The notes beneath the pieces were generated by a model that worked only from the letters and a program-made list of their open reading frames with translations, was not told the origin of the DNA and made no database searches. Below, in pieces: positions 1 to 51,325 of a stretch of DNA of 51,325 bases. Made by a program: the position numbers and the translations under genes. This DNA comes from an uncultured Bacteroidales bacterium (lineage in GTDB: Bacteria; Bacteroidota; Bacteroidia; Bacteroidales; WCHB1-69), in assembly GCA_900316305.1 (NCBI GenBank), contig ONCM01000029.1, forward strand, positions 1 to 51,325, written 5' to 3'. Within the stretch, counting starts at the first letter, position 1. Each line of letters opens with the position of its first letter.

Positions 1-195
1 GACTCAGTTCCGAAAGATTTTGTATTTTTGCCATCATTTTGTATTTTTGATTCCCCCGATTTTTGCTTTCCTAGGGCAATTGGGGGAATTTCTTTTACGG
101 TGCAAAGATACAAAAAATTATAACACACTGGGTATCAATTTACTATGCTTGTTTTGGTAATTTACGACAGTCCCTACATAATAGCAAAATAATAG
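1..195. other. AT-rich intergenic leader at left edge
   Basis: No gene is supported here. On the minus strand a TAnnTTTG box (TATCTTTG, 103-110) is followed leftward by an inverted repeat: ATTCCCCC around 51-58 pairs with GGGGGAAT around 82-89. This looks like the promoter and structured leader of a leftward gene whose coding part lies outside the window. Two further TATTTTTG words on the plus strand (23-30, 42-49) have no rightward gene to serve. Confidence 0.4.
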
Positions 196-231
196 GTAAA
201 AAACAAGGGCGTGACCCACCGGCCACGCCCT
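196..231 (-). terminator. Intrinsic terminator of the TonB receptor gene
   Basis: Read on the minus strand, an 8-bp stem (AGGGCGTG with its complement, 206-231) is followed by a T-rich run (196-205). It lies 34 bases beyond the receptor stop codon, where an intrinsic terminator is expected. Confidence 0.75.
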
Positions 232-264
232 GTACATTATCCAAATTCTGTATTTCACATTCGT

Positions 265-2607
265 TTAGAACCGCACTCTCACACCGCCGAGGAAATTAAT
301 CCCTGCCTGCGGGAAGTAGTACGCATCGTAATATTTCTCGTCGCCGATCATGCCCGTGTAGATCGCAGCATTGGTTTCATACATGGTGTTGAAGATGTTG
401 TTCACGTTCACAAAGAGCTCCAAATCCTTCAACGCCTTGAAATGGAAGGTGTAAGAGAGATTAAGGTTGGTGTAGGTGTAAGGTTTCAGCACGTAGGTCT
501 CGTCGCCGGAGTTGTCGAGATACTGCTTGCTCACAAATTTGGTGAGAAGGTTGATCTTGAAGTCCTTCAACGGGGTGAACGTGAAGGTATTGCCAATCAC
601 CACATTCGGAGAGTAAGCGATGGGGGTGTTACCGAGATGTTGCTCCACATAGCCGCCGTTATCCCAATCCTCGATATAGTGCGTGTAGTTGAGGATACGG
701 TTGATGCTGAATCCGCCATTGATGTACCATGCGAAGAAATGCACGGGACGGTAAGCGGCAGAGAGTTCGATACCCACACGATAGCTCTTGTCCACATTGA
801 CCATCAAGGGGTCACCCGTCTGGTCGAGCTCACCGCTACGCACCAACTGGTTCCGGTAATACATGCCGTATAAGGTAGTGTTGAAGAAGTATTTGTCGTT
901 GTAGTTCATGTAGCTGAATTCCACATCGTAAAGCGTTTCGGGCACCGGTTTGCGGTCGTCGGGCGCTCCCACGAGGTCGTTACGCGTGGGCTCTCGGTTG
1001 GCTGTGGCAAAAGAGAGGTCGAAACTGTGCTTTACTTTAGGACGTTGCATGAAATAGTGCAATCTGATTTTGGGATTCACAAAGTTCCAGTGATACTCCT
1101 GCGGAATCGGGTCCAGCTCGTCGTTAACACCCTTTATGTCGTAATCCACGCGGCGATACTGAAGCTCGGCATTCACAGAAAAGTCTTTGATCCAGTAACT
1201 TAACGCGCCATAAGCCTTGGACTGCAGTTTCTCGCCCGTGCCGCGATACCACTCATACATGGGCGGGCACTCTTTCACCCGGTCTGACTGCACCCATACG
1301 ATGTCGCCGTAATGCTTGCCGTTGTAGTTGCTCACATCCAAGCCTGCCACCCAAGACAAACCTTGTGGCACTTCGCCTTTAAATCTCAAACTTCCCCAAT
1401 ATTCCGCAAGAGCACCATAATAGTAGTTGTCCAAATATTTTTGGGTCACTAGGTCGGTGCGATTCTGATCTTCATGCAAGGGTTCCAATCCATATTTGTA
1501 GATTTTCTTGTCATCCTTATACTGCTCATAATATCCATAACCGCGGGTCAAATAGGGCATCACGCGCAAATTATGCCACTTCCTGCCGAGTTCGCGCATC
1601 CATCTCTTCCGATATTCCAGCTGGTAGAAAGTCTGTGTATAATGATCCATGGAATTTTCGTAATAGTGGCGCACACCGTTGTCGTCGTAATACTCGCCGC
1701 AGGAATTGTAGGTGCGATTGGTGGCGAGACTGTCGTAAGGCACGCCGTTCCACGCCAGACCGGAGTTCTCCCTGCCAAAAAGCATGTTGAAGCGCAACTC
1801 TCCATTGTCTTTGTTCGTCTTAAAATTACGAAGGTCGAGTTTTGCCGTGAGGAATCCTGAATTGAGATGTACGCCGGAGAAATCGATATAGCCGTCGCTG
1901 CGGATGTCGGAGAAGGAGGCCAGCATGGAGAAGCGCTTGCCGATAAGACCGGTTCCCGCGCTCACCATATTGTCGAAGGTGTTGAAGGAGCCGTATGCGG
2001 TACGCGCCTCTGCAAAGGGTTTCTCCGGGATGTCGCGGGTCACGAAATCCACACGGGCGCCGTAGGAAGTGCTGCCGACAGTGGTGTTGGCGCCGCTCTG
2101 CAGGCTCACCCTCTCTATGTAGGTGGCCATGTCGGGGAGGTTCACCAACCAGGAGCCCTGCGACTCGGCATTGTTGATGGTCACCCCGTTGAGGGTGGTG
2201 TTGATACGAGTCTGGTCGATGCCGCGGATGAACAGGTAGGTGGCGCCGAGGCCGTTACCCGACTCGGAGGTCACCACCACGGAGGGCATCATCTCCAGCA
2301 GGTTGTTGACGCTGCCGTTGCCCTGCAGCGCGCGAATCTGCGGCATCGAGATCGTGGTGACGTTCGCGGAAGTCTGCACCGTGGGCCTCACAAACTCGAT
2401 GGTCACCTCCTGGACTTTACCACTTTGCACGGTGTCCGGCTGCTGCGCGAACACCGCCGCCGGCAACATAACCCCAAAAATCATCAACAGAAGAACTGTG
2501 ATGGGTGACTTTTGATGGATGAACTGCGAATGACTTTTTGTACATTGTACATTATACATTGTACATTCTTCATTCTTCACTCTACATTCTACATTTTTAA
2601 AAAACAT
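265..2607 (-). CDS. TonB-dependent outer-membrane receptor, probably for thiamin or a thiamin precursor
   Basis: This is an outer-membrane beta-barrel receptor that would import its ligand using TonB energy. A hydrophobic signal segment ends in AVFAQQ and is followed by a TonB-box/plug region with the motifs IRGIDQTRI and LNGVTINNAE. The remainder is aromatic-rich barrel ending in VRVRF, so the C-terminal residue is Phe, as in most barrels. The ligand is inferred from the TPP riboswitch just upstream; THI-element-controlled TonB receptors in Bacteroidota are regarded as thiamin transporters. The start is uncertain. The reading frame is open to a GTG at 2640, with ATGs at 2607 and 2559. Residues between these starts are encoded by a heptamer repeat array (2538-2597), so the ancestral start may have been displaced. 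The ATG at 2559 alone would still give a usable signal peptide. Confidence 0.85.
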   Translation of the reverse strand: MFFKNVECRVKNEECTMYNVQCTKSHSQFIHQKSPITVLLLMIFGVMLPAAVFAQQPDTVQSGKVQEVTIEFVRPTVQTSANVTTISMPQIRALQGNGSVNNLLEMMPSVVVTSESGNGLGATYLFIRGIDQTRINTTLNGVTINNAESQGSWLVNLPDMATYIERVSLQSGANTTVGSTSYGARVDFVTRDIPEKPFAEARTAYGSFNTFDNMVSAGTGLIGKRFSMLASFSDIRSDGYIDFSGVHLNSGFLTAKLDLRNFKTNKDNGELRFNMLFGRENSGLAWNGVPYDSLATNRTYNSCGEYYDDNGVRHYYENSMDHYTQTFYQLEYRKRWMRELGRKWHNLRVMPYLTRGYGYYEQYKDDKKIYKYGLEPLHEDQNRTDLVTQKYLDNYYYGALAEYWGSLRFKGEVPQGLSWVAGLDVSNYNGKHYGDIVWVQSDRVKECPPMYEWYRGTGEKLQSKAYGALSYWIKDFSVNAELQYRRVDYDIKGVNDELDPIPQEYHWNFVNPKIRLHYFMQRPKVKHSFDLSFATANREPTRNDLVGAPDDRKPVPETLYDVEFSYMNYNDKYFFNTTLYGMYYRNQLVRSGELDQTGDPLMVNVDKSYRVGIELSAAYRPVHFFAWYINGGFSINRILNYTHYIEDWDNGGYVEQHLGNTPIAYSPNVVIGNTFTFTPLKDFKINLLTKFVSKQYLDNSGDETYVLKPYTYTNLNLSYTFHFKALKDLELFVNVNNIFNTMYETNAAIYTGMIGDEKYYDAYYFPQAGINFLGGVRVRF
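2538..2597 (-). repeat. Heptamer array inside the 5' coding end of the TonB receptor
   Basis: On the minus strand variants of GAATGTA and GAATGAA follow one another with a mostly 7-base period. Related words recur at 13147-13204. Here the array is read through in frame without a stop and encodes a Cys/Glu/Asn-rich stretch in front of the signal peptide. Confidence 0.75.
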
Positions 2608-2667
2608 AACTCTAACAGTTTTAGTTAATAAATTAAACACACTGAAAGAGGGAAGAGAAGCGTTGTG

Positions 2668-2738
2668 AAACTCCCTACGGCGGCATTATCCGCATCAGGT
2701 TCAACGGGTCTGATCTCAGCCTTGACGGCACCCCTTTC
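2668..2738 (-). promoter_or_regulatory. TPP (thi-box) riboswitch
   Basis: The minus strand carries the conserved thi-box blocks in order: GGGGTGCC, CTGAGA, ACCCGTTGAACCTGA, GGATAATGCC and GTAGGGA. It lies between a TATTTTTG promoter and the TonB receptor gene. GGGAG at its 3' end can pair with a CTTCCC segment near 2650, a possible expression platform. Thiamin pyrophosphate binding normally lowers expression of the downstream gene. Confidence 0.93.
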
Positions 2739-2748
2739 AAAACGGCGG

Positions 2749-2756
2749 CAAAAATA
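2749..2756 (-). promoter_or_regulatory. TAnnTTTG promoter of the riboswitch-TonB unit
   Basis: TATTTTTG on the minus strand, about 11 bases before the thi-box. It matches the Bacteroidota -7 consensus. Confidence 0.6.
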
Positions 2757-2765
2757 CAAAAAAAG

Positions 2766-2925
2766 TTTACACGTTTACAAGCTTAGAAGCTTACAAGCTT
2801 ACAAGCTTAGAAGTTTACTCGTGTAAGCTACTAAGCTACTAAACTACTAAACTACTAAACTACTAAGCTACTAAGCTACTAAGCTACTAAACTACTAAAC
2901 TACTAAGCTACTAAACTCTTAAGCC
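2766..2925 (-). repeat. Octamer tandem arrays after RNase III
   Basis: Two adjoining period-8 arrays. ACAAGCTT/AGAAGCTT units occupy 2771-2815, and on the minus strand TTAGTAGC/TTAGTAGT units occupy about 2822-2925. The first unit after rnc contains the TAA stop of that gene (2919-2921). Every unit of the second array carries TAG. No gene is seen between 2757 and 2918. Confidence 0.85.
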
Positions 2926-3602
2926 TCTAATCCAGAAAGCGCAATTTCCGCGGCGCGCTGCTCGGCGGATTTCACGGAATTGCTGACCGCCTCGGCGACC
3001 TGCTCTCCGTCCAGACTCACAAACACGCGGTAGAGCTCCCGCTTGTGGTCCGGTTCTTCAACGTGCTCGAACGTAACCTTGTGCTTGTGTCGCTGCGCCC
3101 AAATCAGCAGGTTGCTCTTGAAATCCTTATCCTCCTCATAAACCTCATCCATATCAATGTGTACCAAGAAGATATGGTCGATGAGAATACGGCTTGTGCG
3201 TTTGTACCCCTGGTCACGATAGATGGCACCCACCACCGCCTCAAAGGCGTTCCCGGGGATGTTTTTGGAGTTGATGTTGCCCGACTTCTCCACCATGTCG
3301 TGCAGTCCTAGCTTCATCGCCAGACTACCTAGCCGCTGACGGTTCACCAGCTTGGAACGCATCTGCGTGAGCACTCCTTCCGACTCGGTGGGATACTTGT
3401 GGCAAAGGAAATCCGCAATGATGGCACCCAAAACCGCGTCGCCAAGGTACTCTAAACGCTCGTTGTTCTCACGGGAGCCGATGGGGGAAAGAGCACTGAC
3501 CGAACGGTGCATCAGCGCCGTACGGAACAGGTTGACATGACGAACCCGAAATCCGAAAATATTTTTGAAGTACGTTCGAATTTGTCTGTCTGTCAGCACC
3601 AT
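2919..3602 (-). CDS. rnc: Ribonuclease III
   Basis: Double-strand-specific endoribonuclease that processes rRNA precursors and other structured RNAs in the cytoplasm. The signature NNERLEYLGDAVLGA lies at about residues 44-58, and a second acidic patch EAVVGAIYRDQG further on supplies the remaining metal ligands. A C-terminal double-stranded RNA-binding domain runs from about residue 160 (LLIWAQRHKHKVTFE) to the end. The 227-residue length is normal. ATG at 3602 starts 1 base from the fabF stop, so the gene is translationally linked to acpP-fabF, a common order in Bacteroidota. The last codons run into an octamer repeat array. Confidence 0.95.
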   Translation of the reverse strand: MVLTDRQIRTYFKNIFGFRVRHVNLFRTALMHRSVSALSPIGSRENNERLEYLGDAVLGAIIADFLCHKYPTESEGVLTQMRSKLVNRQRLGSLAMKLGLHDMVEKSGNINSKNIPGNAFEAVVGAIYRDQGYKRTSRILIDHIFLVHIDMDEVYEEDKDFKSNLLIWAQRHKHKVTFEHVEEPDHKRELYRVFVSLDGEQVAEAVSNSVKSAEQRAAEIALSGLEA

Positions 3603-3603
3603 A

Positions 3604-4857
3604 CTACTCTACAAACTTCTTATATAATAAGGAAACGTTGTGCCCGCCAAATCCGAAGGAGTTGGACATGACCACATCGACCTTGCGGGCGATGGCCTCC
3701 TTGGGAACGAAATTCCAATGGGAGGGCAGCAACGGATCGAGATGATCCAGATTGATGGTGGGATGGACGATGCCATCGCGCATGGAGCAGAAAATGGCGA
3801 CGCTCTCCACAGCCGGGCCGGCGCCCAGCAGGTGGCCGATCATCGATTTGGTGGAATTGATGGCCATTTTCGGGGCATGATCCCCGTAAAGTTGTTCGAT
3901 GGCGCGGCACTCGGAAATATCCCCCAACGGGGTGGAAGTGCCGTGCGTGTTGATGTAATCCACATCTTCGGGCTTCATCTGCGCACTCAACAGGGCGTTA
4001 CGCATCGAATTGAAAGCCGCCTTGCCGTTCGGATCAGGGGCGGCGATGTGGTAGGTGTCGGCCGTCATGCCCACGCCAACCACTTCCGCATAGATACGGG
4101 CTCCGCGAGCAAGGGCGTGGTCCATGCTCTCCAGAATGAGGGTCGCGGCCCCCTCCCCCATCACAAAACCGTCGCGATCCTTGTCGAAAGGACGGCTGGC
4201 CTGCTCGGGGGCATCATTGCGGGTCGAGAGGGCACGCATGGCGTTGAAACCGCCGATGCCCAGCTCGTTGATGGCGGACTCAGTACCGCCGGTGATCACC
4301 ATATCGGACTTGCCAAGCGCGATGGCATAGCAGGCATCGCCAATGGCGTTGGCCGACGACGCACACGCGGAGGTGGTGATGTAGTTCGGTCCGGTGAAAC
4401 CGTATTTCAGCGCAATGCTGCCGGAAACCGTGTTGCCGAGCACGCGCAAGAGATGGTAAGGGCTGAAGCGGGGCGTGCGATCCTGCAACATGTACTGCTG
4501 TACAGCCTCCTCAGAGGAGGTCAAACCGCCGATACCCGTGCCGAAAACCACACCGACACGACTCTTGTCCAACTTTTCCAAATCCACCCGCGCATCCTTC
4601 AGCGCCTCCGCAGTGGTAACCAACGCGTACTGCGCACTCCGGTCGAGCTTCGACAGCTCCTTGGGGGTGAAATGCGCCGCCGGGTCATAGCCCTTCAGCT
4701 CACAGGCGAAGTTGGTCCTGAACTTTTCAGTATTGAAATAAGTAATATGGCTGGCACCTGAACGGCCCTTCACAAGGCCATCCCAGTACTCAGCCACATT
4801 ACTACCAATCGGCGTCAAAGCGCCAATTCCTGTTACAACAACGCGTTTGAGGGTCAT
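3604..4857 (-). CDS. fabF: 3-oxoacyl-[acyl-carrier-protein] synthase II
   Basis: Condensing enzyme of type II fatty-acid synthesis. It extends acyl-ACP with malonyl-ACP in the cytoplasm. It is a complete KAS II protein: catalytic Cys in TTSACASS (about residue 165), first His in NTHGTSTPLGD, and second His in KSMIGHLLGAGP. The C-terminal NSFGFGGHN is also typical. ATG at 4857 is preferred; a GTG one codon upstream is possible. The gene sits 29 bases after acpP and 1 base before rnc, so one operon is likely. Confidence 0.96.
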   Translation of the reverse strand: MTLKRVVVTGIGALTPIGSNVAEYWDGLVKGRSGASHITYFNTEKFRTNFACELKGYDPAAHFTPKELSKLDRSAQYALVTTAEALKDARVDLEKLDKSRVGVVFGTGIGGLTSSEEAVQQYMLQDRTPRFSPYHLLRVLGNTVSGSIALKYGFTGPNYITTSACASSANAIGDACYAIALGKSDMVITGGTESAINELGIGGFNAMRALSTRNDAPEQASRPFDKDRDGFVMGEGAATLILESMDHALARGARIYAEVVGVGMTADTYHIAAPDPNGKAAFNSMRNALLSAQMKPEDVDYINTHGTSTPLGDISECRAIEQLYGDHAPKMAINSTKSMIGHLLGAGPAVESVAIFCSMRDGIVHPTINLDHLDPLLPSHWNFVPKEAIARKVDVVMSNSFGFGGHNVSLLYKKFVE

Positions 4858-4886
4858 CACAAACGTATCTTGTAAACTAAATTATT

Positions 4887-5129
4887 TTACTTGGACGCAA
4901 GAAGATTTTCAATATAGGCGACTGCATCTCCTACAGTGGCAATTTTTTCTGCATCTTCTTCAGGAAATTTAATGCCAAATGCATTCTCAAATTCCATGAT
5001 CAATTCGACCGTATCCAATGAATCAGCTCCCAGATCGTTGGTGAAACTTTTTTCGGGAGTGACATCAGCCACATCGACACTCAGTTTGTCTGCAATGATG
5101 GACTGGACTTTTTGTAAAATTTCTGACAT
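4887..5129 (-). CDS. acpP: Acyl carrier protein
   Basis: Small acidic carrier of growing acyl chains in fatty-acid synthesis. At 80 residues it is the usual size, and the phosphopantetheine attachment serine lies in [11 protein letters not shown] (about residue 36). It is the first gene of acpP-fabF-rnc, with a TATTTTTG promoter 25 bases upstream of the ATG. A 4'-phosphopantetheinyl transferase, needed for this protein and for the NRPS carriers, is not in the window. Confidence 0.97.
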
Positions 5130-5153
5130 AGCATTTGATTTTTAAATAGGCGG

Positions 5154-5161
5154 CAAAAATA
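5154..5161 (-). promoter_or_regulatory. TAnnTTTG promoter of acpP-fabF-rnc
   Basis: TATTTTTG on the minus strand, with a TTG about 21 bases further upstream that could act as the -33 element. Confidence 0.6.
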
Positions 5162-5433
5162 CAATTTTTTTGATATGGAGGACAACAAAAATCAACCAAG
5201 GTTTCAACACGGTTATGAACACCTCCGACGACGGTCCGGCTGGAGCGATTTTGCGGCACTTCAGACAAAATCTTTCCAAAAGTATCCCGAACAAATGCCT
5301 CCAAGCAGACCGTTTCCGCATCCAAAGGAGGGAATCAAGAGTTTTATTTTAAAATTATTTTTTTGATATTCAGACAATTACAAAATATTCTAAAAAAAAT
5401 TGCGACAGAGGTACTGCGGTATCAAAAAAATAC
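5162..5433. other. Intergenic stretch between acpP and the tRNA cluster
   Basis: About 270 bases without a recognised gene. A 63-codon plus-strand frame (5175-5366) starts with ATG and has a GC-richer middle, but it has no family resemblance and no TAnnTTTG box in front. It is overlapped by two other open frames. I do not call it a gene. Confidence 0.3.
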
Positions 5434-5441
5434 TATCTTTG
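5434..5441 (+). promoter_or_regulatory. TAnnTTTG promoter of the tRNA cluster
   Basis: TATCTTTG on the plus strand, 35 bases before tRNA-Thr. Confidence 0.6.
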
Positions 5442-5476
5442 CCACCGCAAAACGATGAGACGTTCATTGAATTTAT

Positions 5477-5552
5477 GCCGATATAGCTCAGTTGGTAGAG
5501 CAGCTGATTTGTAATCAGCCGGTCGTTGGTTCAAGTCCGACTATCGGCTCCA
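5477..5552 (+). tRNA. tRNA-Thr (anticodon TGT)
   Basis: Full cloverleaf. Acceptor GCCGATA pairs with TATCGGC, the D-arm holds AGCTCAGTTGGTAGAGC, anticodon TGT is at 5510-5512, and the T-arm holds GGTTCAAGTCC. The 3' CCA is encoded. Confidence 0.97.
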
Positions 5553-5571
5553 GGCATAAACGAAACAATAT

Positions 5572-5653
5572 GGGAGAGTTCCAGAGCGGTCAAATGGGAC
5601 AGACTGTAAATCTGCTGGCTAAGCCTTCGGAGGTTCGAATCCTTCCTCTCCCA
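5572..5653 (+). tRNA. tRNA-Tyr (anticodon GTA)
   Basis: Class II tRNA with a long variable arm. Acceptor GGGAGAG pairs with CTCTCCC, anticodon GTA is at 5606-5608, and the T-loop GTTCGAATC is present. CCA is not encoded. It lies 19 bases after tRNA-Thr. Confidence 0.97.
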
Positions 5654-5668
5654 CTTGTTTTTTTTTAT

Positions 5669-5741
5669 GCGGAAGTAGCTCATCCGGTAGAGCGACAGCC
5701 TTCCAAGCTGTAGGTGGCGGGTTCGAGTCCCGTTTTCCGCT
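5669..5741 (+). tRNA. tRNA-Gly (anticodon TCC)
   Basis: Cloverleaf with acceptor GCGGAAG against TTTCCGC (one G-T pair), anticodon TCC at 5702-5704, and T-arm GGGTTCGAGTCCC. CCA is not encoded. Last member of the three-tRNA cluster. Confidence 0.96.
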
Positions 5742-5785
5742 CAGACATTATGTTTTGTTGCTTTTTTTGTATCTGTACCTGCGTA

Positions 5786-5824
5786 GAAAAAAAACGAAGG
5801 ACACGGCTCAACCATGTCCTTCGT
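5786..5824 (-). terminator. Intrinsic terminator of the TlpA-like gene
   Basis: On the minus strand ACGAAGGACA pairs with TGTCCTTCGT (5794-5824) and is followed by eight T residues. It lies 28 bases beyond the stop. Confidence 0.85.
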
Positions 5825-5852
5825 AAATCAATATAATTGTATATATATTATA

Positions 5853-7535
5853 TTACTGCTCCACCAGCTGCTTCACCGCACGCTCAAGGTCGGCGCCGCG
5901 CAGGTCACGTTGCACGATACGACCCTCCTTGTCCAACAGGAACGTGGAAGGGATGGAACGCACGCCGTAGATGGCCGCAGCCTGCGACTGCCACTGCTTG
6001 AGGTCGCTGACATGGTTAGGCCACACCAGCTTGTCCGCTTCGATGGCACGCTTCCAAGAAGCGGCATCACGATCCAAAGAAACACTGAAAATCTCAAAGC
6101 CCTTGTCGTGGTAGAGACTGTAGATACGGGTCACGTTGGGGTTCTCACGACGGCAGGGTCCGCACCAAGAGGCCCAGAAGTCCAACAGGACCACCTTGCC
6201 ACGCAGGTCGGAGAGCTTGCGCATCTTGCCGTCGGGATCCGGAAACTCCAACTCCGGAGCGATGGCGCCAATCGCCACCTTCGCAGCCGGTGAGTTCATG
6301 TAGTTCCAACGATCCTGCACAATCGGATGATCGGGATAGATGTCGTGCAGCGCCTTGATCACCTCGCTGTGGAGGGCGGCATTTTGCTCACGCGGGAACA
6401 TATCCAGGAACATCAAAACCGCCAGATCATTCTTGCCCTCGCGAATGCCGTCTTTCAGCTTCGCCGTGATATAGGCATCAATCTCATTATAAGCTTTTTG
6501 ATATTGTCCAACCACCTGGCTGACCTTCTCCTGGGATTGGGAAACCAGCGTATTGGCCAATGCCTTGTCATTCTTCATCAAATCCTCGTAAACTTTCTTT
6601 TGCACCACGATCAGCGGCAACTTCGGATAGAGTTCCGTCAAGACGCGATTCGTCCATTTCGACTGGTTACCCTTCTTGTCCCACAAATTGTTGTAAGCAA
6701 GACTGTCACGCTCGGCCAAAAGCTGTTTTGCCAACGGAATGATAGAGCCTAACGACTGCTCGGCGATCTCATGTCTTTGCTTCAGCGCCGACTGATACTG
6801 GTCAAAGGAGACATAAAAGGCCTTCTCACCATCCATACGTTTGGCAGAGAAAGCGTAATATTTATCGACATTCTCCAGATAATTGGCAAACGGAGTGTAG
6901 TTGATTTCCAGCTTCTTGAGCATCCGGTTAGCTGCATCGGCACACTCGAACATCTCGCTATTCTTGATCTTTCCACCGGACATCGAGCGGGTGAAGGTGC
7001 TGTAGAGGGTGTCCATATTGTCATAGGCATCCAACAGATAGTTGTCCACATCGTCGTTAGTCTGGCGGTAGAGGTTGAATTTCTGTGCAAAATCGCCCCA
7101 GTATATCTTGGCAGGATCCTTTTGCAGCGCTTCGTTGATGCTGTCCACCGCCGTTTTGCGGGAATTGGCAAGATGGGCCATGTTTTTCACATAGCTCATC
7201 GACGGGGAGCCGCTGACAGAGACCGGCTCCTGCAGTGCTTCTGCATCAAGGGTCATCGAAAGCGTCTCGCCGGGGGTGATCACCAGCAACATGGAAGAGC
7301 CGTTGCCGAAATCGAGCTTGTAGATATCTTTCGGCAGCGAGACCTGCATGGTGAACTGGTCATTTTTGATATCCGTAGAAGCATAGTTCTTCTGGGAACT
7401 GCCGTATGCGGAAATCAAATCCACCTTCTGGAAATGGTTGTTCAACAGCGAAACCTGCAATTTCGTGGGAGCTTGCGCCAACAGCACGTTAACCAGCAGG
7501 CCCACAAACAGTAACATCAAAGAGAATCTTTTCAT
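5853..7535 (-). CDS. TlpA-family thiol-disulfide oxidoreductase with long N-terminal region
   Basis: A 560-residue exported or lipid-side redox protein. An N-terminal signal peptide (MKRFSLMLLFVGLLVNVLLAQ) is followed by a beta-rich region of DUF4369 type, a helical middle, and a C-terminal thioredoxin/AhpC-like domain from about residue 425. The redox motif is WCGPC (457-461) in DFWASWCGPCRRE, with the cis-Pro loop RSIPSTFLLD near 526-535. The lack of a Cys lipobox suggests a periplasmic protein. Bacteroidota encode many such proteins and the substrate cannot be read from sequence. It is a single gene, with its own promoter and terminator, divergent from malic enzyme. Confidence 0.88.
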   Translation of the reverse strand: MKRFSLMLLFVGLLVNVLLAQAPTKLQVSLLNNHFQKVDLISAYGSSQKNYASTDIKNDQFTMQVSLPKDIYKLDFGNGSSMLLVITPGETLSMTLDAEALQEPVSVSGSPSMSYVKNMAHLANSRKTAVDSINEALQKDPAKIYWGDFAQKFNLYRQTNDDVDNYLLDAYDNMDTLYSTFTRSMSGGKIKNSEMFECADAANRMLKKLEINYTPFANYLENVDKYYAFSAKRMDGEKAFYVSFDQYQSALKQRHEIAEQSLGSIIPLAKQLLAERDSLAYNNLWDKKGNQSKWTNRVLTELYPKLPLIVVQKKVYEDLMKNDKALANTLVSQSQEKVSQVVGQYQKAYNEIDAYITAKLKDGIREGKNDLAVLMFLDMFPREQNAALHSEVIKALHDIYPDHPIVQDRWNYMNSPAAKVAIGAIAPELEFPDPDGKMRKLSDLRGKVVLLDFWASWCGPCRRENPNVTRIYSLYHDKGFEIFSVSLDRDAASWKRAIEADKLVWPNHVSDLKQWQSQAAAIYGVRSIPSTFLLDKEGRIVQRDLRGADLERAVKQLVEQ

Positions 7536-7555
7536 AATCTAAAATAATTGGGGCG

Positions 7556-7563
7556 CAAAAATA
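7556..7563 (-). promoter_or_regulatory. TAnnTTTG promoter of the TlpA-like gene
   Basis: TATTTTTG on the minus strand, 21 bases before the ATG. It is back to back with the malic enzyme promoter. Confidence 0.6.
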
Positions 7564-7605
7564 CAAAAGTTTGCCGAATGAACGGCATCCTACAAAAAAA
7601 GTTCG

Positions 7606-7613
7606 TACTTTTG
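7606..7613 (+). promoter_or_regulatory. TAnnTTTG promoter of malic enzyme
   Basis: TACTTTTG on the plus strand, 21 bases before the ATG at 7635. It favours 7635 over the open-frame start at 7548. Confidence 0.6.
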
Positions 7614-7634
7614 CGGCCTGAAAAAAAACATAGA

Positions 7635-9080
7635 ATGAGTAATATAATCGACCATCTGAATGAGCATTTCCCGGCAGCGTTTGACGAGTCGCAGAGAGCA
7701 CAAGCCAAGACGCTGTTTTTCAAAAAGTTATCTTTGTTTGCACACGAGTTTTACCATGGCAAGATGCAGACGTTGCCGAAGGTTCCCATCGAGAGTTTGA
7801 ACTGGTTCAACGCCTGGTACACCCCTGGCGTTTCGGCGGTTTCAACGACCATCCGTGATGACAACAACCGCTCGTTCCGGCTCAGCAACCGCGCCAACCT
7901 CGTGGCTGTGGTCAGCGACAGCACCCGCGTGCTCGGCGACGGAGACTGCACCCCTCCCGGAGGACTCGGCGTAATGGAGGGCAAAGCACTGCTGATGAAG
8001 TATTTGGGAGGCATTGACGCCACCGCGCTCTGCATTGACAGTCGCGACGAGGACGGCGTGCACCAGGCCGACAAGATCATCGACTTCGTGAAGATGGTAC
8101 AGCCCAGTTTCGGGGCCGTGAACCTCGAAGACATCTCGCAGCCCAACTGCTTCCGCGTCTTGGACGTACTGCGCGAAGAATGCGACATCCCCGTCTGGCA
8201 CGACGACGCACAAGGCACCGCCTGCGTGACGCTCGCGGGCGTGCTCAACGCCCTCAAGATTGTAGGAAAACACCTTGAGAACGTGAAGATTGTGCTTTAC
8301 GGTGCAGGGGCTGCCAACAGCAGCATTGCCCGCCTAATGATCCAAGACGGTGCGAAGCCCGAGAACATCATCATGTTCGACAAGGACGGCACGTTGCACC
8401 GCAACCGCTTTGATTACGAGAAAGATACGCGGTTTTACCCGCAATGGCGACTCTGCCAAATCACCAACCCGCAGTGCGTCACCACCCCTGAGGAGGCCTT
8501 CAAGGGCGCGGATGTGCTGGTGGCCCTCTCCCACCCCGGTCCCGACACCATCAAGCCGGAGTGGATCTCGCTGATGGCGGAGAAGGCCATCGTCTTCGCC
8601 TGCGCCAACCCCGTGCCGGAAATTTATCCGCACGCCGCCAAGGCCGCCGGAGCGTACATCGTGGCCACCGGGCGCGGCGACTTCCCCAACCAGGTCAACA
8701 ACTCCGTATGCTTCCCCTCCATCCTCAAAGGCACCCTGCTCGTCTCCTCCCGCAAAATCACGGACGAGATGGCTGTCTGCGCCGCCCACGCCATCGCCGA
8801 CTTCGCCGAACGGCAGGGCATCTCCCCCGACCGCATCATGCCCACGATGATGGACAGCGACCTCTTCCCCACTGTGGCCGCCGCCGTGGGCGAGTGCGCC
8901 GTCAACACCGGCATCGCCCGCCATCCCCTCGACCGCACCACCCTCTACAACCTCGCCAAACACGACATCGACGAAACCCACCGCATCATGGATCTCTTTG
9001 ACAAAGAAGGGGTTATCGAGCGTTTCCCCGAGTCGGAGGTAAAGAGAATTCTCGATGAAGTAGTGGCGATGATGCGATGA
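7635..9080 (+). CDS. Malic enzyme (NAD(P)-dependent, short form)
   Basis: Oxidatively decarboxylates malate to pyruvate in the cytoplasm, linking the C4-dicarboxylate branch of fermentation to pyruvate. At about 481 residues it is the stand-alone form and lacks the phosphotransacetylase-like domain of the roughly 760-residue type. Visible signatures are YTPGVSAV near the N-terminus, LGDGDCTPPGGLGVMEGK, the metal-site region EDISQPNCF with WHDDAQGTA, and the Rossmann motif VLYGAGAANSS. Start 7635 follows a promoter box at 7606. Cofactor preference cannot be assigned. The terminal Arg and stop (CGA TGA, 9075-9080) are the first unit of a CGATGAAAAAC array. Confidence 0.93.
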   Translation: MSNIIDHLNEHFPAAFDESQRAQAKTLFFKKLSLFAHEFYHGKMQTLPKVPIESLNWFNAWYTPGVSAVSTTIRDDNNRSFRLSNRANLVAVVSDSTRVLGDGDCTPPGGLGVMEGKALLMKYLGGIDATALCIDSRDEDGVHQADKIIDFVKMVQPSFGAVNLEDISQPNCFRVLDVLREECDIPVWHDDAQGTACVTLAGVLNALKIVGKHLENVKIVLYGAGAANSSIARLMIQDGAKPENIIMFDKDGTLHRNRFDYEKDTRFYPQWRLCQITNPQCVTTPEEAFKGADVLVALSHPGPDTIKPEWISLMAEKAIVFACANPVPEIYPHAAKAAGAYIVATGRGDFPNQVNNSVCFPSILKGTLLVSSRKITDEMAVCAAHAIADFAERQGISPDRIMPTMMDSDLFPTVAAAVGECAVNTGIARHPLDRTTLYNLAKHDIDETHRIMDLFDKEGVIERFPESEVKRILDEVVAMMR

Positions 9081-9165
9081 AAAACGATGAAAAACGATGA
9101 AAAAACGATAAAAAAACGATGAAAAACGATGAAAAACGATGAAAAAACGATGAAAAACGATGAAT
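9075..9165 (+). repeat. CGATGAAAAAC tandem array at the end of malic enzyme
   Basis: About nine units with period 10-12 (CGATGAAAAA plus one or two extra A). The first unit contains the malic enzyme stop. The same family recurs at 10400, 32271 and 43736. Confidence 0.93.
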
Positions 9166-9193
9166 GTAGAGACGCAATGTATTGCGTCTCTAC
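9166..9193. repeat. 28-nt palindrome (GTAGAGACG family)
   Basis: GTAGAGACGCAAT and its exact reverse complement are separated by 2 bases. One of four related palindromes; see 10459, 15913 and 21246. Confidence 0.85.
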
Positions 9194-9217
9194 CTGAAAC
9201 TTGAAACTTGAAACCAC
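9194..9217 (+). repeat. Short TTGAAAC heptamer array
   Basis: CTGAAAC, TTGAAAC and TTGAAAC follow in tandem just before the AI-2E-family gene. Related CTGAAAC units occur at 11573-11594. Confidence 0.7.
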
Positions 9218-9222
9218 ATATT

Positions 9223-10416
9223 ATGGAAAAAGAACGCAGTATTGACAGATTAGCCCGATACATCATCATCTTGGGCGCTTTGGCCATTGGTGCTGCTTTA
9301 TGTTACTTCTTCGGTAACGTGCTGGTCTATATCCTCGTAGCCTTTGTGGTCTCCTTGATTGGACAGCCCATCGTACACCTTCTTCGCAAAATAAAAATCA
9401 AGGGGAAGTCGGCTCCGGATACGGTATTGGCAGCCATCACCCTGGTCATCATCTTCGGAGTGTTGATCCTCCTAATCTGGCAGATCATTCCTGTGGTCGC
9501 AAACATCATTGGGGAAGCCGCCAACATGAGCGCCCAAGAGACTATGGACAGTCACACCATCATCAATCAGGTCAATGACTGGATCATCAAAACCCTCCCG
9601 TGGGTGGGCGAAGACTTCGACGGGGTTGCGCTGCTGATGGACAGACTCTCCGATATTCTTGATATATCGAACGTTACGGGTGTCCTCGGCTCAGTGGCCT
9701 CCGCTGTGGCTGGCCTCGCCGTGGGAATCTTTGCCGTCATCTTCATCTCCATCTTCTTCATCAAGGACGAAAAACTCTTCGGTCGCATCATTGGGGCACT
9801 GGTCCCTGACAGCATCGAACCGCGTGTAGAGAAGACCATCTTAGACATTGAACGGCTGCTCTCCCGCTACTTCGTGGGGTTGATCATCGAAGTCTTCGGA
9901 GTCCTGCTGCTCGACCTGCTCGGACTCTGGCTCATCGCCCGTGTCGATTTCAACTACGCGCTCGGTATCGCCTTCATCGCCGGTCTGCTGAACATCATTC
10001 CCTACGTGGGTCCGCTGCTTGGCGAGGTCATCGGCGTCGTGCTCTGTGTCATCCTGAAATACGGTGCCGGCATCGGATTGGGTGTGAACATCTGGATTTT
10101 CGCCCTGATTGTCCTCGCCGTCATGTTGGCCACACAGTTCGTCGATGCCTTCATCTACCAACCGCTCATCTACTCCACGAGCATCAAGGCTAACCCGCTG
10201 GAAATCTTCGTGGTCATCATGCTCGCCGGCCACCTCGGCGGTGCCATCGGAATGCTCATCGCCATCCCCACTTACACGGTCATCCGCGTCATCGCCAGCC
10301 GCTTCTTCTACGACTTCAAGCCTGTGAGACGGCTGATTCCAGATGTGGAAGAGGAGGATACGGACAAGTTCATTCAGACGATGAAGGACGATGAAGGATA
10401 CGATGAAAAACGATGA
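9223..10416 (+). CDS. AI-2E-family (PerM/YdiK-like) membrane permease
   Basis: Polytopic inner-membrane protein of about 397 residues. The first hydrophobic pair lies at roughly 10-50, a third at 65-95, a soluble loop of about 60 residues follows, and then a C-terminal block of helices contains the family-typical GLLNIIPYVGPLLGEVIG. Despite the family name, members transport varied or unknown substrates and autoinducer export should not be assumed. ATG at 9223 is the only sensible start before the first membrane segment. The C-terminus DEKR and its TGA stop are encoded by the CGATGAAAAAC repeat, as in gldH at 43792. Confidence 0.9.
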   Translation: MEKERSIDRLARYIIILGALAIGAALCYFFGNVLVYILVAFVVSLIGQPIVHLLRKIKIKGKSAPDTVLAAITLVIIFGVLILLIWQIIPVVANIIGEAANMSAQETMDSHTIINQVNDWIIKTLPWVGEDFDGVALLMDRLSDILDISNVTGVLGSVASAVAGLAVGIFAVIFISIFFIKDEKLFGRIIGALVPDSIEPRVEKTILDIERLLSRYFVGLIIEVFGVLLLDLLGLWLIARVDFNYALGIAFIAGLLNIIPYVGPLLGEVIGVVLCVILKYGAGIGLGVNIWIFALIVLAVMLATQFVDAFIYQPLIYSTSIKANPLEIFVVIMLAGHLGGAIGMLIAIPTYTVIRVIASRFFYDFKPVRRLIPDVEEEDTDKFIQTMKDDEGYDEKR

Positions 10417-10450
10417 AAAAACGATGAAAAAACGATGAAAAAACGATGAA
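10400..10450 (+). repeat. CGATGAAAAAC array at the end of the AI-2E-family gene
   Basis: Four to five units, period 10-12. The second contains the TGA stop at 10414-10416. Confidence 0.93.
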
Positions 10451-10458
10451 ATGAGACC

Positions 10459-10486
10459 GTAGAGACGTGCCATGGCGCGTCTCTAC
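10459..10486. repeat. 28-nt palindrome (GTAGAGACG family)
   Basis: Outer arms GTAGAGACG and CGTCTCTAC with a CCATGG centre. Second copy of the family. Confidence 0.85.
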
Positions 10487-10511
10487 AAACACCCATAATT
10501 AACAAACAATC

Positions 10512-11543
10512 GTGTTTAAAAATAACATAGAATCATTCAAGGAACTCGGTACTCTTCTTGCCGATCCACAGTGGGTTGACCAGACCTTCGGCGCGGCCAT
10601 TGAGCAGCAATACCGCGAGAACAGTTGGTTCACGCCGGAGTTCTGCCGGTATGCGCTCCACGCTATTGGACAGATGCTCGCGCCGGAGGCATTGGACGCG
10701 TACTACGCCCGTTATCAAGATGTTGCACCCGTACAAGAGCCGCGTCACACCGTCGCTGTGATCTCTGCCGGCAACATCCCCGCCGCTGCCTTCCACGACT
10801 TCTTCTGCATTCTCGTCAGCGGCAACGACTATCAGGGCAAGCTCTCCTCGCAGGATAAACGGCTCCTTCCCGTGCTCGCGCAGGAGCTCATCCACATCGA
10901 ACCGCGTTTCGCCGACCGCATCACCTTTGTGGAGAAAGTCTCCGATTTCGACGCGATTATCACCACAGGGAGCAACAACAGCGCCCGCTATTTCGACTAC
11001 TATTTCAGTAAATACCCGCACATCTTGCGCAAAAACCGCAACAGCGTGGCTGTGCTCAACGGCACGGAAACGGAAGAGGAACTCCGCGCCCTCGCCGACG
11101 ACATCTACCTCTACTTCGGCCTCGGATGCCGCTCCATCTCCAAACTGTTCGTGCCCAAGGATTACGATTTCCTGCCTTTTTTGCAAATTTTAACGCAACA
11201 AAGCCACTCCATCGCCCTGCACCACCAGTTCAACAACAACATTGAATACCAAAAGGCCATCCACCTGATGAACCGCATCTTCTACATGGATGCCGGCACT
11301 TTCCTGCTGGTGGAGCATCCGGACTACGCTTCCCCGATCGGCATCGTCCATTACGAATACTACGAAAACCCCGACGCCGTCAACCAACGACTCATAGACG
11401 ACGCAGAGCTGCTGCAGTGCATCGTCAGCAAAGAGCCCCGCATCACTTGCGCCGAACCCTTCGGACACGCCCAATCCCCCACCCTCTCCGACTACCCCGA
11501 CGGCATCGACACCCTGCGATGGCTGTTAGACTTTGACCATTGA
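10512..11543 (+). CDS. LuxC-type acyl-CoA reductase
   Basis: Predicted NADPH-dependent reduction of an acyl-CoA (or acyl-protein) to an aldehyde through an acyl-cysteine intermediate. The 343-residue protein matches the LuxC-like family (PF05893): SAGNIPAAAFHDFFCIL near residue 82, a TGSNNSARYFDYYF segment, and the likely catalytic Cys in YFGLGCRSISKLFVP. The start is GTG at 10512; no ATG lies nearby in frame. Family members in Bacteroidota are not linked to bioluminescence and the physiological acyl substrate is unknown. The stop TGA at 11541 is part of the first unit of a GACCATT/GACTATT heptamer array. Confidence 0.86.
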   Translation: MFKNNIESFKELGTLLADPQWVDQTFGAAIEQQYRENSWFTPEFCRYALHAIGQMLAPEALDAYYARYQDVAPVQEPRHTVAVISAGNIPAAAFHDFFCILVSGNDYQGKLSSQDKRLLPVLAQELIHIEPRFADRITFVEKVSDFDAIITTGSNNSARYFDYYFSKYPHILRKNRNSVAVLNGTETEEELRALADDIYLYFGLGCRSISKLFVPKDYDFLPFLQILTQQSHSIALHHQFNNNIEYQKAIHLMNRIFYMDAGTFLLVEHPDYASPIGIVHYEYYENPDAVNQRLIDDAELLQCIVSKEPRITCAEPFGHAQSPTLSDYPDGIDTLRWLLDFDH

Positions 11544-11594
11544 CTATTGACTATTGACCATTGACCATTGACTTGAAACCTGAAACCTGAAACC
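11534..11594 (+). repeat. GACTATT/GACCATT and CTGAAAC heptamer arrays
   Basis: Two adjoining period-7 arrays fill the gap between the acyl-CoA reductase and histidine kinase genes. TGA occurs once per unit, and the first is the stop of the upstream gene. Confidence 0.9.
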
Positions 11595-11596
11595 GC

Positions 11597-13135
11597 ATGA
11601 AAAAACGCATCATCATCACCCTGTTCATCCTGCTCGGACTTTCGGCTATCCCGCTGATGTTCGGTATCTTCCACCTGTACAGCGAGGCGGAGAAGGTGCA
11701 GCGCAGCATCTTTGTCAATGAGGTGTTGACGGCGGGCAACAATATTGTCGATCGCATTGATGCCATCATCAAGAACGACACCGCCCTCTTCGAGACAGAA
11801 GCCGAAGAAGTGGACCAGGACAACCTCGACATAGATGATGTCACCTCCGTACGGCAGACTCGCAAATTCCTGATTGACAGTGCCAACAACCAACCCATCG
11901 GCGTCATCAAGACCACCATCTACTTCCAAGAGAACAACTCTCAAGTCATCGCCAACGACACGGAATACTTCACAGCGGCCTTCCGCACCCTCTTCCCGCT
12001 CTACAAGGAGTCCCCCTCCCCCAACAATTTGCAGCACAGTATCACTAACTCCTTCAATATCAAGGACAGAAACCTGATAGAACTGGACAGCGCCACCACC
12101 AATCTACTTTGCGAAGAGAACCTTGAGAAGATCGTCACAGAAGAGTTAAAAAAAGAAAATATTGACGAACGCTACGACCTCGCCCTCTACAACGCCTTCA
12201 CCGGCCAGTTTGTGGTGGCACCGACGGACATCACCCCCGAGGAGATCCTCAACAGTGAATTTGTCTTCCTGCTCAAGTACAACGAGAAGGTGAGTTCGCC
12301 GCACTACCTCATCATCCAGTTCCCGACCGTGCGCGGCATCGTCTTCAAGCGCATGAGCAACATCATGATCCTGATCTTGGTCTTCTTCGTCATCACCTTT
12401 ACCATCTCTTTCGTGGCTCTCTACTCCCTCTACCGCCAGAAAAAGACCTCCGAGGTGACCAACGACTTCATCAACAACGTTACGCACGAATTCAAGACCC
12501 CCATCGCCACCATCTCCTTGGCCTGCGAGGTGCTGGCAGACCCTACCATGCTGGAAGACAAGGACATCCGCGCCTCATACGTGGAAATCATCAACGACGA
12601 GAACAACCGTCTGAAAGACATGGTCACCACCGTGTTGGAGACGGCGCAACTGCGTAAGGGACAAATCAAGATGAACGTGGAACTTATTGACATGCATGAG
12701 CTTATCCAAAAGATCACGGACAGTTTTGCGTTGATGATCAGCTCATCCAACGGCATCATGACGGTGGCGCTGAACGCCGACAAGCACACCCTTTTCGGCG
12801 ACCGTACCCACCTCACCAACTCCATCACCAACCTCATCGAAAACGGTATCAAATACTCCACCAATAGCCCTGAAATCCTGGTCAACACCCTCTCCGACGA
12901 CAAGCACTTCGTCGTCTCCGTCACGGACAAGGGCGTGGGCATCCCGCAGAAGTCCATCACCAAGATTTTCGACAACTTCTACCGTGTCCCGCACGGCAAC
13001 ATCCACAATGTCAAGGGCTACGGTCTCGGTCTCGGCTACGTCAAGAAGATCGTGAACCTGCACCACGGCCGCATCGAAGTGCTCAGCGAAGAAGGCAAGG
13101 GCAGCACCTTCACCATCTACCTCCCCTTCAAATAA
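11597..13135 (+). CDS. Membrane sensor histidine kinase
   Basis: A 512-residue two-component sensor. TM1 lies at about 5-25, an extracytoplasmic sensor region of about 225 residues follows, then TM2 at about 252-275 and a HisKA domain with NNVTHEFKTPIATISLA (phospho-acceptor His about 296). The HATPase has N-box NSITNLIENGIKYS, G1 DKGVGIP and G2 GYGLGLGYVKK. There is no HAMP domain. The size and architecture recall RprX-type kinases of Bacteroides, but no response regulator lies next to it, so the partner is elsewhere. The signal is unknown. Confidence 0.92.
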   Translation: MKKRIIITLFILLGLSAIPLMFGIFHLYSEAEKVQRSIFVNEVLTAGNNIVDRIDAIIKNDTALFETEAEEVDQDNLDIDDVTSVRQTRKFLIDSANNQPIGVIKTTIYFQENNSQVIANDTEYFTAAFRTLFPLYKESPSPNNLQHSITNSFNIKDRNLIELDSATTNLLCEENLEKIVTEELKKENIDERYDLALYNAFTGQFVVAPTDITPEEILNSEFVFLLKYNEKVSSPHYLIIQFPTVRGIVFKRMSNIMILILVFFVITFTISFVALYSLYRQKKTSEVTNDFINNVTHEFKTPIATISLACEVLADPTMLEDKDIRASYVEIINDENNRLKDMVTTVLETAQLRKGQIKMNVELIDMHELIQKITDSFALMISSSNGIMTVALNADKHTLFGDRTHLTNSITNLIENGIKYSTNSPEILVNTLSDDKHFVVSVTDKGVGIPQKSITKIFDNFYRVPHGNIHNVKGYGLGLGYVKKIVNLHHGRIEVLSEEGKGSTFTIYLPFK

Positions 13136-13146
13136 CCGCCCCCATA

Positions 13147-13204
13147 TTCTTCATTCTACATTCTACATTCTTCATTCTACATTCTACATTCTTCATTCTA
13201 CATT
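13147..13204. repeat. ATTCTAC/ATTCTTC heptamer array
   Basis: About eight heptamer units between the convergent histidine kinase and oadB genes. The same words, in reverse orientation, occur inside the TonB receptor gene (2538-2597). Confidence 0.9.
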
Positions 13205-13205
13205 A

Positions 13206-13235
13206 CAAAAAATGGAGTGCCGTTTCCGACACCCC
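13206..13235 (-). terminator. Intrinsic terminator of the decarboxylase operon
   Basis: Minus-strand hairpin GGGGTG/CACTCC followed by ATTTTTTG, 30 bases past the oadB stop. Confidence 0.75.
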
Positions 13236-13265
13236 ATCTATATAATATATTGTATAAAACTTCGA

Positions 13266-14411
13266 TTAGTAGAGGAAGCTCAACAGGATACCTGCGGCAA
13301 CCGCACTGCCGATGACGCCGGCCACGTTGGGACCCATGGCGTGCATGAGCAGGAAGTTGGTGCGGTCGTACTTCTGACCTTCGACCAAGGAGACACGCGC
13401 TGCATCAGGCACGGCGGAGACACCGGCGTTACCGATTAACGGGTTGATCTTGTTACCCTCCTTGAGGAAGAGGTTGAAGAACTTCACGAACAGCACACCG
13501 GAAGCGGTGGCAATCACGAAGGAGAATGCACCCAACACGAAGATGAGCACGGAAGCAGGTCTCAGGAAGTTGGTAGCCTGGGTGGAGGCACCGACCGTCA
13601 GACCGATGAGGATGGTCACGATATCCACGATAGGACCGGAAGCGGTGTTGGCCAGACGTTTGGTCACACCACTCTCTTTCAGCAGGTTACCGAAGAAGAG
13701 CATACCGAGCAACGGCAGACCCGTGGGAACGAGGAAAGCGGTAAGGAGGATACAGAGCATCGGGAAGAGCACTTTCTCGCGATGGCTGACGGCACGCGGC
13801 GGACGCATACGGATGACGCGCTCCTGCGGAGTAGTCAGCAGACGCATGATCGGGGGTTGGATCACCGGAACCAAAGCCATGTAGGAATAGGCCGACACGG
13901 CGATAGCACCCATCATGCTCGGAGCCAACTTGGAGGAGATGAAGATGGCGGTAGGACCGTCAGCGCCACCGATGATACCGATAGCACCAGCCTCCATGGG
14001 GGTGAAGCCCAGCAACAGGGCGGTGATATAAGCCGCGAAAATACCGAACTGGGCGGCCGCACCGATCAGAATCAATTTCGGGTTGGAGATCAGGGCCGAG
14101 AAGTCCGTCATGGCACCGATGCCAAGGAAGATCAACGGCGGATAGAAACCTTTAACCACACCGAAATAGAGATAGTTAAGCACAGAACCGCTCTCATAGA
14201 CACCCACCTGCAAACCGTCGGTAAACGGGATATTACCAATGATGATACCAAAGCCTATGGGGACGAGCAACAGCGGCTCGAATTCCTTTATAATTCCCAA
14301 AGCTATGAAAATCAGACCTATGCATATCATGATGATATGACCCCAGGTGCAGTTTCCGAAACCGGAATAGCTCAGGAACTGTAATAATCCTTCTTTGAAA
14401 AATTCTAACAT
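13266..14411 (-). CDS. Sodium-translocating decarboxylase, beta (membrane) subunit
   Basis: Membrane subunit of a biotin-dependent Na+ pump (OadB/MmdB family). It decarboxylates carboxybiotin and exports Na+. The 381-residue hydrophobic protein has the conserved membrane motif GIIGGADGPTAIF and the C-terminal NPLIGNAGVSAVPDAARVS, both typical of the family. It is the last gene of a four-gene operon, 27 bases after the biotin carrier. With the carboxyltransferase at the head of the operon, the likely substrate is (S)-methylmalonyl-CoA rather than oxaloacetate. Confidence 0.94.
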   Translation of the reverse strand: MLEFFKEGLLQFLSYSGFGNCTWGHIIMICIGLIFIALGIIKEFEPLLLVPIGFGIIIGNIPFTDGLQVGVYESGSVLNYLYFGVVKGFYPPLIFLGIGAMTDFSALISNPKLILIGAAAQFGIFAAYITALLLGFTPMEAGAIGIIGGADGPTAIFISSKLAPSMMGAIAVSAYSYMALVPVIQPPIMRLLTTPQERVIRMRPPRAVSHREKVLFPMLCILLTAFLVPTGLPLLGMLFFGNLLKESGVTKRLANTASGPIVDIVTILIGLTVGASTQATNFLRPASVLIFVLGAFSFVIATASGVLFVKFFNLFLKEGNKINPLIGNAGVSAVPDAARVSLVEGQKYDRTNFLLMHAMGPNVAGVIGSAVAAGILLSFLY

Positions 14412-14438
14412 AATCTCAATCTTTTATGATGATTACTA

Positions 14439-14879
14439 CTATTCAAAAACAACGAGCACCTGGCCTTCCATGACCGCATCGCTCTTGCTGACTTTCACCT
14501 CCTTGACCACACCGTCGCGATCCGCGTCGATGTTGTTCTCCATCTTCATAGCTTCGAGGAGGAGCAGGCGTTGGCCGACCTTGACGGCATCGCCAGGTTT
14601 CACGAACACGTCAAGAACCGTGCCGGGCAGCGGGGAGTTGAGCGTGCCACCACCACCTGTCGGAGCTGCGGGAGCCACCTTCTGTGCGGGTGCAGCAGCC
14701 TGAGCCTTGGGAGCGGCTGCCACTTTCACCACGGGCTTCACAGTCCGGGGCTTCAGTTCCATATCCAATTCCACCTTGTAGGGTGCGCCGTTGACGTTCA
14801 CTTCGACGATGTTGTCTTCGATTTCACCGACTTCGACGGCGTATTTATTTCCGTATATCTTAAAATTATAGGTTTTCAT
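14439..14879 (-). CDS. Biotin carboxyl carrier subunit of the decarboxylase
   Basis: A 146-residue carrier that shuttles CO2 on biotin between carboxyltransferase and membrane subunit. It has an N-terminal beta region, an Ala/Pro-rich linker at about 55-75, and a C-terminal biotinyl domain. The biotin lysine is in EAMKMENN (about residue 112). The Ala/Pro linker is typical of MmdC/GcdC-type subunits. It is located between the OadG-type and beta subunits of the same operon. Confidence 0.94.
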   Translation of the reverse strand: MKTYNFKIYGNKYAVEVGEIEDNIVEVNVNGAPYKVELDMELKPRTVKPVVKVAAAPKAQAAAPAQKVAPAAPTGGGGTLNSPLPGTVLDVFVKPGDAVKVGQRLLLLEAMKMENNIDADRDGVVKEVKVSKSDAVMEGQVLVVFE

Positions 14880-14903
14880 ATTACTTTTTCAATTTTTTGG
14901 TGA

Positions 14904-15884
14904 TTATCTTCTGGGATTTCTTTTCATAGTCAGCTCTTTCTGAGCCCATGGTGAATAGTGCTTCGAAGGCATGTTGATGGTGATCACTTCACTCTCCTCA
15001 TCATGCATGCTACCGAAATGCAGGTGCATAGCCACACCGATGGCGGCCACCACCTCCGCATTGACGGCATCCACATCATCATCATCCTTGTTTGCCACTG
15101 CTGCCACTTTTTGAGGCTCAGCCTGAGCTTTGGACTTCTGGGTAGCACGACGGGTCACATAGTTGAAGATCTTCAACATGATGTAGATCATAATCAGGGC
15201 AGTGAACACAACAGCCATGGAAATCAGAGCCATACCGATACCGTAGGGATCATCCTGTTTGAGTTTGTCCTGCTTGGAAATCTTCGGAGCCGTCTCGTTG
15301 GAGGAGGCGGGGGTGAAGTCATCCAAGTATGCCAACTCGCCAGCCTGACGCTTGCCAGCCTTGAAGGCTTTCGGGTCGCGAACACCGTCCTGCACATAAC
15401 CGTAAGAACGGCAGGTGTCACGCAATTCCACAGGATATTCCACCATGTCGAGCAATTCCTTGGCATCGGAGCTGATGAGCGCGATGTAGTGGGTTTTCGA
15501 CTTGGCAGGGTTGAAGTTGGTGTGGTAAGGCCCATACAGCGGGGAGTCATCCAGGAAGAAAATCAGGAAGCTACGCTGGGGCATGAACATTTTCTGGTCC
15601 GTGGGAATACGGTACCAGTGTGCGGGAATCTTGCCGCCCTTCTTGCCGGCAGCCGCCAATCCCGTGGTGTCATCCGTGAGGAAACAGCCGGTGATGTTGA
15701 CCGTGTTGTAGGCGGTGTTGAAAATCTCCACCCACGGCACATGACGGCCATACTCGTCGGCATAGTTTTCCTCATTTTCAATCATCATCTCGTTGAGACG
15801 CAGGTCGTGCACCGACTGGCCGAAAGTGGCCGTGACGGCGAACAGCGCGGCAACGAGGAGGATATATTTGGAAAATAATTTCAT
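14904..15884 (-). CDS. OadG-like gamma subunit fused to a lamin-tail domain
   Basis: A 326-residue protein in the position of the small gamma/delta subunit that anchors and assembles the pump. It has a signal peptide (1-22) and then an extracytoplasmic region of about 170 residues. This region begins LRLNEMMIENEENY and includes VPWVEIFNTAYNTVNITGCFLTDD, the pattern of a lamin-tail (LTD) domain. A single OadG-type membrane helix follows at about 217-245 (GIGMALISMAVVFTALIMI) with a cytoplasmic tail. Ordinary OadG proteins are about 80-120 residues, so the LTD portion is a large addition facing the periplasm. The LTD assignment is by pattern only. Confidence 0.82.
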   Translation of the reverse strand: MKLFSKYILLVAALFAVTATFGQSVHDLRLNEMMIENEENYADEYGRHVPWVEIFNTAYNTVNITGCFLTDDTTGLAAAGKKGGKIPAHWYRIPTDQKMFMPQRSFLIFFLDDSPLYGPYHTNFNPAKSKTHYIALISSDAKELLDMVEYPVELRDTCRSYGYVQDGVRDPKAFKAGKRQAGELAYLDDFTPASSNETAPKISKQDKLKQDDPYGIGMALISMAVVFTALIMIYIMLKIFNYVTRRATQKSKAQAEPQKVAAVANKDDDDVDAVNAEVVAAIGVAMHLHFGSMHDEESEVITINMPSKHYSPWAQKELTMKRNPRR

Positions 15885-15912
15885 AAATCTCTAATTTATT
15901 GGTTTTTATTTT

Positions 15913-15940
15913 GTAGAGCCGTGCTGCAGCGCGACTCTAC
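15913..15940. repeat. 28-nt palindrome (GTAGAGNCG family, variant)
   Basis: GTAGAGCCGTGC and GCGCGACTCTAC arms around CTGCAG-like centre, inside the decarboxylase operon between the mmdA stop and the OadG start. A diverged family member. Confidence 0.7.
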
Positions 15941-15948
15941 GGGATTGA

Positions 15949-17508
15949 TTACAACGGCAGGTTATCGTGTTTCTTGGCCGGATTCTCCAGACGTTTGTTA
16001 CGCAGCGACTCGAGGGCGCGGATCACGCGGAAACGGGTGTTACGCGGCTCGATGACGTCGTCGATGTAGCCGTATTGCGCAGCCACGTAAGGGTTGGAGA
16101 ATTTCTGACGATACTCTTCGACCTTCTCGTTGAGGAAGTTCTGGCGCTCGTTAGCATCCTCGATCTTCTTCATCTGGGAACCGTAGAGGATCTCAGCTGC
16201 GCCGCTGCCGCCCATGACGGCGATTTCAGCGGTAGGCCATGCGTAGTTCACATCGCCGCGCAGATGTTTGGAGCTCATCACGCAGTAAGCACCGCCGTAG
16301 TTCTTGCGGAGGATAACGGTGACCTTCGGCACGGTGCACTCGCCGTAAGCGTAGAGCAATTTCGCGCCGTGCAGGATGATACCGCCGTACTCTTGGCCGG
16401 TGCCGGGCAGGAAGCCGGGAACGTCAACCAACGTCACCAACGGGATGTTGAAGGCGTCGCAGAAACGGACGAAACGGGCACCCTTGCGGGAAGCGTTGAT
16501 GTCGAGCACGCCGGCCATGCACTTGGGCTGGTTGGCGACAATACCCACGGCCATACCGTTGAAGCGTGCGAAACCGACCACGATGTTTTGCGCGTAGGTG
16601 GCGTGCACTTCGAGGAACTTGCCGTCATCGACAATGCCGCCGATCACATCCTTCACATCGTAAGGTTGGTTCGGGTTGTCAGGGATGATGGAGTTGAGGC
16701 TGTCTTCCAGACGGTTGATGGGATCCTCGGTGGGTTCGTACGGAGGTTCCTCCATGTTGTTGGAAGGCAGATAGCTGATGAGGTCACGCAGCAGGGCGAT
16801 ACCCGTCTCCTCGTCGGCAACGGAGAATTGCGCCACGCCGGACTTCGTGGAGTGGATGGTCGCACCACCGAGCTGCTCGGTCGTCACATCCTCGCCCGTG
16901 ACGGTCTTCACGACCTTCGGACCGGTGACGAACATGTAGCTGGAGTTCTGAGCCATCATGATAAAGTCGGTCAATGCAGGAGAATAGACGGCACCACCGG
17001 CGCAAGGACCGAAAATAGCGGAGATTTGCGGAATCACACCGGAAGCGAGGATATTGCGTTGGAAAATCTCGGCATAGCCAGCCAAGCTGTTGACACCCTC
17101 CTGAATACGTGCTCCACCGGAATCGTTGAAGCCGATGACGGGAGCGCCGACCTTCATGGCCTGGTCCATCACCTTGCAGATCTTAGCGGCGAAGGTCTCG
17201 GAAAGAGAACCGCCGAAAACCGTGAAATCCTGGGAGAAAACATAGACCAAACGGCCGTTCACCGTACCATAACCTGTCACGACACCGTCGGAGAGGAATT
17301 TGTCCTTTTCAATGCCGAAGTTGGTGCAGCGGTGGGTAACGAACATGTCGAACTCCTCAAAGCTGCCCTCGTCGAGAAACATCAGGATGCGCTCGCGCGC
17401 GGAATATTTACCTTTGGCGTGCTGCTTGTCAATTTTGTCTTGACCGCCGCCCAAACGAGCCTTCTCGCGAAGTGCAAGCAACTCGTTGATTTTATCTTGC
17501 ATTGCCAT
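15949..17508 (-). CDS. mmdA: Methylmalonyl-CoA decarboxylase alpha subunit / acyl-CoA carboxyltransferase
   Basis: Carboxyltransferase that moves the carboxyl group of methylmalonyl-CoA to biotin. With the membrane subunit this converts methylmalonyl-CoA to propionyl-CoA while pumping Na+. At 519 residues it has the usual length. Acyl-CoA and carboxybiotin oxyanion motifs are visible: [14 protein letters not shown] and [15 protein letters not shown] in the N-half, and [23 protein letters not shown] with [13 protein letters not shown] in the C-half. The same family includes propionyl-CoA carboxylases. Co-transcription with OadG, biotin carrier and OadB subunits favours the decarboxylase role in propionate formation from succinate. 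A weak promoter-like TACTTTCG lies at 17574-17581. Confidence 0.93.
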
Positions 17509-17643
17509 ACTTTATTGATATTTAGTTTGTTATAAATTTAAAATATATGATTATTTCGCTCATTAATAAGTCGCGAAAGTACAAAAAATTTTGATATGAA
17601 AGCCTTCAATCGCTTAGAAAGAGTTAACACTAATTTTGCGTCT

Positions 17644-18102
17644 CTACAATTCCCGACACAGTTTCTGTATAACCTCCGCATGTTGCGGAAACCGTTGCAA
17701 CAGTTCCTCTTTCCGGCCCAGTTCGAAGTTTTCGAAGGTGAAGGCGGGAGCCACCGCACAACCCACCAAACAGAAACCCTCTTTCGATGGAATATCGGCG
17801 GCAAACCACTGCTCAGGATGAATCACGACTTGCATCTCCCCGTCGGGCGACAAGTTGTGGACAATCAATTTTCCATCAGTGTCGATGACATAGATGTTGA
17901 GCGGTTCACCCGCGTGGTAGTACCAAATTTCCGTCATCTCATGCAGCCGGTGGAAAGCCGACATATCACTGTCCGTCAGCATGTAATAGATGGTGGAAAT
18001 ATCCTTCTTCCCGCTGGCATCGTTGCCGAAAACCTGCCGGTAGTAGCCGCCTTCGGGATGGGGTTCCAGTTGTAGTTTTTCAATATATGCTTTTGCGTCC
18101 AT
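17644..18102 (-). CDS. Cupin-fold protein (DUF985 / Cupin_5)
   Basis: A 152-residue single-domain cupin. The family-typical N-terminus AKAYIEKLQLEPHPEGGYYRQVF is followed by DMSAFHRLHEMTEIWYYHAGEPL and a Gly-rich sheet pattern. Molecular function of the family is not established; metal-dependent sugar-acid or small-molecule chemistry has been suggested for relatives. ATG at 18102 is preferred over TTG at 18108. It starts 20 bases after the purine permease stop on the same strand, so the two are probably co-transcribed. Confidence 0.85.
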   Translation of the reverse strand: MDAKAYIEKLQLEPHPEGGYYRQVFGNDASGKKDISTIYYMLTDSDMSAFHRLHEMTEIWYYHAGEPLNIYVIDTDGKLIVHNLSPDGEMQVVIHPEQWFAADIPSKEGFCLVGCAVAPAFTFENFELGRKEELLQRFPQHAEVIQKLCREL

Positions 18103-18122
18103 AGACAATTGTTAATTCAACA

Positions 18123-19469
18123 TTATAAACTTTTCTGCACATACCGCAGCACGAAAAGGACGAAGAGCACCCAGATGGTGGGGCTGATTTTCTGTATGCC
18201 TTTCTTTCCGGTGCAGACGTTCATCAGCACATAGACGATGATGCCCAACATGATGCCGTCGCTGATGCTGTAACTCAACGGCATCATAATCATGGTGACG
18301 AAAGCGGCGATGGTCTCGCTGGTATCTTCCCAGTTGATATCGGTGACGTTGTAGAACATCATAACGCCAACGATGATGAGGGCGGGACCCGTAGCGGCGG
18401 CAGGGATGGCCAAAAACAGAGGGCTGAAGAAGAGCGACAACGCAAAACAACAGGCGATGACGAAGGCGGTGAGTCCCGTACGTCCACCCACAATAACCCC
18501 GGCAGCACTTTCCACGTAAGTGGTGGTGGTCGAGGTACCTAACATGGCCCCGGTGGTGGTAGCAACGGCATCGGCCATCAGCATCCGGCCCACGCCATCA
18601 ACTTTTCCGTCCTTATCTACCATGCCCGTCTTCATCGAAACACCGATCACCGTACCGATGGTATCGAAAAGGTCAACAAAGAGGAAGGTGAAGATGACGA
18701 TAAACATATCCGGAGTGAAAATGCTTGACCATTCCATTTTCATGAAGATAGGAGCCACCGAGGGCGGAGTGGAAACCACACCGTTTAAGTGGGTCACACC
18801 CAGTGGAATGCCGATAAGCGCTGTGGCAAGGATGCCCCATAGAAGTCCGCCTTTGACCTCCCGGACCACCAACGCACCGCATATCACCAGACCGATGAGG
18901 GAGAGCAAGGTGGCCGGGTTGCCGAAATCACCGAGGGTAATCAGCGTGCTCTGGTCATCGACCACGATACCGCAGTTGTGCAGACCGATAAAGGCGATGA
19001 AGAGACCGATACCCGCGCCAATGGCCGCCTTCAAACTTGCGGGGATAGCGTTGGCGATGAGTTCCCGAACCTTGAAGAGCGAGAGTATGATGAACAGGAT
19101 GCCCTCAACAAACACGGCCGTGAGGGCGAAATGCCAGCTGTAGCCCATCCCTAAGCAGACGGTGAAGACGAAGAAGGCGTTGATTCCCATGCCGGGGGCC
19201 AATCCGAAGGGTTTCTTGGCATAGACGGCCATCACCAAGGTGCCGACGATAGCAGCGAGGGCAGTTGCCGTGAAAACGGAGTTGGTGGGCATTCCCAAAG
19301 GCTCAAGGGCGCTGAAAATGCCGGGATTCACGGCCAGAATGTAGGCCATGGTGAGGAAGGTGGTCACACCGGCCACAATCTCGGTCCTCACCTTATGCTG
19401 TTCGGGGTCAAAACCAAATAGTTTCTTTAACACGGACATCTTATTATCTCCGATAACTTGTTCAATCAT
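18123..19469 (-). CDS. NCS2-family purine (guanine/hypoxanthine) permease
   Basis: Inner-membrane proton symporter of the AzgA/PbuG branch, taking up adenine, guanine or hypoxanthine. The 448-residue polytopic protein carries the branch signatures FGFDPEQHKVRTEIVAGVTTFLTMAYIL at the start, FVDLFDTIGTVIG in the middle and ESAAGVIVGGRTGLTA later. ATG at 19469 follows a TATTTTTG box by 26 bases; an internal ATG ten codons in is also possible. Exact purine preference cannot be told. Confidence 0.93.
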   Translation of the reverse strand: MIEQVIGDNKMSVLKKLFGFDPEQHKVRTEIVAGVTTFLTMAYILAVNPGIFSALEPLGMPTNSVFTATALAAIVGTLVMAVYAKKPFGLAPGMGINAFFVFTVCLGMGYSWHFALTAVFVEGILFIILSLFKVRELIANAIPASLKAAIGAGIGLFIAFIGLHNCGIVVDDQSTLITLGDFGNPATLLSLIGLVICGALVVREVKGGLLWGILATALIGIPLGVTHLNGVVSTPPSVAPIFMKMEWSSIFTPDMFIVIFTFLFVDLFDTIGTVIGVSMKTGMVDKDGKVDGVGRMLMADAVATTTGAMLGTSTTTTYVESAAGVIVGGRTGLTAFVIACCFALSLFFSPLFLAIPAAATGPALIIVGVMMFYNVTDINWEDTSETIAAFVTMIMMPLSYSISDGIMLGIIVYVLMNVCTGKKGIQKISPTIWVLFVLFVLRYVQKSL

Positions 19470-19495
19470 AATGCTTTAGAACAGAAAACGAAATG

Positions 19496-19503
19496 CAAAA
19501 ATA
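19496..19503 (-). promoter_or_regulatory. TAnnTTTG promoter of the purine permease
   Basis: TATTTTTG on the minus strand, 26 bases before the ATG. Confidence 0.6.
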
Positions 19504-19622
19504 CAACTTTTTTGAAATGGTTTTGAACTCATGTGCAGAAATTCTATATTTTTATACGGTTTCCGCACATGAGTTTGATGCATTATAACTCATAATGCTA
19601 AACTCACGTGTGTTTTATGGCA

Positions 19623-19690
19623 CATCGCCTCGGAGAGGCGCCACGCACGCAGTGCAATTAACACCATACAAGCGAAGCGCAGTGTGGTGA
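19623..19690 (+). repeat. REP-like 68-nt repeat, left copy
   Basis: Starts with the hairpin CGCCTCGGAGAGGCG and ends CGCAGTGTGGTGA. It matches 20440-20507 at 66 of 68 positions, counted by eye. Confidence 0.9.
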
Positions 19691-19817
19691 AGACGGATAC
19701 GCACACCCCATAAGCATCTCGGAGAGATGCGACCAACACAATAATCCGACCATCTCTCCGTTATCATCACACTATAAACAAAATAAAAATAACTACAAAA
19801 AAACTATAAACAAAATT

Positions 19818-20267
19818 ATGAGTTACACACAAACATTCTATCACATCATCCTCCGCACACATTGTAGCATTCCTGCCATAGTCGAAGACCACGAGCGAGA
19901 ACTATACTCCTACATGCTCGGTTTCATCAACAACAAAGGAGCCCGTCTTTACCGTATCGGCGGTATGCCCGACCACGTGCACCTTTTCGTATCTTTGCCC
20001 GCGACCTTGGCAATGTCCAAGTTTGTCCAAGAGCTCAAAGTCTCCACCAGCAAGTGGCTCAAGGCCAACGCTCATTTCCCGCTTTTCGATGGTTGGACGA
20101 AAGAGTACTCTGGCTTTTCATACAACCTACGGGACAAAGACATGATAGTAGGATATATCGCCAAGCAGAAGGAGCACCATCGACACATGACATTCGCCGA
20201 GGAGTACCGACAATTCCTTGTCGAGAACGGCGTTGAGATCAAGGAGGAGTATTTTCTTCAGGACTGA
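19818..20267 (+). CDS. REP-associated tyrosine transposase / IS200-family Y1 transposase
   Basis: A 149-residue single-strand DNA transposase of the HUH superfamily. The metal-binding HUH motif is MPDHVHLFVSLP (His53 and His55). The catalytic tyrosine is Tyr113 in YIAKQKEHH, the family pattern YIxxQxxHH. No accessory tnpB/IscB gene is beside it. Flanking palindromic repeats, rather than a compact insertion sequence with tnpB, favour the RAYT reading: a domesticated enzyme linked to REP repeats. The gene is intact. Confidence 0.92.
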   Translation: MSYTQTFYHIILRTHCSIPAIVEDHERELYSYMLGFINNKGARLYRIGGMPDHVHLFVSLPATLAMSKFVQELKVSTSKWLKANAHFPLFDGWTKEYSGFSYNLRDKDMIVGYIAKQKEHHRHMTFAEEYRQFLVENGVEIKEEYFLQD

Positions 20268-20334
20268 TTGTCGCATCTCTCCGAGATGCTTGCCCTGCCC
20301 GCGCATGTCTAACACCATACTGCGCCTGTCCTTT

Positions 20335-20378
20335 TCACCACACTGCGCGCTATCGCGCTTGTATGGTGTTAATTGCGC
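20335..20378 (-). repeat. Inverted partial REP-like copy
   Basis: TCACCACACTGCGC and GCGCTTGTATGGTGTTAATTGC are the reverse complement of the 3' part of the 68-nt repeat. It can fold with the copy at 20440-20507. Confidence 0.75.
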
Positions 20379-20439
20379 CTATCAGCGCATCTCATGCCTC
20401 CGGCATGATGCCGTTGTTGATGCAGAGCACTTCATACGT

Positions 20440-20507
20440 CATCGCCTCGGAGAGGCGCCACGCACGCGGTGCAATTAACACCATACTAGCGAAGCGCAGT
20501 GTGGTGA
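20440..20507 (+). repeat. REP-like 68-nt repeat, right copy
   Basis: Second copy of the repeat at 19623. Read on the minus strand it supplies the last ten codons and the stop of the nitroreductase gene. Confidence 0.9.
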
Positions 20508-21173
20508 TTTCCCCGCGCCCACCTCAAAGTGATACTTCGCGATGCCGAGATCGAGATGCGCGTAGCCGATAAGAGAGAACTTGGCAACGGCCTCCACACG
20601 GTTGTCGTCGTGCAGCACAAACTCGAACTTCTGCTGGTTGACGGCTGTGGGGGCGAGCAATGCGGCCTCCACGCCATGTACGAACCAATCTGGGAATTTG
20701 GCAGCGGAAGATTTGTTCACAGCCACATCGGCAATGGTCTTTTTTTGCCGGTGCTGCACGCCGTCGTTGGCACCGTAGCCGAAGGAAATCACACATTTCA
20801 GTTCTTCCTCCGCGCCAATCTGGAACAGCGACATGTCCTTCTTGTAGGAGGCGCCCACCCAACAGGTGCGCAGTCCCATCATCTGCAGCTCCAGCACCAG
20901 CCGTTCGCCCCAGTAGCCTGCTGTCACGCTGCCGGGCTTGCCTTTAGGTGCGACTACGGCGAGGTAGTTGCTCACGTTTTGAAACTTGCCGTATTTGGCC
21001 ATGAGCGAAGTAAACGCTTTCGGCTCGTTGGCGATTAGCTGGATATGCACGCCGCCCTCACGGTTGCAACGGTCGATGCACGCTTGTATGGCCTCGATTT
21101 TCTCCGCTTCAATGGGCTTGTCGAGGTATTGCCGCACACTGTGGCGGGCTTTGATGGCTTCTAGTTCGGTCAT
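20475..21173 (-). CDS. Nitroreductase-family flavoprotein with a repeat-derived C-terminus
   Basis: Predicted FMN-dependent NAD(P)H oxidoreductase. The family motif RHSVRQYLDKPI is at residues 9-20, LELQMMGLRTCWVG lies mid-protein, and APTAVNQQKFEF and LGIAKYHFEVGAGK lie near the end. The substrate is unknown. The start at 21173 follows a TATTTTTG box at 21197. Normal relatives continue for a few residues after GAGK. Here the frame passes into the REP-like repeat and ends SPHCASLVWC-stop, all encoded by the repeat. Loss of the last few residues may be tolerated, so the gene may still be active. Confidence 0.85.
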   Translation of the reverse strand: MTELEAIKARHSVRQYLDKPIEAEKIEAIQACIDRCNREGGVHIQLIANEPKAFTSLMAKYGKFQNVSNYLAVVAPKGKPGSVTAGYWGERLVLELQMMGLRTCWVGASYKKDMSLFQIGAEEELKCVISFGYGANDGVQHRQKKTIADVAVNKSSAAKFPDWFVHGVEAALLAPTAVNQQKFEFVLHDDNRVEAVAKFSLIGYAHLDLGIAKYHFEVGAGKSPHCASLVWC

Positions 21174-21196
21174 AAGGGTTTGATTGTTTCTGTGGG

Positions 21197-21204
21197 CAAA
21201 AATA
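21197..21204 (-). promoter_or_regulatory. TAnnTTTG promoter of the nitroreductase gene
   Basis: TATTTTTG on the minus strand, 23 bases before the ATG at 21173. Confidence 0.55.
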
Positions 21205-21245
21205 ATATTTTCGGGGACATATATGCAAATGGTGTTCGCCCTTCC

Positions 21246-21273
21246 GTAGAGACGCGCCATGGTACGTCTCTAC
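21246..21273. repeat. 28-nt palindrome (GTAGAGACG family) over the carbonic anhydrase stop
   Basis: GTAGAGACGCGCCATGG followed by TACGTCTCTAC. The outermost GTA of one arm contributes the TAG stop of the carbonic anhydrase gene (21270-21272). Confidence 0.85.
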
Positions 21274-21818
21274 GGCCGTCCTATCTCTTCCAACGCCCCG
21301 GTTTCCGAATCAATGATAAACCCTCGCACCACGATGTCTTTCGGCACGAGCGGGTGGGTGCGGATGGTCTCCACGGTCTTGCGGACGGAGGTCGGGGTGT
21401 CTTTGAAACCCTCCAACCAGTGGTCAAGGTCGATGCCGCACTTGCGGATGGTGTCGAGGGTCTCGTCCGTCACGCCGCGGGCAATCATCTCGTGATGGAA
21501 GTGGTCGTAACTCATGTGGCAGGCACCGCAATGCGAGTGCGCCACCACCATAATCTCCTGCACGCCCAATTCATAGATGGCCACAATCAGGCTGCGCATA
21601 GCTGAATCGAAGGCGGAGATCACCAGTCCTCCTGCATTTTTGATGATCTTCGCGTCGCCGTTTTTCAGTCCGAGCGCAGCGGGCAGCAGTTCCGTCAACC
21701 GCGTGTCCATACACGACAGCACTGCTAACTTCTTGTCGGGGTACTTGTCGGTGAGATACTTCTCGTAGCCCTTCTGCGCCACGAATGTCTTGTTGTATTC
21801 GATAATTTGGTCGATCAT
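21270..21818 (-). CDS. Beta-class carbonic anhydrase
   Basis: Zinc enzyme interconverting CO2 and bicarbonate, useful for biotin carboxylation and CO2-dependent fermentation. It has 182 residues. The zinc ligands are Cys36 (LSCMDTRL), His94 and Cys97 (HSHCGAC), with the Asp38-Arg40 dyad conserved. The short form with C-terminal ETGALEEIGRP resembles the Gram-positive-like beta class. The start at 21818 follows a TATTTTTG box at 21844. The stop lies in a 28-nt palindrome. Confidence 0.93.
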   Translation of the reverse strand: MIDQIIEYNKTFVAQKGYEKYLTDKYPDKKLAVLSCMDTRLTELLPAALGLKNGDAKIIKNAGGLVISAFDSAMRSLIVAIYELGVQEIMVVAHSHCGACHMSYDHFHHEMIARGVTDETLDTIRKCGIDLDHWLEGFKDTPTSVRKTVETIRTHPLVPKDIVVRGFIIDSETGALEEIGRP

Positions 21819-21843
21819 AATCAGTCGTTCTTCAAAATTTCCG

Positions 21844-21851
21844 CAAAAATA
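21844..21851 (-). promoter_or_regulatory. TAnnTTTG promoter of carbonic anhydrase
   Basis: TATTTTTG on the minus strand, 25 bases before the ATG. Confidence 0.6.
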
Positions 21852-21879
21852 GCAAAAATGCGACATGCAATTATTCTCA

Positions 21880-21999
21880 TCAACCGTTTTTTGTCGTTGT
21901 CAGAAGATAAGAAAGTTGGTACAAGTCGCTTTCGGGGTTTTGCATGCACTCCGCAAATACACCGAATTGCGACTGAGTTAATGGAGCCGTTTGTTTCAT
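21880..21999 (-). pseudogene. Truncated start of a second NRPS condensation domain
   Basis: A 39-codon frame starts with ATG 49 bases after the big NRPS stop, on the same strand. Its product begins MKQTAPLTQSQFGVFAECM and continues with SDLYQLSYLL before a stop. The large NRPS begins MKQSAPLSKSQYGIYAECV and continues with IFYNLPYFFVL, so the two N-termini align without gaps and share the C-domain entry motif. After about 33 residues the similarity ends and TTTKNG-stop follows. The simplest reading is the 5' scar of a second NRPS gene that was deleted. A functional micropeptide is less likely. Confidence 0.75.
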
Positions 22000-22048
22000 A
22001 ACAAATGATACTATTTTCTTTTACTCGTTTTAATTCATCTGTCCAAGC

Positions 22049-25000
22049 TTAATCGAAATAACCGAAACCGGCGATAGCCGTCAGCATTCGGTCTACATAA
22101 TCCCACGAGGTACTCGACCAGTGGAAGCCAAGGCGGTGCAGGACATTGCAGGTGTAGCGGTTGTCACGTTCAATGATCGCGGCCTTTTGTCCGTGGGTAA
22201 CATCTTGGTAGGCCAGAACGGCTGAGAGCAGCTTGGCCTTTTCGGGGTCTTTTCCGGCCTCTTCAATAGCTTTCTCGAACTCGGCGTTTTCAACAAAGCG
22301 TATCTCCCTGCCCACCTTCGCCATGAGTTGGAGCACGTCGCCCAACAACTCCGTGTGGTTATTGAAGGGCTGGAAGACGGTACATTCCTTTGGCGTCGAT
22401 GCGAGGGTCACCACAGCCTTGGCCGTCTGGTCGATGGGCGACATCTCGGTCAACTCGTCATAACTGTCGTAGGGGCAGCAGCCCAGCACGTGGAATACTC
22501 TCAGACGTCCCATGTAGCTGTTGCTGTTGAAGTTGGCCTGGAATTCACCGTCATAGCTGCGCGGTGCCAGGTTACCTACACGCATCACCTTGGCATTCAA
22601 TCCATGGTGGGCAACGGCATCAAGCACCAAGCGCTCAGCCAAGAACTTGGAGTTAATATAACGATTGTCGAGGAACTGTCCGAACCACAGCTTGCGCTCG
22701 TCCAACATGGGTACCTGCTCGCCGTCGTTATGGAGAATCCATATCTCACCCACGGAGGTCGTAGAGATATGCACCAGTCTTGCGCCGGTCTTCAGACAGA
22801 ACTCCACGCAACGCTGTGCGCCGCCGATATTCACGTCCTCGATGTCAGTTCCCTTGGAGTAGTGCTTCACGTTGGCAGCGCAATTGAAGACGATGTCGAT
22901 ATGGCCGTCCACATTGATTTCCTGCGTCACGTCCGCATTCATCACAAAGAGACGGGTACCGAAAAGCTCCTTGAATGAATTCTCGAAATAGTAGAAAAGC
23001 AGGTTCTTGAGTCGATGCTCTGCAGCAGGCTGGTCCTTGCCACGAACCATGCAAGTAATGGTTGTGGCATCGGAGTCGATAAGTTCGCGCAACACATGGA
23101 TGCCAAGGTAGCCCGTGGCACCGGTAAGCAGGACATTACCCAGCTGCTGGCGCTCGCCCTTGAGGAATGTCTCAATATTGTTATGCTGCAGGATGGCATC
23201 GATACCGGAGTAGTCGAAGTTGGTTATGTTAACGTCGGAGTCTTCAGTGGGAGCTTCGCCAGTCACGAACTGCGCCAACAGACGCGGCGTAGGATGAGTG
23301 AACACATCGCCATAAATCACGTGGTAGCCAGCCTTGTCGGCCTCGATGATGACCTTCGTCACCATGAGCGATGTGCCGCCCAGCTCAAAGAAGTTGTCGG
23401 TGGCACTCACCTTGTCCAACGACAGGATGTCGCCAAAGATCTTGGCAAACAGACGCTCCTGTTCGTTCTTCGGCTCCACATATTCGTGTTCGGCAGCCTG
23501 GATGACGGGGGTTGGCAGCGCCTTGCGGTTCACCTTCTGGTTCTGGTTCAACGGGATGACATCAATCTGCATCGTGGCCGCCGGAATCATGTAAGGCGGT
23601 TTCTGCTGACCAATGAAAGCATTCAGCTCCTTGATGTCCACCTGCTCGTCGCTGACGATATAAGCCGCAATGAATTTACCACCCGTCTCGTAGTCGAAGG
23701 CCTGGACGGTGGCATCCTTGATACCGGGGTACTCGCGGATGACAGCCTCTACCTCCTTCAGCTCGATGCGGAAGCCACGAATCTTCACCTGTCCGTCGCG
23801 ACGCCCCACAAACTGGATGTTACCGTCAGCCAAGTAACGCACAATGTCGCCAGTACGATAGACACGGCTGTATTTCGCGTCGGTCGTAAACGGATTTGTC
23901 AGATAGGTCTCTGCGGTCTTTTCGGGACGGTTCAGATAGCCACGGCTTACCTGCGGGCCACTGACCCAAAGCTCACCCACGGCGCCTACCGGCAGGCGGT
24001 TCAGCTGCTTATCGACGATATATAACCGTAAATTGTCGAGCGGCTTGCCGATGGGGGCGTTCTGCTCGAACTCCTTCATGGGGTATGTGGTTGTAAAAAT
24101 GGTACACTCTGTAGGACCGTAGCCATTATGAAGTTGATAGGCCGTCGGAGGTGTGAGCGGCAGCACCTTTTCGCCACCAACGGAGAGATGGAGTAGCGAA
24201 TGGTTGTCAAAGTTCATCGCAAACTGACAGCCCACCTGTGTAGTCATGAACGAATGAGTGATACCTTCACGGTTGAAGTACTCGTTCAGGTCGGGCAGGT
24301 TCAGACGGATGTCCTCGCCGATGATATAGACAGCGGCGCCACAGGTCAGGGCGGAGTACATATCCATCATACAAGCGTCGAAACCATAGCTGGCGTAGGC
24401 GGCCACCTTGTGTTCAGGCTTCAGACCGTAGTAACGATGGTACCAGTGGCAGAAGCATACCAAGTTGCCATGCTCCAGCTGACAACCCTTGGGCGTACCT
24501 GTAGAACCTGAGGTGTAGAGCATGATAAACAGCGACGATGGCGTAATGTCTGCCTTGACAGGTGCCGTGGCAGCAGGCAAGGCTTCGATGTCCTTGGTCA
24601 GCAACACCTTACCCTGGTATTCATTTACGATGGGACGCAAGTCTTCGTCGGCAATGAGCAGCTTGGCATTGGCATCCTGCATCATAAAGTTCAGACGCTC
24701 GGCGGGATAGCTTGGATCCAGCGGCTGGTATGCGCAACCGGCTTTCAGCACACCTATGGAGGCCACCACCATCCACTTGCTGCGTGGAATCAGGATAGAC
24801 ACCACATCCTCGTTGCCGAGACCCAGCGACTGGACGTATTGGGCTATACGCTCCGACTGCTCATCGACCTGCCTATAGGTCAGACGGGTGTCGTGATAGA
24901 CCATGGCGATGTTGTCGGGATGCAGCTCAACCTGACGGCGGAAGAGTGACACAACAGTCAGGGTGTTGTCGTAATCGACATCGTTCTGGTTGAAACTGTC

Positions 25001-28000
25001 GAGCAAGGCAACCTGCTTGGTGTCGAGCAGCGACACGTTCTTCAGCGGTGTTGCGGGATTGCTGATGAAAGCATTGGCAGCGTTGCTGATGGACTGTGCC
25101 AGACATTCCATCAACTCGTGGCTGTAGCGGCCGTTGTCGTATTGCAGGCAGATGCTCGGCTTGCCCGACGGGTCGTCTTGGATGAAGAAAGCGATGCGGA
25201 ACTTCGGCGTGTCCGACTCGAAGGTCTCAACGGGTATCGTCTCACCTTTATATTTATAGTCATCGATGACTCCCATTTGGTAGGCGAACATGATTTCTGC
25301 GGTGAGGTCGTAGTCGGAAGCGATGCGTGTAAACGGATAAGTCTCGTGCTGCAACGTCTCTTCGAAGTTCTTGCTGGTTTCGTCGATGAACTCCATGACA
25401 CTCTGCTCACCAATGGTGGCACTCAGTGCCAGCGTGTTGACGAACATACCGACGGTGTTGCTGATGCGCAAGTCAGAACGTCCGTTGCTGATGGTGGTGA
25501 TGCACAGCTGCTCGTTGTTAGTAAAGCGTGAAAGAACATAGAAGGTAGCCGCCAGGATGTGATGTGCCGGAGAGATGTTTTTCTGACGACAGAAGTCCTC
25601 GATGGCAGCGAAATTCAACGGAGTGTACAAGGTGCCCAAGGTGCCCTGCACCTGTGGATTGGTAAGGTCTGAAGGAACCTCGGTAACGCCCTCGACGTTA
25701 CTCAAACGCTCTTGGAAGAAGTTGCGGGCTACAACGAAGTCTTCACTGCTTTCAGCGGCTTTCTGGGCGGCCACGAAGTCGGCGTAGGTGAAGGTTTCGG
25801 GTTCAATTTCCTTGCCGTTGAGCAAGTCAAACAACTGCGACAGCAGCAGGTCGAAGGAGCCACCGTCCACAACGAGGTGATGGATATCCATCATCAGATA
25901 CACCCACTCCTCAGTGGTGACAATCTCCATGCGGTAGAGCGGTCCATGCCTCAGGTTGAAGGGCTTGACGAACATCCACTTGTAACGGGGTATATCATCC
26001 TCCTTGCACTGGCTCTGGGCAATCTCTACCGGTTGCTCAAGATCAACAATTTGGATGATGTCGGACCCAGCACTGCCAAAATGCGCCTGCAGCTGAGGAT
26101 GCGTCTTAACGAGGGTTTCCACAGCCTTGGAAAGCAGCTTGACATCCACATCCTTGGGGAAACGGGCAATGACTGGCGTGTTGTATATGGTGGATTCGGG
26201 GTTCTTGATAGAATCCACATAAACACCCATCTGAGCATACGACAGCGGAATGTTGCTCATGTCGGCATGTGCTGTCTCGACTTCCGCCTGTTTGGCAGCG
26301 CCGCCATTCAGCAGGGCAGTTAGCACCTCGTTCTCGATGCTTTGCACACTGCCCGTCTTGGCCAAAGCTTTGGAATCTAACGTCACGCCATAGCGTTTGT
26401 TGATCTGGATGGCCAGCTTGATGGACATGATGGAGGTCAGGCCAACATAGCCCAATATCGTCGTGACACCAAAGTCCTCGGTATTGATGATTTGTGCGAT
26501 GATATCGTGGATTTCCTTTTCCAGTACATTCATAGGCACGTTGGTCTCCACAACCGACTCGGCGGCTTTCTGCTCGGGTTTCGGAAGGGCTTTCTTGTTC
26601 ACCTTCTGGTTCTGGTTGAGCGGAATGCGGTCGATTTGCATCGTCACGGCGGGCACCATGTAAGGCGGTTTCTCCTCCATGATGAAGTTGTTCAACGCAT
26701 TGATGTCGATGGTTTCATCGGAAACAATGTAGGCCGCGATGAACTTGCCGCCATTCTCATAGTCGAAAGCCTGCACGGTGACATCCTTGATGCCTGGGAA
26801 CTGGCGAATGACCGCTTCGACTTCCGTGAGTTCGATGCGGAAACCGCGAATCTTCACCTGTGCGTCGCGACGACCCACAAACTGGATGTTACCATCAGGC
26901 AGGTAGCGCACAATGTCGCCCGTGCGGTAGCAGCGACCCCAAGGAGTTTCAATGAAAGCCTCGGCTGTCTTTTCTGGACGATTCAGATAGCCACGTCCCA
27001 CTTGAGGGCCATTGATCCATAGCTCACCGGCTGCACCAACAGGCAACCTATGCCCGTATGCATCCATGATGTACAGATGCATATTCTCCACAGCCTTTCC
27101 TATGGGGATGTTCTTCAGATTCTCCTTCACGGCAAATGCCGTTACATAACAGATACTCTCTGAAGGGCCATAGCCGTTCAGGAGCAAATAGGGTGGAGGA
27201 GTGACATCTGCCAGTTTCTCACCACCTGTGATAAAGGCCTTCAGGGAGTGATTGGCGATATCGTTGACAAAAGAACGTGCCACCTGTGTCGTCATAAACG
27301 AATGGGTGATGCCGTTCTGTTCAAAATAGTCGTTAAGGGCAATGAGGTCAAGACGGATCTCTTCAGGAATGATATAGACGGTGGCACCCACTATGAGCGG
27401 TGGCCATAATTCCTGCAAACAAGCATCGAATCCAAAACTGGCATACGCTCCCACCCGGCTGTCCGATTCGATATGCAGCGCATGTTGGTGCATGTGGCTG
27501 AAAGCCACCACATTCCGATGCTCGAGTTGGCATCCCTTGGGTACTCCAGTAGAGCCACTGGTGTAGATGAGTGTAAATAGGCTTTCGGGTTTGGGACCAT
27601 CAAGGTTCTTGGAATCTTTCAGGTTCTCAATGTCTTTAGTAAGCAACACTTCCCCTTTGTATTCATCCACGATGGAACAGAGTCCCTCGTCGGCTATCAG
27701 CAGTCTGGAGGCCGTATCCTTCATCATGAAGTTCAGACGCTCGGCGGGATAACTCGGGTCCAACGGCTGATAAGCACAGCCAGCCTTCAGCACACCTAAC
27801 GAAGCAATGGCCATCCATTCTGAACGGGCTATCAGAATGGCTACCACATCCTCAAGTCCTAATCCTTTCGAGGCGATATAGCTTGCAATGTGATCGCTCA
27901 TGTCATCCAGTTCGGCGTATGTAAACTGCTTGTCCTTGAAAACCACAGCCGTCTTGTCGGGCGTGGCCTTGGCCTGCTGGCGGAACAACGATACAATGGT

Positions 28001-29299
28001 CTGTGTGTCGTCGTAAGGATTGTCCGTCTGGTTGAAACTGTCGAGCAGCTCCACTTGCGAAGCCGTGGTGACATCGATGTCGCACAGGCTGTCTTGACTG
28101 AGGAAGCCTCCCAGGGTGGCCTCGTAGCTCTCTACGAACTGGCTGATCAGCGTCTCAGAGTATGCGCTGGCATTGTATTCCGCCCTGACATGATATTGAT
28201 TGCCGACAGTATAGGCTGTCAGACAGAACGGCACTTCCAAGGTGAAGTTGCGGAGCTGTATGGTCTGCATGGGTTTCCCCATCAGTTGGGTGCCGCCAAT
28301 CATCTCGCCCTGCCATGCAAACATGGAGTTGCTTTGCAGGTTGAGGTCGGCCATCAAATCGGTATAGGCATAGATCTCATGCTTGCGGCAGCCTTCCATC
28401 TGCTCTTGATTGGCTTTCAGGAAGTCGAGCACGGGGGTTTCGTCGGTGAACTTGGCGTAAACGGGCACCGTCTTCACGGTCATACCGACGGAATGTTGGA
28501 ACTTTGGTTCGGTGCGTCCGTTGTGAACTGTGGTGAACAGCGATTCATGTTCATTGTTGTACTTGGCCAACAGGTAGGCGTATGCCGCCGTGAAAAGGGT
28601 ATTCTTATAGATACCGTTGGCCTTGCAGAACTCCTCTACCTTTCCCTTGTCAATGTTGAGCACACGGACACTATTGGCCTCAGAGTGTTCCGTGCCTTCG
28701 AGGTCGGGAATGAGCTGGGTAAACGTATCGCCGCAGTCAAAGTTTTGGGCATACCATTGTTTGCTTTCTTCAAAGGCGGGTGTTTTACGCATCTCGGCCT
28801 CAGCAAGAGCCAGTTCCCGCATCGACATCTCCTCGGGAGCAAGCGCGCCGCCGTTGTAGGCCGTCTCCACATCACGAATGATAGTATTAAGCGAGGTGCC
28901 ATCGAAAATGATATGGTGCGTGTCGAAGAGCCAATAGACATGCTCCGCGTCACGCATCACTTTGGTATGAAACAGTCTGCCGCCATTAAGCATGAACGGC
29001 TCGATGAATTTCTGTTTCTCGGCCTCAATGTCCGTCATCTGTTCGACGACAAGGCTGTACTCCTCCTTTTCCATATCGACGGACTGGAAGGGTTCGCCGT
29101 CTTCGGTCACCCCAATTCGGGTGAAGAAAGTGGGGTGTGACTTAAGCGTCGTCTCGATGGCACGGCACAATCGGTCGGCATCAATGCTGCCGTCCAAGAC
29201 AAAGAAATAAGGCAGGTTATAAAAAATCTCGTTTTCATGGCTTACGCATTCAGCGTAGATGCCATATTGCGATTTTGAAAGGGGGGCGGATTGTTTCAT
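22049..29299 (-). CDS. Nonribosomal peptide synthetase, C-A-T-C-A-T-R (dipeptide aldehyde type)
   Basis: A cytoplasmic assembly line of 2416 residues with two complete modules and a reductive release domain. C1 has HHIIFDG at 128-134. A1 has YTSGSTGVPKG at 579-589, NGYGPSE at 708 and invariant Lys899. T1 carries Ser956 in GLTSIMSIKL. C2 has HHLVVDG at 1140-1146. A2 has YTSGSTGTPKG near 1595, NGYGPTE near 1725 and Lys1922. T2 carries Ser1977 in LGGTSL. The terminal reductase has TGATGYLG at 2059-2066, STTS near 2180 and Tyr2214-x3-Lys2218. All catalytic residues are present. Expected product: two amino acids joined and released by NAD(P)H as an aldehyde, which can cyclise to a dihydropyrazinone/pyrazinone. 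A C domain in front of the first A domain permits N-acylation. Both A domains keep the Asp that binds the alpha-amino group. The gene follows STAS and SpoIIE/RsbW-like genes on the same strand; no box of its own is seen. Confidence 0.96.
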   Translation of the reverse strand: MKQSAPLSKSQYGIYAECVSHENEIFYNLPYFFVLDGSIDADRLCRAIETTLKSHPTFFTRIGVTEDGEPFQSVDMEKEEYSLVVEQMTDIEAEKQKFIEPFMLNGGRLFHTKVMRDAEHVYWLFDTHHIIFDGTSLNTIIRDVETAYNGGALAPEEMSMRELALAEAEMRKTPAFEESKQWYAQNFDCGDTFTQLIPDLEGTEHSEANSVRVLNIDKGKVEEFCKANGIYKNTLFTAAYAYLLAKYNNEHESLFTTVHNGRTEPKFQHSVGMTVKTVPVYAKFTDETPVLDFLKANQEQMEGCRKHEIYAYTDLMADLNLQSNSMFAWQGEMIGGTQLMGKPMQTIQLRNFTLEVPFCLTAYTVGNQYHVRAEYNASAYSETLISQFVESYEATLGGFLSQDSLCDIDVTTASQVELLDSFNQTDNPYDDTQTIVSLFRQQAKATPDKTAVVFKDKQFTYAELDDMSDHIASYIASKGLGLEDVVAILIARSEWMAIASLGVLKAGCAYQPLDPSYPAERLNFMMKDTASRLLIADEGLCSIVDEYKGEVLLTKDIENLKDSKNLDGPKPESLFTLIYTSGSTGVPKGCQLEHRNVVAFSHMHQHALHIESDSRVGAYASFGFDACLQELWPPLIVGATVYIIPEEIRLDLIALNDYFEQNGITHSFMTTQVARSFVNDIANHSLKAFITGGEKLADVTPPPYLLLNGYGPSESICYVTAFAVKENLKNIPIGKAVENMHLYIMDAYGHRLPVGAAGELWINGPQVGRGYLNRPEKTAEAFIETPWGRCYRTGDIVRYLPDGNIQFVGRRDAQVKIRGFRIELTEVEAVIRQFPGIKDVTVQAFDYENGGKFIAAYIVSDETIDINALNNFIMEEKPPYMVPAVTMQIDRIPLNQNQKVNKKALPKPEQKAAESVVETNVPMNVLEKEIHDIIAQIINTEDFGVTTILGYVGLTSIMSIKLAIQINKRYGVTLDSKALAKTGSVQSIENEVLTALLNGGAAKQAEVETAHADMSNIPLSYAQMGVYVDSIKNPESTIYNTPVIARFPKDVDVKLLSKAVETLVKTHPQLQAHFGSAGSDIIQIVDLEQPVEIAQSQCKEDDIPRYKWMFVKPFNLRHGPLYRMEIVTTEEWVYLMMDIHHLVVDGGSFDLLLSQLFDLLNGKEIEPETFTYADFVAAQKAAESSEDFVVARNFFQERLSNVEGVTEVPSDLTNPQVQGTLGTLYTPLNFAAIEDFCRQKNISPAHHILAATFYVLSRFTNNEQLCITTISNGRSDLRISNTVGMFVNTLALSATIGEQSVMEFIDETSKNFEETLQHETYPFTRIASDYDLTAEIMFAYQMGVIDDYKYKGETIPVETFESDTPKFRIAFFIQDDPSGKPSICLQYDNGRYSHELMECLAQSISNAANAFISNPATPLKNVSLLDTKQVALLDSFNQNDVDYDNTLTVVSLFRRQVELHPDNIAMVYHDTRLTYRQVDEQSERIAQYVQSLGLGNEDVVSILIPRSKWMVVASIGVLKAGCAYQPLDPSYPAERLNFMMQDANAKLLIADEDLRPIVNEYQGKVLLTKDIEALPAATAPVKADITPSSLFIMLYTSGSTGTPKGCQLEHGNLVCFCHWYHRYYGLKPEHKVAAYASYGFDACMMDMYSALTCGAAVYIIGEDIRLNLPDLNEYFNREGITHSFMTTQVGCQFAMNFDNHSLLHLSVGGEKVLPLTPPTAYQLHNGYGPTECTIFTTTYPMKEFEQNAPIGKPLDNLRLYIVDKQLNRLPVGAVGELWVSGPQVSRGYLNRPEKTAETYLTNPFTTDAKYSRVYRTGDIVRYLADGNIQFVGRRDGQVKIRGFRIELKEVEAVIREYPGIKDATVQAFDYETGGKFIAAYIVSDEQVDIKELNAFIGQQKPPYMIPAATMQIDVIPLNQNQKVNRKALPTPVIQAAEHEYVEPKNEQERLFAKIFGDILSLDKVSATDNFFELGGTSLMVTKVIIEADKAGYHVIYGDVFTHPTPRLLAQFVTGEAPTEDSDVNITNFDYSGIDAILQHNNIETFLKGERQQLGNVLLTGATGYLGIHVLRELIDSDATTITCMVRGKDQPAAEHRLKNLLFYYFENSFKELFGTRLFVMNADVTQEINVDGHIDIVFNCAANVKHYSKGTDIEDVNIGGAQRCVEFCLKTGARLVHISTTSVGEIWILHNDGEQVPMLDERKLWFGQFLDNRYINSKFLAERLVLDAVAHHGLNAKVMRVGNLAPRSYDGEFQANFNSNSYMGRLRVFHVLGCCPYDSYDELTEMSPIDQTAKAVVTLASTPKECTVFQPFNNHTELLGDVLQLMAKVGREIRFVENAEFEKAIEEAGKDPEKAKLLSAVLAYQDVTHGQKAAIIERDNRYTCNVLHRLGFHWSSTSWDYVDRMLTAIAGFGYFD

Positions 29300-29411
29300 A
29301 TTTTTGACTATTTCTTAATTATCTTGCTAAATAAAACAAAAAAAAAAACAAAAGAATGCCAGACAAACAAGCTGTTGTCGACACCATAAAAACTGTTAAA
29401 GTCAAAATAGA
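29300..29411 (-). other. NRPS leader region
   Basis: A 112-base gap between the STAS stop and the NRPS start. It lacks a TAnnTTTG box. On the minus strand it holds a weak GACAA/TTGTC hairpin followed by a run of T residues (about 29337-29350), which could attenuate transcription into the NRPS gene. Confidence 0.35.
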
Positions 29412-29714
29412 TTATTCGATGTCAAAAAGATCGATGAAGCCTGTCATTTTGAAGACATCCTTGATCTCATCATTCATATTCTTCAAAACAACCTTGTTGC
29501 CTTTTGCCTTGGCGTTCTTCAACAAGCCCAACAGAATGCGCAATCCGCTGGAAGCAATGTATTCCAGCTCGGTGCATTCGATAATAATCTCTTTTCCAGT
29601 AACATCGTGGAGGGGTTTCATAGCTTCTTCGAATTCGAGAGCATGTGCAGTGTCGAGTTCGCCTTCCAACGTAACGATGTACGTACCGTCTTTTTCAATG
29701 ATTGTCGTATTCAT
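29412..29714 (-). CDS. STAS-domain anti-sigma factor antagonist
   Basis: A 100-residue single STAS domain of SpoIIAA/RsbV type. The phosphorylation loop is YIASSGLRILL with Ser55-Ser56; the canonical Asp before the serines is replaced by Ala. In known systems such a protein is phosphorylated by an RsbW-like kinase and dephosphorylated by a SpoIIE/RsbU phosphatase, and its unphosphorylated form binds the kinase or another target. Here both activities are present in the gene immediately upstream (33-base gap). The output partner is not visible in the window. Confidence 0.93.
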   Translation of the reverse strand: MNTTIIEKDGTYIVTLEGELDTAHALEFEEAMKPLHDVTGKEIIIECTELEYIASSGLRILLGLLKNAKAKGNKVVLKNMNDEIKDVFKMTGFIDLFDIE

Positions 29715-29747
29715 AACAATTGTACTTTTAATGAAACATTATAATAA

Positions 29748-31943
29748 TCAAATTTTTTTCTCAATTCTTAGGATGTTCTGCCCGTCGATCCGCTCGTAGT
29801 TGATGCTGTCCATCAGGTTCCGGACGAGCAGGATGCCCAAACCGCCAATCGGACGGTCTTCTACCGTGAGCGTCGTGTCGGCACGCGAGACGGCTGTCGG
29901 GTCGAACGCACGGCCTGAATCGGTAAGGATGAACCGCAGCCGTTCATCGTTGGCCATGGCCTCCACTTTCACCTGCCCTTTGACATCTGCCACGTATGCA
30001 TAATTCATGATGTTCACCACCACCTCCTCAACAGCCAGCTTGATCCGTCTGGACAAGGCCTTTTCGAGTTGCAACTCCTCCGTCACCGATTGGACAAACT
30101 GGTTCAGTTCCGTGACTTGTGCGACATCATTATCAAGGGTTATCGAACGGGAAAGGGTCCACGTTTCTTCCTTGGGAGTGTAACGGATAGCCAGCAGAGT
30201 AAGATCGTCGCTTGGCTCGGCCTCCCCCACAAAGGCATTCACCTTTTTCGTGAGGGTTTGAATGAGTTGCGTTGCAGTGGCATCGTGACATCCTTTCAAG
30301 ACTTTAAGCGTCTTTTCGAGACCAAACTGCTTACGATCCAAGTTTTTGGCTTCGGTGAGTCCGTCGGTATAGAGAAGGATCATGGTCTCAGGCTCGACAT
30401 AGATTTGCTGCATCATAAAGTCATATTCGCCTATCACCCCCAACGGCAAATTGGCTTTGGCAGGAAGCAGCTCAACCAAATCCCCTTTTATGGTTAGCGG
30501 CGGATTGTGTCCCGCGTTGCAGTATCGCATGAGGCCCGTAGGCAGGTCGAGCACGCCAATGAAGAACGTGACGAACATGTTGGACTCGTTGCCGCGGCAC
30601 AGGCTTTCGTTGATATTCTGCATGATGCGCGCAGGATGGCTCTCGTGCGAGGAGATGCTGAGGAACAGGGAGTGCGTGACGGCCATCACCAAGGCGGCCG
30701 GGACGCTCTTGCCGCTGACATCGCCGATGCAGAAATAGAGTTTCTCATCGCGGATGAAGAAGTCGTAAAGGTCGCCGCCCACCATTTTGGCCGGCACCAA
30801 AGAACCATAGATGTCAAGGTCGTTGCGGTCGGGGAAAGGCGGATACGTTTCGGGCAGCATGTTCATCTGGATGTTCTTGGCAATCATCATCTCATTGTCC
30901 ATGCGTTGCTTCTCAGCGTTGGCATCCCGAAGTTTGTAGATGCTTTGAGCGGAACGATAAATGATGAAAGCGAGGATCAGCAACCCGATCAACGTCAGCA
31001 CGATATTGCGCCGACGTGTTTGAATCAACGGTGCAAAAACCTCTTCGTCATAGTTGACCATAGCAATCCGCCAAGGGGCAATCAACTTGGGGCTATTGTA
31101 GAACACATGGCCTTTTTCGCCGTCTTCCTTATCTATAAATGCAAGAATGGTGCTCTTTTCTGTATGGCTTAAGGTGCGTTTAAGGGTGGAATCGTTAATC
31201 ATGGCCACCATGTCCTTCACATCCTGATGCTTGACTTCCGCAGGATTCGGACCACATATCAGCCTGCCCTTGCCTGAGAGCAGGAGATTGTAAGAAGAAG
31301 GGTACAGGCCGTGGGCGTTCAATACATCGCCTAACCACGCGGCATCGAGATCAACGCCGAGCAGGGCGACCACCCGACCACTTGGATCATGCACCGGGAA
31401 ATTGTACGTGACCAGCGTCACCGTGGAATCGTCGGGGTCACGATAGGGCTCGCTCCAGTAGGCCGTGTCATTATCCACCGCAAAATTAAAATAGGCGATT
31501 TGGGTGTAGTCGTATTTCTCGACATCATAGGAATATGTATTGATGGTCTTGCCGTCTCGATAGGAACAAGGCTGGAAAAGGCGGCCTTTTTCAGGATAGT
31601 AGTCTGGAATCATGGCGATACAGCATCCGTCGAAATCGGGATTCTGCTCCACGATGCGCCGCGTGACGGAGAACAAGGAGTCGGGATATGGAAGAGACTG
31701 CCCTATATCGTCAATATGGTTTTGCAAGGCGTTTTCCACCGCTTCGAGTGAATACTTGATTTTCTGCGCCTTGATAAACAAGTCCAGTTCGGTATTACGT
31801 TCCAAATTGGCACGGATCTCCTTGCGCGCATAATAACTCTGCACAGCCGAAAGCGCCAGCATCAGAAGCGCAGCAGTGACGAGAATCGCAACACTCGTTT
31901 TTGCCCCTAATGCTGTCCAACGGATCTTCTGCGTTTTTTTCAT
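29748..31943 (-). CDS. Cache-sensor SpoIIE-type phosphatase fused to an RsbW-like kinase domain
   Basis: A 731-residue membrane signalling protein. TM1 lies at about 12-33, followed by a periplasmic sensor of about 270 residues with double-Cache features (AYWSEPYRD, VALLGVDLDAAWL), TM2 at about 315-335 and a short coiled segment. The PP2C/SpoIIE domain has metal motifs VGGDLYDFF, CIGDVSGKSVPAALVMA, LLYTDGLTEA and SDDLTLLAIRY. The C-terminal HATPase_c domain of anti-sigma kinase type has AVEEVVVNIMNYAY, DSGRAFDP and GGLGILLVRNLMD. Opposing activities in one chain, with the STAS gene next door, suggest a self-contained switch set by an external ligand. ATG at 31943 follows a promoter at 31970. 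Confidence 0.94.
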   Translation of the reverse strand: MKKTQKIRWTALGAKTSVAILVTAALLMLALSAVQSYYARKEIRANLERNTELDLFIKAQKIKYSLEAVENALQNHIDDIGQSLPYPDSLFSVTRRIVEQNPDFDGCCIAMIPDYYPEKGRLFQPCSYRDGKTINTYSYDVEKYDYTQIAYFNFAVDNDTAYWSEPYRDPDDSTVTLVTYNFPVHDPSGRVVALLGVDLDAAWLGDVLNAHGLYPSSYNLLLSGKGRLICGPNPAEVKHQDVKDMVAMINDSTLKRTLSHTEKSTILAFIDKEDGEKGHVFYNSPKLIAPWRIAMVNYDEEVFAPLIQTRRRNIVLTLIGLLILAFIIYRSAQSIYKLRDANAEKQRMDNEMMIAKNIQMNMLPETYPPFPDRNDLDIYGSLVPAKMVGGDLYDFFIRDEKLYFCIGDVSGKSVPAALVMAVTHSLFLSISSHESHPARIMQNINESLCRGNESNMFVTFFIGVLDLPTGLMRYCNAGHNPPLTIKGDLVELLPAKANLPLGVIGEYDFMMQQIYVEPETMILLYTDGLTEAKNLDRKQFGLEKTLKVLKGCHDATATQLIQTLTKKVNAFVGEAEPSDDLTLLAIRYTPKEETWTLSRSITLDNDVAQVTELNQFVQSVTEELQLEKALSRRIKLAVEEVVVNIMNYAYVADVKGQVKVEAMANDERLRFILTDSGRAFDPTAVSRADTTLTVEDRPIGGLGILLVRNLMDSINYERIDGQNILRIEKKI

Positions 31944-31969
31944 CAATAAGTTATTACCAATTCACGTGG

Positions 31970-31977
31970 CAAAAATA
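31970..31977 (-). promoter_or_regulatory. TAnnTTTG promoter of the switch-NRPS operon
   Basis: TATTTTTG on the minus strand, 26 bases before the SpoIIE-type gene. It is the only such box seen upstream of the three-gene unit. Confidence 0.6.
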
Positions 31978-31979
31978 CA

Positions 31980-32011
31980 AAAAAAAAATCCATACTAATA
32001 ACAGTATGGAT
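31980..32011 (-). terminator. Hairpin plus T-run directly upstream of the switch-NRPS promoter
   Basis: TCCATACT and AGTATGGA form an 8-bp stem around six bases and are followed on the minus strand by ten T residues. It would terminate leftward transcription from the CPBP remnant, insulating the promoter that begins two bases later. An operator role for the inverted repeat is also possible. Confidence 0.65.
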
Positions 32012-32038
32012 AAAATCAGTGTATTTTCCACAATCTAT

Positions 32039-32240
32039 CTATTGCGCTCCCGCCATAAAAGAGATCGCCACCATCTGTATCATCGCCGGCAGATTGACCA
32101 GAAAGTGACCGACCATGACGGGCAACGGGTTGCGTTTACGGTAGTAAAACCAACAGAGTAAGAGCGTAAACGGCAGCGTATTTGTTTTGGATCTGGTTCA
32201 CGCCACATCCGAGATACAGACCGTATTGGTAACCAACGAG
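32039..32240 (-). pseudogene. Remnant of a CPBP-family membrane protease
   Basis: On the minus strand a hydrophobic frame ends NPLPVMVGHFLVNLPAMIQM and about 13 more residues before TAG at 32039. HFLVN matches the last His/Asn motif of CPBP (CAAX protease-like) membrane proteins. About 45 codons upstream the frame shifts relative to a preceding stretch reading QYGLYLGCGVNQ, and no complete 5' part exists. A degraded C-terminal fragment is the best reading. Confidence 0.55.
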
Positions 32241-32270
32241 ATAGGTGTTTCATATTTCACGTCTCTAAAT

Positions 32271-32366
32271 TCATCGTTTTTCATCGTTTTTCATCGCTTT
32301 TCATCGCTTTTCATCGCTTTTCATCGCTTTTCATCGTTTTTCATCGCTTTTCATCGCTTTTCATCG
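32271..32366 (-). repeat. CGATGAAAA(A/G)C array at the end of the P-ATPase gene
   Basis: About nine decamer units on the minus strand (CGATGAAAAG or CGATGAAAAA). The first provides the CGA-TGA end of the P-ATPase frame. Confidence 0.93.
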
Positions 32367-34361
32367 TACTCTCAGCGCCCTCATCGCATTCATGACGGCC
32401 AGTACCGTAACCCCCACGTCGGCGAAAACAGCCATCCACATTGTGGCGAGGCCGAATGCAGCGAGCAGGAGCACCACCACCTTCACACCGATGGCGAAAC
32501 CGACGTTCTGTCGGGCGATGCGCAGGGTTCGGCGGGCGAGACGGATAGCGAGCGCGGTCTTGGCGGGATTGTCGTCCATGAGCACCACGTCGGCGGCTTC
32601 GATGGCCGCGTCGCTGCCCAGACCTCCCATAGCGATGCCCACATCGGCGCGGGCAAGCACCGGTGCATCGTTGATGCCATCGCCCACGAACGCCAGACGG
32701 CCGTCCTTCGGCAGCTCATGCAACAGCCGCTCCACCCGATCGACCTTGTCGGAAGGTAGCAGCTCGGCATGGCACTCATCCAGATGCAGTTTCTGTGCTA
32801 CATCCGTGGCCACCTCCTGACGGTCGCCGGTAAGCATCACCGTGCGCCGCACACCGAGGGCTTTCAGCTCTGCAATGGCCGCAGCACTCTCCTCCTTCAC
32901 CTTATCATTGATAACGATGTGACCGGCATACTCGCCATCCACCGCCACGTGGATGATGGTGCCCACCAAATGGCAGTCGTGCCACTGCGCACCCGCCGTT
33001 TCCATCATCTTGGAATTACCCACACAGACGAGCTTGCCGCCTACACGGGCGCGTACGCCTTGTCCGGCAATTTCCTCAACATCAGTCACTTCGCAACCAT
33101 CTATTGCCTCATCGGGAAACGCGTCACGCAAGGCCGCGCCCACAGGATGGGTCGAAAAATGCTCCACATGTGCGGCCAAATGCAGCAATTGCCGTTCGTC
33201 GAATAGGTCGGGATGCACGGCCTCCACGGCGAACTGTCCCTCCGTCAGCGTGCCCGTCTTGTCGAAGACCACGGTATCGACCTTGGCCAGCACGTCCATG
33301 TAGTTGGCGCCCTTGACGAGGATGCCGCGGCGGGAGGCACCGCCGATACCACCGAAGAAGGTCAGAGGCACACTGATGACCAACGCACACGGACAGGAGA
33401 CCACCAGGAACAGCAACGCGCGATAGAGCCACACAGGGAACGTCGCGGCGAAATCGCCGGAGAAGAGCGGCGGAAGCAAGGCCAGCGCCACGGCCGAGAA
33501 GACCACCACGGGCGTATAAACCCGCGCGAAACGGCTGATGAAGGTCTCGCTCTTCGACTTGTGGTCGTTAGCGTTCTCCATCAACGACAAAATCTTCGAC
33601 ACCGTGCTCTCCCCGAAACTTTTGGTCGTGCGCACGGTGATCACCCCAGAGATGTTGACGCATCCCGAGAAAACCTCGTCGCCCACCCCCACTTCGCGGG
33701 GCACGCTCTCACCCGTCAAGGCCACGGTGTTCAGGGAGGTTGCCCCCTCCGTCACCACCCCGTCAAGGGGCACCTTCTCGCCCGGACGGATGACAATGCT
33801 CTCCCCTACCGACACCTCTTCCGGACTGACCGTCAGGGTGTTGCCGTCGCGAAGCACATTGGCAGTGTCGGGACGGATGTCCATCAGATGGGCGATGCTG
33901 TCGCGACTTTTCCCTTCCGCGTACCCTTCGAAAAGCTCTCCGATTTGGAAGAAGAGCATCACGAAGACCGCCTCCGGAAACTGCGTCTCCGCGCCGGGGA
34001 GGAACCCGATGCCGAGGGCGCCAAGCGTAGCCACCGACATCAGGAAATGCTCGTTAAACGCTTCGCCGTGCGCCAGTCCCTCTGCCGCCTCCTTCAACGT
34101 GTCGAAGCCGATGAGCAGATACGGCACGAGATAGACCAGCAGCAACTGCCAGGTTTCCAACGCACAACGTTTCTCAATAATGACTGCCACCACCAGCAAG
34201 GCCACCGTAAGGACAATCTTTATGATCTGACTCTTCAGATTGTGTTCGTGATGGTGTTCGTGGTGCTCATGATGATCACCATGGTGATGTTCATGATGAT
34301 GCTCATGATGTCCTTCATGACAACAAGCATGTTCGCAATGATTGTGTTCTATATCTTTCAT
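32361..34361 (-). CDS. Heavy-metal P1B-type ATPase (zinc/cadmium/lead type)
   Basis: Inner-membrane metal efflux pump of 666 residues. It lacks an HMA domain; residues 5-40 are instead a His-rich tail (HHEHHHEHHHGDHH and similar) with three Cys, a likely metal-binding region. Core motifs are LTGESVP, the membrane metal site SCPCALVIS (about 322-330), phosphorylation site DKTGTLTEG (about 365), STHPVGAA and GDGINDAP followed by MGGLGSDAAIEAADVVLM. The CPC motif and this C-terminal pattern favour the Zn2+/Cd2+ subgroup, but the metal is not proven. A TACTTTTG promoter lies at 34409. The stop lies in the first unit of a CGATGAAAAG array. Confidence 0.94.
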   Translation of the reverse strand: MKDIEHNHCEHACCHEGHHEHHHEHHHGDHHEHHEHHHEHNLKSQIIKIVLTVALLVVAVIIEKRCALETWQLLLVYLVPYLLIGFDTLKEAAEGLAHGEAFNEHFLMSVATLGALGIGFLPGAETQFPEAVFVMLFFQIGELFEGYAEGKSRDSIAHLMDIRPDTANVLRDGNTLTVSPEEVSVGESIVIRPGEKVPLDGVVTEGATSLNTVALTGESVPREVGVGDEVFSGCVNISGVITVRTTKSFGESTVSKILSLMENANDHKSKSETFISRFARVYTPVVVFSAVALALLPPLFSGDFAATFPVWLYRALLFLVVSCPCALVISVPLTFFGGIGGASRRGILVKGANYMDVLAKVDTVVFDKTGTLTEGQFAVEAVHPDLFDERQLLHLAAHVEHFSTHPVGAALRDAFPDEAIDGCEVTDVEEIAGQGVRARVGGKLVCVGNSKMMETAGAQWHDCHLVGTIIHVAVDGEYAGHIVINDKVKEESAAAIAELKALGVRRTVMLTGDRQEVATDVAQKLHLDECHAELLPSDKVDRVERLLHELPKDGRLAFVGDGINDAPVLARADVGIAMGGLGSDAAIEAADVVLMDDNPAKTALAIRLARRTLRIARQNVGFAIGVKVVVLLLAAFGLATMWMAVFADVGVTVLAVMNAMRALRVR

Positions 34362-34408
34362 AATATCAATATTTTATGCAACAACAATAAACCTTGGAAA
34401 AGGATATG

Positions 34409-34416
34409 CAAAAGTA
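34409..34416 (-). promoter_or_regulatory. TAnnTTTG promoter of the metal P-ATPase
   Basis: TACTTTTG on the minus strand, 47 bases before the ATG. Confidence 0.55.
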
Positions 34417-34491
34417 CATAATTCAAAGGGAGGGCAATCGTAAAAAATGGGGATTTTTAAGGCTCTGGTAGTAAACAGTGGGGATTTTTGA

Positions 34492-34499
34492 TATTTTTG
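34492..34499 (+). promoter_or_regulatory. TAnnTTTG promoter of the TrhA/hemolysin III-like gene
   Basis: TATTTTTG on the plus strand, 25 bases before the ATG at 34525. Confidence 0.6.
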
Positions 34500-34524
34500 C
34501 CGCCCGAAAAAAGAGAAGAGAACA

Positions 34525-35205
34525 ATGTCAAAAACGGCTCGTACCCCCTTGAATGAGAGACCTTTCCCCGATTACACGCGGAAGGAGGAGATGCTGCATT
34601 CGGTCAGCCACATCCTCGGTGCAGGTTGCGCCTTGGTGATGATCTGGATGATTGTGCGCGCCACCCAAGGCCGTCCGATCGCCATGTTCAGCGGTCTAGT
34701 CTATGCCTTCTCCGTCCTGCTCATGCTCCTAATGTCGAGCATCTACCACGGTCTGCCGAAAGGGATGCCCAAACAGGTGATGCGCGTGGTGGATCATTGC
34801 GACATATTCGTCACGATAGCAGGTACTTACACCCCCATCTGTCTCTTAGGCATCTGCAAGATCAATCCGGTGATGGGCTGGTCGATTCTCATCGCGGAGT
34901 GGGTGCTGGCCATCATCGGCATCACGCTCAACGCCATCGACCTGAAAAAGTACTCAAAGTTTTCGATGATCTGCTATCTCGGCATGGGCTGGTGCGTCGT
35001 TATCAGTCTGCGCGACACCATCCTCGCCATGACCTGGCCGGGGTTCCTCTACATCCTCCTCGGCGGCGTAGCCTACACCATCGGCGCCATGCTCTACCTC
35101 ATCGGCAAGAAAAAGAACAAACGCTACCGCCATTTCATCTTCCACGTATTCGTGCTCCTCGGGGTGCTTATCCAATTCGTCGGGATTCTGAATTTTTTAC
35201 TTTAG
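34525..35205 (+). CDS. Hemolysin III / TrhA-family membrane protein
   Basis: Seven-helix inner-membrane protein of 226 residues from the PAQR-like superfamily. Family motifs are EEMLHSVSHILGAGCAL near residue 22, LMSSIYHG, RVVDHCDIFVTIAGTYTPICL, and a late helix ending in HFIFHVFVLLGV. The conserved His and Asp residues form a metal site in the superfamily. Relatives have been tied to membrane-fluidity control; haemolysis is a historical label. It is a single gene with its own promoter. A CTATTGG heptamer array begins directly at the stop. Confidence 0.92.
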   Translation: MSKTARTPLNERPFPDYTRKEEMLHSVSHILGAGCALVMIWMIVRATQGRPIAMFSGLVYAFSVLLMLLMSSIYHGLPKGMPKQVMRVVDHCDIFVTIAGTYTPICLLGICKINPVMGWSILIAEWVLAIIGITLNAIDLKKYSKFSMICYLGMGWCVVISLRDTILAMTWPGFLYILLGGVAYTIGAMLYLIGKKKNKRYRHFIFHVFVLLGVLIQFVGILNFLL

Positions 35206-35263
35206 CTATTGGCTATTGGCTGTTGGCTGGAATTACCCCAAAGGCTAAAAGCCAAAAGCCAAA
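35204..35263 (+). repeat. CTATTGG heptamer and AAAAGCC arrays
   Basis: Three to four CTATTGG/CTGTTGG units abut the stop of the hemolysin III-like gene. Three AAAGCCA-type units follow and are partly complementary to the first array, so the pair can fold into a hairpin in RNA. Confidence 0.8.
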
Positions 35264-35293
35264 GTAAAATTAGCATCATAATACAAAATTTTG

Positions 35294-35301
35294 TATTTTT
35301 G
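35294..35301 (+). promoter_or_regulatory. TAnnTTTG promoter of the GH3-family gene
   Basis: TATTTTTG on the plus strand, 24 bases before ATG 35326. It excludes the open-frame start at 35209. Confidence 0.6.
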
Positions 35302-35325
35302 CAAGTTTTTTTTAACGAACGGCCT

Positions 35326-37203
35326 ATGGCAAGAAGACTACGCTATCCCCTGTTCCTCAACGCGTTGCTGGCTATTGTCGGCGGAATCCCGACCATCCGG
35401 CTGCGGCAGGCGTCCAGACACCCGCGTCTGGCATCGGAAAGGACACTCCGTGATATTCTGAAAATCAGTGCACATACGTTATACGGTAGCCACCATCACT
35501 TCGAACATATCTTGTCTGCCCCCACGAGCGACGAACTTTTCGCACTCTACCAGTATTTGGTTCCCGCCAATGATTTCGAGGCTTTGCGTCCTTTTGTCGA
35601 GCGGCACAAGAACGGAGAGAAAAACATCCTATTTCCGGGCAGTCCTTACATGTACGCCACCACTTCGGGCACCACATCGCAGCCCAAGTGGGTGCCGATG
35701 ACCCGCAAATACTTAAAAGATGTCTATGGCAAGATGTCACACGTCTGGATTTGGAACTTCATCAAGCACCGTCCCAAGGCGTTGGCCGGCCACATCTTCC
35801 CCATCGTGGGCAAGGAGTGCGAGGGTTACGCACCCGACGGCACCATCTACGGATCGGTGAGCGGCGTGCTGGTGCGCGACATCCCCGCCATCATCAAGCG
35901 GCATTACACGGCCCCCGCCAGCGTCATGTCCATCGAGGACTACGGTGCCCGCAACTACACGCTGATGCGGTTGGCAGTGCAGCATTGGGATGTGACCCTC
36001 TGGGCCACGGCCAACCCCTCCACTATCTTGGAGTTGCAACGCGCTGTCGATGAGAATCTTGACACGATGATCGAGGATATAGAGAAGGGTACGCTGAGCG
36101 AGAAATTCGACATCCCGCAAGCGATTCGTGACGAGCTGGTTGACTATATGCGTCCCCGCCCGAAACGCGCGCAAGAGCTCCGCGAGATTCGCGACGCCAA
36201 CAACGGACACATCCTCCCCAAAGACTATTGGCCCGAGCTGCAAATTCTCAGCACTTGGAAATGCGGCAACACCAAAGTCTATATGGACAAATACCTCGAC
36301 TATTTCGATCTCGAACAGACTTTTTACCAAGAACTTGGCTATATCGCCACAGAATGTCGTTTCGGGTTTTCGCTCGACGACACCATCGAGTCGGTGATGT
36401 TCCCGCACCACCACTACTACGAGTTTGTGGCCGAGGAGGAACTTGACTCGCCGAACAAGCATTTCTTACAACTCGACGAGCTGGAGCAGGGCAAACGCTA
36501 TTGCGCCTACGTCACTACCTACTCCGGCCTGTTCCGCTACAACATGAACGACCTCATCGAAGTGGGCGGGAAATTCCTGAACACCCCAACCATCCACATG
36601 GTGAGCAAAGTAAACGGCATTGTGTCGCTCACCGGCGAGAAACTCTATGAGCCTCAGTTCATTGACGCGGTCAAGCAGGTGGAAAAAGACACGGACATCA
36701 AGACCAATTTCTTCGTCGGCTTTGCGGACATCAACGAATCGGTTTATCATTTCTATTTCGAATTTGAGGATCCGGACACCACTCAGGAGACCGCCGAGGA
36801 GTTCGCCAAGAAGGTCGATGAGAAACTGTGCGAGATCAACATCGAATACGCCTCCAAGCGCGCCAGCTTCCGCCTCCACGACCCCGTCGCCCACCGGCTG
36901 ATTACCAACGCCTACGCCCGTTTCAAGGCCGCCTGCCTCGACGAAGGGATGCGCGACGGACAGTTCAAGTTCAACCAGCTGATGCAGGACGAGAGCCGTC
37001 GCGGCAAGTTCCAGGTGCTGGTGCTGGGCGACATGATGTCGCAGGTGCGCAGCAACGTCATCAACCGCCGCGCCGAACTTGCCGACCGTTTCAAGGAGCG
37101 CCACCAGCGTATCGAGGAGCGCCGGCTGGCCCGCAGCGAGCGCCGCAAGCAGCGCAAAAAAGACCGCGAACAGCGTCGCAAAGCACGCAAACAAGCACAC
37201 TGA
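35326..37203 (+). CDS. GH3-family acyl-adenylate-forming protein
   Basis: Predicted ATP-dependent ligase of the ANL superfamily; plant GH3 enzymes conjugate amino acids to acyl acids through acyl-adenylates. At 625 residues it has the full two-domain length. The phosphate-binding loop is YATTSGTTSQPKWVPMT at about residues 110-126. Further motifs are IYGSVSGV, YIATECRFGFSLDD and TYSGLFRYNMNDLIEVGG. The bacterial substrate is unknown. The last 45 residues are a strongly basic Arg/Lys-rich tail (RRLARSERRKQRKKDREQRR) not needed for the fold, possibly for membrane or nucleic-acid contact. Start 35326 follows a promoter box. A link to the NRPS 6 kb away is not supported. Confidence 0.9.
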   Translation: MARRLRYPLFLNALLAIVGGIPTIRLRQASRHPRLASERTLRDILKISAHTLYGSHHHFEHILSAPTSDELFALYQYLVPANDFEALRPFVERHKNGEKNILFPGSPYMYATTSGTTSQPKWVPMTRKYLKDVYGKMSHVWIWNFIKHRPKALAGHIFPIVGKECEGYAPDGTIYGSVSGVLVRDIPAIIKRHYTAPASVMSIEDYGARNYTLMRLAVQHWDVTLWATANPSTILELQRAVDENLDTMIEDIEKGTLSEKFDIPQAIRDELVDYMRPRPKRAQELREIRDANNGHILPKDYWPELQILSTWKCGNTKVYMDKYLDYFDLEQTFYQELGYIATECRFGFSLDDTIESVMFPHHHYYEFVAEEELDSPNKHFLQLDELEQGKRYCAYVTTYSGLFRYNMNDLIEVGGKFLNTPTIHMVSKVNGIVSLTGEKLYEPQFIDAVKQVEKDTDIKTNFFVGFADINESVYHFYFEFEDPDTTQETAEEFAKKVDEKLCEINIEYASKRASFRLHDPVAHRLITNAYARFKAACLDEGMRDGQFKFNQLMQDESRRGKFQVLVLGDMMSQVRSNVINRRAELADRFKERHQRIEERRLARSERRKQRKKDREQRRKARKQAH

Positions 37204-37257
37204 CCTATAATATTTATCAACATTTTTCAACCCTCGCAAATCATACCATAAATTTTG

Positions 37258-37265
37258 TATATTTG
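37258..37265 (+). promoter_or_regulatory. TAnnTTTG promoter of secDF
   Basis: TATATTTG on the plus strand, 67 bases before the ATG. The leader holds a small AACCT/AGGTT inverted repeat. Confidence 0.55.
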
Positions 37266-37332
37266 CAACCTTAAAAAAATTAGGTTGAGAAAGTTATAAA
37301 TAATTATAAATCAAAACATTAATAAAAGAAAG

Positions 37333-40300
37333 ATGAAAAACAAAGGACTGATTTTATTCTTTACTGTGCTAATTGCGCTGGTATGTGTCTATTGTCTCTC
37401 CTTCTCCTTCGCAACTTGGAGAGTGGAAAGCAAGGCGGCTAAGTATGCCAATGACCCCGCTGCCATCGCTGAAGTGAAGAAAGCGGCAAACGGTGACGTT
37501 ATGCTTGAAAAACATTTGGTTGACTCTTTGGTGGATGCTCGTACACGCCAGTATCTGACCGGCATGAACGACTCAACCGTTTATCTCGGAAACACTTACA
37601 AACAATGTAAGTACAAAGAGTTGAACTTGGGTTTGGACTTGAAGGGCGGTATGAACGTGACCCTGGAGATTTCCATGGCAGACGCTGTGAAGAGCTTGGC
37701 CACCAACACGGACGACCAGCTGTTCAAAAATGCGTTTGAGAAAGCTCAGGCAGAATACGCAAAGACGGTCAACGGCGACTTTATCGATATTTTCGTGAAG
37801 AACTTCAACGCCGAGAAGAAGGCGCTGAACCTCAACAATGCCAACCTCCGCACCTACTTCGGCGAGCGTTCCGGCATGAAGAACGCCTCCGATGACCAAA
37901 TCATCACCTACATCCGCAAGGAGAGCAACGAAATCGTGGACCGCACGTTCAAGATCCTGCGTACCCGTATCGACCGTTTCGGTGTGGCTCAACCCAACCT
38001 GCAGATGCTGCAAGGCGGCCGTATCCTCGTGGAGCTTCCCGGTGTGAAGGAACCCGAGCGTGTCACCGACCTGTTGAAGAGCACCGCAAAACTGGAATTC
38101 TGGGAAGTCTATAACGACGTGGTGGGCGGCAAGTCCATCCAACAACGCTTCGCTGAAGCAGACGCCAAACTGGCTATTGAATTGAAGAACAAGAAGGAAG
38201 CTGCTCCTGAGGCTGAGGCTACCGAAGCCGACACCGCCCTGGATGCTGCCCTGAACGCCAATACGGAACTGGCTGCAACGGAAAACACCGAAGCCACCGA
38301 TGAGGACGAAGACGAAGATGAGGAAGAAGAAATTGGCGAAGGCGCCATCCTCAGCCACGCTATCGCCCCCGGCTATAACGTCATCGCCTACTTCAGAGAG
38401 GCTGACATGCCGAAGATCGACCAGATGCTGCCCGAACTGAGCAGAATCCTCGGCGATCCCAACGTCGTCTTCTACTGGGGTGCCCCCGAGAAGCTCAACA
38501 ACGGCGTCACGGCTTATCCTATCTATCCTCTGAAAAAGAAAAACGACCGTATCGGACCCCTGTTGAGCTCTGAGACCATCGGAGGCAACCGCGTGGTGCG
38601 CAACGCCCGTCAGGATGTCGATCAGAACAACCGCGTGGTCGTCAACATGTCTATGGAAGACCAAGCTGCCGACGAGTGGCGTAAGATCACCCGCGAGGCT
38701 GCCGCTAAGGGCACGGCCAACAACCCGACCTGCATCGCCATCGTGCTTGACCAGTTCGTCTATTCCGCACCGACCGTGCGCGGCGAGATTCCGAACGGTA
38801 ACTCTGAAATCTCCGGCCACTTCACCATCGAAGAGGCTAAGGACCTCGCCACCGTGCTGAACTCCGGTAACCTTGAAGCCGGCGTCAACATCGTCCAATC
38901 CGAAATCGTAGGACCTACGCTGGGTAAGGAATCTATCCGTTCCGGTTTGCTCTCCTTCCTCGGTGCCTTCATCCTGGTCATTATCTACATGTTCTTGTAC
39001 TACAGCCGCGCCGGTCTGGTCGCTGACCTCGCCCTGCTGCTGAACGTCTTCTTCATCATCGGCGTGCTCGCCTCCATGGGCGCCGTCCTGACGTTGCCTG
39101 GTATCGCCGGTATCGTCCTGACCTTGGGTATGGCCGTTGACGCGAACGTGATTATATATGAACGCGTGCGCGAGGAAGTGCGCGCCGGCAAGTCCATGCG
39201 CCAAGCTATCGACGACGGTTTCAAGAACTCCTACTCCGCAATCATCGACGGTAACGTCACCACCTTGATCACCGCTATCGTACTTTACATCTTCGGTTCC
39301 GGTCCTATCCAAGGTTTCGCCACCACGTTGATCATCGGTATCTTGTCCTCCCTCTTCACGGCCATCCTCGTGTCCCGCATGATCATCGAGGCTCGCCTCA
39401 AGAAGGGCAAAGATTTCTCCGTGGGCACCGCCGCTACCATCAACGCTTTCACCAACACCCACTTCAACTTCCTCAGCGTCAGAAAAGTGTGTTACTGCAT
39501 TTCCGGCGCCCTGATCCTGATCTCCATCATCTCCTTCTGCACCCTCGGTCTGCAACCCGGCGTTGACTTCACCGGTGGTCGTAGCTACGTGGTCCGTTTC
39601 GACAAGGATGTGGTGACGAAAGACGTCCGTGAGGCTGTCATCAAGGAATTCGGCGGTTCTCCCGAGGTCAAGACCTTCGGTAGCAACAACCAAGTTCGTA
39701 TCGTGACCAACTACAAGATTGAGAGCAACGACATCAAGGATGATGCCGAGTGCGAACACAAACTGTATGTGGCTTTGAAGGGCTTCTACGACAAACAGAA
39801 CCTCTCTGAATACGACTTCACACACCTGACCAACGATGTTCGTGGTATCCAGTCTTCATCGAAGATCCAACCCACCGTCGCCCGCGAGCTGTTGCGTAAC
39901 GCCTTCTGGGCTGTGCTCGCTTCTCTGGTGTTGATCTTCATCTACATCGCCATCCGTTTCCGCAACTGGCAGTTCGGTATGGCCGGTGTCTTCGCCCTGT
40001 TCCACGACTCCTTCCTGACCATCGGTATGTTCTCCCTCCTTTTATACAAGATCATGCCGTTCACCATGGAGATCGACCAGAACTTCATCGCCGCTATCCT
40101 GACGGTCATCGGTTACTCCATCAACAACGTGGTGGTCATCTTCGACCGTGTACGTGAGAACATGGCTCTCTATCCGAAGCGTTCCAACTACGACAACTTC
40201 AACACCGCCATCAACGGCACGTTGGGTCGTAACGTGAACACCGCCGCCACCACCTTGGTCACCCTGTTGGTGATCTTCATCTTCGGCGGCGAAGTCATCC

Positions 40301-40437
40301 GCGGTTTCGTCTTTGCTATGTTCATCGGTATCGCGTTCGGTACCTACTCCGGTATCTTCGTGTCCAACCCGTTGGCATACGACCTGCTCAAACTGAACAA
40401 GGGCAAAAACGCCAAGGACGACGAACCCAAGAAATAA
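37333..40437 (+). CDS. secDF: Fused protein-export membrane protein SecDF
   Basis: Inner-membrane partner of SecYEG that uses ion gradients to help proteins across the membrane. Its 1034 residues are the fused form usual in Bacteroidota. The SecD half has TM1 at about 7-27, LGLDLKGGMNVTLEI near 98-112, a large periplasmic P1 region and a helical block after IRSGLLSFLGAFILV. The SecF half begins near residue 712 (FNFLSVRKVCYCISG) with GVDFTGGRSYVVRF near 742. An Asp/Glu-rich low-complexity insert (about residues 322-336, preceded by an Ala/Glu/Thr-rich stretch) sits in the periplasmic region of SecD. Monocistronic, with its own promoter and terminator. Confidence 0.97.
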   Translation: MKNKGLILFFTVLIALVCVYCLSFSFATWRVESKAAKYANDPAAIAEVKKAANGDVMLEKHLVDSLVDARTRQYLTGMNDSTVYLGNTYKQCKYKELNLGLDLKGGMNVTLEISMADAVKSLATNTDDQLFKNAFEKAQAEYAKTVNGDFIDIFVKNFNAEKKALNLNNANLRTYFGERSGMKNASDDQIITYIRKESNEIVDRTFKILRTRIDRFGVAQPNLQMLQGGRILVELPGVKEPERVTDLLKSTAKLEFWEVYNDVVGGKSIQQRFAEADAKLAIELKNKKEAAPEAEATEADTALDAALNANTELAATENTEATDEDEDEDEEEEIGEGAILSHAIAPGYNVIAYFREADMPKIDQMLPELSRILGDPNVVFYWGAPEKLNNGVTAYPIYPLKKKNDRIGPLLSSETIGGNRVVRNARQDVDQNNRVVVNMSMEDQAADEWRKITREAAAKGTANNPTCIAIVLDQFVYSAPTVRGEIPNGNSEISGHFTIEEAKDLATVLNSGNLEAGVNIVQSEIVGPTLGKESIRSGLLSFLGAFILVIIYMFLYYSRAGLVADLALLLNVFFIIGVLASMGAVLTLPGIAGIVLTLGMAVDANVIIYERVREEVRAGKSMRQAIDDGFKNSYSAIIDGNVTTLITAIVLYIFGSGPIQGFATTLIIGILSSLFTAILVSRMIIEARLKKGKDFSVGTAATINAFTNTHFNFLSVRKVCYCISGALILISIISFCTLGLQPGVDFTGGRSYVVRFDKDVVTKDVREAVIKEFGGSPEVKTFGSNNQVRIVTNYKIESNDIKDDAECEHKLYVALKGFYDKQNLSEYDFTHLTNDVRGIQSSSKIQPTVARELLRNAFWAVLASLVLIFIYIAIRFRNWQFGMAGVFALFHDSFLTIGMFSLLLYKIMPFTMEIDQNFIAAILTVIGYSINNVVVIFDRVRENMALYPKRSNYDNFNTAINGTLGRNVNTAATTLVTLLVIFIFGGEVIRGFVFAMFIGIAFGTYSGIFVSNPLAYDLLKLNKGKNAKDDEPKK

Positions 40438-40457
40438 TAGAGGTTCGCTATAAATAG

Positions 40458-40490
40458 AAAAAGGACTGTCGCGAGGCAGTCCTTTTTTTT
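40458..40490. terminator. Bidirectional intrinsic terminator between secDF and the helicase gene
   Basis: AGGACTG and CAGTCCT form a stem with A-run before and T-run after, so it can end both the rightward secDF and the leftward operon. Confidence 0.88.
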
Positions 40491-40508
40491 GTGTCATAAA
40501 TCGGAATC

Positions 40509-42335
40509 TTACCACTCCTCCTCTTCCGCCACCATCTCCAGCTTCATCGCCGCATCGTAATACGCCCGGAAAATTTCCGCGCCGCGACGGAGGGATGCAC
40601 TACTGGAAACGTCTTGCAAGAGCTCATCGCAGAAGCGGAAAATACGTTCGTTGGCAAGGACGATGCTCTTCACGCGGGCACGGGTGATGGCGACGTTGAG
40701 ACGGTTGGGACTGTAGAAGAACTCCAGATGATCCTCGACTTCCGCCGGGTTGGAGTTGGACATACTATATATAATATAGTCCTTCTCCTGTCCCTGCATC
40801 CGCTCAACGGTGTCGATGAACAGCGCGGTGGCCACCCCTTCGCCCAATCTCTCCAACAAGGCGCGCTTGATCTCGCGAATTTGAGCCCGATACGGACTCA
40901 TAATGCCAATTTGCGACATAGGAACACCGTTGCGAAGCAGGTCACTGACGATATCGGCGGTGAGATGAGCCTCGTAGGGCGAACGTCCGAGCGAATCGAA
41001 CTCGTGATGGATTACCAACAAGGCATTGGATTCGTGATTGACGATTTGCGGGGCAGCGGGGCAGTTAAAGCCCACATACGGCCGCTCCAACTCGCGCGCG
41101 GCGGTAATCCTGCCATCGTAGAAGAGGCGATTGGGGATATCAATGAGACTTTCGTTCAGCCGGTAGGAACGGTCCAACAGGGTAATATCCTGCGGATAGA
41201 GGTCGGCTAACCGTTTGAAGATGCTGCAGTCGAAGAAACGGTTGCCGGTATCCTGCGGCACGATGGGGTCGAGCTGCTGATGGTCGCCGACGAAGATGAG
41301 CCGGTTGCCGCGCATGATGGCGGGCAACGCCAACGGGATGCTCATCTGCGCCGCCTCGTCCATGATGATGTAGTCGAAAAGCCAGCCTTCGAGCTTCTTG
41401 CTAGCCGGCGCACAGAGGGCGAACGGAGTGGCGCCCACCACAAAACCGCCCTGCGAAAAGTCGGGATCGCGCTGGTAGTCGCCCTTCCGCAACGACCGCA
41501 CACGAGAAATGTTGGGATTTCGCAAGATCTCTTCCGCCTGGTACCTCTCCCCCACTTTCACCACCATGGACTTGTCCTGCAGCTCGCCGGCAATGGCGTT
41601 CAGACAGTTGTTGATGGCGGTATGCGTGGGCGCGGTCACGAAGACCTTCTTCCCGCATTGCACCAGATAGCGCACAATCTTCGCGATGGTGAAGGTCTTG
41701 CCCGTGCCCGGAGGACCTTGAATCAAATGGAAATAATTACAGGTAAAGGCTTTGCGTACGGCCTCGTTCTGCGAGGGGTTGCCGCAATTCGGTGACGGGG
41801 ATTCCCGATATTGGTTCCGGAACTGGCCAGTGAGAAAGCGTTCCAAATGCGTGCAGTAGTCGGGACTGCCGTACAGCATCTCCCAGGAAGCCCGCAACAG
41901 CCGGTGCGTGACATTCGTGTTCACGGCGTTAACCTCCCATCCCTCCCGAGGGCAATCCCTGACATCCAAGATGTTGCTGCGATACTCGAAACTGCCGGTA
42001 CGCAACACGAGGTCGTTGACATCGTCGCGCTCAATCTCCATCACAAACGAGTGCTTCCCGTGACTCAGCCGTACCTGCGTGCCCTCCCGAAACTTTGAGA
42101 TGTTGTACGCACAATGGAGTCGCACCCGATTGATGTAGCGCATCGTGCCGATGAGCGCAGGCACAAACCGCGACGGTGCCCCGTCATAGAATTCAAAATC
42201 CGCATACAAATTCGTCATCGTATAGCCACGGTTCACCCGCTCCTGCAACGGCTTCCCCATCAGCTCGTTATATTCCTGATCCTGCCGCTGCTGCTGGATG
42301 TCAATGGCATCTGCTAGTTGTTCTAAAAAAGTCAT
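40509..42335 (-). CDS. SF1B (Upf1/Dna2-like) helicase
   Basis: ATP-driven 5'-3' type nucleic-acid helicase, 608 residues, with all superfamily 1 motifs. Walker A is IQGPPGTGKTFTIAKIV (about 205), motif II is IIMDEAAQMSIP, and motif III is FVGDHQQLDPIVPQD. Motif IV is RSYRLNESLIDIPNRLFYDG, motif V is IDTVERMQGQEKDYIIYS, and motif VI is LNVAITRARVKSIVLA. An N-terminal beta-rich region of about 190 residues precedes the motor. DNA versus RNA preference cannot be told. It follows a RecB-type nuclease gene on the same strand (79-base gap filled by heptamers). Together they recall the nuclease and helicase halves of Dna2. Confidence 0.92.
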   Translation of the reverse strand: MTFLEQLADAIDIQQQRQDQEYNELMGKPLQERVNRGYTMTNLYADFEFYDGAPSRFVPALIGTMRYINRVRLHCAYNISKFREGTQVRLSHGKHSFVMEIERDDVNDLVLRTGSFEYRSNILDVRDCPREGWEVNAVNTNVTHRLLRASWEMLYGSPDYCTHLERFLTGQFRNQYRESPSPNCGNPSQNEAVRKAFTCNYFHLIQGPPGTGKTFTIAKIVRYLVQCGKKVFVTAPTHTAINNCLNAIAGELQDKSMVVKVGERYQAEEILRNPNISRVRSLRKGDYQRDPDFSQGGFVVGATPFALCAPASKKLEGWLFDYIIMDEAAQMSIPLALPAIMRGNRLIFVGDHQQLDPIVPQDTGNRFFDCSIFKRLADLYPQDITLLDRSYRLNESLIDIPNRLFYDGRITAARELERPYVGFNCPAAPQIVNHESNALLVIHHEFDSLGRSPYEAHLTADIVSDLLRNGVPMSQIGIMSPYRAQIREIKRALLERLGEGVATALFIDTVERMQGQEKDYIIYSMSNSNPAEVEDHLEFFYSPNRLNVAITRARVKSIVLANERIFRFCDELLQDVSSSASLRRGAEIFRAYYDAAMKLEMVAEEEEW

Positions 42336-42387
42336 GGTTACAATTTGCTATTTATGGTTAAAGTATCTAACGAATTCGATTTGCGCC

Positions 42388-42435
42388 CAACTGCTAACTG
42401 CTAACTGCTAACTACTAACTACTAACTACTAACTG
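42388..42435 (-). repeat. CTAACTG/CTAACTA heptamer array over the nuclease stop
   Basis: Six to seven period-7 units. On the minus strand GTTAGTA units encode the last residues LVVSS and the TAG stop of the nuclease gene. The same array type starts at 46523, with the same flank CCCAACTG. Confidence 0.92.
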
Positions 42436-43764
42436 CGCCACAATCATCTCCCGCACCTCCTGCACCCGATAGTCAGAAAGCTTGATAGTATAATATCTGT
42501 CGTAATCCGGGTGGAGGACACAGAGGATCATGGAGGAAATCTTCATGCCGTATTCGTTTTCGAGGATGAATTTGTAGAAGCTCTGCTGGAGTTCGTAGTG
42601 ATAGTAGCTGGAGTTATCGAGGTGGGACAGGATGGAGAGGCCGCGGCCGATACCGTATTTCTTGGGGTAGCCGTCGATAATGAGGTGCTTGCTGCGTTTC
42701 CAATCGACCATTACGAAGGTGCCGTCGGGTTTGCGAAAGAGCGCATCGACAGTGCCTGCGATGCCGAACTGCGGCAAGGTAACCACCTTTTCGGCATCGT
42801 AAAAGGCCAACCCGCGCTTCAGGATCTGTTCCTCGTGGAACTTCCGGAAGAGCTGGAACTCCTTGAAATCCTCACGATGTTCTTTCCCTTTCAGGAAATA
42901 TTCAATCTGTTGGTGCATATCGGTGCCGCGCTCCGAGGGTTCCAGCATCTTGCGGACAACCTCCTCGCGCGTCTTGCCCGATTCAGCCATATATTTCTGG
43001 ATATAAGCCTCTTCATCAAAAAACGGAAAAAACTTTTCAATAAGCGTGGTAACGGAAATATAGTCGGCGGTGCCCGTCTGGTTGCGCGCATCCGCGTAGG
43101 TGTGTGTCTCCTCGTTGAAGACGATTTCCGGATGGAGAGGCGTCGCGGAAGTCATCGCCTTGACCTGCTCACGTACCTGAGGAAGGTATTCCGGCTGGCC
43201 AAAAGTCTGGATTTTCAGGTATTTCTCCCGTGCAAGCTCACGTTCCATCGCCACGGCCTCCTTTTGTGTCCAACGCTTCTCCGGCTGCACAAGCCCGTCG
43301 TATTCGCACTTCTCCCCTCTCAGGTCACGCACAATCCGTCGCAACAGCTCCACACACCCTTGCGTCTGCTCCATCACCTGCCGCTCACTGAAGCGCACCA
43401 CCGTCCACCCCTGCTCGTTAAAGTATTGGTCGCGAACGCTATCCTTTCCCTCCATATAGTGCATGGGAAACCGATACCACCCGTGATACGGCGCATCTAT
43501 TTCTACATCGACATAAAGACCATTCTGCTCATCCACCAACGCTATGGCCGGCTCAAACGGCAGCGCCCGACACGATACTTCCAGCCGCACATCACGCCGC
43601 AACAACGGTTTCAAATCGCTGTTCGCCAACGCATTCCAAAAAAATTCATCCGAAAAACCGTGAACATCCGAACGACCGGAGTGCGGTGACACAACCTCTG
43701 CACCATTCACCGCCCACATCATCATCGGATAATTTGTTTTCATCGTTTCATTCATCGTTTTCAT
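42415..43764 (-). CDS. Two-domain nuclease: DUF559/Vsr-like N-terminus plus RecB/Cas4-type PD-(D/E)XK domain
   Basis: A 449-residue protein with two nuclease-like parts. The C-terminal part (about 205-440) shows the RecB-family triad: GTVDALF (Asp340), VMVDWKRSK (Asp354, Lys356) and the QxxxY motif QQSFY, as in RecB, Cas4, AddB and Dna2. The N-terminal part (about 45-150) has YVDVEIDAPYH and SVRDQYFNEQGWTVVRFSERQV, the pattern of DUF559/Vsr-like endonucleases. No zinc or iron-sulfur Cys cluster is evident. It lies between gldH and an SF1B helicase gene. The start is uncertain because codons 1-8 are themselves CGATGAAAAC-type repeat; ATG at 43743 is the alternative. Confidence 0.8.
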   Translation of the reverse strand: MKTMNETMKTNYPMMMWAVNGAEVVSPHSGRSDVHGFSDEFFWNALANSDLKPLLRRDVRLEVSCRALPFEPAIALVDEQNGLYVDVEIDAPYHGWYRFPMHYMEGKDSVRDQYFNEQGWTVVRFSERQVMEQTQGCVELLRRIVRDLRGEKCEYDGLVQPEKRWTQKEAVAMERELAREKYLKIQTFGQPEYLPQVREQVKAMTSATPLHPEIVFNEETHTYADARNQTGTADYISVTTLIEKFFPFFDEEAYIQKYMAESGKTREEVVRKMLEPSERGTDMHQQIEYFLKGKEHREDFKEFQLFRKFHEEQILKRGLAFYDAEKVVTLPQFGIAGTVDALFRKPDGTFVMVDWKRSKHLIIDGYPKKYGIGRGLSILSHLDNSSYYHYELQQSFYKFILENEYGMKISSMILCVLHPDYDRYYTIKLSDYRVQEVREMIVAQLVVSS

Positions 43765-43805
43765 CGTTTTTCATCGCCCATTCATCATCCTTCATCGTTT
43801 TTCAT
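43736..43805 (-). repeat. CGATGAAAAAC array bridging the gldH stop and the nuclease start
   Basis: Irregular units on the minus strand. They provide GAT-GAA-AAA-CGA-TGA, the end of gldH, and then several ATG-AAA-ACG starts for the nuclease frame. Confidence 0.88.
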
Positions 43806-44271
43806 CCTCAAACCGCTCCAAAATAATCCCAAAACTCTCCACCCCCTCCACAACATCGGTTCTCATGCCCTGGGTAACCGTGAAGACATATTCACCATTC
43901 TGCGGGAAACGGATCTTAGGCTGGAAGAGGAACTTGTTGTCTTTCAGTCTTCCCTGTCCGCGACCGGTCCAATTGCCGAACTTGTCGCACAGGATAAAGC
44001 CCAGCGTGTCCTGCTCATAATGGCCATCGGGATACTTCGTTTTCATGAAGACGTAGAAGTTCTGCGTCGCAAAATCCGTGGTGTTGCGCAGCTGGATGTA
44101 CATGTTGAAATACTGCATAGAGTCCTCAATGGTCATCTTGTAGTACAACGGCTTATCCACCGCCCACTTCTCGTGCGGCAGCTGATGAATTTCGCTGTAA
44201 TAGGTCTTGTGGTTACATCCCGCTAAGACTATTAACGCAAAAAGGCTGATGGCAAAGATTATCCGTTTCAT
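43792..44271 (-). CDS. gldH: Gliding-motility-type lipoprotein GldH
   Basis: A 159-residue lipoprotein. Signal peptide MKRIIFAISLFALIVLAGC has the acylated Cys at 19. The body (YYKMTIEDSMQYFNMYIQLRNTTDFATQNFYVFMKTKYPDG, given in parts as seen: IEDSMQYFNM, LRNTTDFATQNFYVF) matches GldH. GldH is needed for gliding in Flavobacterium but is also widespread in non-gliding Bacteroidales, so motility should not be inferred. It starts 5 bases after the ricT-like gene, a common neighbour. The C-terminus DEKR-stop is encoded by the CGATGAAAAAC repeat. Confidence 0.88.
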   Translation of the reverse strand: MKRIIFAISLFALIVLAGCNHKTYYSEIHQLPHEKWAVDKPLYYKMTIEDSMQYFNMYIQLRNTTDFATQNFYVFMKTKYPDGHYEQDTLGFILCDKFGNWTGRGQGRLKDNKFLFQPKIRFPQNGEYVFTVTQGMRTDVVEGVESFGIILERFEDEKR

Positions 44272-44276
44272 AACGA

Positions 44277-45866
44277 TTAGGAATCTGCAATATGTTTAAG
44301 TTCTTCAGCGCTGACGTTGTTGTTCTCCTCCATCTTCTTCTGGTTGACAACGGCGAAACTCTCCAAATTCTCCGGCATCTTGCCTTGCTCGTTCATCTTG
44401 ATGATATATTTCACCTTTTCCAACGGGATAGAGAAGATTGTGGAGGTGTCATTTTCGTAAGAATACCAGACAATTTTCTTGAAAATATCGATTTTATTGT
44501 AGATGCCCTTGCCTTTCTGGGTTTTGAGCACCACATGGGAGGAGGGGAACTCCTTGAGTTCGCGCTGGTAAGTTTCCTGTTCGAAGTTGAGACAGCATTT
44601 GAGTTTGCCGCACATGCCGGCGAGCTTCTGCGGGTTGAGGGAGAGCTGCTGGGTGCGGGCGGTATTCGTGGATACTGACTGGAAGTTGGTGAGCCACTGC
44701 GAGCAACAGAGCTCGCGACCGCAGGAACCGATGCCGCCGAGACGCGCCGCCTCTTGACGCACGCCGATCTGGCGCATTTCGATACGGATATGGAATTGTT
44801 CCGCCAAAATCTTGATCAGCTCGCGGAAATCCACGCGCTCCTCGGCTGAATAGTAGAAAATGGCCTTCGTGCCGTCACCCTGATACTCCACATCGTTGAC
44901 CTTCATCTTCAGATCAAGATCCCAAGCGGTGTAACGGGACGAAAGCATGGTGGCGTACTCCTTATCGACGGTGGCAATCCACTCCTCGATGTCGGCGTAG
45001 CGGGCATGACGGTAAAGTTTCTTGACGACATCCTCGGGTTTCACGCGCTTGGCCTGCATCTGGCGCTGCACCTGCAATCCCAACATGGAGATGATGCCGA
45101 TGTCGTGTCCGGGACTGGCTTCCACCGCCACGATGTCGCCGACTTTGAAGACGACGTTGGGTGGCAGCAGGAAAAAGTCTTTGTGGCTGTTTTTGAAACG
45201 CACCTCCGCGATGGGGAACTCCATGTAGTCGAGACTGATGTCCATCTTGTCCATCCAGTTGTATGAAGGCAGCTTGCAGGAGCTGTACTGGTACTGGTCG
45301 CAATGGGCGCGCTCGGGGTTGGGCATTCCCTTGAGGCCGCGGGTGTGGAAAATGTTGGCCGCAATCTCGCCCGCCTCGTACGAGACGCCGGTGCGGATAT
45401 CCATATCCAGATAGGGTTCCCAGTCCTCGCCGGAAGGAACGTTGCTCTCTAAGTCCTGCTTATCGACGGCAGCCGTTTTTTTGCGCATCATCCGGGTCGC
45501 CTCTTCGAGCTCCTCGGCGGTCATCGTGTCGAAATACTCACGGTCCTCTTCTTCCTCGTTCTCGTCGTGCACGAGTCCGGGATCCTTCAGGAGTCGCTCG
45601 CCGTAGACCTTGCTCTTCTCCTTGCGGCGATTGTTATCCTTCCGTTTGTTATCCTTTTTCCCGTTCTGTCCGTTCTTTTGAGCGTTATCCTGTTGTGCCT
45701 TCTCTTGGGACTTCTCTGCAGGAGTTTCTTTGGGCGTATCTTGTTGTGCGGGGGCACTTTCAACTGTCTTGTTTTCAGTATTGTTCACTTCAGCAACCGT
45801 CTCTGTACGAGATTCTGAGCCTTCCTTTTTTCTGTAATTTCTTCGTCTATTGTTGTCGTTTCTCAT
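44277..45866 (-). CDS. RicT/YaaT-like PSP1-domain protein with long charged N-terminus
   Basis: A 529-residue cytoplasmic protein. Residues 1-150 are low-complexity, rich in Asn/Lys/Gln/Glu. The PSP1 domain follows, with the Cys cluster GSCGRELCCSQWL and GMCGKLKCCLNFE at about 380-425, the ligands of an iron-sulfur cluster in RicT. In Bacillus RicT acts in a complex affecting RNase Y and development; in Bacteroidota the role is not established. ATG at 45866 is preferred over the upstream open frame, because a TATCTTTG box lies at 45885-45892. It heads the operon ricT-like, gldH, nuclease, helicase. Confidence 0.88.
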   Translation of the reverse strand: MRNDNNRRRNYRKKEGSESRTETVAEVNNTENKTVESAPAQQDTPKETPAEKSQEKAQQDNAQKNGQNGKKDNKRKDNNRRKEKSKVYGERLLKDPGLVHDENEEEEDREYFDTMTAEELEEATRMMRKKTAAVDKQDLESNVPSGEDWEPYLDMDIRTGVSYEAGEIAANIFHTRGLKGMPNPERAHCDQYQYSSCKLPSYNWMDKMDISLDYMEFPIAEVRFKNSHKDFFLLPPNVVFKVGDIVAVEASPGHDIGIISMLGLQVQRQMQAKRVKPEDVVKKLYRHARYADIEEWIATVDKEYATMLSSRYTAWDLDLKMKVNDVEYQGDGTKAIFYYSAEERVDFRELIKILAEQFHIRIEMRQIGVRQEAARLGGIGSCGRELCCSQWLTNFQSVSTNTARTQQLSLNPQKLAGMCGKLKCCLNFEQETYQRELKEFPSSHVVLKTQKGKGIYNKIDIFKKIVWYSYENDTSTIFSIPLEKVKYIIKMNEQGKMPENLESFAVVNQKKMEENNNVSAEELKHIADS

Positions 45867-45884
45867 TGCAAAATAATTAAGCGG

Positions 45885-45892
45885 CAAAGATA
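45885..45892 (-). promoter_or_regulatory. TAnnTTTG promoter of the ricT-gldH-nuclease-helicase operon
   Basis: TATCTTTG on the minus strand, 18 bases before the ATG at 45866. Confidence 0.6.
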
Positions 45893-45926
45893 CGATTTTT
45901 TTCTGTAGGCTCATACCGGTGAAGGG

Positions 45927-45966
45927 TCTCTTTCGTTAACGCAGGAGGCAACGAAAAACGGGATTA
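45927..45966. repeat. Dispersed repeat over the DUF5618 stop
   Basis: The block CTCTTTCGTT..CGCAGG..ACGAAAAACGGG is shared with 46722-46755 in the mosaic region. Read on the minus strand it contains the TAA stop of the DUF5618 gene. Confidence 0.75.
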
Positions 45967-46365
45967 CGCGCACGCAGGCTCGGGAAGGAGTTTCGCGCAA
46001 CGATCAATAATGGCATCAGCATATTCAAAACCCGCATCGCAGATTTTTTTGCCTTTTGTGCCATCATAGCCCATGCTGAGATGCATCGTGTTGTAGCCGG
46101 CCACGATAGCCGCCATCAACTTTCTGTCACGCTTGGCGGCAGCATCCCTGTATTTACTAATGTCTGGACGGCCTTTGCCCTTGCTGATTCCCAGCGCGGC
46201 GTCCAGCGCCACAAGACAACCGTTCCACAAAGTGTTCCCTGCCATTTTGATGTACTTTCTGTCGGTGTAAATGTTCAGCTCTGGGTCATAATTTGCTTTC
46301 TTGATGACCTCTTTTGCGTTCGCCACATATCTTCGGGCTTCTTCAATAGGATCTTTCCTTTCCAT
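45964..46365 (-). CDS. DUF5618-family protein (HEPN-like helical protein)
   Basis: A 133-residue, mostly helical cytoplasmic protein. The conserved stretch DRKYIKMAGNTLWNGCLVAL with KGKGRPDISKYR and LHLSMGYDG matches what I recall as DUF5618, a small Bacteroidota family; a HEPN-like fold is my inference. The function is unknown. A single gene with a TATTTTTG box 48 bases upstream. The final residues PACA and stop lie at the edge of the dispersed repeat at 45927. Confidence 0.75.
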   Translation of the reverse strand: MERKDPIEEARRYVANAKEVIKKANYDPELNIYTDRKYIKMAGNTLWNGCLVALDAALGISKGKGRPDISKYRDAAAKRDRKLMAAIVAGYNTMHLSMGYDGTKGKKICDAGFEYADAIIDRCAKLLPEPACA

Positions 46366-46413
46366 AATACTTTTTGTTTTAAGGGTTAGAGATATAATAA
46401 AAATTCAACGCCG

Positions 46414-46421
46414 CAAAAATA
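46414..46421 (-). promoter_or_regulatory. TAnnTTTG promoter of the DUF5618 gene
   Basis: TATTTTTG on the minus strand. Confidence 0.55.
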
Positions 46422-46522
46422 CATTTTTCCTAATTCACTTCAACAATAAAATTAAAATATTTTTTCAGACCATTATTTAACAATTAACAGTTAAATTTAC
46501 AAAATGCATTACAACACCCCAC

Positions 46523-46575
46523 CCAACTGCTAACTGCTAACTACTAACTACTAACTACTAACTACTAACTACTAA
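46523..46575. repeat. CTAACTG/CTAACTA heptamer array
   Basis: Seven period-7 units, the same family and order (TG units then TA units) as at 42388. Here it is not at a gene end but at the border of the mosaic region. Confidence 0.92.
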
Positions 46576-47155
46576 CTAAAACGCTCTCTCGCAAGCGTCT
46601 GCTCTGGCGGGCAACACACCTTTTTCGTATTATCACGCACTGGCGGGCACGGGATTCCGTTTGGCACGCTTTCACTTGCGAGACAACATTTGCTTTGGCA
46701 AGGCCAAACGGAATGGAGGGGACTCTTTCGTTTGCGCAGGGAGTGACGAAAAACGGGGTTCACGCAAGGGCAGTCCATAACGATACTCCCAGCTCCATTC
46801 CGTTTGGCCACCACGCTTTTCCGAAAAAGACAAATAACTACGGCACCCACGCATTAACGAAACAGCCCAACCAGGACCGGCCAAACGGAACCTCGGACTC
46901 GCTAGGGCACGCTGTGTCGAAAGAGCGCCTTTTTCGCAAGGGCACCCCATAACGCCAAAGCAACTCTCCCGCCAGGGCAGTTCCCTGGCGAGTTCCAGGT
47001 TCCGTTTTGCGTGACCGCCCTGGCGGGCGACCCCTTGCCTTTACGGTTCTTCCTGCACTCGCGAATCAACGCCACGCTTTTTCGGCAAAACGGAATGGCG
47101 GTGGGTCTTTCGTTATGGCGGTGGTTGCCGGGTCGTGCGGAATCCACTATTTCGC
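46576..47155. repeat. Non-coding mosaic of short repeated words
   Basis: No convincing gene in 580 bases. Words recur in both orientations: ATTCCGTTTGG or its complement near 46651, 46700, 46794, 46876 and 47086; CTGGCGGGC near 46601, 46647 and 47017; CGCAAGGGCA-N-CCATAACG at 46761 and 46932; and ACGCTTTT-CCG/CGG at 46810 and 47072. GC content is well above the AT-rich flanks. The small open frames here are chance frames over these words. Confidence 0.7.
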
Positions 47156-47157
47156 CT

Positions 47158-47193
47158 TAAAAAAAAGGCCGCCCGAAACGGGACGGCCTTTTT
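47158..47193 (-). terminator. Intrinsic terminator of the FISUMP protein gene
   Basis: GGCCG-CCCG and CGGG-CGGCC arms with A and T runs on the two sides, 22 bases beyond the stop. Confidence 0.88.
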
Positions 47194-47214
47194 GATGTGG
47201 GTTCTGCTGACGCA

Positions 47215-50007
47215 TCAAGGTTGCTGTTCTGCATCGCGGACGCAACGGACGGAATAAAGACGATGGAATTTATCATCTGATCCCATTGTACTTAAACTTA
47301 CACTTGCTTTACTCATATCTGCGTGACCACCAGTAGTATTCCAAAAATATACGTCTTCAGAATATTCTTGTGGAAACGCCGGAGTACTAAAGAAACTACC
47401 TTCCACATGTCCCGCTGGCAGCGCAGTAAAACCACTTAGATTACGATTTGCCGTTCCACAAGGACAAGTTTGAAGGCAATAGCCAGACTGCGAGTCAGGC
47501 CATCCGTCTCCCGCCAACTTCACAGCTTGATTTGCCTTTTCATTATTTTTTAATGTTGTCCATTCTTCATGCGTTGGAATATGCCACCCCTTCGGACAAA
47601 TTCCGCGATGAGGCGTGCCGACGTTGGCACTATAATTCCAGGTGGAGCTATTATATGCGTAATTATTAAATTCATTTTGTCCTTCACGATAAATATCCAT
47701 TGCTGCACAAAAGTTGTACAACAGGCCATAGTGTAATGGGGCATAAGTGTCAGGATTGTTATGGTACCAATGTGCGGATTTGCCCGTCCCCGCTCTATAA
47801 TATGTATTTGAATTGTTTACAGGATTATAGTTGCCATTATGAGTGACAATATTGTGTGTTGTATTAGGGCTATATTGACATCTCATATTCTCTGCAAGCC
47901 AGCACTGAGAACCAATCTGCACGACAGGATATTTATTGCCTTCGTAGTCAGTAACTGATACAATATTGCCATTTGCATCTGTTTCTTCATAACCATCATT
48001 GGCATTATTATACCCGCCGCCTTCATACCCACTTTGATGTGCCGTAGTCACTGGGCATTTGTAAATATTGGCAGGCGGTTCCACAACCGTAACCGTAGTT
48101 GTAGTAATACAACCAGGGGTGGAACCATGAAGTTCGGGGTAGAGGTTAATTAGTGTAACGTTATAAGTACCGGCACCTGTTGGTTCGTAATTATGAGACA
48201 TTCCATACCCAACATTAGTTTCTACTTCACCGTCACCCCAAATTACCTTAGAATAACTAATATCGTAATGGCCAGGAGGATTATTGACGGTCACAATACA
48301 ATAATTTACAACTAAGTTGTGTACAGGATTATCTTGCTGAGGATCATTATCTACACGCACACTTTCTAAGACACCGCTTATCCATTCTCCAGTGATCTTA
48401 TGCTGTGCCGTACATTCAATATTCATTCGGTCACCATAACTAGAAGTTGAAGTAAAAGTTATCGTATAAGTGTTGCCATCGGAGATAGGCGACGGAGCTA
48501 TTCCCGGGAGAGGGTGTATGTTATCTGTTTGCGAATAACTCCATGTGAAATTATCGTATTTGTCGATGGAGTCCCCTAATAATAGAGCTGCGGAGAATGT
48601 TACGGTAGTAGTGGTTGAGCCACTGTGATCACAAAGCCAGACACGGTCACTTTCAATAAGATCGAAATAATCTGACGATATTACAAGTTTGTTTGTGGCC
48701 CCACTTGTTGCCTCAACAGGACTTGTATAGACAGTGCTGTCAGCATTTTGTAACTTCACGATTACACAATAGACCGTTTCCTGTTCCAAACTCGAGATAG
48801 TTTGGCTGTAAGGTGCTCCATTTGAAATCGTTCCGGATTCTGGAAGTGAGTTGTAGTCTGCAATATTGGTGCCGCAAGTCTCATCTGTCTTTTTCTTGTA
48901 GAATATTTGTACGGTACCTTCCCCAGGCTGCTTAAAGTCAAGATTACTCAATGAGACAGTAATACCCTTGGGCGTTGAGGTCGTTGCCGTAATAGTTGCC
49001 GTCGGTTTGCTGGCAGGGGTTCTCGCATTGACGATGTTTGATTGCGTAGTTCCCACCACATTGGTGGCAGAAGCAGTTACGTAGTAGGTGGTGTAAGGGT
49101 CCAAACCTTCGAGCGTGATAACCGGGTTCGTGCTCGGAACACAGACACTTTCGCTCATGTCAGAATTCGTGGAATAGCAGAAGTTATAAGAAGTGATGTT
49201 AAATCCTTGGCTGGTAAACGAAGAGGTCACTTTCATGGAAGTAGCGGTAACCTCACTCAGATTAAGGCTGTTAAACACAGGTGGCGCCGCATTTTTGAAT
49301 GCATCCAATTCTTCCTGCAAAGCATTTATCCTGCGGTTCAAACTGTCGAACACGGCCCAGAGGTCGCAGGCGTTCACCACGATGTTGCCGCAGTTAGTAT
49401 TATTGGTGGCATTAGCCCCGGACAAATTATAACCGCTGGGAACGGTGTTGGTGCCGGTGAAGGTGTTGTTTCCCGTGAACGTATTGTTGCCGGCCTTCAG
49501 CGCATACTTCGCCGTGTCGGCCAGCTTGCCGTCCACTTCGTTCTTGGTGTAAACATCTGCCGCATTGGCCTTGGTCTCTATCGCTGTAATATTCGCTTTC
49601 ACACTGTCGCGCAACGTATTCACGCTCGCTTTTGTCGCATACACGCTCAGGTCCGGCTTGTGCTGGATATAGGATTTCTTATTGGCATCCGTCTCCGTCC
49701 AATCCGACTGCACTTGCGCGTCAGGGATGGCCGCGCGGATGGCCACCGCCGTGTCATGGATGTTATGGCGTGCAATCGTGTCGATGGCGTGGTTGATTTC
49801 GGAGTTCGCATCAGCCAACGCTTTGGTTATGCATGTGGTCGCGCTGTCACAGATGTCGTTTCGGATAGCGGTAGCTGTGTCTTTTAGCGCTTTCTTTGTG
49901 GCGTAATACTTGTGCAGCGTGTCGAATACCATGCGTGTGCTGTCGCTGATGTGGTGACGCGCGATGGAGTCAATGGCGCGGGTCATCTCGGAGGGACCTT
50001 TGCGCAA
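47215..50007 (-). CDS. C-terminal part of a long FISUMP surface protein (frameshifted from 49983-51325)
   Basis: The open frame gives 930 residues. In order: a helical repeat region (1-130), an FTGNNTFTGTN segment, and a short coiled coil (about 205-235). Two fibronectin-III-like domains (about 240-430) and a PKD-like domain (about 560-650, WGDGEVETN) follow. The C-terminal FISUMP domain (about 690-925) has VQIGSQCWLAENMRC, GICPKGWHIPTHEEWTTL, GFTALPAGH and YSVRCVRD. FISUMP proteins are exported surface or cell-envelope proteins of unknown role. The apparent start RKGPSEMTR is not a true start; the same residues close the upstream frame, because a 44-bp tandem duplication shifts the frame. 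It is one broken gene with the next entry. Confidence 0.85.
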   Translation of the reverse strand: MRKGPSEMTRAIDSIARHHISDSTRMVFDTLHKYYATKKALKDTATAIRNDICDSATTCITKALADANSEINHAIDTIARHNIHDTAVAIRAAIPDAQVQSDWTETDANKKSYIQHKPDLSVYATKASVNTLRDSVKANITAIETKANAADVYTKNEVDGKLADTAKYALKAGNNTFTGNNTFTGTNTVPSGYNLSGANATNNTNCGNIVVNACDLWAVFDSLNRRINALQEELDAFKNAAPPVFNSLNLSEVTATSMKVTSSFTSQGFNITSYNFCYSTNSDMSESVCVPSTNPVITLEGLDPYTTYYVTASATNVVGTTQSNIVNARTPASKPTATITATTSTPKGITVSLSNLDFKQPGEGTVQIFYKKKTDETCGTNIADYNSLPESGTISNGAPYSQTISSLEQETVYCVIVKLQNADSTVYTSPVEATSGATNKLVISSDYFDLIESDRVWLCDHSGSTTTTVTFSAALLLGDSIDKYDNFTWSYSQTDNIHPLPGIAPSPISDGNTYTITFTSTSSYGDRMNIECTAQHKITGEWISGVLESVRVDNDPQQDNPVHNLVVNYCIVTVNNPPGHYDISYSKVIWGDGEVETNVGYGMSHNYEPTGAGTYNVTLINLYPELHGSTPGCITTTTVTVVEPPANIYKCPVTTAHQSGYEGGGYNNANDGYEETDANGNIVSVTDYEGNKYPVVQIGSQCWLAENMRCQYSPNTTHNIVTHNGNYNPVNNSNTYYRAGTGKSAHWYHNNPDTYAPLHYGLLYNFCAAMDIYREGQNEFNNYAYNSSTWNYSANVGTPHRGICPKGWHIPTHEEWTTLKNNEKANQAVKLAGDGWPDSQSGYCLQTCPCGTANRNLSGFTALPAGHVEGSFFSTPAFPQEYSEDVYFWNTTGGHADMSKASVSLSTMGSDDKFHRLYSVRCVRDAEQQP

Positions 50008-50065
50008 AGAATCCGTAACGAGCGGGTCATCTCGGAGGGACCTTTGCGCAAAGAATCCGTAACGA
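49978..50065 (-). repeat. Perfect 44-bp tandem duplication causing a frameshift
   Basis: 49978-50021 and 50022-50065 are identical. 44 is not a multiple of three. Flanking coding repeats are offset by 227 and 416 bases; subtracting 44 gives 183 and 372, both multiples of three. Removing one copy therefore restores a single frame. Confidence 0.95.
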
Positions 50066-51325
50066 CCTTGTTCACACTGTCGCGGATAGCTAACTTGTTC
50101 ACGAAGTTCTTCAACGTGTCTTTTGTGGCGTAATACTTGTGCAACGTGTCGAACACCATGCGTGTGCTGTCGCTGACGTGGTGACGTGCTATCGTATCTA
50201 TTGCATAATTTATTTCAGAGGTGGGGTCGGCTAACGCTTTGGTAATGCAGGCGGTTGCGCTGTCGCAAATGATACCGCGAAGGGTTCTCGCTGTGTCCTT
50301 CAACGCTTCCTTCGTGGCAAATTTGTCGAGTCGTATAGTGTCGTTGGCGGCCTGGTTGGCGGTGAACCGTGTGGTGTCGCCTGCAGCCACAATGGTCAGC
50401 TGACCGTTGTTGACGGTGGTCTCTTGCGGAATGTTGATGGTCACCGTTTGGTCGGCTTCCTGATTAACCCCGAAGGTGGGGTTTGTCACCGTTGTCTCAG
50501 TTGTGGTAGTACTGCGATTCACGGCAATGGTGATTTGCCCGTTTTTGATTTCGTTGCGGATATGTGCCGAAGAGTCAATGATGGCCTGCTTGTTGAGGCC
50601 GATGTTCGTCTTGTTAGCCGCGATGTCGGTCTGCATTGTTTTGATGTCGGTGCAGTTCATCACGCTGTCACACAGGTGTCTGTAAATAGTGTCTATCCGT
50701 TCGGCCAATGCCAAGCTGTCGTTGTGAACTTTTCCTTTGAATTCCACCAATCGGTTGCTGTCGGCCACAATCCTGGCCGCCAACGCGGCATTGCCGTTCT
50801 GCGCCGTCTTTTTCAACGTGTCGTACACCACCATCAGGTCGTTATAGTTCACCGCCAATCTGCGGTTCAGATTTTGGTCCTGAGTTGATTGGACGGGACC
50901 GAGTGTGTTTGGATTCACCGCCTCGTCAATCAGCACGATAGCGTCATGCTCGTAAAAATTGTTGACATTGTAATAATAATTGTAACCATTGAAAATAACG
51001 TCGCCATCGATATTGACATCTTTGTCAAAATAGGTGCGTTCATTAAAGTAGGCTATTGAATCGAATTGGGTCTCATTTTTGAAAAACACCGTGCTGTCAA
51101 ACTGGTTCCGGTAGGTGAAAAGATTGTCCTTGTTTTTCAGCGCCACATTGGTGCAGTTCTTTTCAATGCTGTCGCACAAATCGCCTGATTTGAGGTATTG
51201 TTTCAGGGTTTGGTTGACGTATGCGGTGTCGTAGTAGGCTTTCAGTGTGTCGTTGATTTTTTTGCTGGTGTAATAATAGCTCAGCGTGTCGAAAGCGTTG
51301 CCCAGACTGTCGCGCATGTCCTTGA
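49983..51325 (-). CDS. N-terminal/middle part of the FISUMP surface protein, partial at right edge
   Basis: At least 444 residues, open to the window edge; the true start lies outside. It is composed of imperfect repeats of a stalk-like type (DSLGNAFDTLSYYYTSKK, DTIARHHVSDSTRMVFDTLHKYYATK), with Asn/Tyr-rich NGYNYYYNVNNFYEH and Thr-rich stretches, reminiscent of fibre or adhesin shafts. The 61-codon repeat around HHVSDSTRMVFDTL recurs in the next frame. After KGPSEMTR the frame leaves the correct reading at the 44-bp duplication and ends SLRILCAKVPPR-stop. Confidence 0.8.
   Translation of the reverse strand, partial: KDMRDSLGNAFDTLSYYYTSKKINDTLKAYYDTAYVNQTLKQYLKSGDLCDSIEKNCTNVALKNKDNLFTYRNQFDSTVFFKNETQFDSIAYFNERTYFDKDVNIDGDVIFNGYNYYYNVNNFYEHDAIVLIDEAVNPNTLGPVQSTQDQNLNRRLAVNYNDLMVVYDTLKKTAQNGNAALAARIVADSNRLVEFKGKVHNDSLALAERIDTIYRHLCDSVMNCTDIKTMQTDIAANKTNIGLNKQAIIDSSAHIRNEIKNGQITIAVNRSTTTTETTVTNPTFGVNQEADQTVTINIPQETTVNNGQLTIVAAGDTTRFTANQAANDTIRLDKFATKEALKDTARTLRGIICDSATACITKALADPTSEINYAIDTIARHHVSDSTRMVFDTLHKYYATKDTLKNFVNKLAIRDSVNKVVTDSLRKGPSEMTRSLRILCAKVPPR

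Follow-up and report, generated by a model that had tools for sequence, protein, structure and literature searches.

The window, i.e., the whole analysed stretch of 51,325 nucleotides from an uncultured Bacteroidales bacterium, carries on its minus strand a gene row consisting of a sensor-SpoIIE-HATPase fusion, a STAS gene, and a nonribosomal peptide synthetase (NRPS) gene, in this order and separated by gaps of 33 and 112 bp. The NRPS is encoded by a single uninterrupted ORF of 2416 aa (22049-29299). The features discussed here are the following:

29748..31946, minus strand: membrane sensor (PDC/Cache) - SpoIIE PP2C phosphatase - HATPase_c_2 (RsbW-type kinase) fusion
29412..29714, minus strand: STAS-only (RsbV-like) protein, 100 aa
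22049..29299, minus strand: NRPS gene, C-A-T-C-A-T-R, 2416 aa (Pfam and own domain HMMs)
28010..29299, minus strand: C1 condensation domain, aa 1-430, HHIIFDG; proposed acyl-accepting starter
26585..28000, minus strand: A1 adenylation domain, about aa 434-905, signature read DAQFIGGCY(K)
26300..26527, minus strand: T1 carrier domain, about aa 925-1000, GLTS serine
25025..26266, minus strand: C2 condensation domain, about aa 1012-1425, HHLVVDG
23510..24982, minus strand: A2 adenylation domain, about aa 1440-1930, signature read DAMFSGGIF(K)
23255..23467, minus strand: T2 carrier domain, about aa 1945-2015, FFELGGTSL
22052..23182, minus strand: R thioester-reductase domain, about aa 2040-2416, GATGYLG and YINSK
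21886..21999, minus strand: putative start of a second NRPS, of which about 34-38 aa similar to NRPS N-termini are left before stops

Pfam recognizes two Condensation, two AMP-binding, two AMP-binding_C, and two PP-binding stretches as well as one NAD_binding_4 in the NRPS, each family exceeding its own gathering score, and purpose-built domain HMMs read the domain order as C-A-T-C-A-T-R in a single protein. The condensation motifs start at aa 128 (HHIIFDG, C1) and aa 1140 (HHLVVDG, C2), both adenylation domains possess YTSGSTG (aa 579 in A1, aa 1595 in A2) and A10-type lysine stretches (aa 896 and 1919), the carrier domains contain a serine in GLTSI (T1, aa 953) and GGTSL (T2, aa 1974), and the R domain shows LLTGATGYLG at aa 2057 and a YxxxK motif, YINSK, at aa 2214. 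The T1 motif is non-canonical, reading GLTS and not FFxLGGHS, with the serine retained, and S956 of T1 together with Y2214 and K2218 of the R domain is invariant in 10 aligned sequences. The first-pass annotation, made from the letters of the DNA, had claimed intact motifs in all seven domains and a Bacteroidota host, and had suggested a domain search; the motifs are borne out by Pfam, our own HMMs, and the motif positions, the domain search recovers C-A-T-C-A-T-R, and the host agrees with the NRPS of the same-family genome G056 (locus L140), which is 100% identical over 2433 aa to the NRPS of 'Bacteroidales bacterium Tb.RUG.402'. In its own genome (99 contigs, 3.28 Mb, 97% complete) the window NRPS is the sole condensation-domain protein found, the PF00668 matches being its two C domains. 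The same genome has one PF01648 phosphopantetheinyl transferase (PPTase), which is encoded on another contig and is 34% identical to the PPTase inside related clusters, so priming of the carrier domains seems possible.

Of 40 genomes searched in the genus, 19, among them the window genome, contain long matches to this family (a tally of 38/40 counts generic AMP-binding proteins too), which excludes chance. For the scan of named genomes, which is no census, the best 80 of 559 relatives were used, mostly MAGs labelled Bacteroidales, Prevotellaceae, Bacteroidaceae, Muribaculaceae or Paludibacteraceae, many of them from the rumen. Seven of these best 80 are Bacillota-labelled (L099, L101, L112, L127, L128, L133, and L134), L128 being Ruminococcus bromii ATCC 27255, so that full-length relatives are found in rumen Bacteroidales as well as in Bacillota, including the ruminopeptin species. 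Variants among the best 80 are longer lines and A-T-C-A-T-R lines; C1 is missing from the lines of ten loci (L092, L095, L096, L098, L109, L110, L117, L120, L124 with a broken frame, and L136). A gut dipeptide-aldehyde NRPS family that includes the ruminopeptin (rup) NRPS was reportedly described by Guo et al. 2017 and by Schneider and Balskus. The R. bromii NRPS (L128) has the same C-A-T-C-A-T-R architecture and aligns with window residues 6-2416, with 41% in the best segment; from species and architecture we infer that it is the ruminopeptin synthetase. The S. aureus aureusimine/phevalin synthetase AusA, an A-T-C-A-T-R line, likewise has two modules and a homologous R domain, whereas the window protein carries an N-terminal C domain in addition. 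The window synthetase is a further member of this already known kind, and the NRPS gene row with a fused partner-switch regulator is a variant arrangement. NRPS clusters of rumen Bacteroidota are already known in large numbers, 934 of them in Bacteroidaceae (PMC8241843). A more distant parallel is mru0068 of the archaeon Methanobrevibacter ruminantium M1, with separate neighbouring genes, likened here by published description and not by sequence, except for the 6vtj match given below; in PMC2812497 it consists of two C-A-T modules, ending in a thioesterase according to the text and in a thioester reductase domain according to the legend of Fig. S8.

Sequence comparison of the R domain with solved structures places 6vtj first (E 1.4e-63) and the AusA R domain 4f6c second (7.8e-29), whereas MxaA (3.6e-14), 8v1x (4.8e-11), and 4dqv (5.4e-6) match more weakly. 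6vtj comes from Methanobrevibacter ruminantium, and MxaA R is a four-electron enzyme. Release of an aldehyde by the window R domain is therefore likely on the grounds of its intact motifs and nearest matches, and the earlier proposal of a two-module line with reductive release, like those that make dipeptide aldehydes in gut bacteria, holds up, both by the R. bromii alignment and by the proximity of R to 6vtj and AusA R. R would reduce the T2 thioester with NAD(P)H in a two-electron step to a free N-acyl dipeptide aldehyde, which would be likely to inhibit serine, cysteine or threonine proteases; N-acyl dipeptide aldehydes of such kind are reported as cathepsin and proteasome inhibitors in PMC8518294. 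That R carries out a four-electron reduction to the alcohol, or that a neighbouring dehydrogenase completes the reduction, seems very improbable to us: MxaA R is among the matches, and in L074 an iron-containing alcohol dehydrogenase (17191-18384), which could reduce the aldehyde further, is encoded 53 bp after the NRPS, but among solved R domains 6vtj and AusA R come closest, and the next gene after the window NRPS on the minus strand codes for a carbonic anhydrase. As a part of the cluster this dehydrogenase was discarded, since it was found in L074 alone of the four NRPS-following genes tested; those of L117 and L136 are GTPases (GTP-bdg_N/MMR_HSR1).

Whether the product is acylated depends on C1. 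In a midpoint-rooted tree of 131 C/E domains, made up of a chosen 49 of 205 family domains and 82 references that are labelled by position alone, some of the tandem-gene labels being doubtful, the family C domains form one group (0.994) that is sister to reference epimerisation domains (0.979). Most family C2 domains constitute one subgroup (1.0), and a second subgroup (0.918) contains the C1 domains including that of R. bromii, the C2 domains of L112 and L134, and also domains from longer lines. The C1 of the window groups with the family's first C domains, apart from LCL and DCL references and from the N-terminal C domains of other first genes. The C-domain phylogeny that the first-pass annotation had asked for thus gives a divided answer, as C1 does not lie among LCL domains but does not group with N-terminal starter-position C domains either. 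The best structure-bearing match for both C1 and C2 is 2jgp (tyrocidine synthetase 3). As a proven starter C1 was set aside, for neither the 131-domain tree nor PDB matches nor plasmid matches single it out. The better argument for a starter role comes from the genome, where the search found no second condensation-domain protein and hence no upstream peptidyl donor to feed C1. C1 is likely a working domain since it keeps HHxxxDG, with H128, H129, D133, and G134 invariant in 10 aligned sequences. N-acylation of the product is plausible, and C1 would take the acyl group from a diffusible donor, acyl-CoA or acyl-ACP.

The same observations bear on a reading modelled on AusA, in which C1 is inert or vestigial and a free amino-dipeptide aldehyde cyclises by itself to a dihydropyrazinone or pyrazinone. 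AusA is the best NCBIfam model for the window NRPS (1497.9 bits), its R domain is among the closest solved ones, and C1-less A-T-C-A-T-R relatives adjoin the same regulatory module, which suggests that acylation is not essential to the family; STAS lies nearby in 9/10 and PP2C in 8/10 of the ten C1-less loci, so the module seems independent of the C1 domain. However, the score lies far below the AusA equivalog cut-off (NF047350) of 2500, for which reason the window protein was not accepted as an AusA orthologue, and the preserved C1 motif speaks against an inert domain. We regard such a cyclising product as unlikely and retain the N-acyl dipeptide aldehyde.

A-domain signatures were read with our own anchor script, in which the tenth position is filled in as Lys and which returned no code for many domains; for bacillomycin A domains it gave, where read, the expected codes for Asn, Tyr, Pro, Glu, and Ser. 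For R. bromii the script yields DASFLGGVY and DMK?LGTVS, which fit Leu-Glu, ruminopeptin being an N-acylated Leu-Glu aldehyde (PMC8518294). Six of nine read positions are alike between the A1 codes of the window and R. bromii, whereas the A2 code is Glu-type in R. bromii and aliphatic-type in the window. With low confidence, DAQFIGGCY of A1 and DAMFSGGIF of A2 (both with the added K) are predicted to specify aliphatic-type substrates. Accepting the acyl group at C1, the enzyme would join it to an aliphatic residue of the Leu/Ile/Val type loaded by A1 on T1, and C2 would add a second, probably also aliphatic residue loaded by A2.

In the two genes preceding the NRPS, Pfam detects SpoIIE PP2C (170.2 bits), HATPase_c_2 (85.5 bits), and STAS (68.1 bits), all above gathering scores; the second codon of the fusion gene, ATG at 31943, is its likelier start. 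The first-pass annotation had overlooked these linked genes, as well as the outer-membrane barrel genes usual in the genus and the NRPS remnant downstream. Among the best 80 of 559 named loci, the SSG serine is kept in 64/64 STAS sequences from 62 loci, the HATPase E/N/D/G residues in 57/57, and the PP2C aspartates in 58/58 or 59/59. RsbU/RsbV/RsbW modules share these three domains and their conserved residues, but in the window phosphatase and kinase are fused behind a Cache sensor and adjoin an NRPS gene. CrsR/HsbR-type partner-switching modules are a further comparison. The membrane sensor would drive the SpoIIE phosphatase to dephosphorylate the conserved serine of the STAS protein, the kinase domain of the same fusion polypeptide would oppose this, and the linked switch would in turn govern production or export. 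Taken together, the row in our opinion probably encodes a stand-alone N-acyl dipeptide aldehyde synthetase and a partner switch that controls formation or export of the product.

The linkage of switch and synthetase was followed with module-domain HMMs (E < 1e-4) on the best 80 of 559 named loci; the HMM seeds were drawn from some of the scanned loci, and many loci end at contig edges. In all 80, STAS is found in 62, PP2C in 56, HATPase in 55, STAS with PP2C or HATPase in 58, an outer-membrane barrel in 28, MATE in 23, and PPTase in 18. When at least 5 kb are available on both flanks (44 of the best 80), STAS occurs in 42/44 and STAS plus PP2C or HATPase in 40/44, the full module being absent from 4/44. 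The same HMM scan found the module beside none of 10 plasmid NRPS control loci, of which about seven are informative since L146, L147, and L155 have flanks of less than 3 kb. The seven Bacillota loci among the best 80 of 559 have a HATPase match in 7/7 and STAS in 6/7, and in R. bromii 2/3 of the HATPase_c_2 matches over cut-off lie within 2.7 kb of the NRPS. The bacterial family of R. bromii shows a strong match in 16/150 genomes, R. bromii included, and loci were examined from 14 of the other 15 matching genomes (G115 was left out): the module accompanies 6/9 R-terminated loci (G188, G177, G182, G245, G225, and G141, the exceptions being G237, G120, and G158) and 0/5 loci lacking R, two of which are on contigs of less than 10 kb. 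With 5 STAS and 8 SpoIIE matches in the 3.28 Mb of the own genome and 0 to 8 SpoIIE matches per genome in the genus, the background is low. The module in family loci is usual, not universal. Apart from the remark on the methanogen in PMC2812497, a conserved linkage of this kind was not described in the open-licence literature searched.

A hint at what the switch controls comes from R. bromii and related loci. Ahead of the R. bromii NRPS and on the same strand are a small HATPase gene, STAS, and, between STAS and NRPS (L128 8165-9925), a gene for a 586-aa MATE exporter with a C-terminal RsbW-type HATPase_c_2 that keeps the EE..N and DNG..FDP motifs; an HMM scan found no PP2C in this 27-kb stretch. 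R. bromii therefore has its kinase domains in a separate small gene and in an exporter fusion, whereas the window has the sensor-phosphatase-kinase fusion and no exporter gene adjoins its NRPS. Among 30 MATE ORFs of the searched loci, eight carry such a HATPase domain (L099, L104, L127, L128, L133, L161, L162, and L170), Pfam matches exceeding both gathering scores in 8/8; seven of the hosts are Bacillota-labelled or from the R. bromii family, and L104 is Bacteroidales-labelled. The other 22, including most Bacteroidales ones, are without a HATPase domain, and no HATPase match was obtained for the L169 exporter and the second L127 exporter, about 600 aa each. That one phylum joins the kinase-type domain to the phosphatase and the other joins it to the exporter points to a switch acting at export, and the target of this switch may be export or the assembly line instead of a sigma factor.

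To our knowledge, archaea lack bacterial sigma factors. If the methanogen module is homologous, it therefore cannot target one. According to PMC2812497, mru0068 lies beside genes for two serine phosphatases, an anti-sigma factor antagonist, and a MatE protein, which its authors suggested to serve in sensing, in the control of NRPS expression, and in export. Their view of regulated expression favours an ordinary transcriptional circuit, in which the kinase domain holds an unlinked alternative sigma factor that, once free, transcribes the operon. Such a circuit would follow the canonical RsbU/V/W logic (PMC8256260), the fusion and the STAS residues are canonical, and the SpoIIE and STAS counts given above make such circuits common in the own genome. 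On the other hand, besides the methanogen and its similar neighbours, no sigma-factor family is present among the 25 most frequent of the 137 families, down to ones matched by two ORFs, in a set of 138 flanking ORFs (95-420 aa) that represents 22 of the 80 named loci, and the kinase-type domain is fused to a MATE exporter in eight related loci. We consider a transcriptional circuit of this type possible, though somewhat short of an even chance. Direct control is made more probable by the eight MATE exporters, that of R. bromii among them, which bear an RsbW-type domain, and we tentatively propose that the phosphatase/kinase/STAS module is inherited as part of the synthetase lineage, has passed with it from phylum to phylum and perhaps into Archaea, and controls exporter or assembly line by direct contact, without a sigma factor.

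Peptide aldehydes of gut microbes are hard to isolate (PMC12327764), and the literature searched gave no account of what switches their genes on. If the family does have a switch of its own, silent clusters could be turned on through its sensor domain or by mutating STAS, and if this switch acts on exporter or enzyme without a sigma factor, partner switching would reach as far as controlling a natural-product pathway directly. In rumen Bacteroidales the family is frequent, and its products could shape competition and protein breakdown there.

Gene order was also compared in 20 loci of the genus holding the NRPS start and some upstream sequence. STAS adjoins the NRPS in 19/20, a SpoIIE homologue is within the examined stretch in 18/20, the barrel gene in 17/20, and PPTase in 9/20; G033 lacks STAS and SpoIIE and keeps the barrel alone, and G035 ends at a contig edge. 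Typically the barrel gene, often with PPTase, is situated between STAS and NRPS, whereas at the window locus it is absent, as is a MATE gene beside the NRPS. A model of the L083 barrel, made from 14 sequences with middling confidence (mean pLDDT 70.3), has AlgE entries as all of its 15 best PDB matches (TM 0.54-0.58), so the outer-membrane gene is best called 'AlgE-like barrel', with no finer identity. Two further loci, G029:C81 and G038:C30, are barrel-less like the window, have SpoIIE of a shared type (81-95% identical), and possess intact NRPS genes. Each of the three genomes has another SpoIIE-STAS-barrel locus, namely C37 (L044 5938-9854) in the own genome, which has no adjacent NRPS, C85 in G029, where an NRPS remnant of 32 aa survives, and C9 in G038 with two NRPS genes; from these loci the barrel may serve window-type loci in trans. 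Loci similar to C37 are G006:C40 and G036:C60, the latter near a contig end. On C47 of the own genome (L158), a further STAS gene, accompanied by a SpoIIE fragment at the contig end, lies beside two ABC transporters, one of them with a C39 peptidase domain as in bacteriocin export.

Downstream of the window NRPS, the short stretch at 21886..21999 resembles the start of another synthetase; since in G029 the first NRPS is followed by a complete second one and by a MATE gene, this stretch is probably what is left of a tandem copy that the window locus has lost. One might read the locus as decaying, with outer-membrane gene, PPTase, and second NRPS lost and no product made, and the remnant, the missing barrel and PPTase genes, and an IS200-like element 1.6 kb beyond the remnant agree with this. 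However, 2416 stop-free codons with intact core motifs, the PPTase and the C37 barrel gene beside a second SpoIIE-STAS pair retained in the own genome, and the intact NRPS genes of the two other barrel-less loci make decay improbable, and we keep to a functional, switch-governed synthetase. Its NRPS is a mosaic at the module level: the first 780 aa share 92% identity with G003:C58, aa 961-2416 share 75-96% with L057, and the A1 core (aa 481-800) shares 88-99% with L043 and L034 versus 50-80% with six other relatives (80-residue blocks in the last two comparisons). From this pattern of identities, the A1 core appears to have been swapped.

The IS200-like transposase ORF (PF01797, 19818-20267) lies within window positions 19623-20507 and is flanked by two 68-nt repeats, 97% alike, and by inverted short repeats as in REP-associated transposases; the right 68-nt repeat extends into the 3' end of a nitroreductase ORF. 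Roughly nine or ten tandem copies of a 10-bp repeat (TTCATCGYTT on the plus strand) occupy 32270-32366, just past the 3' end of the P-type ATPase gene and reaching into it.
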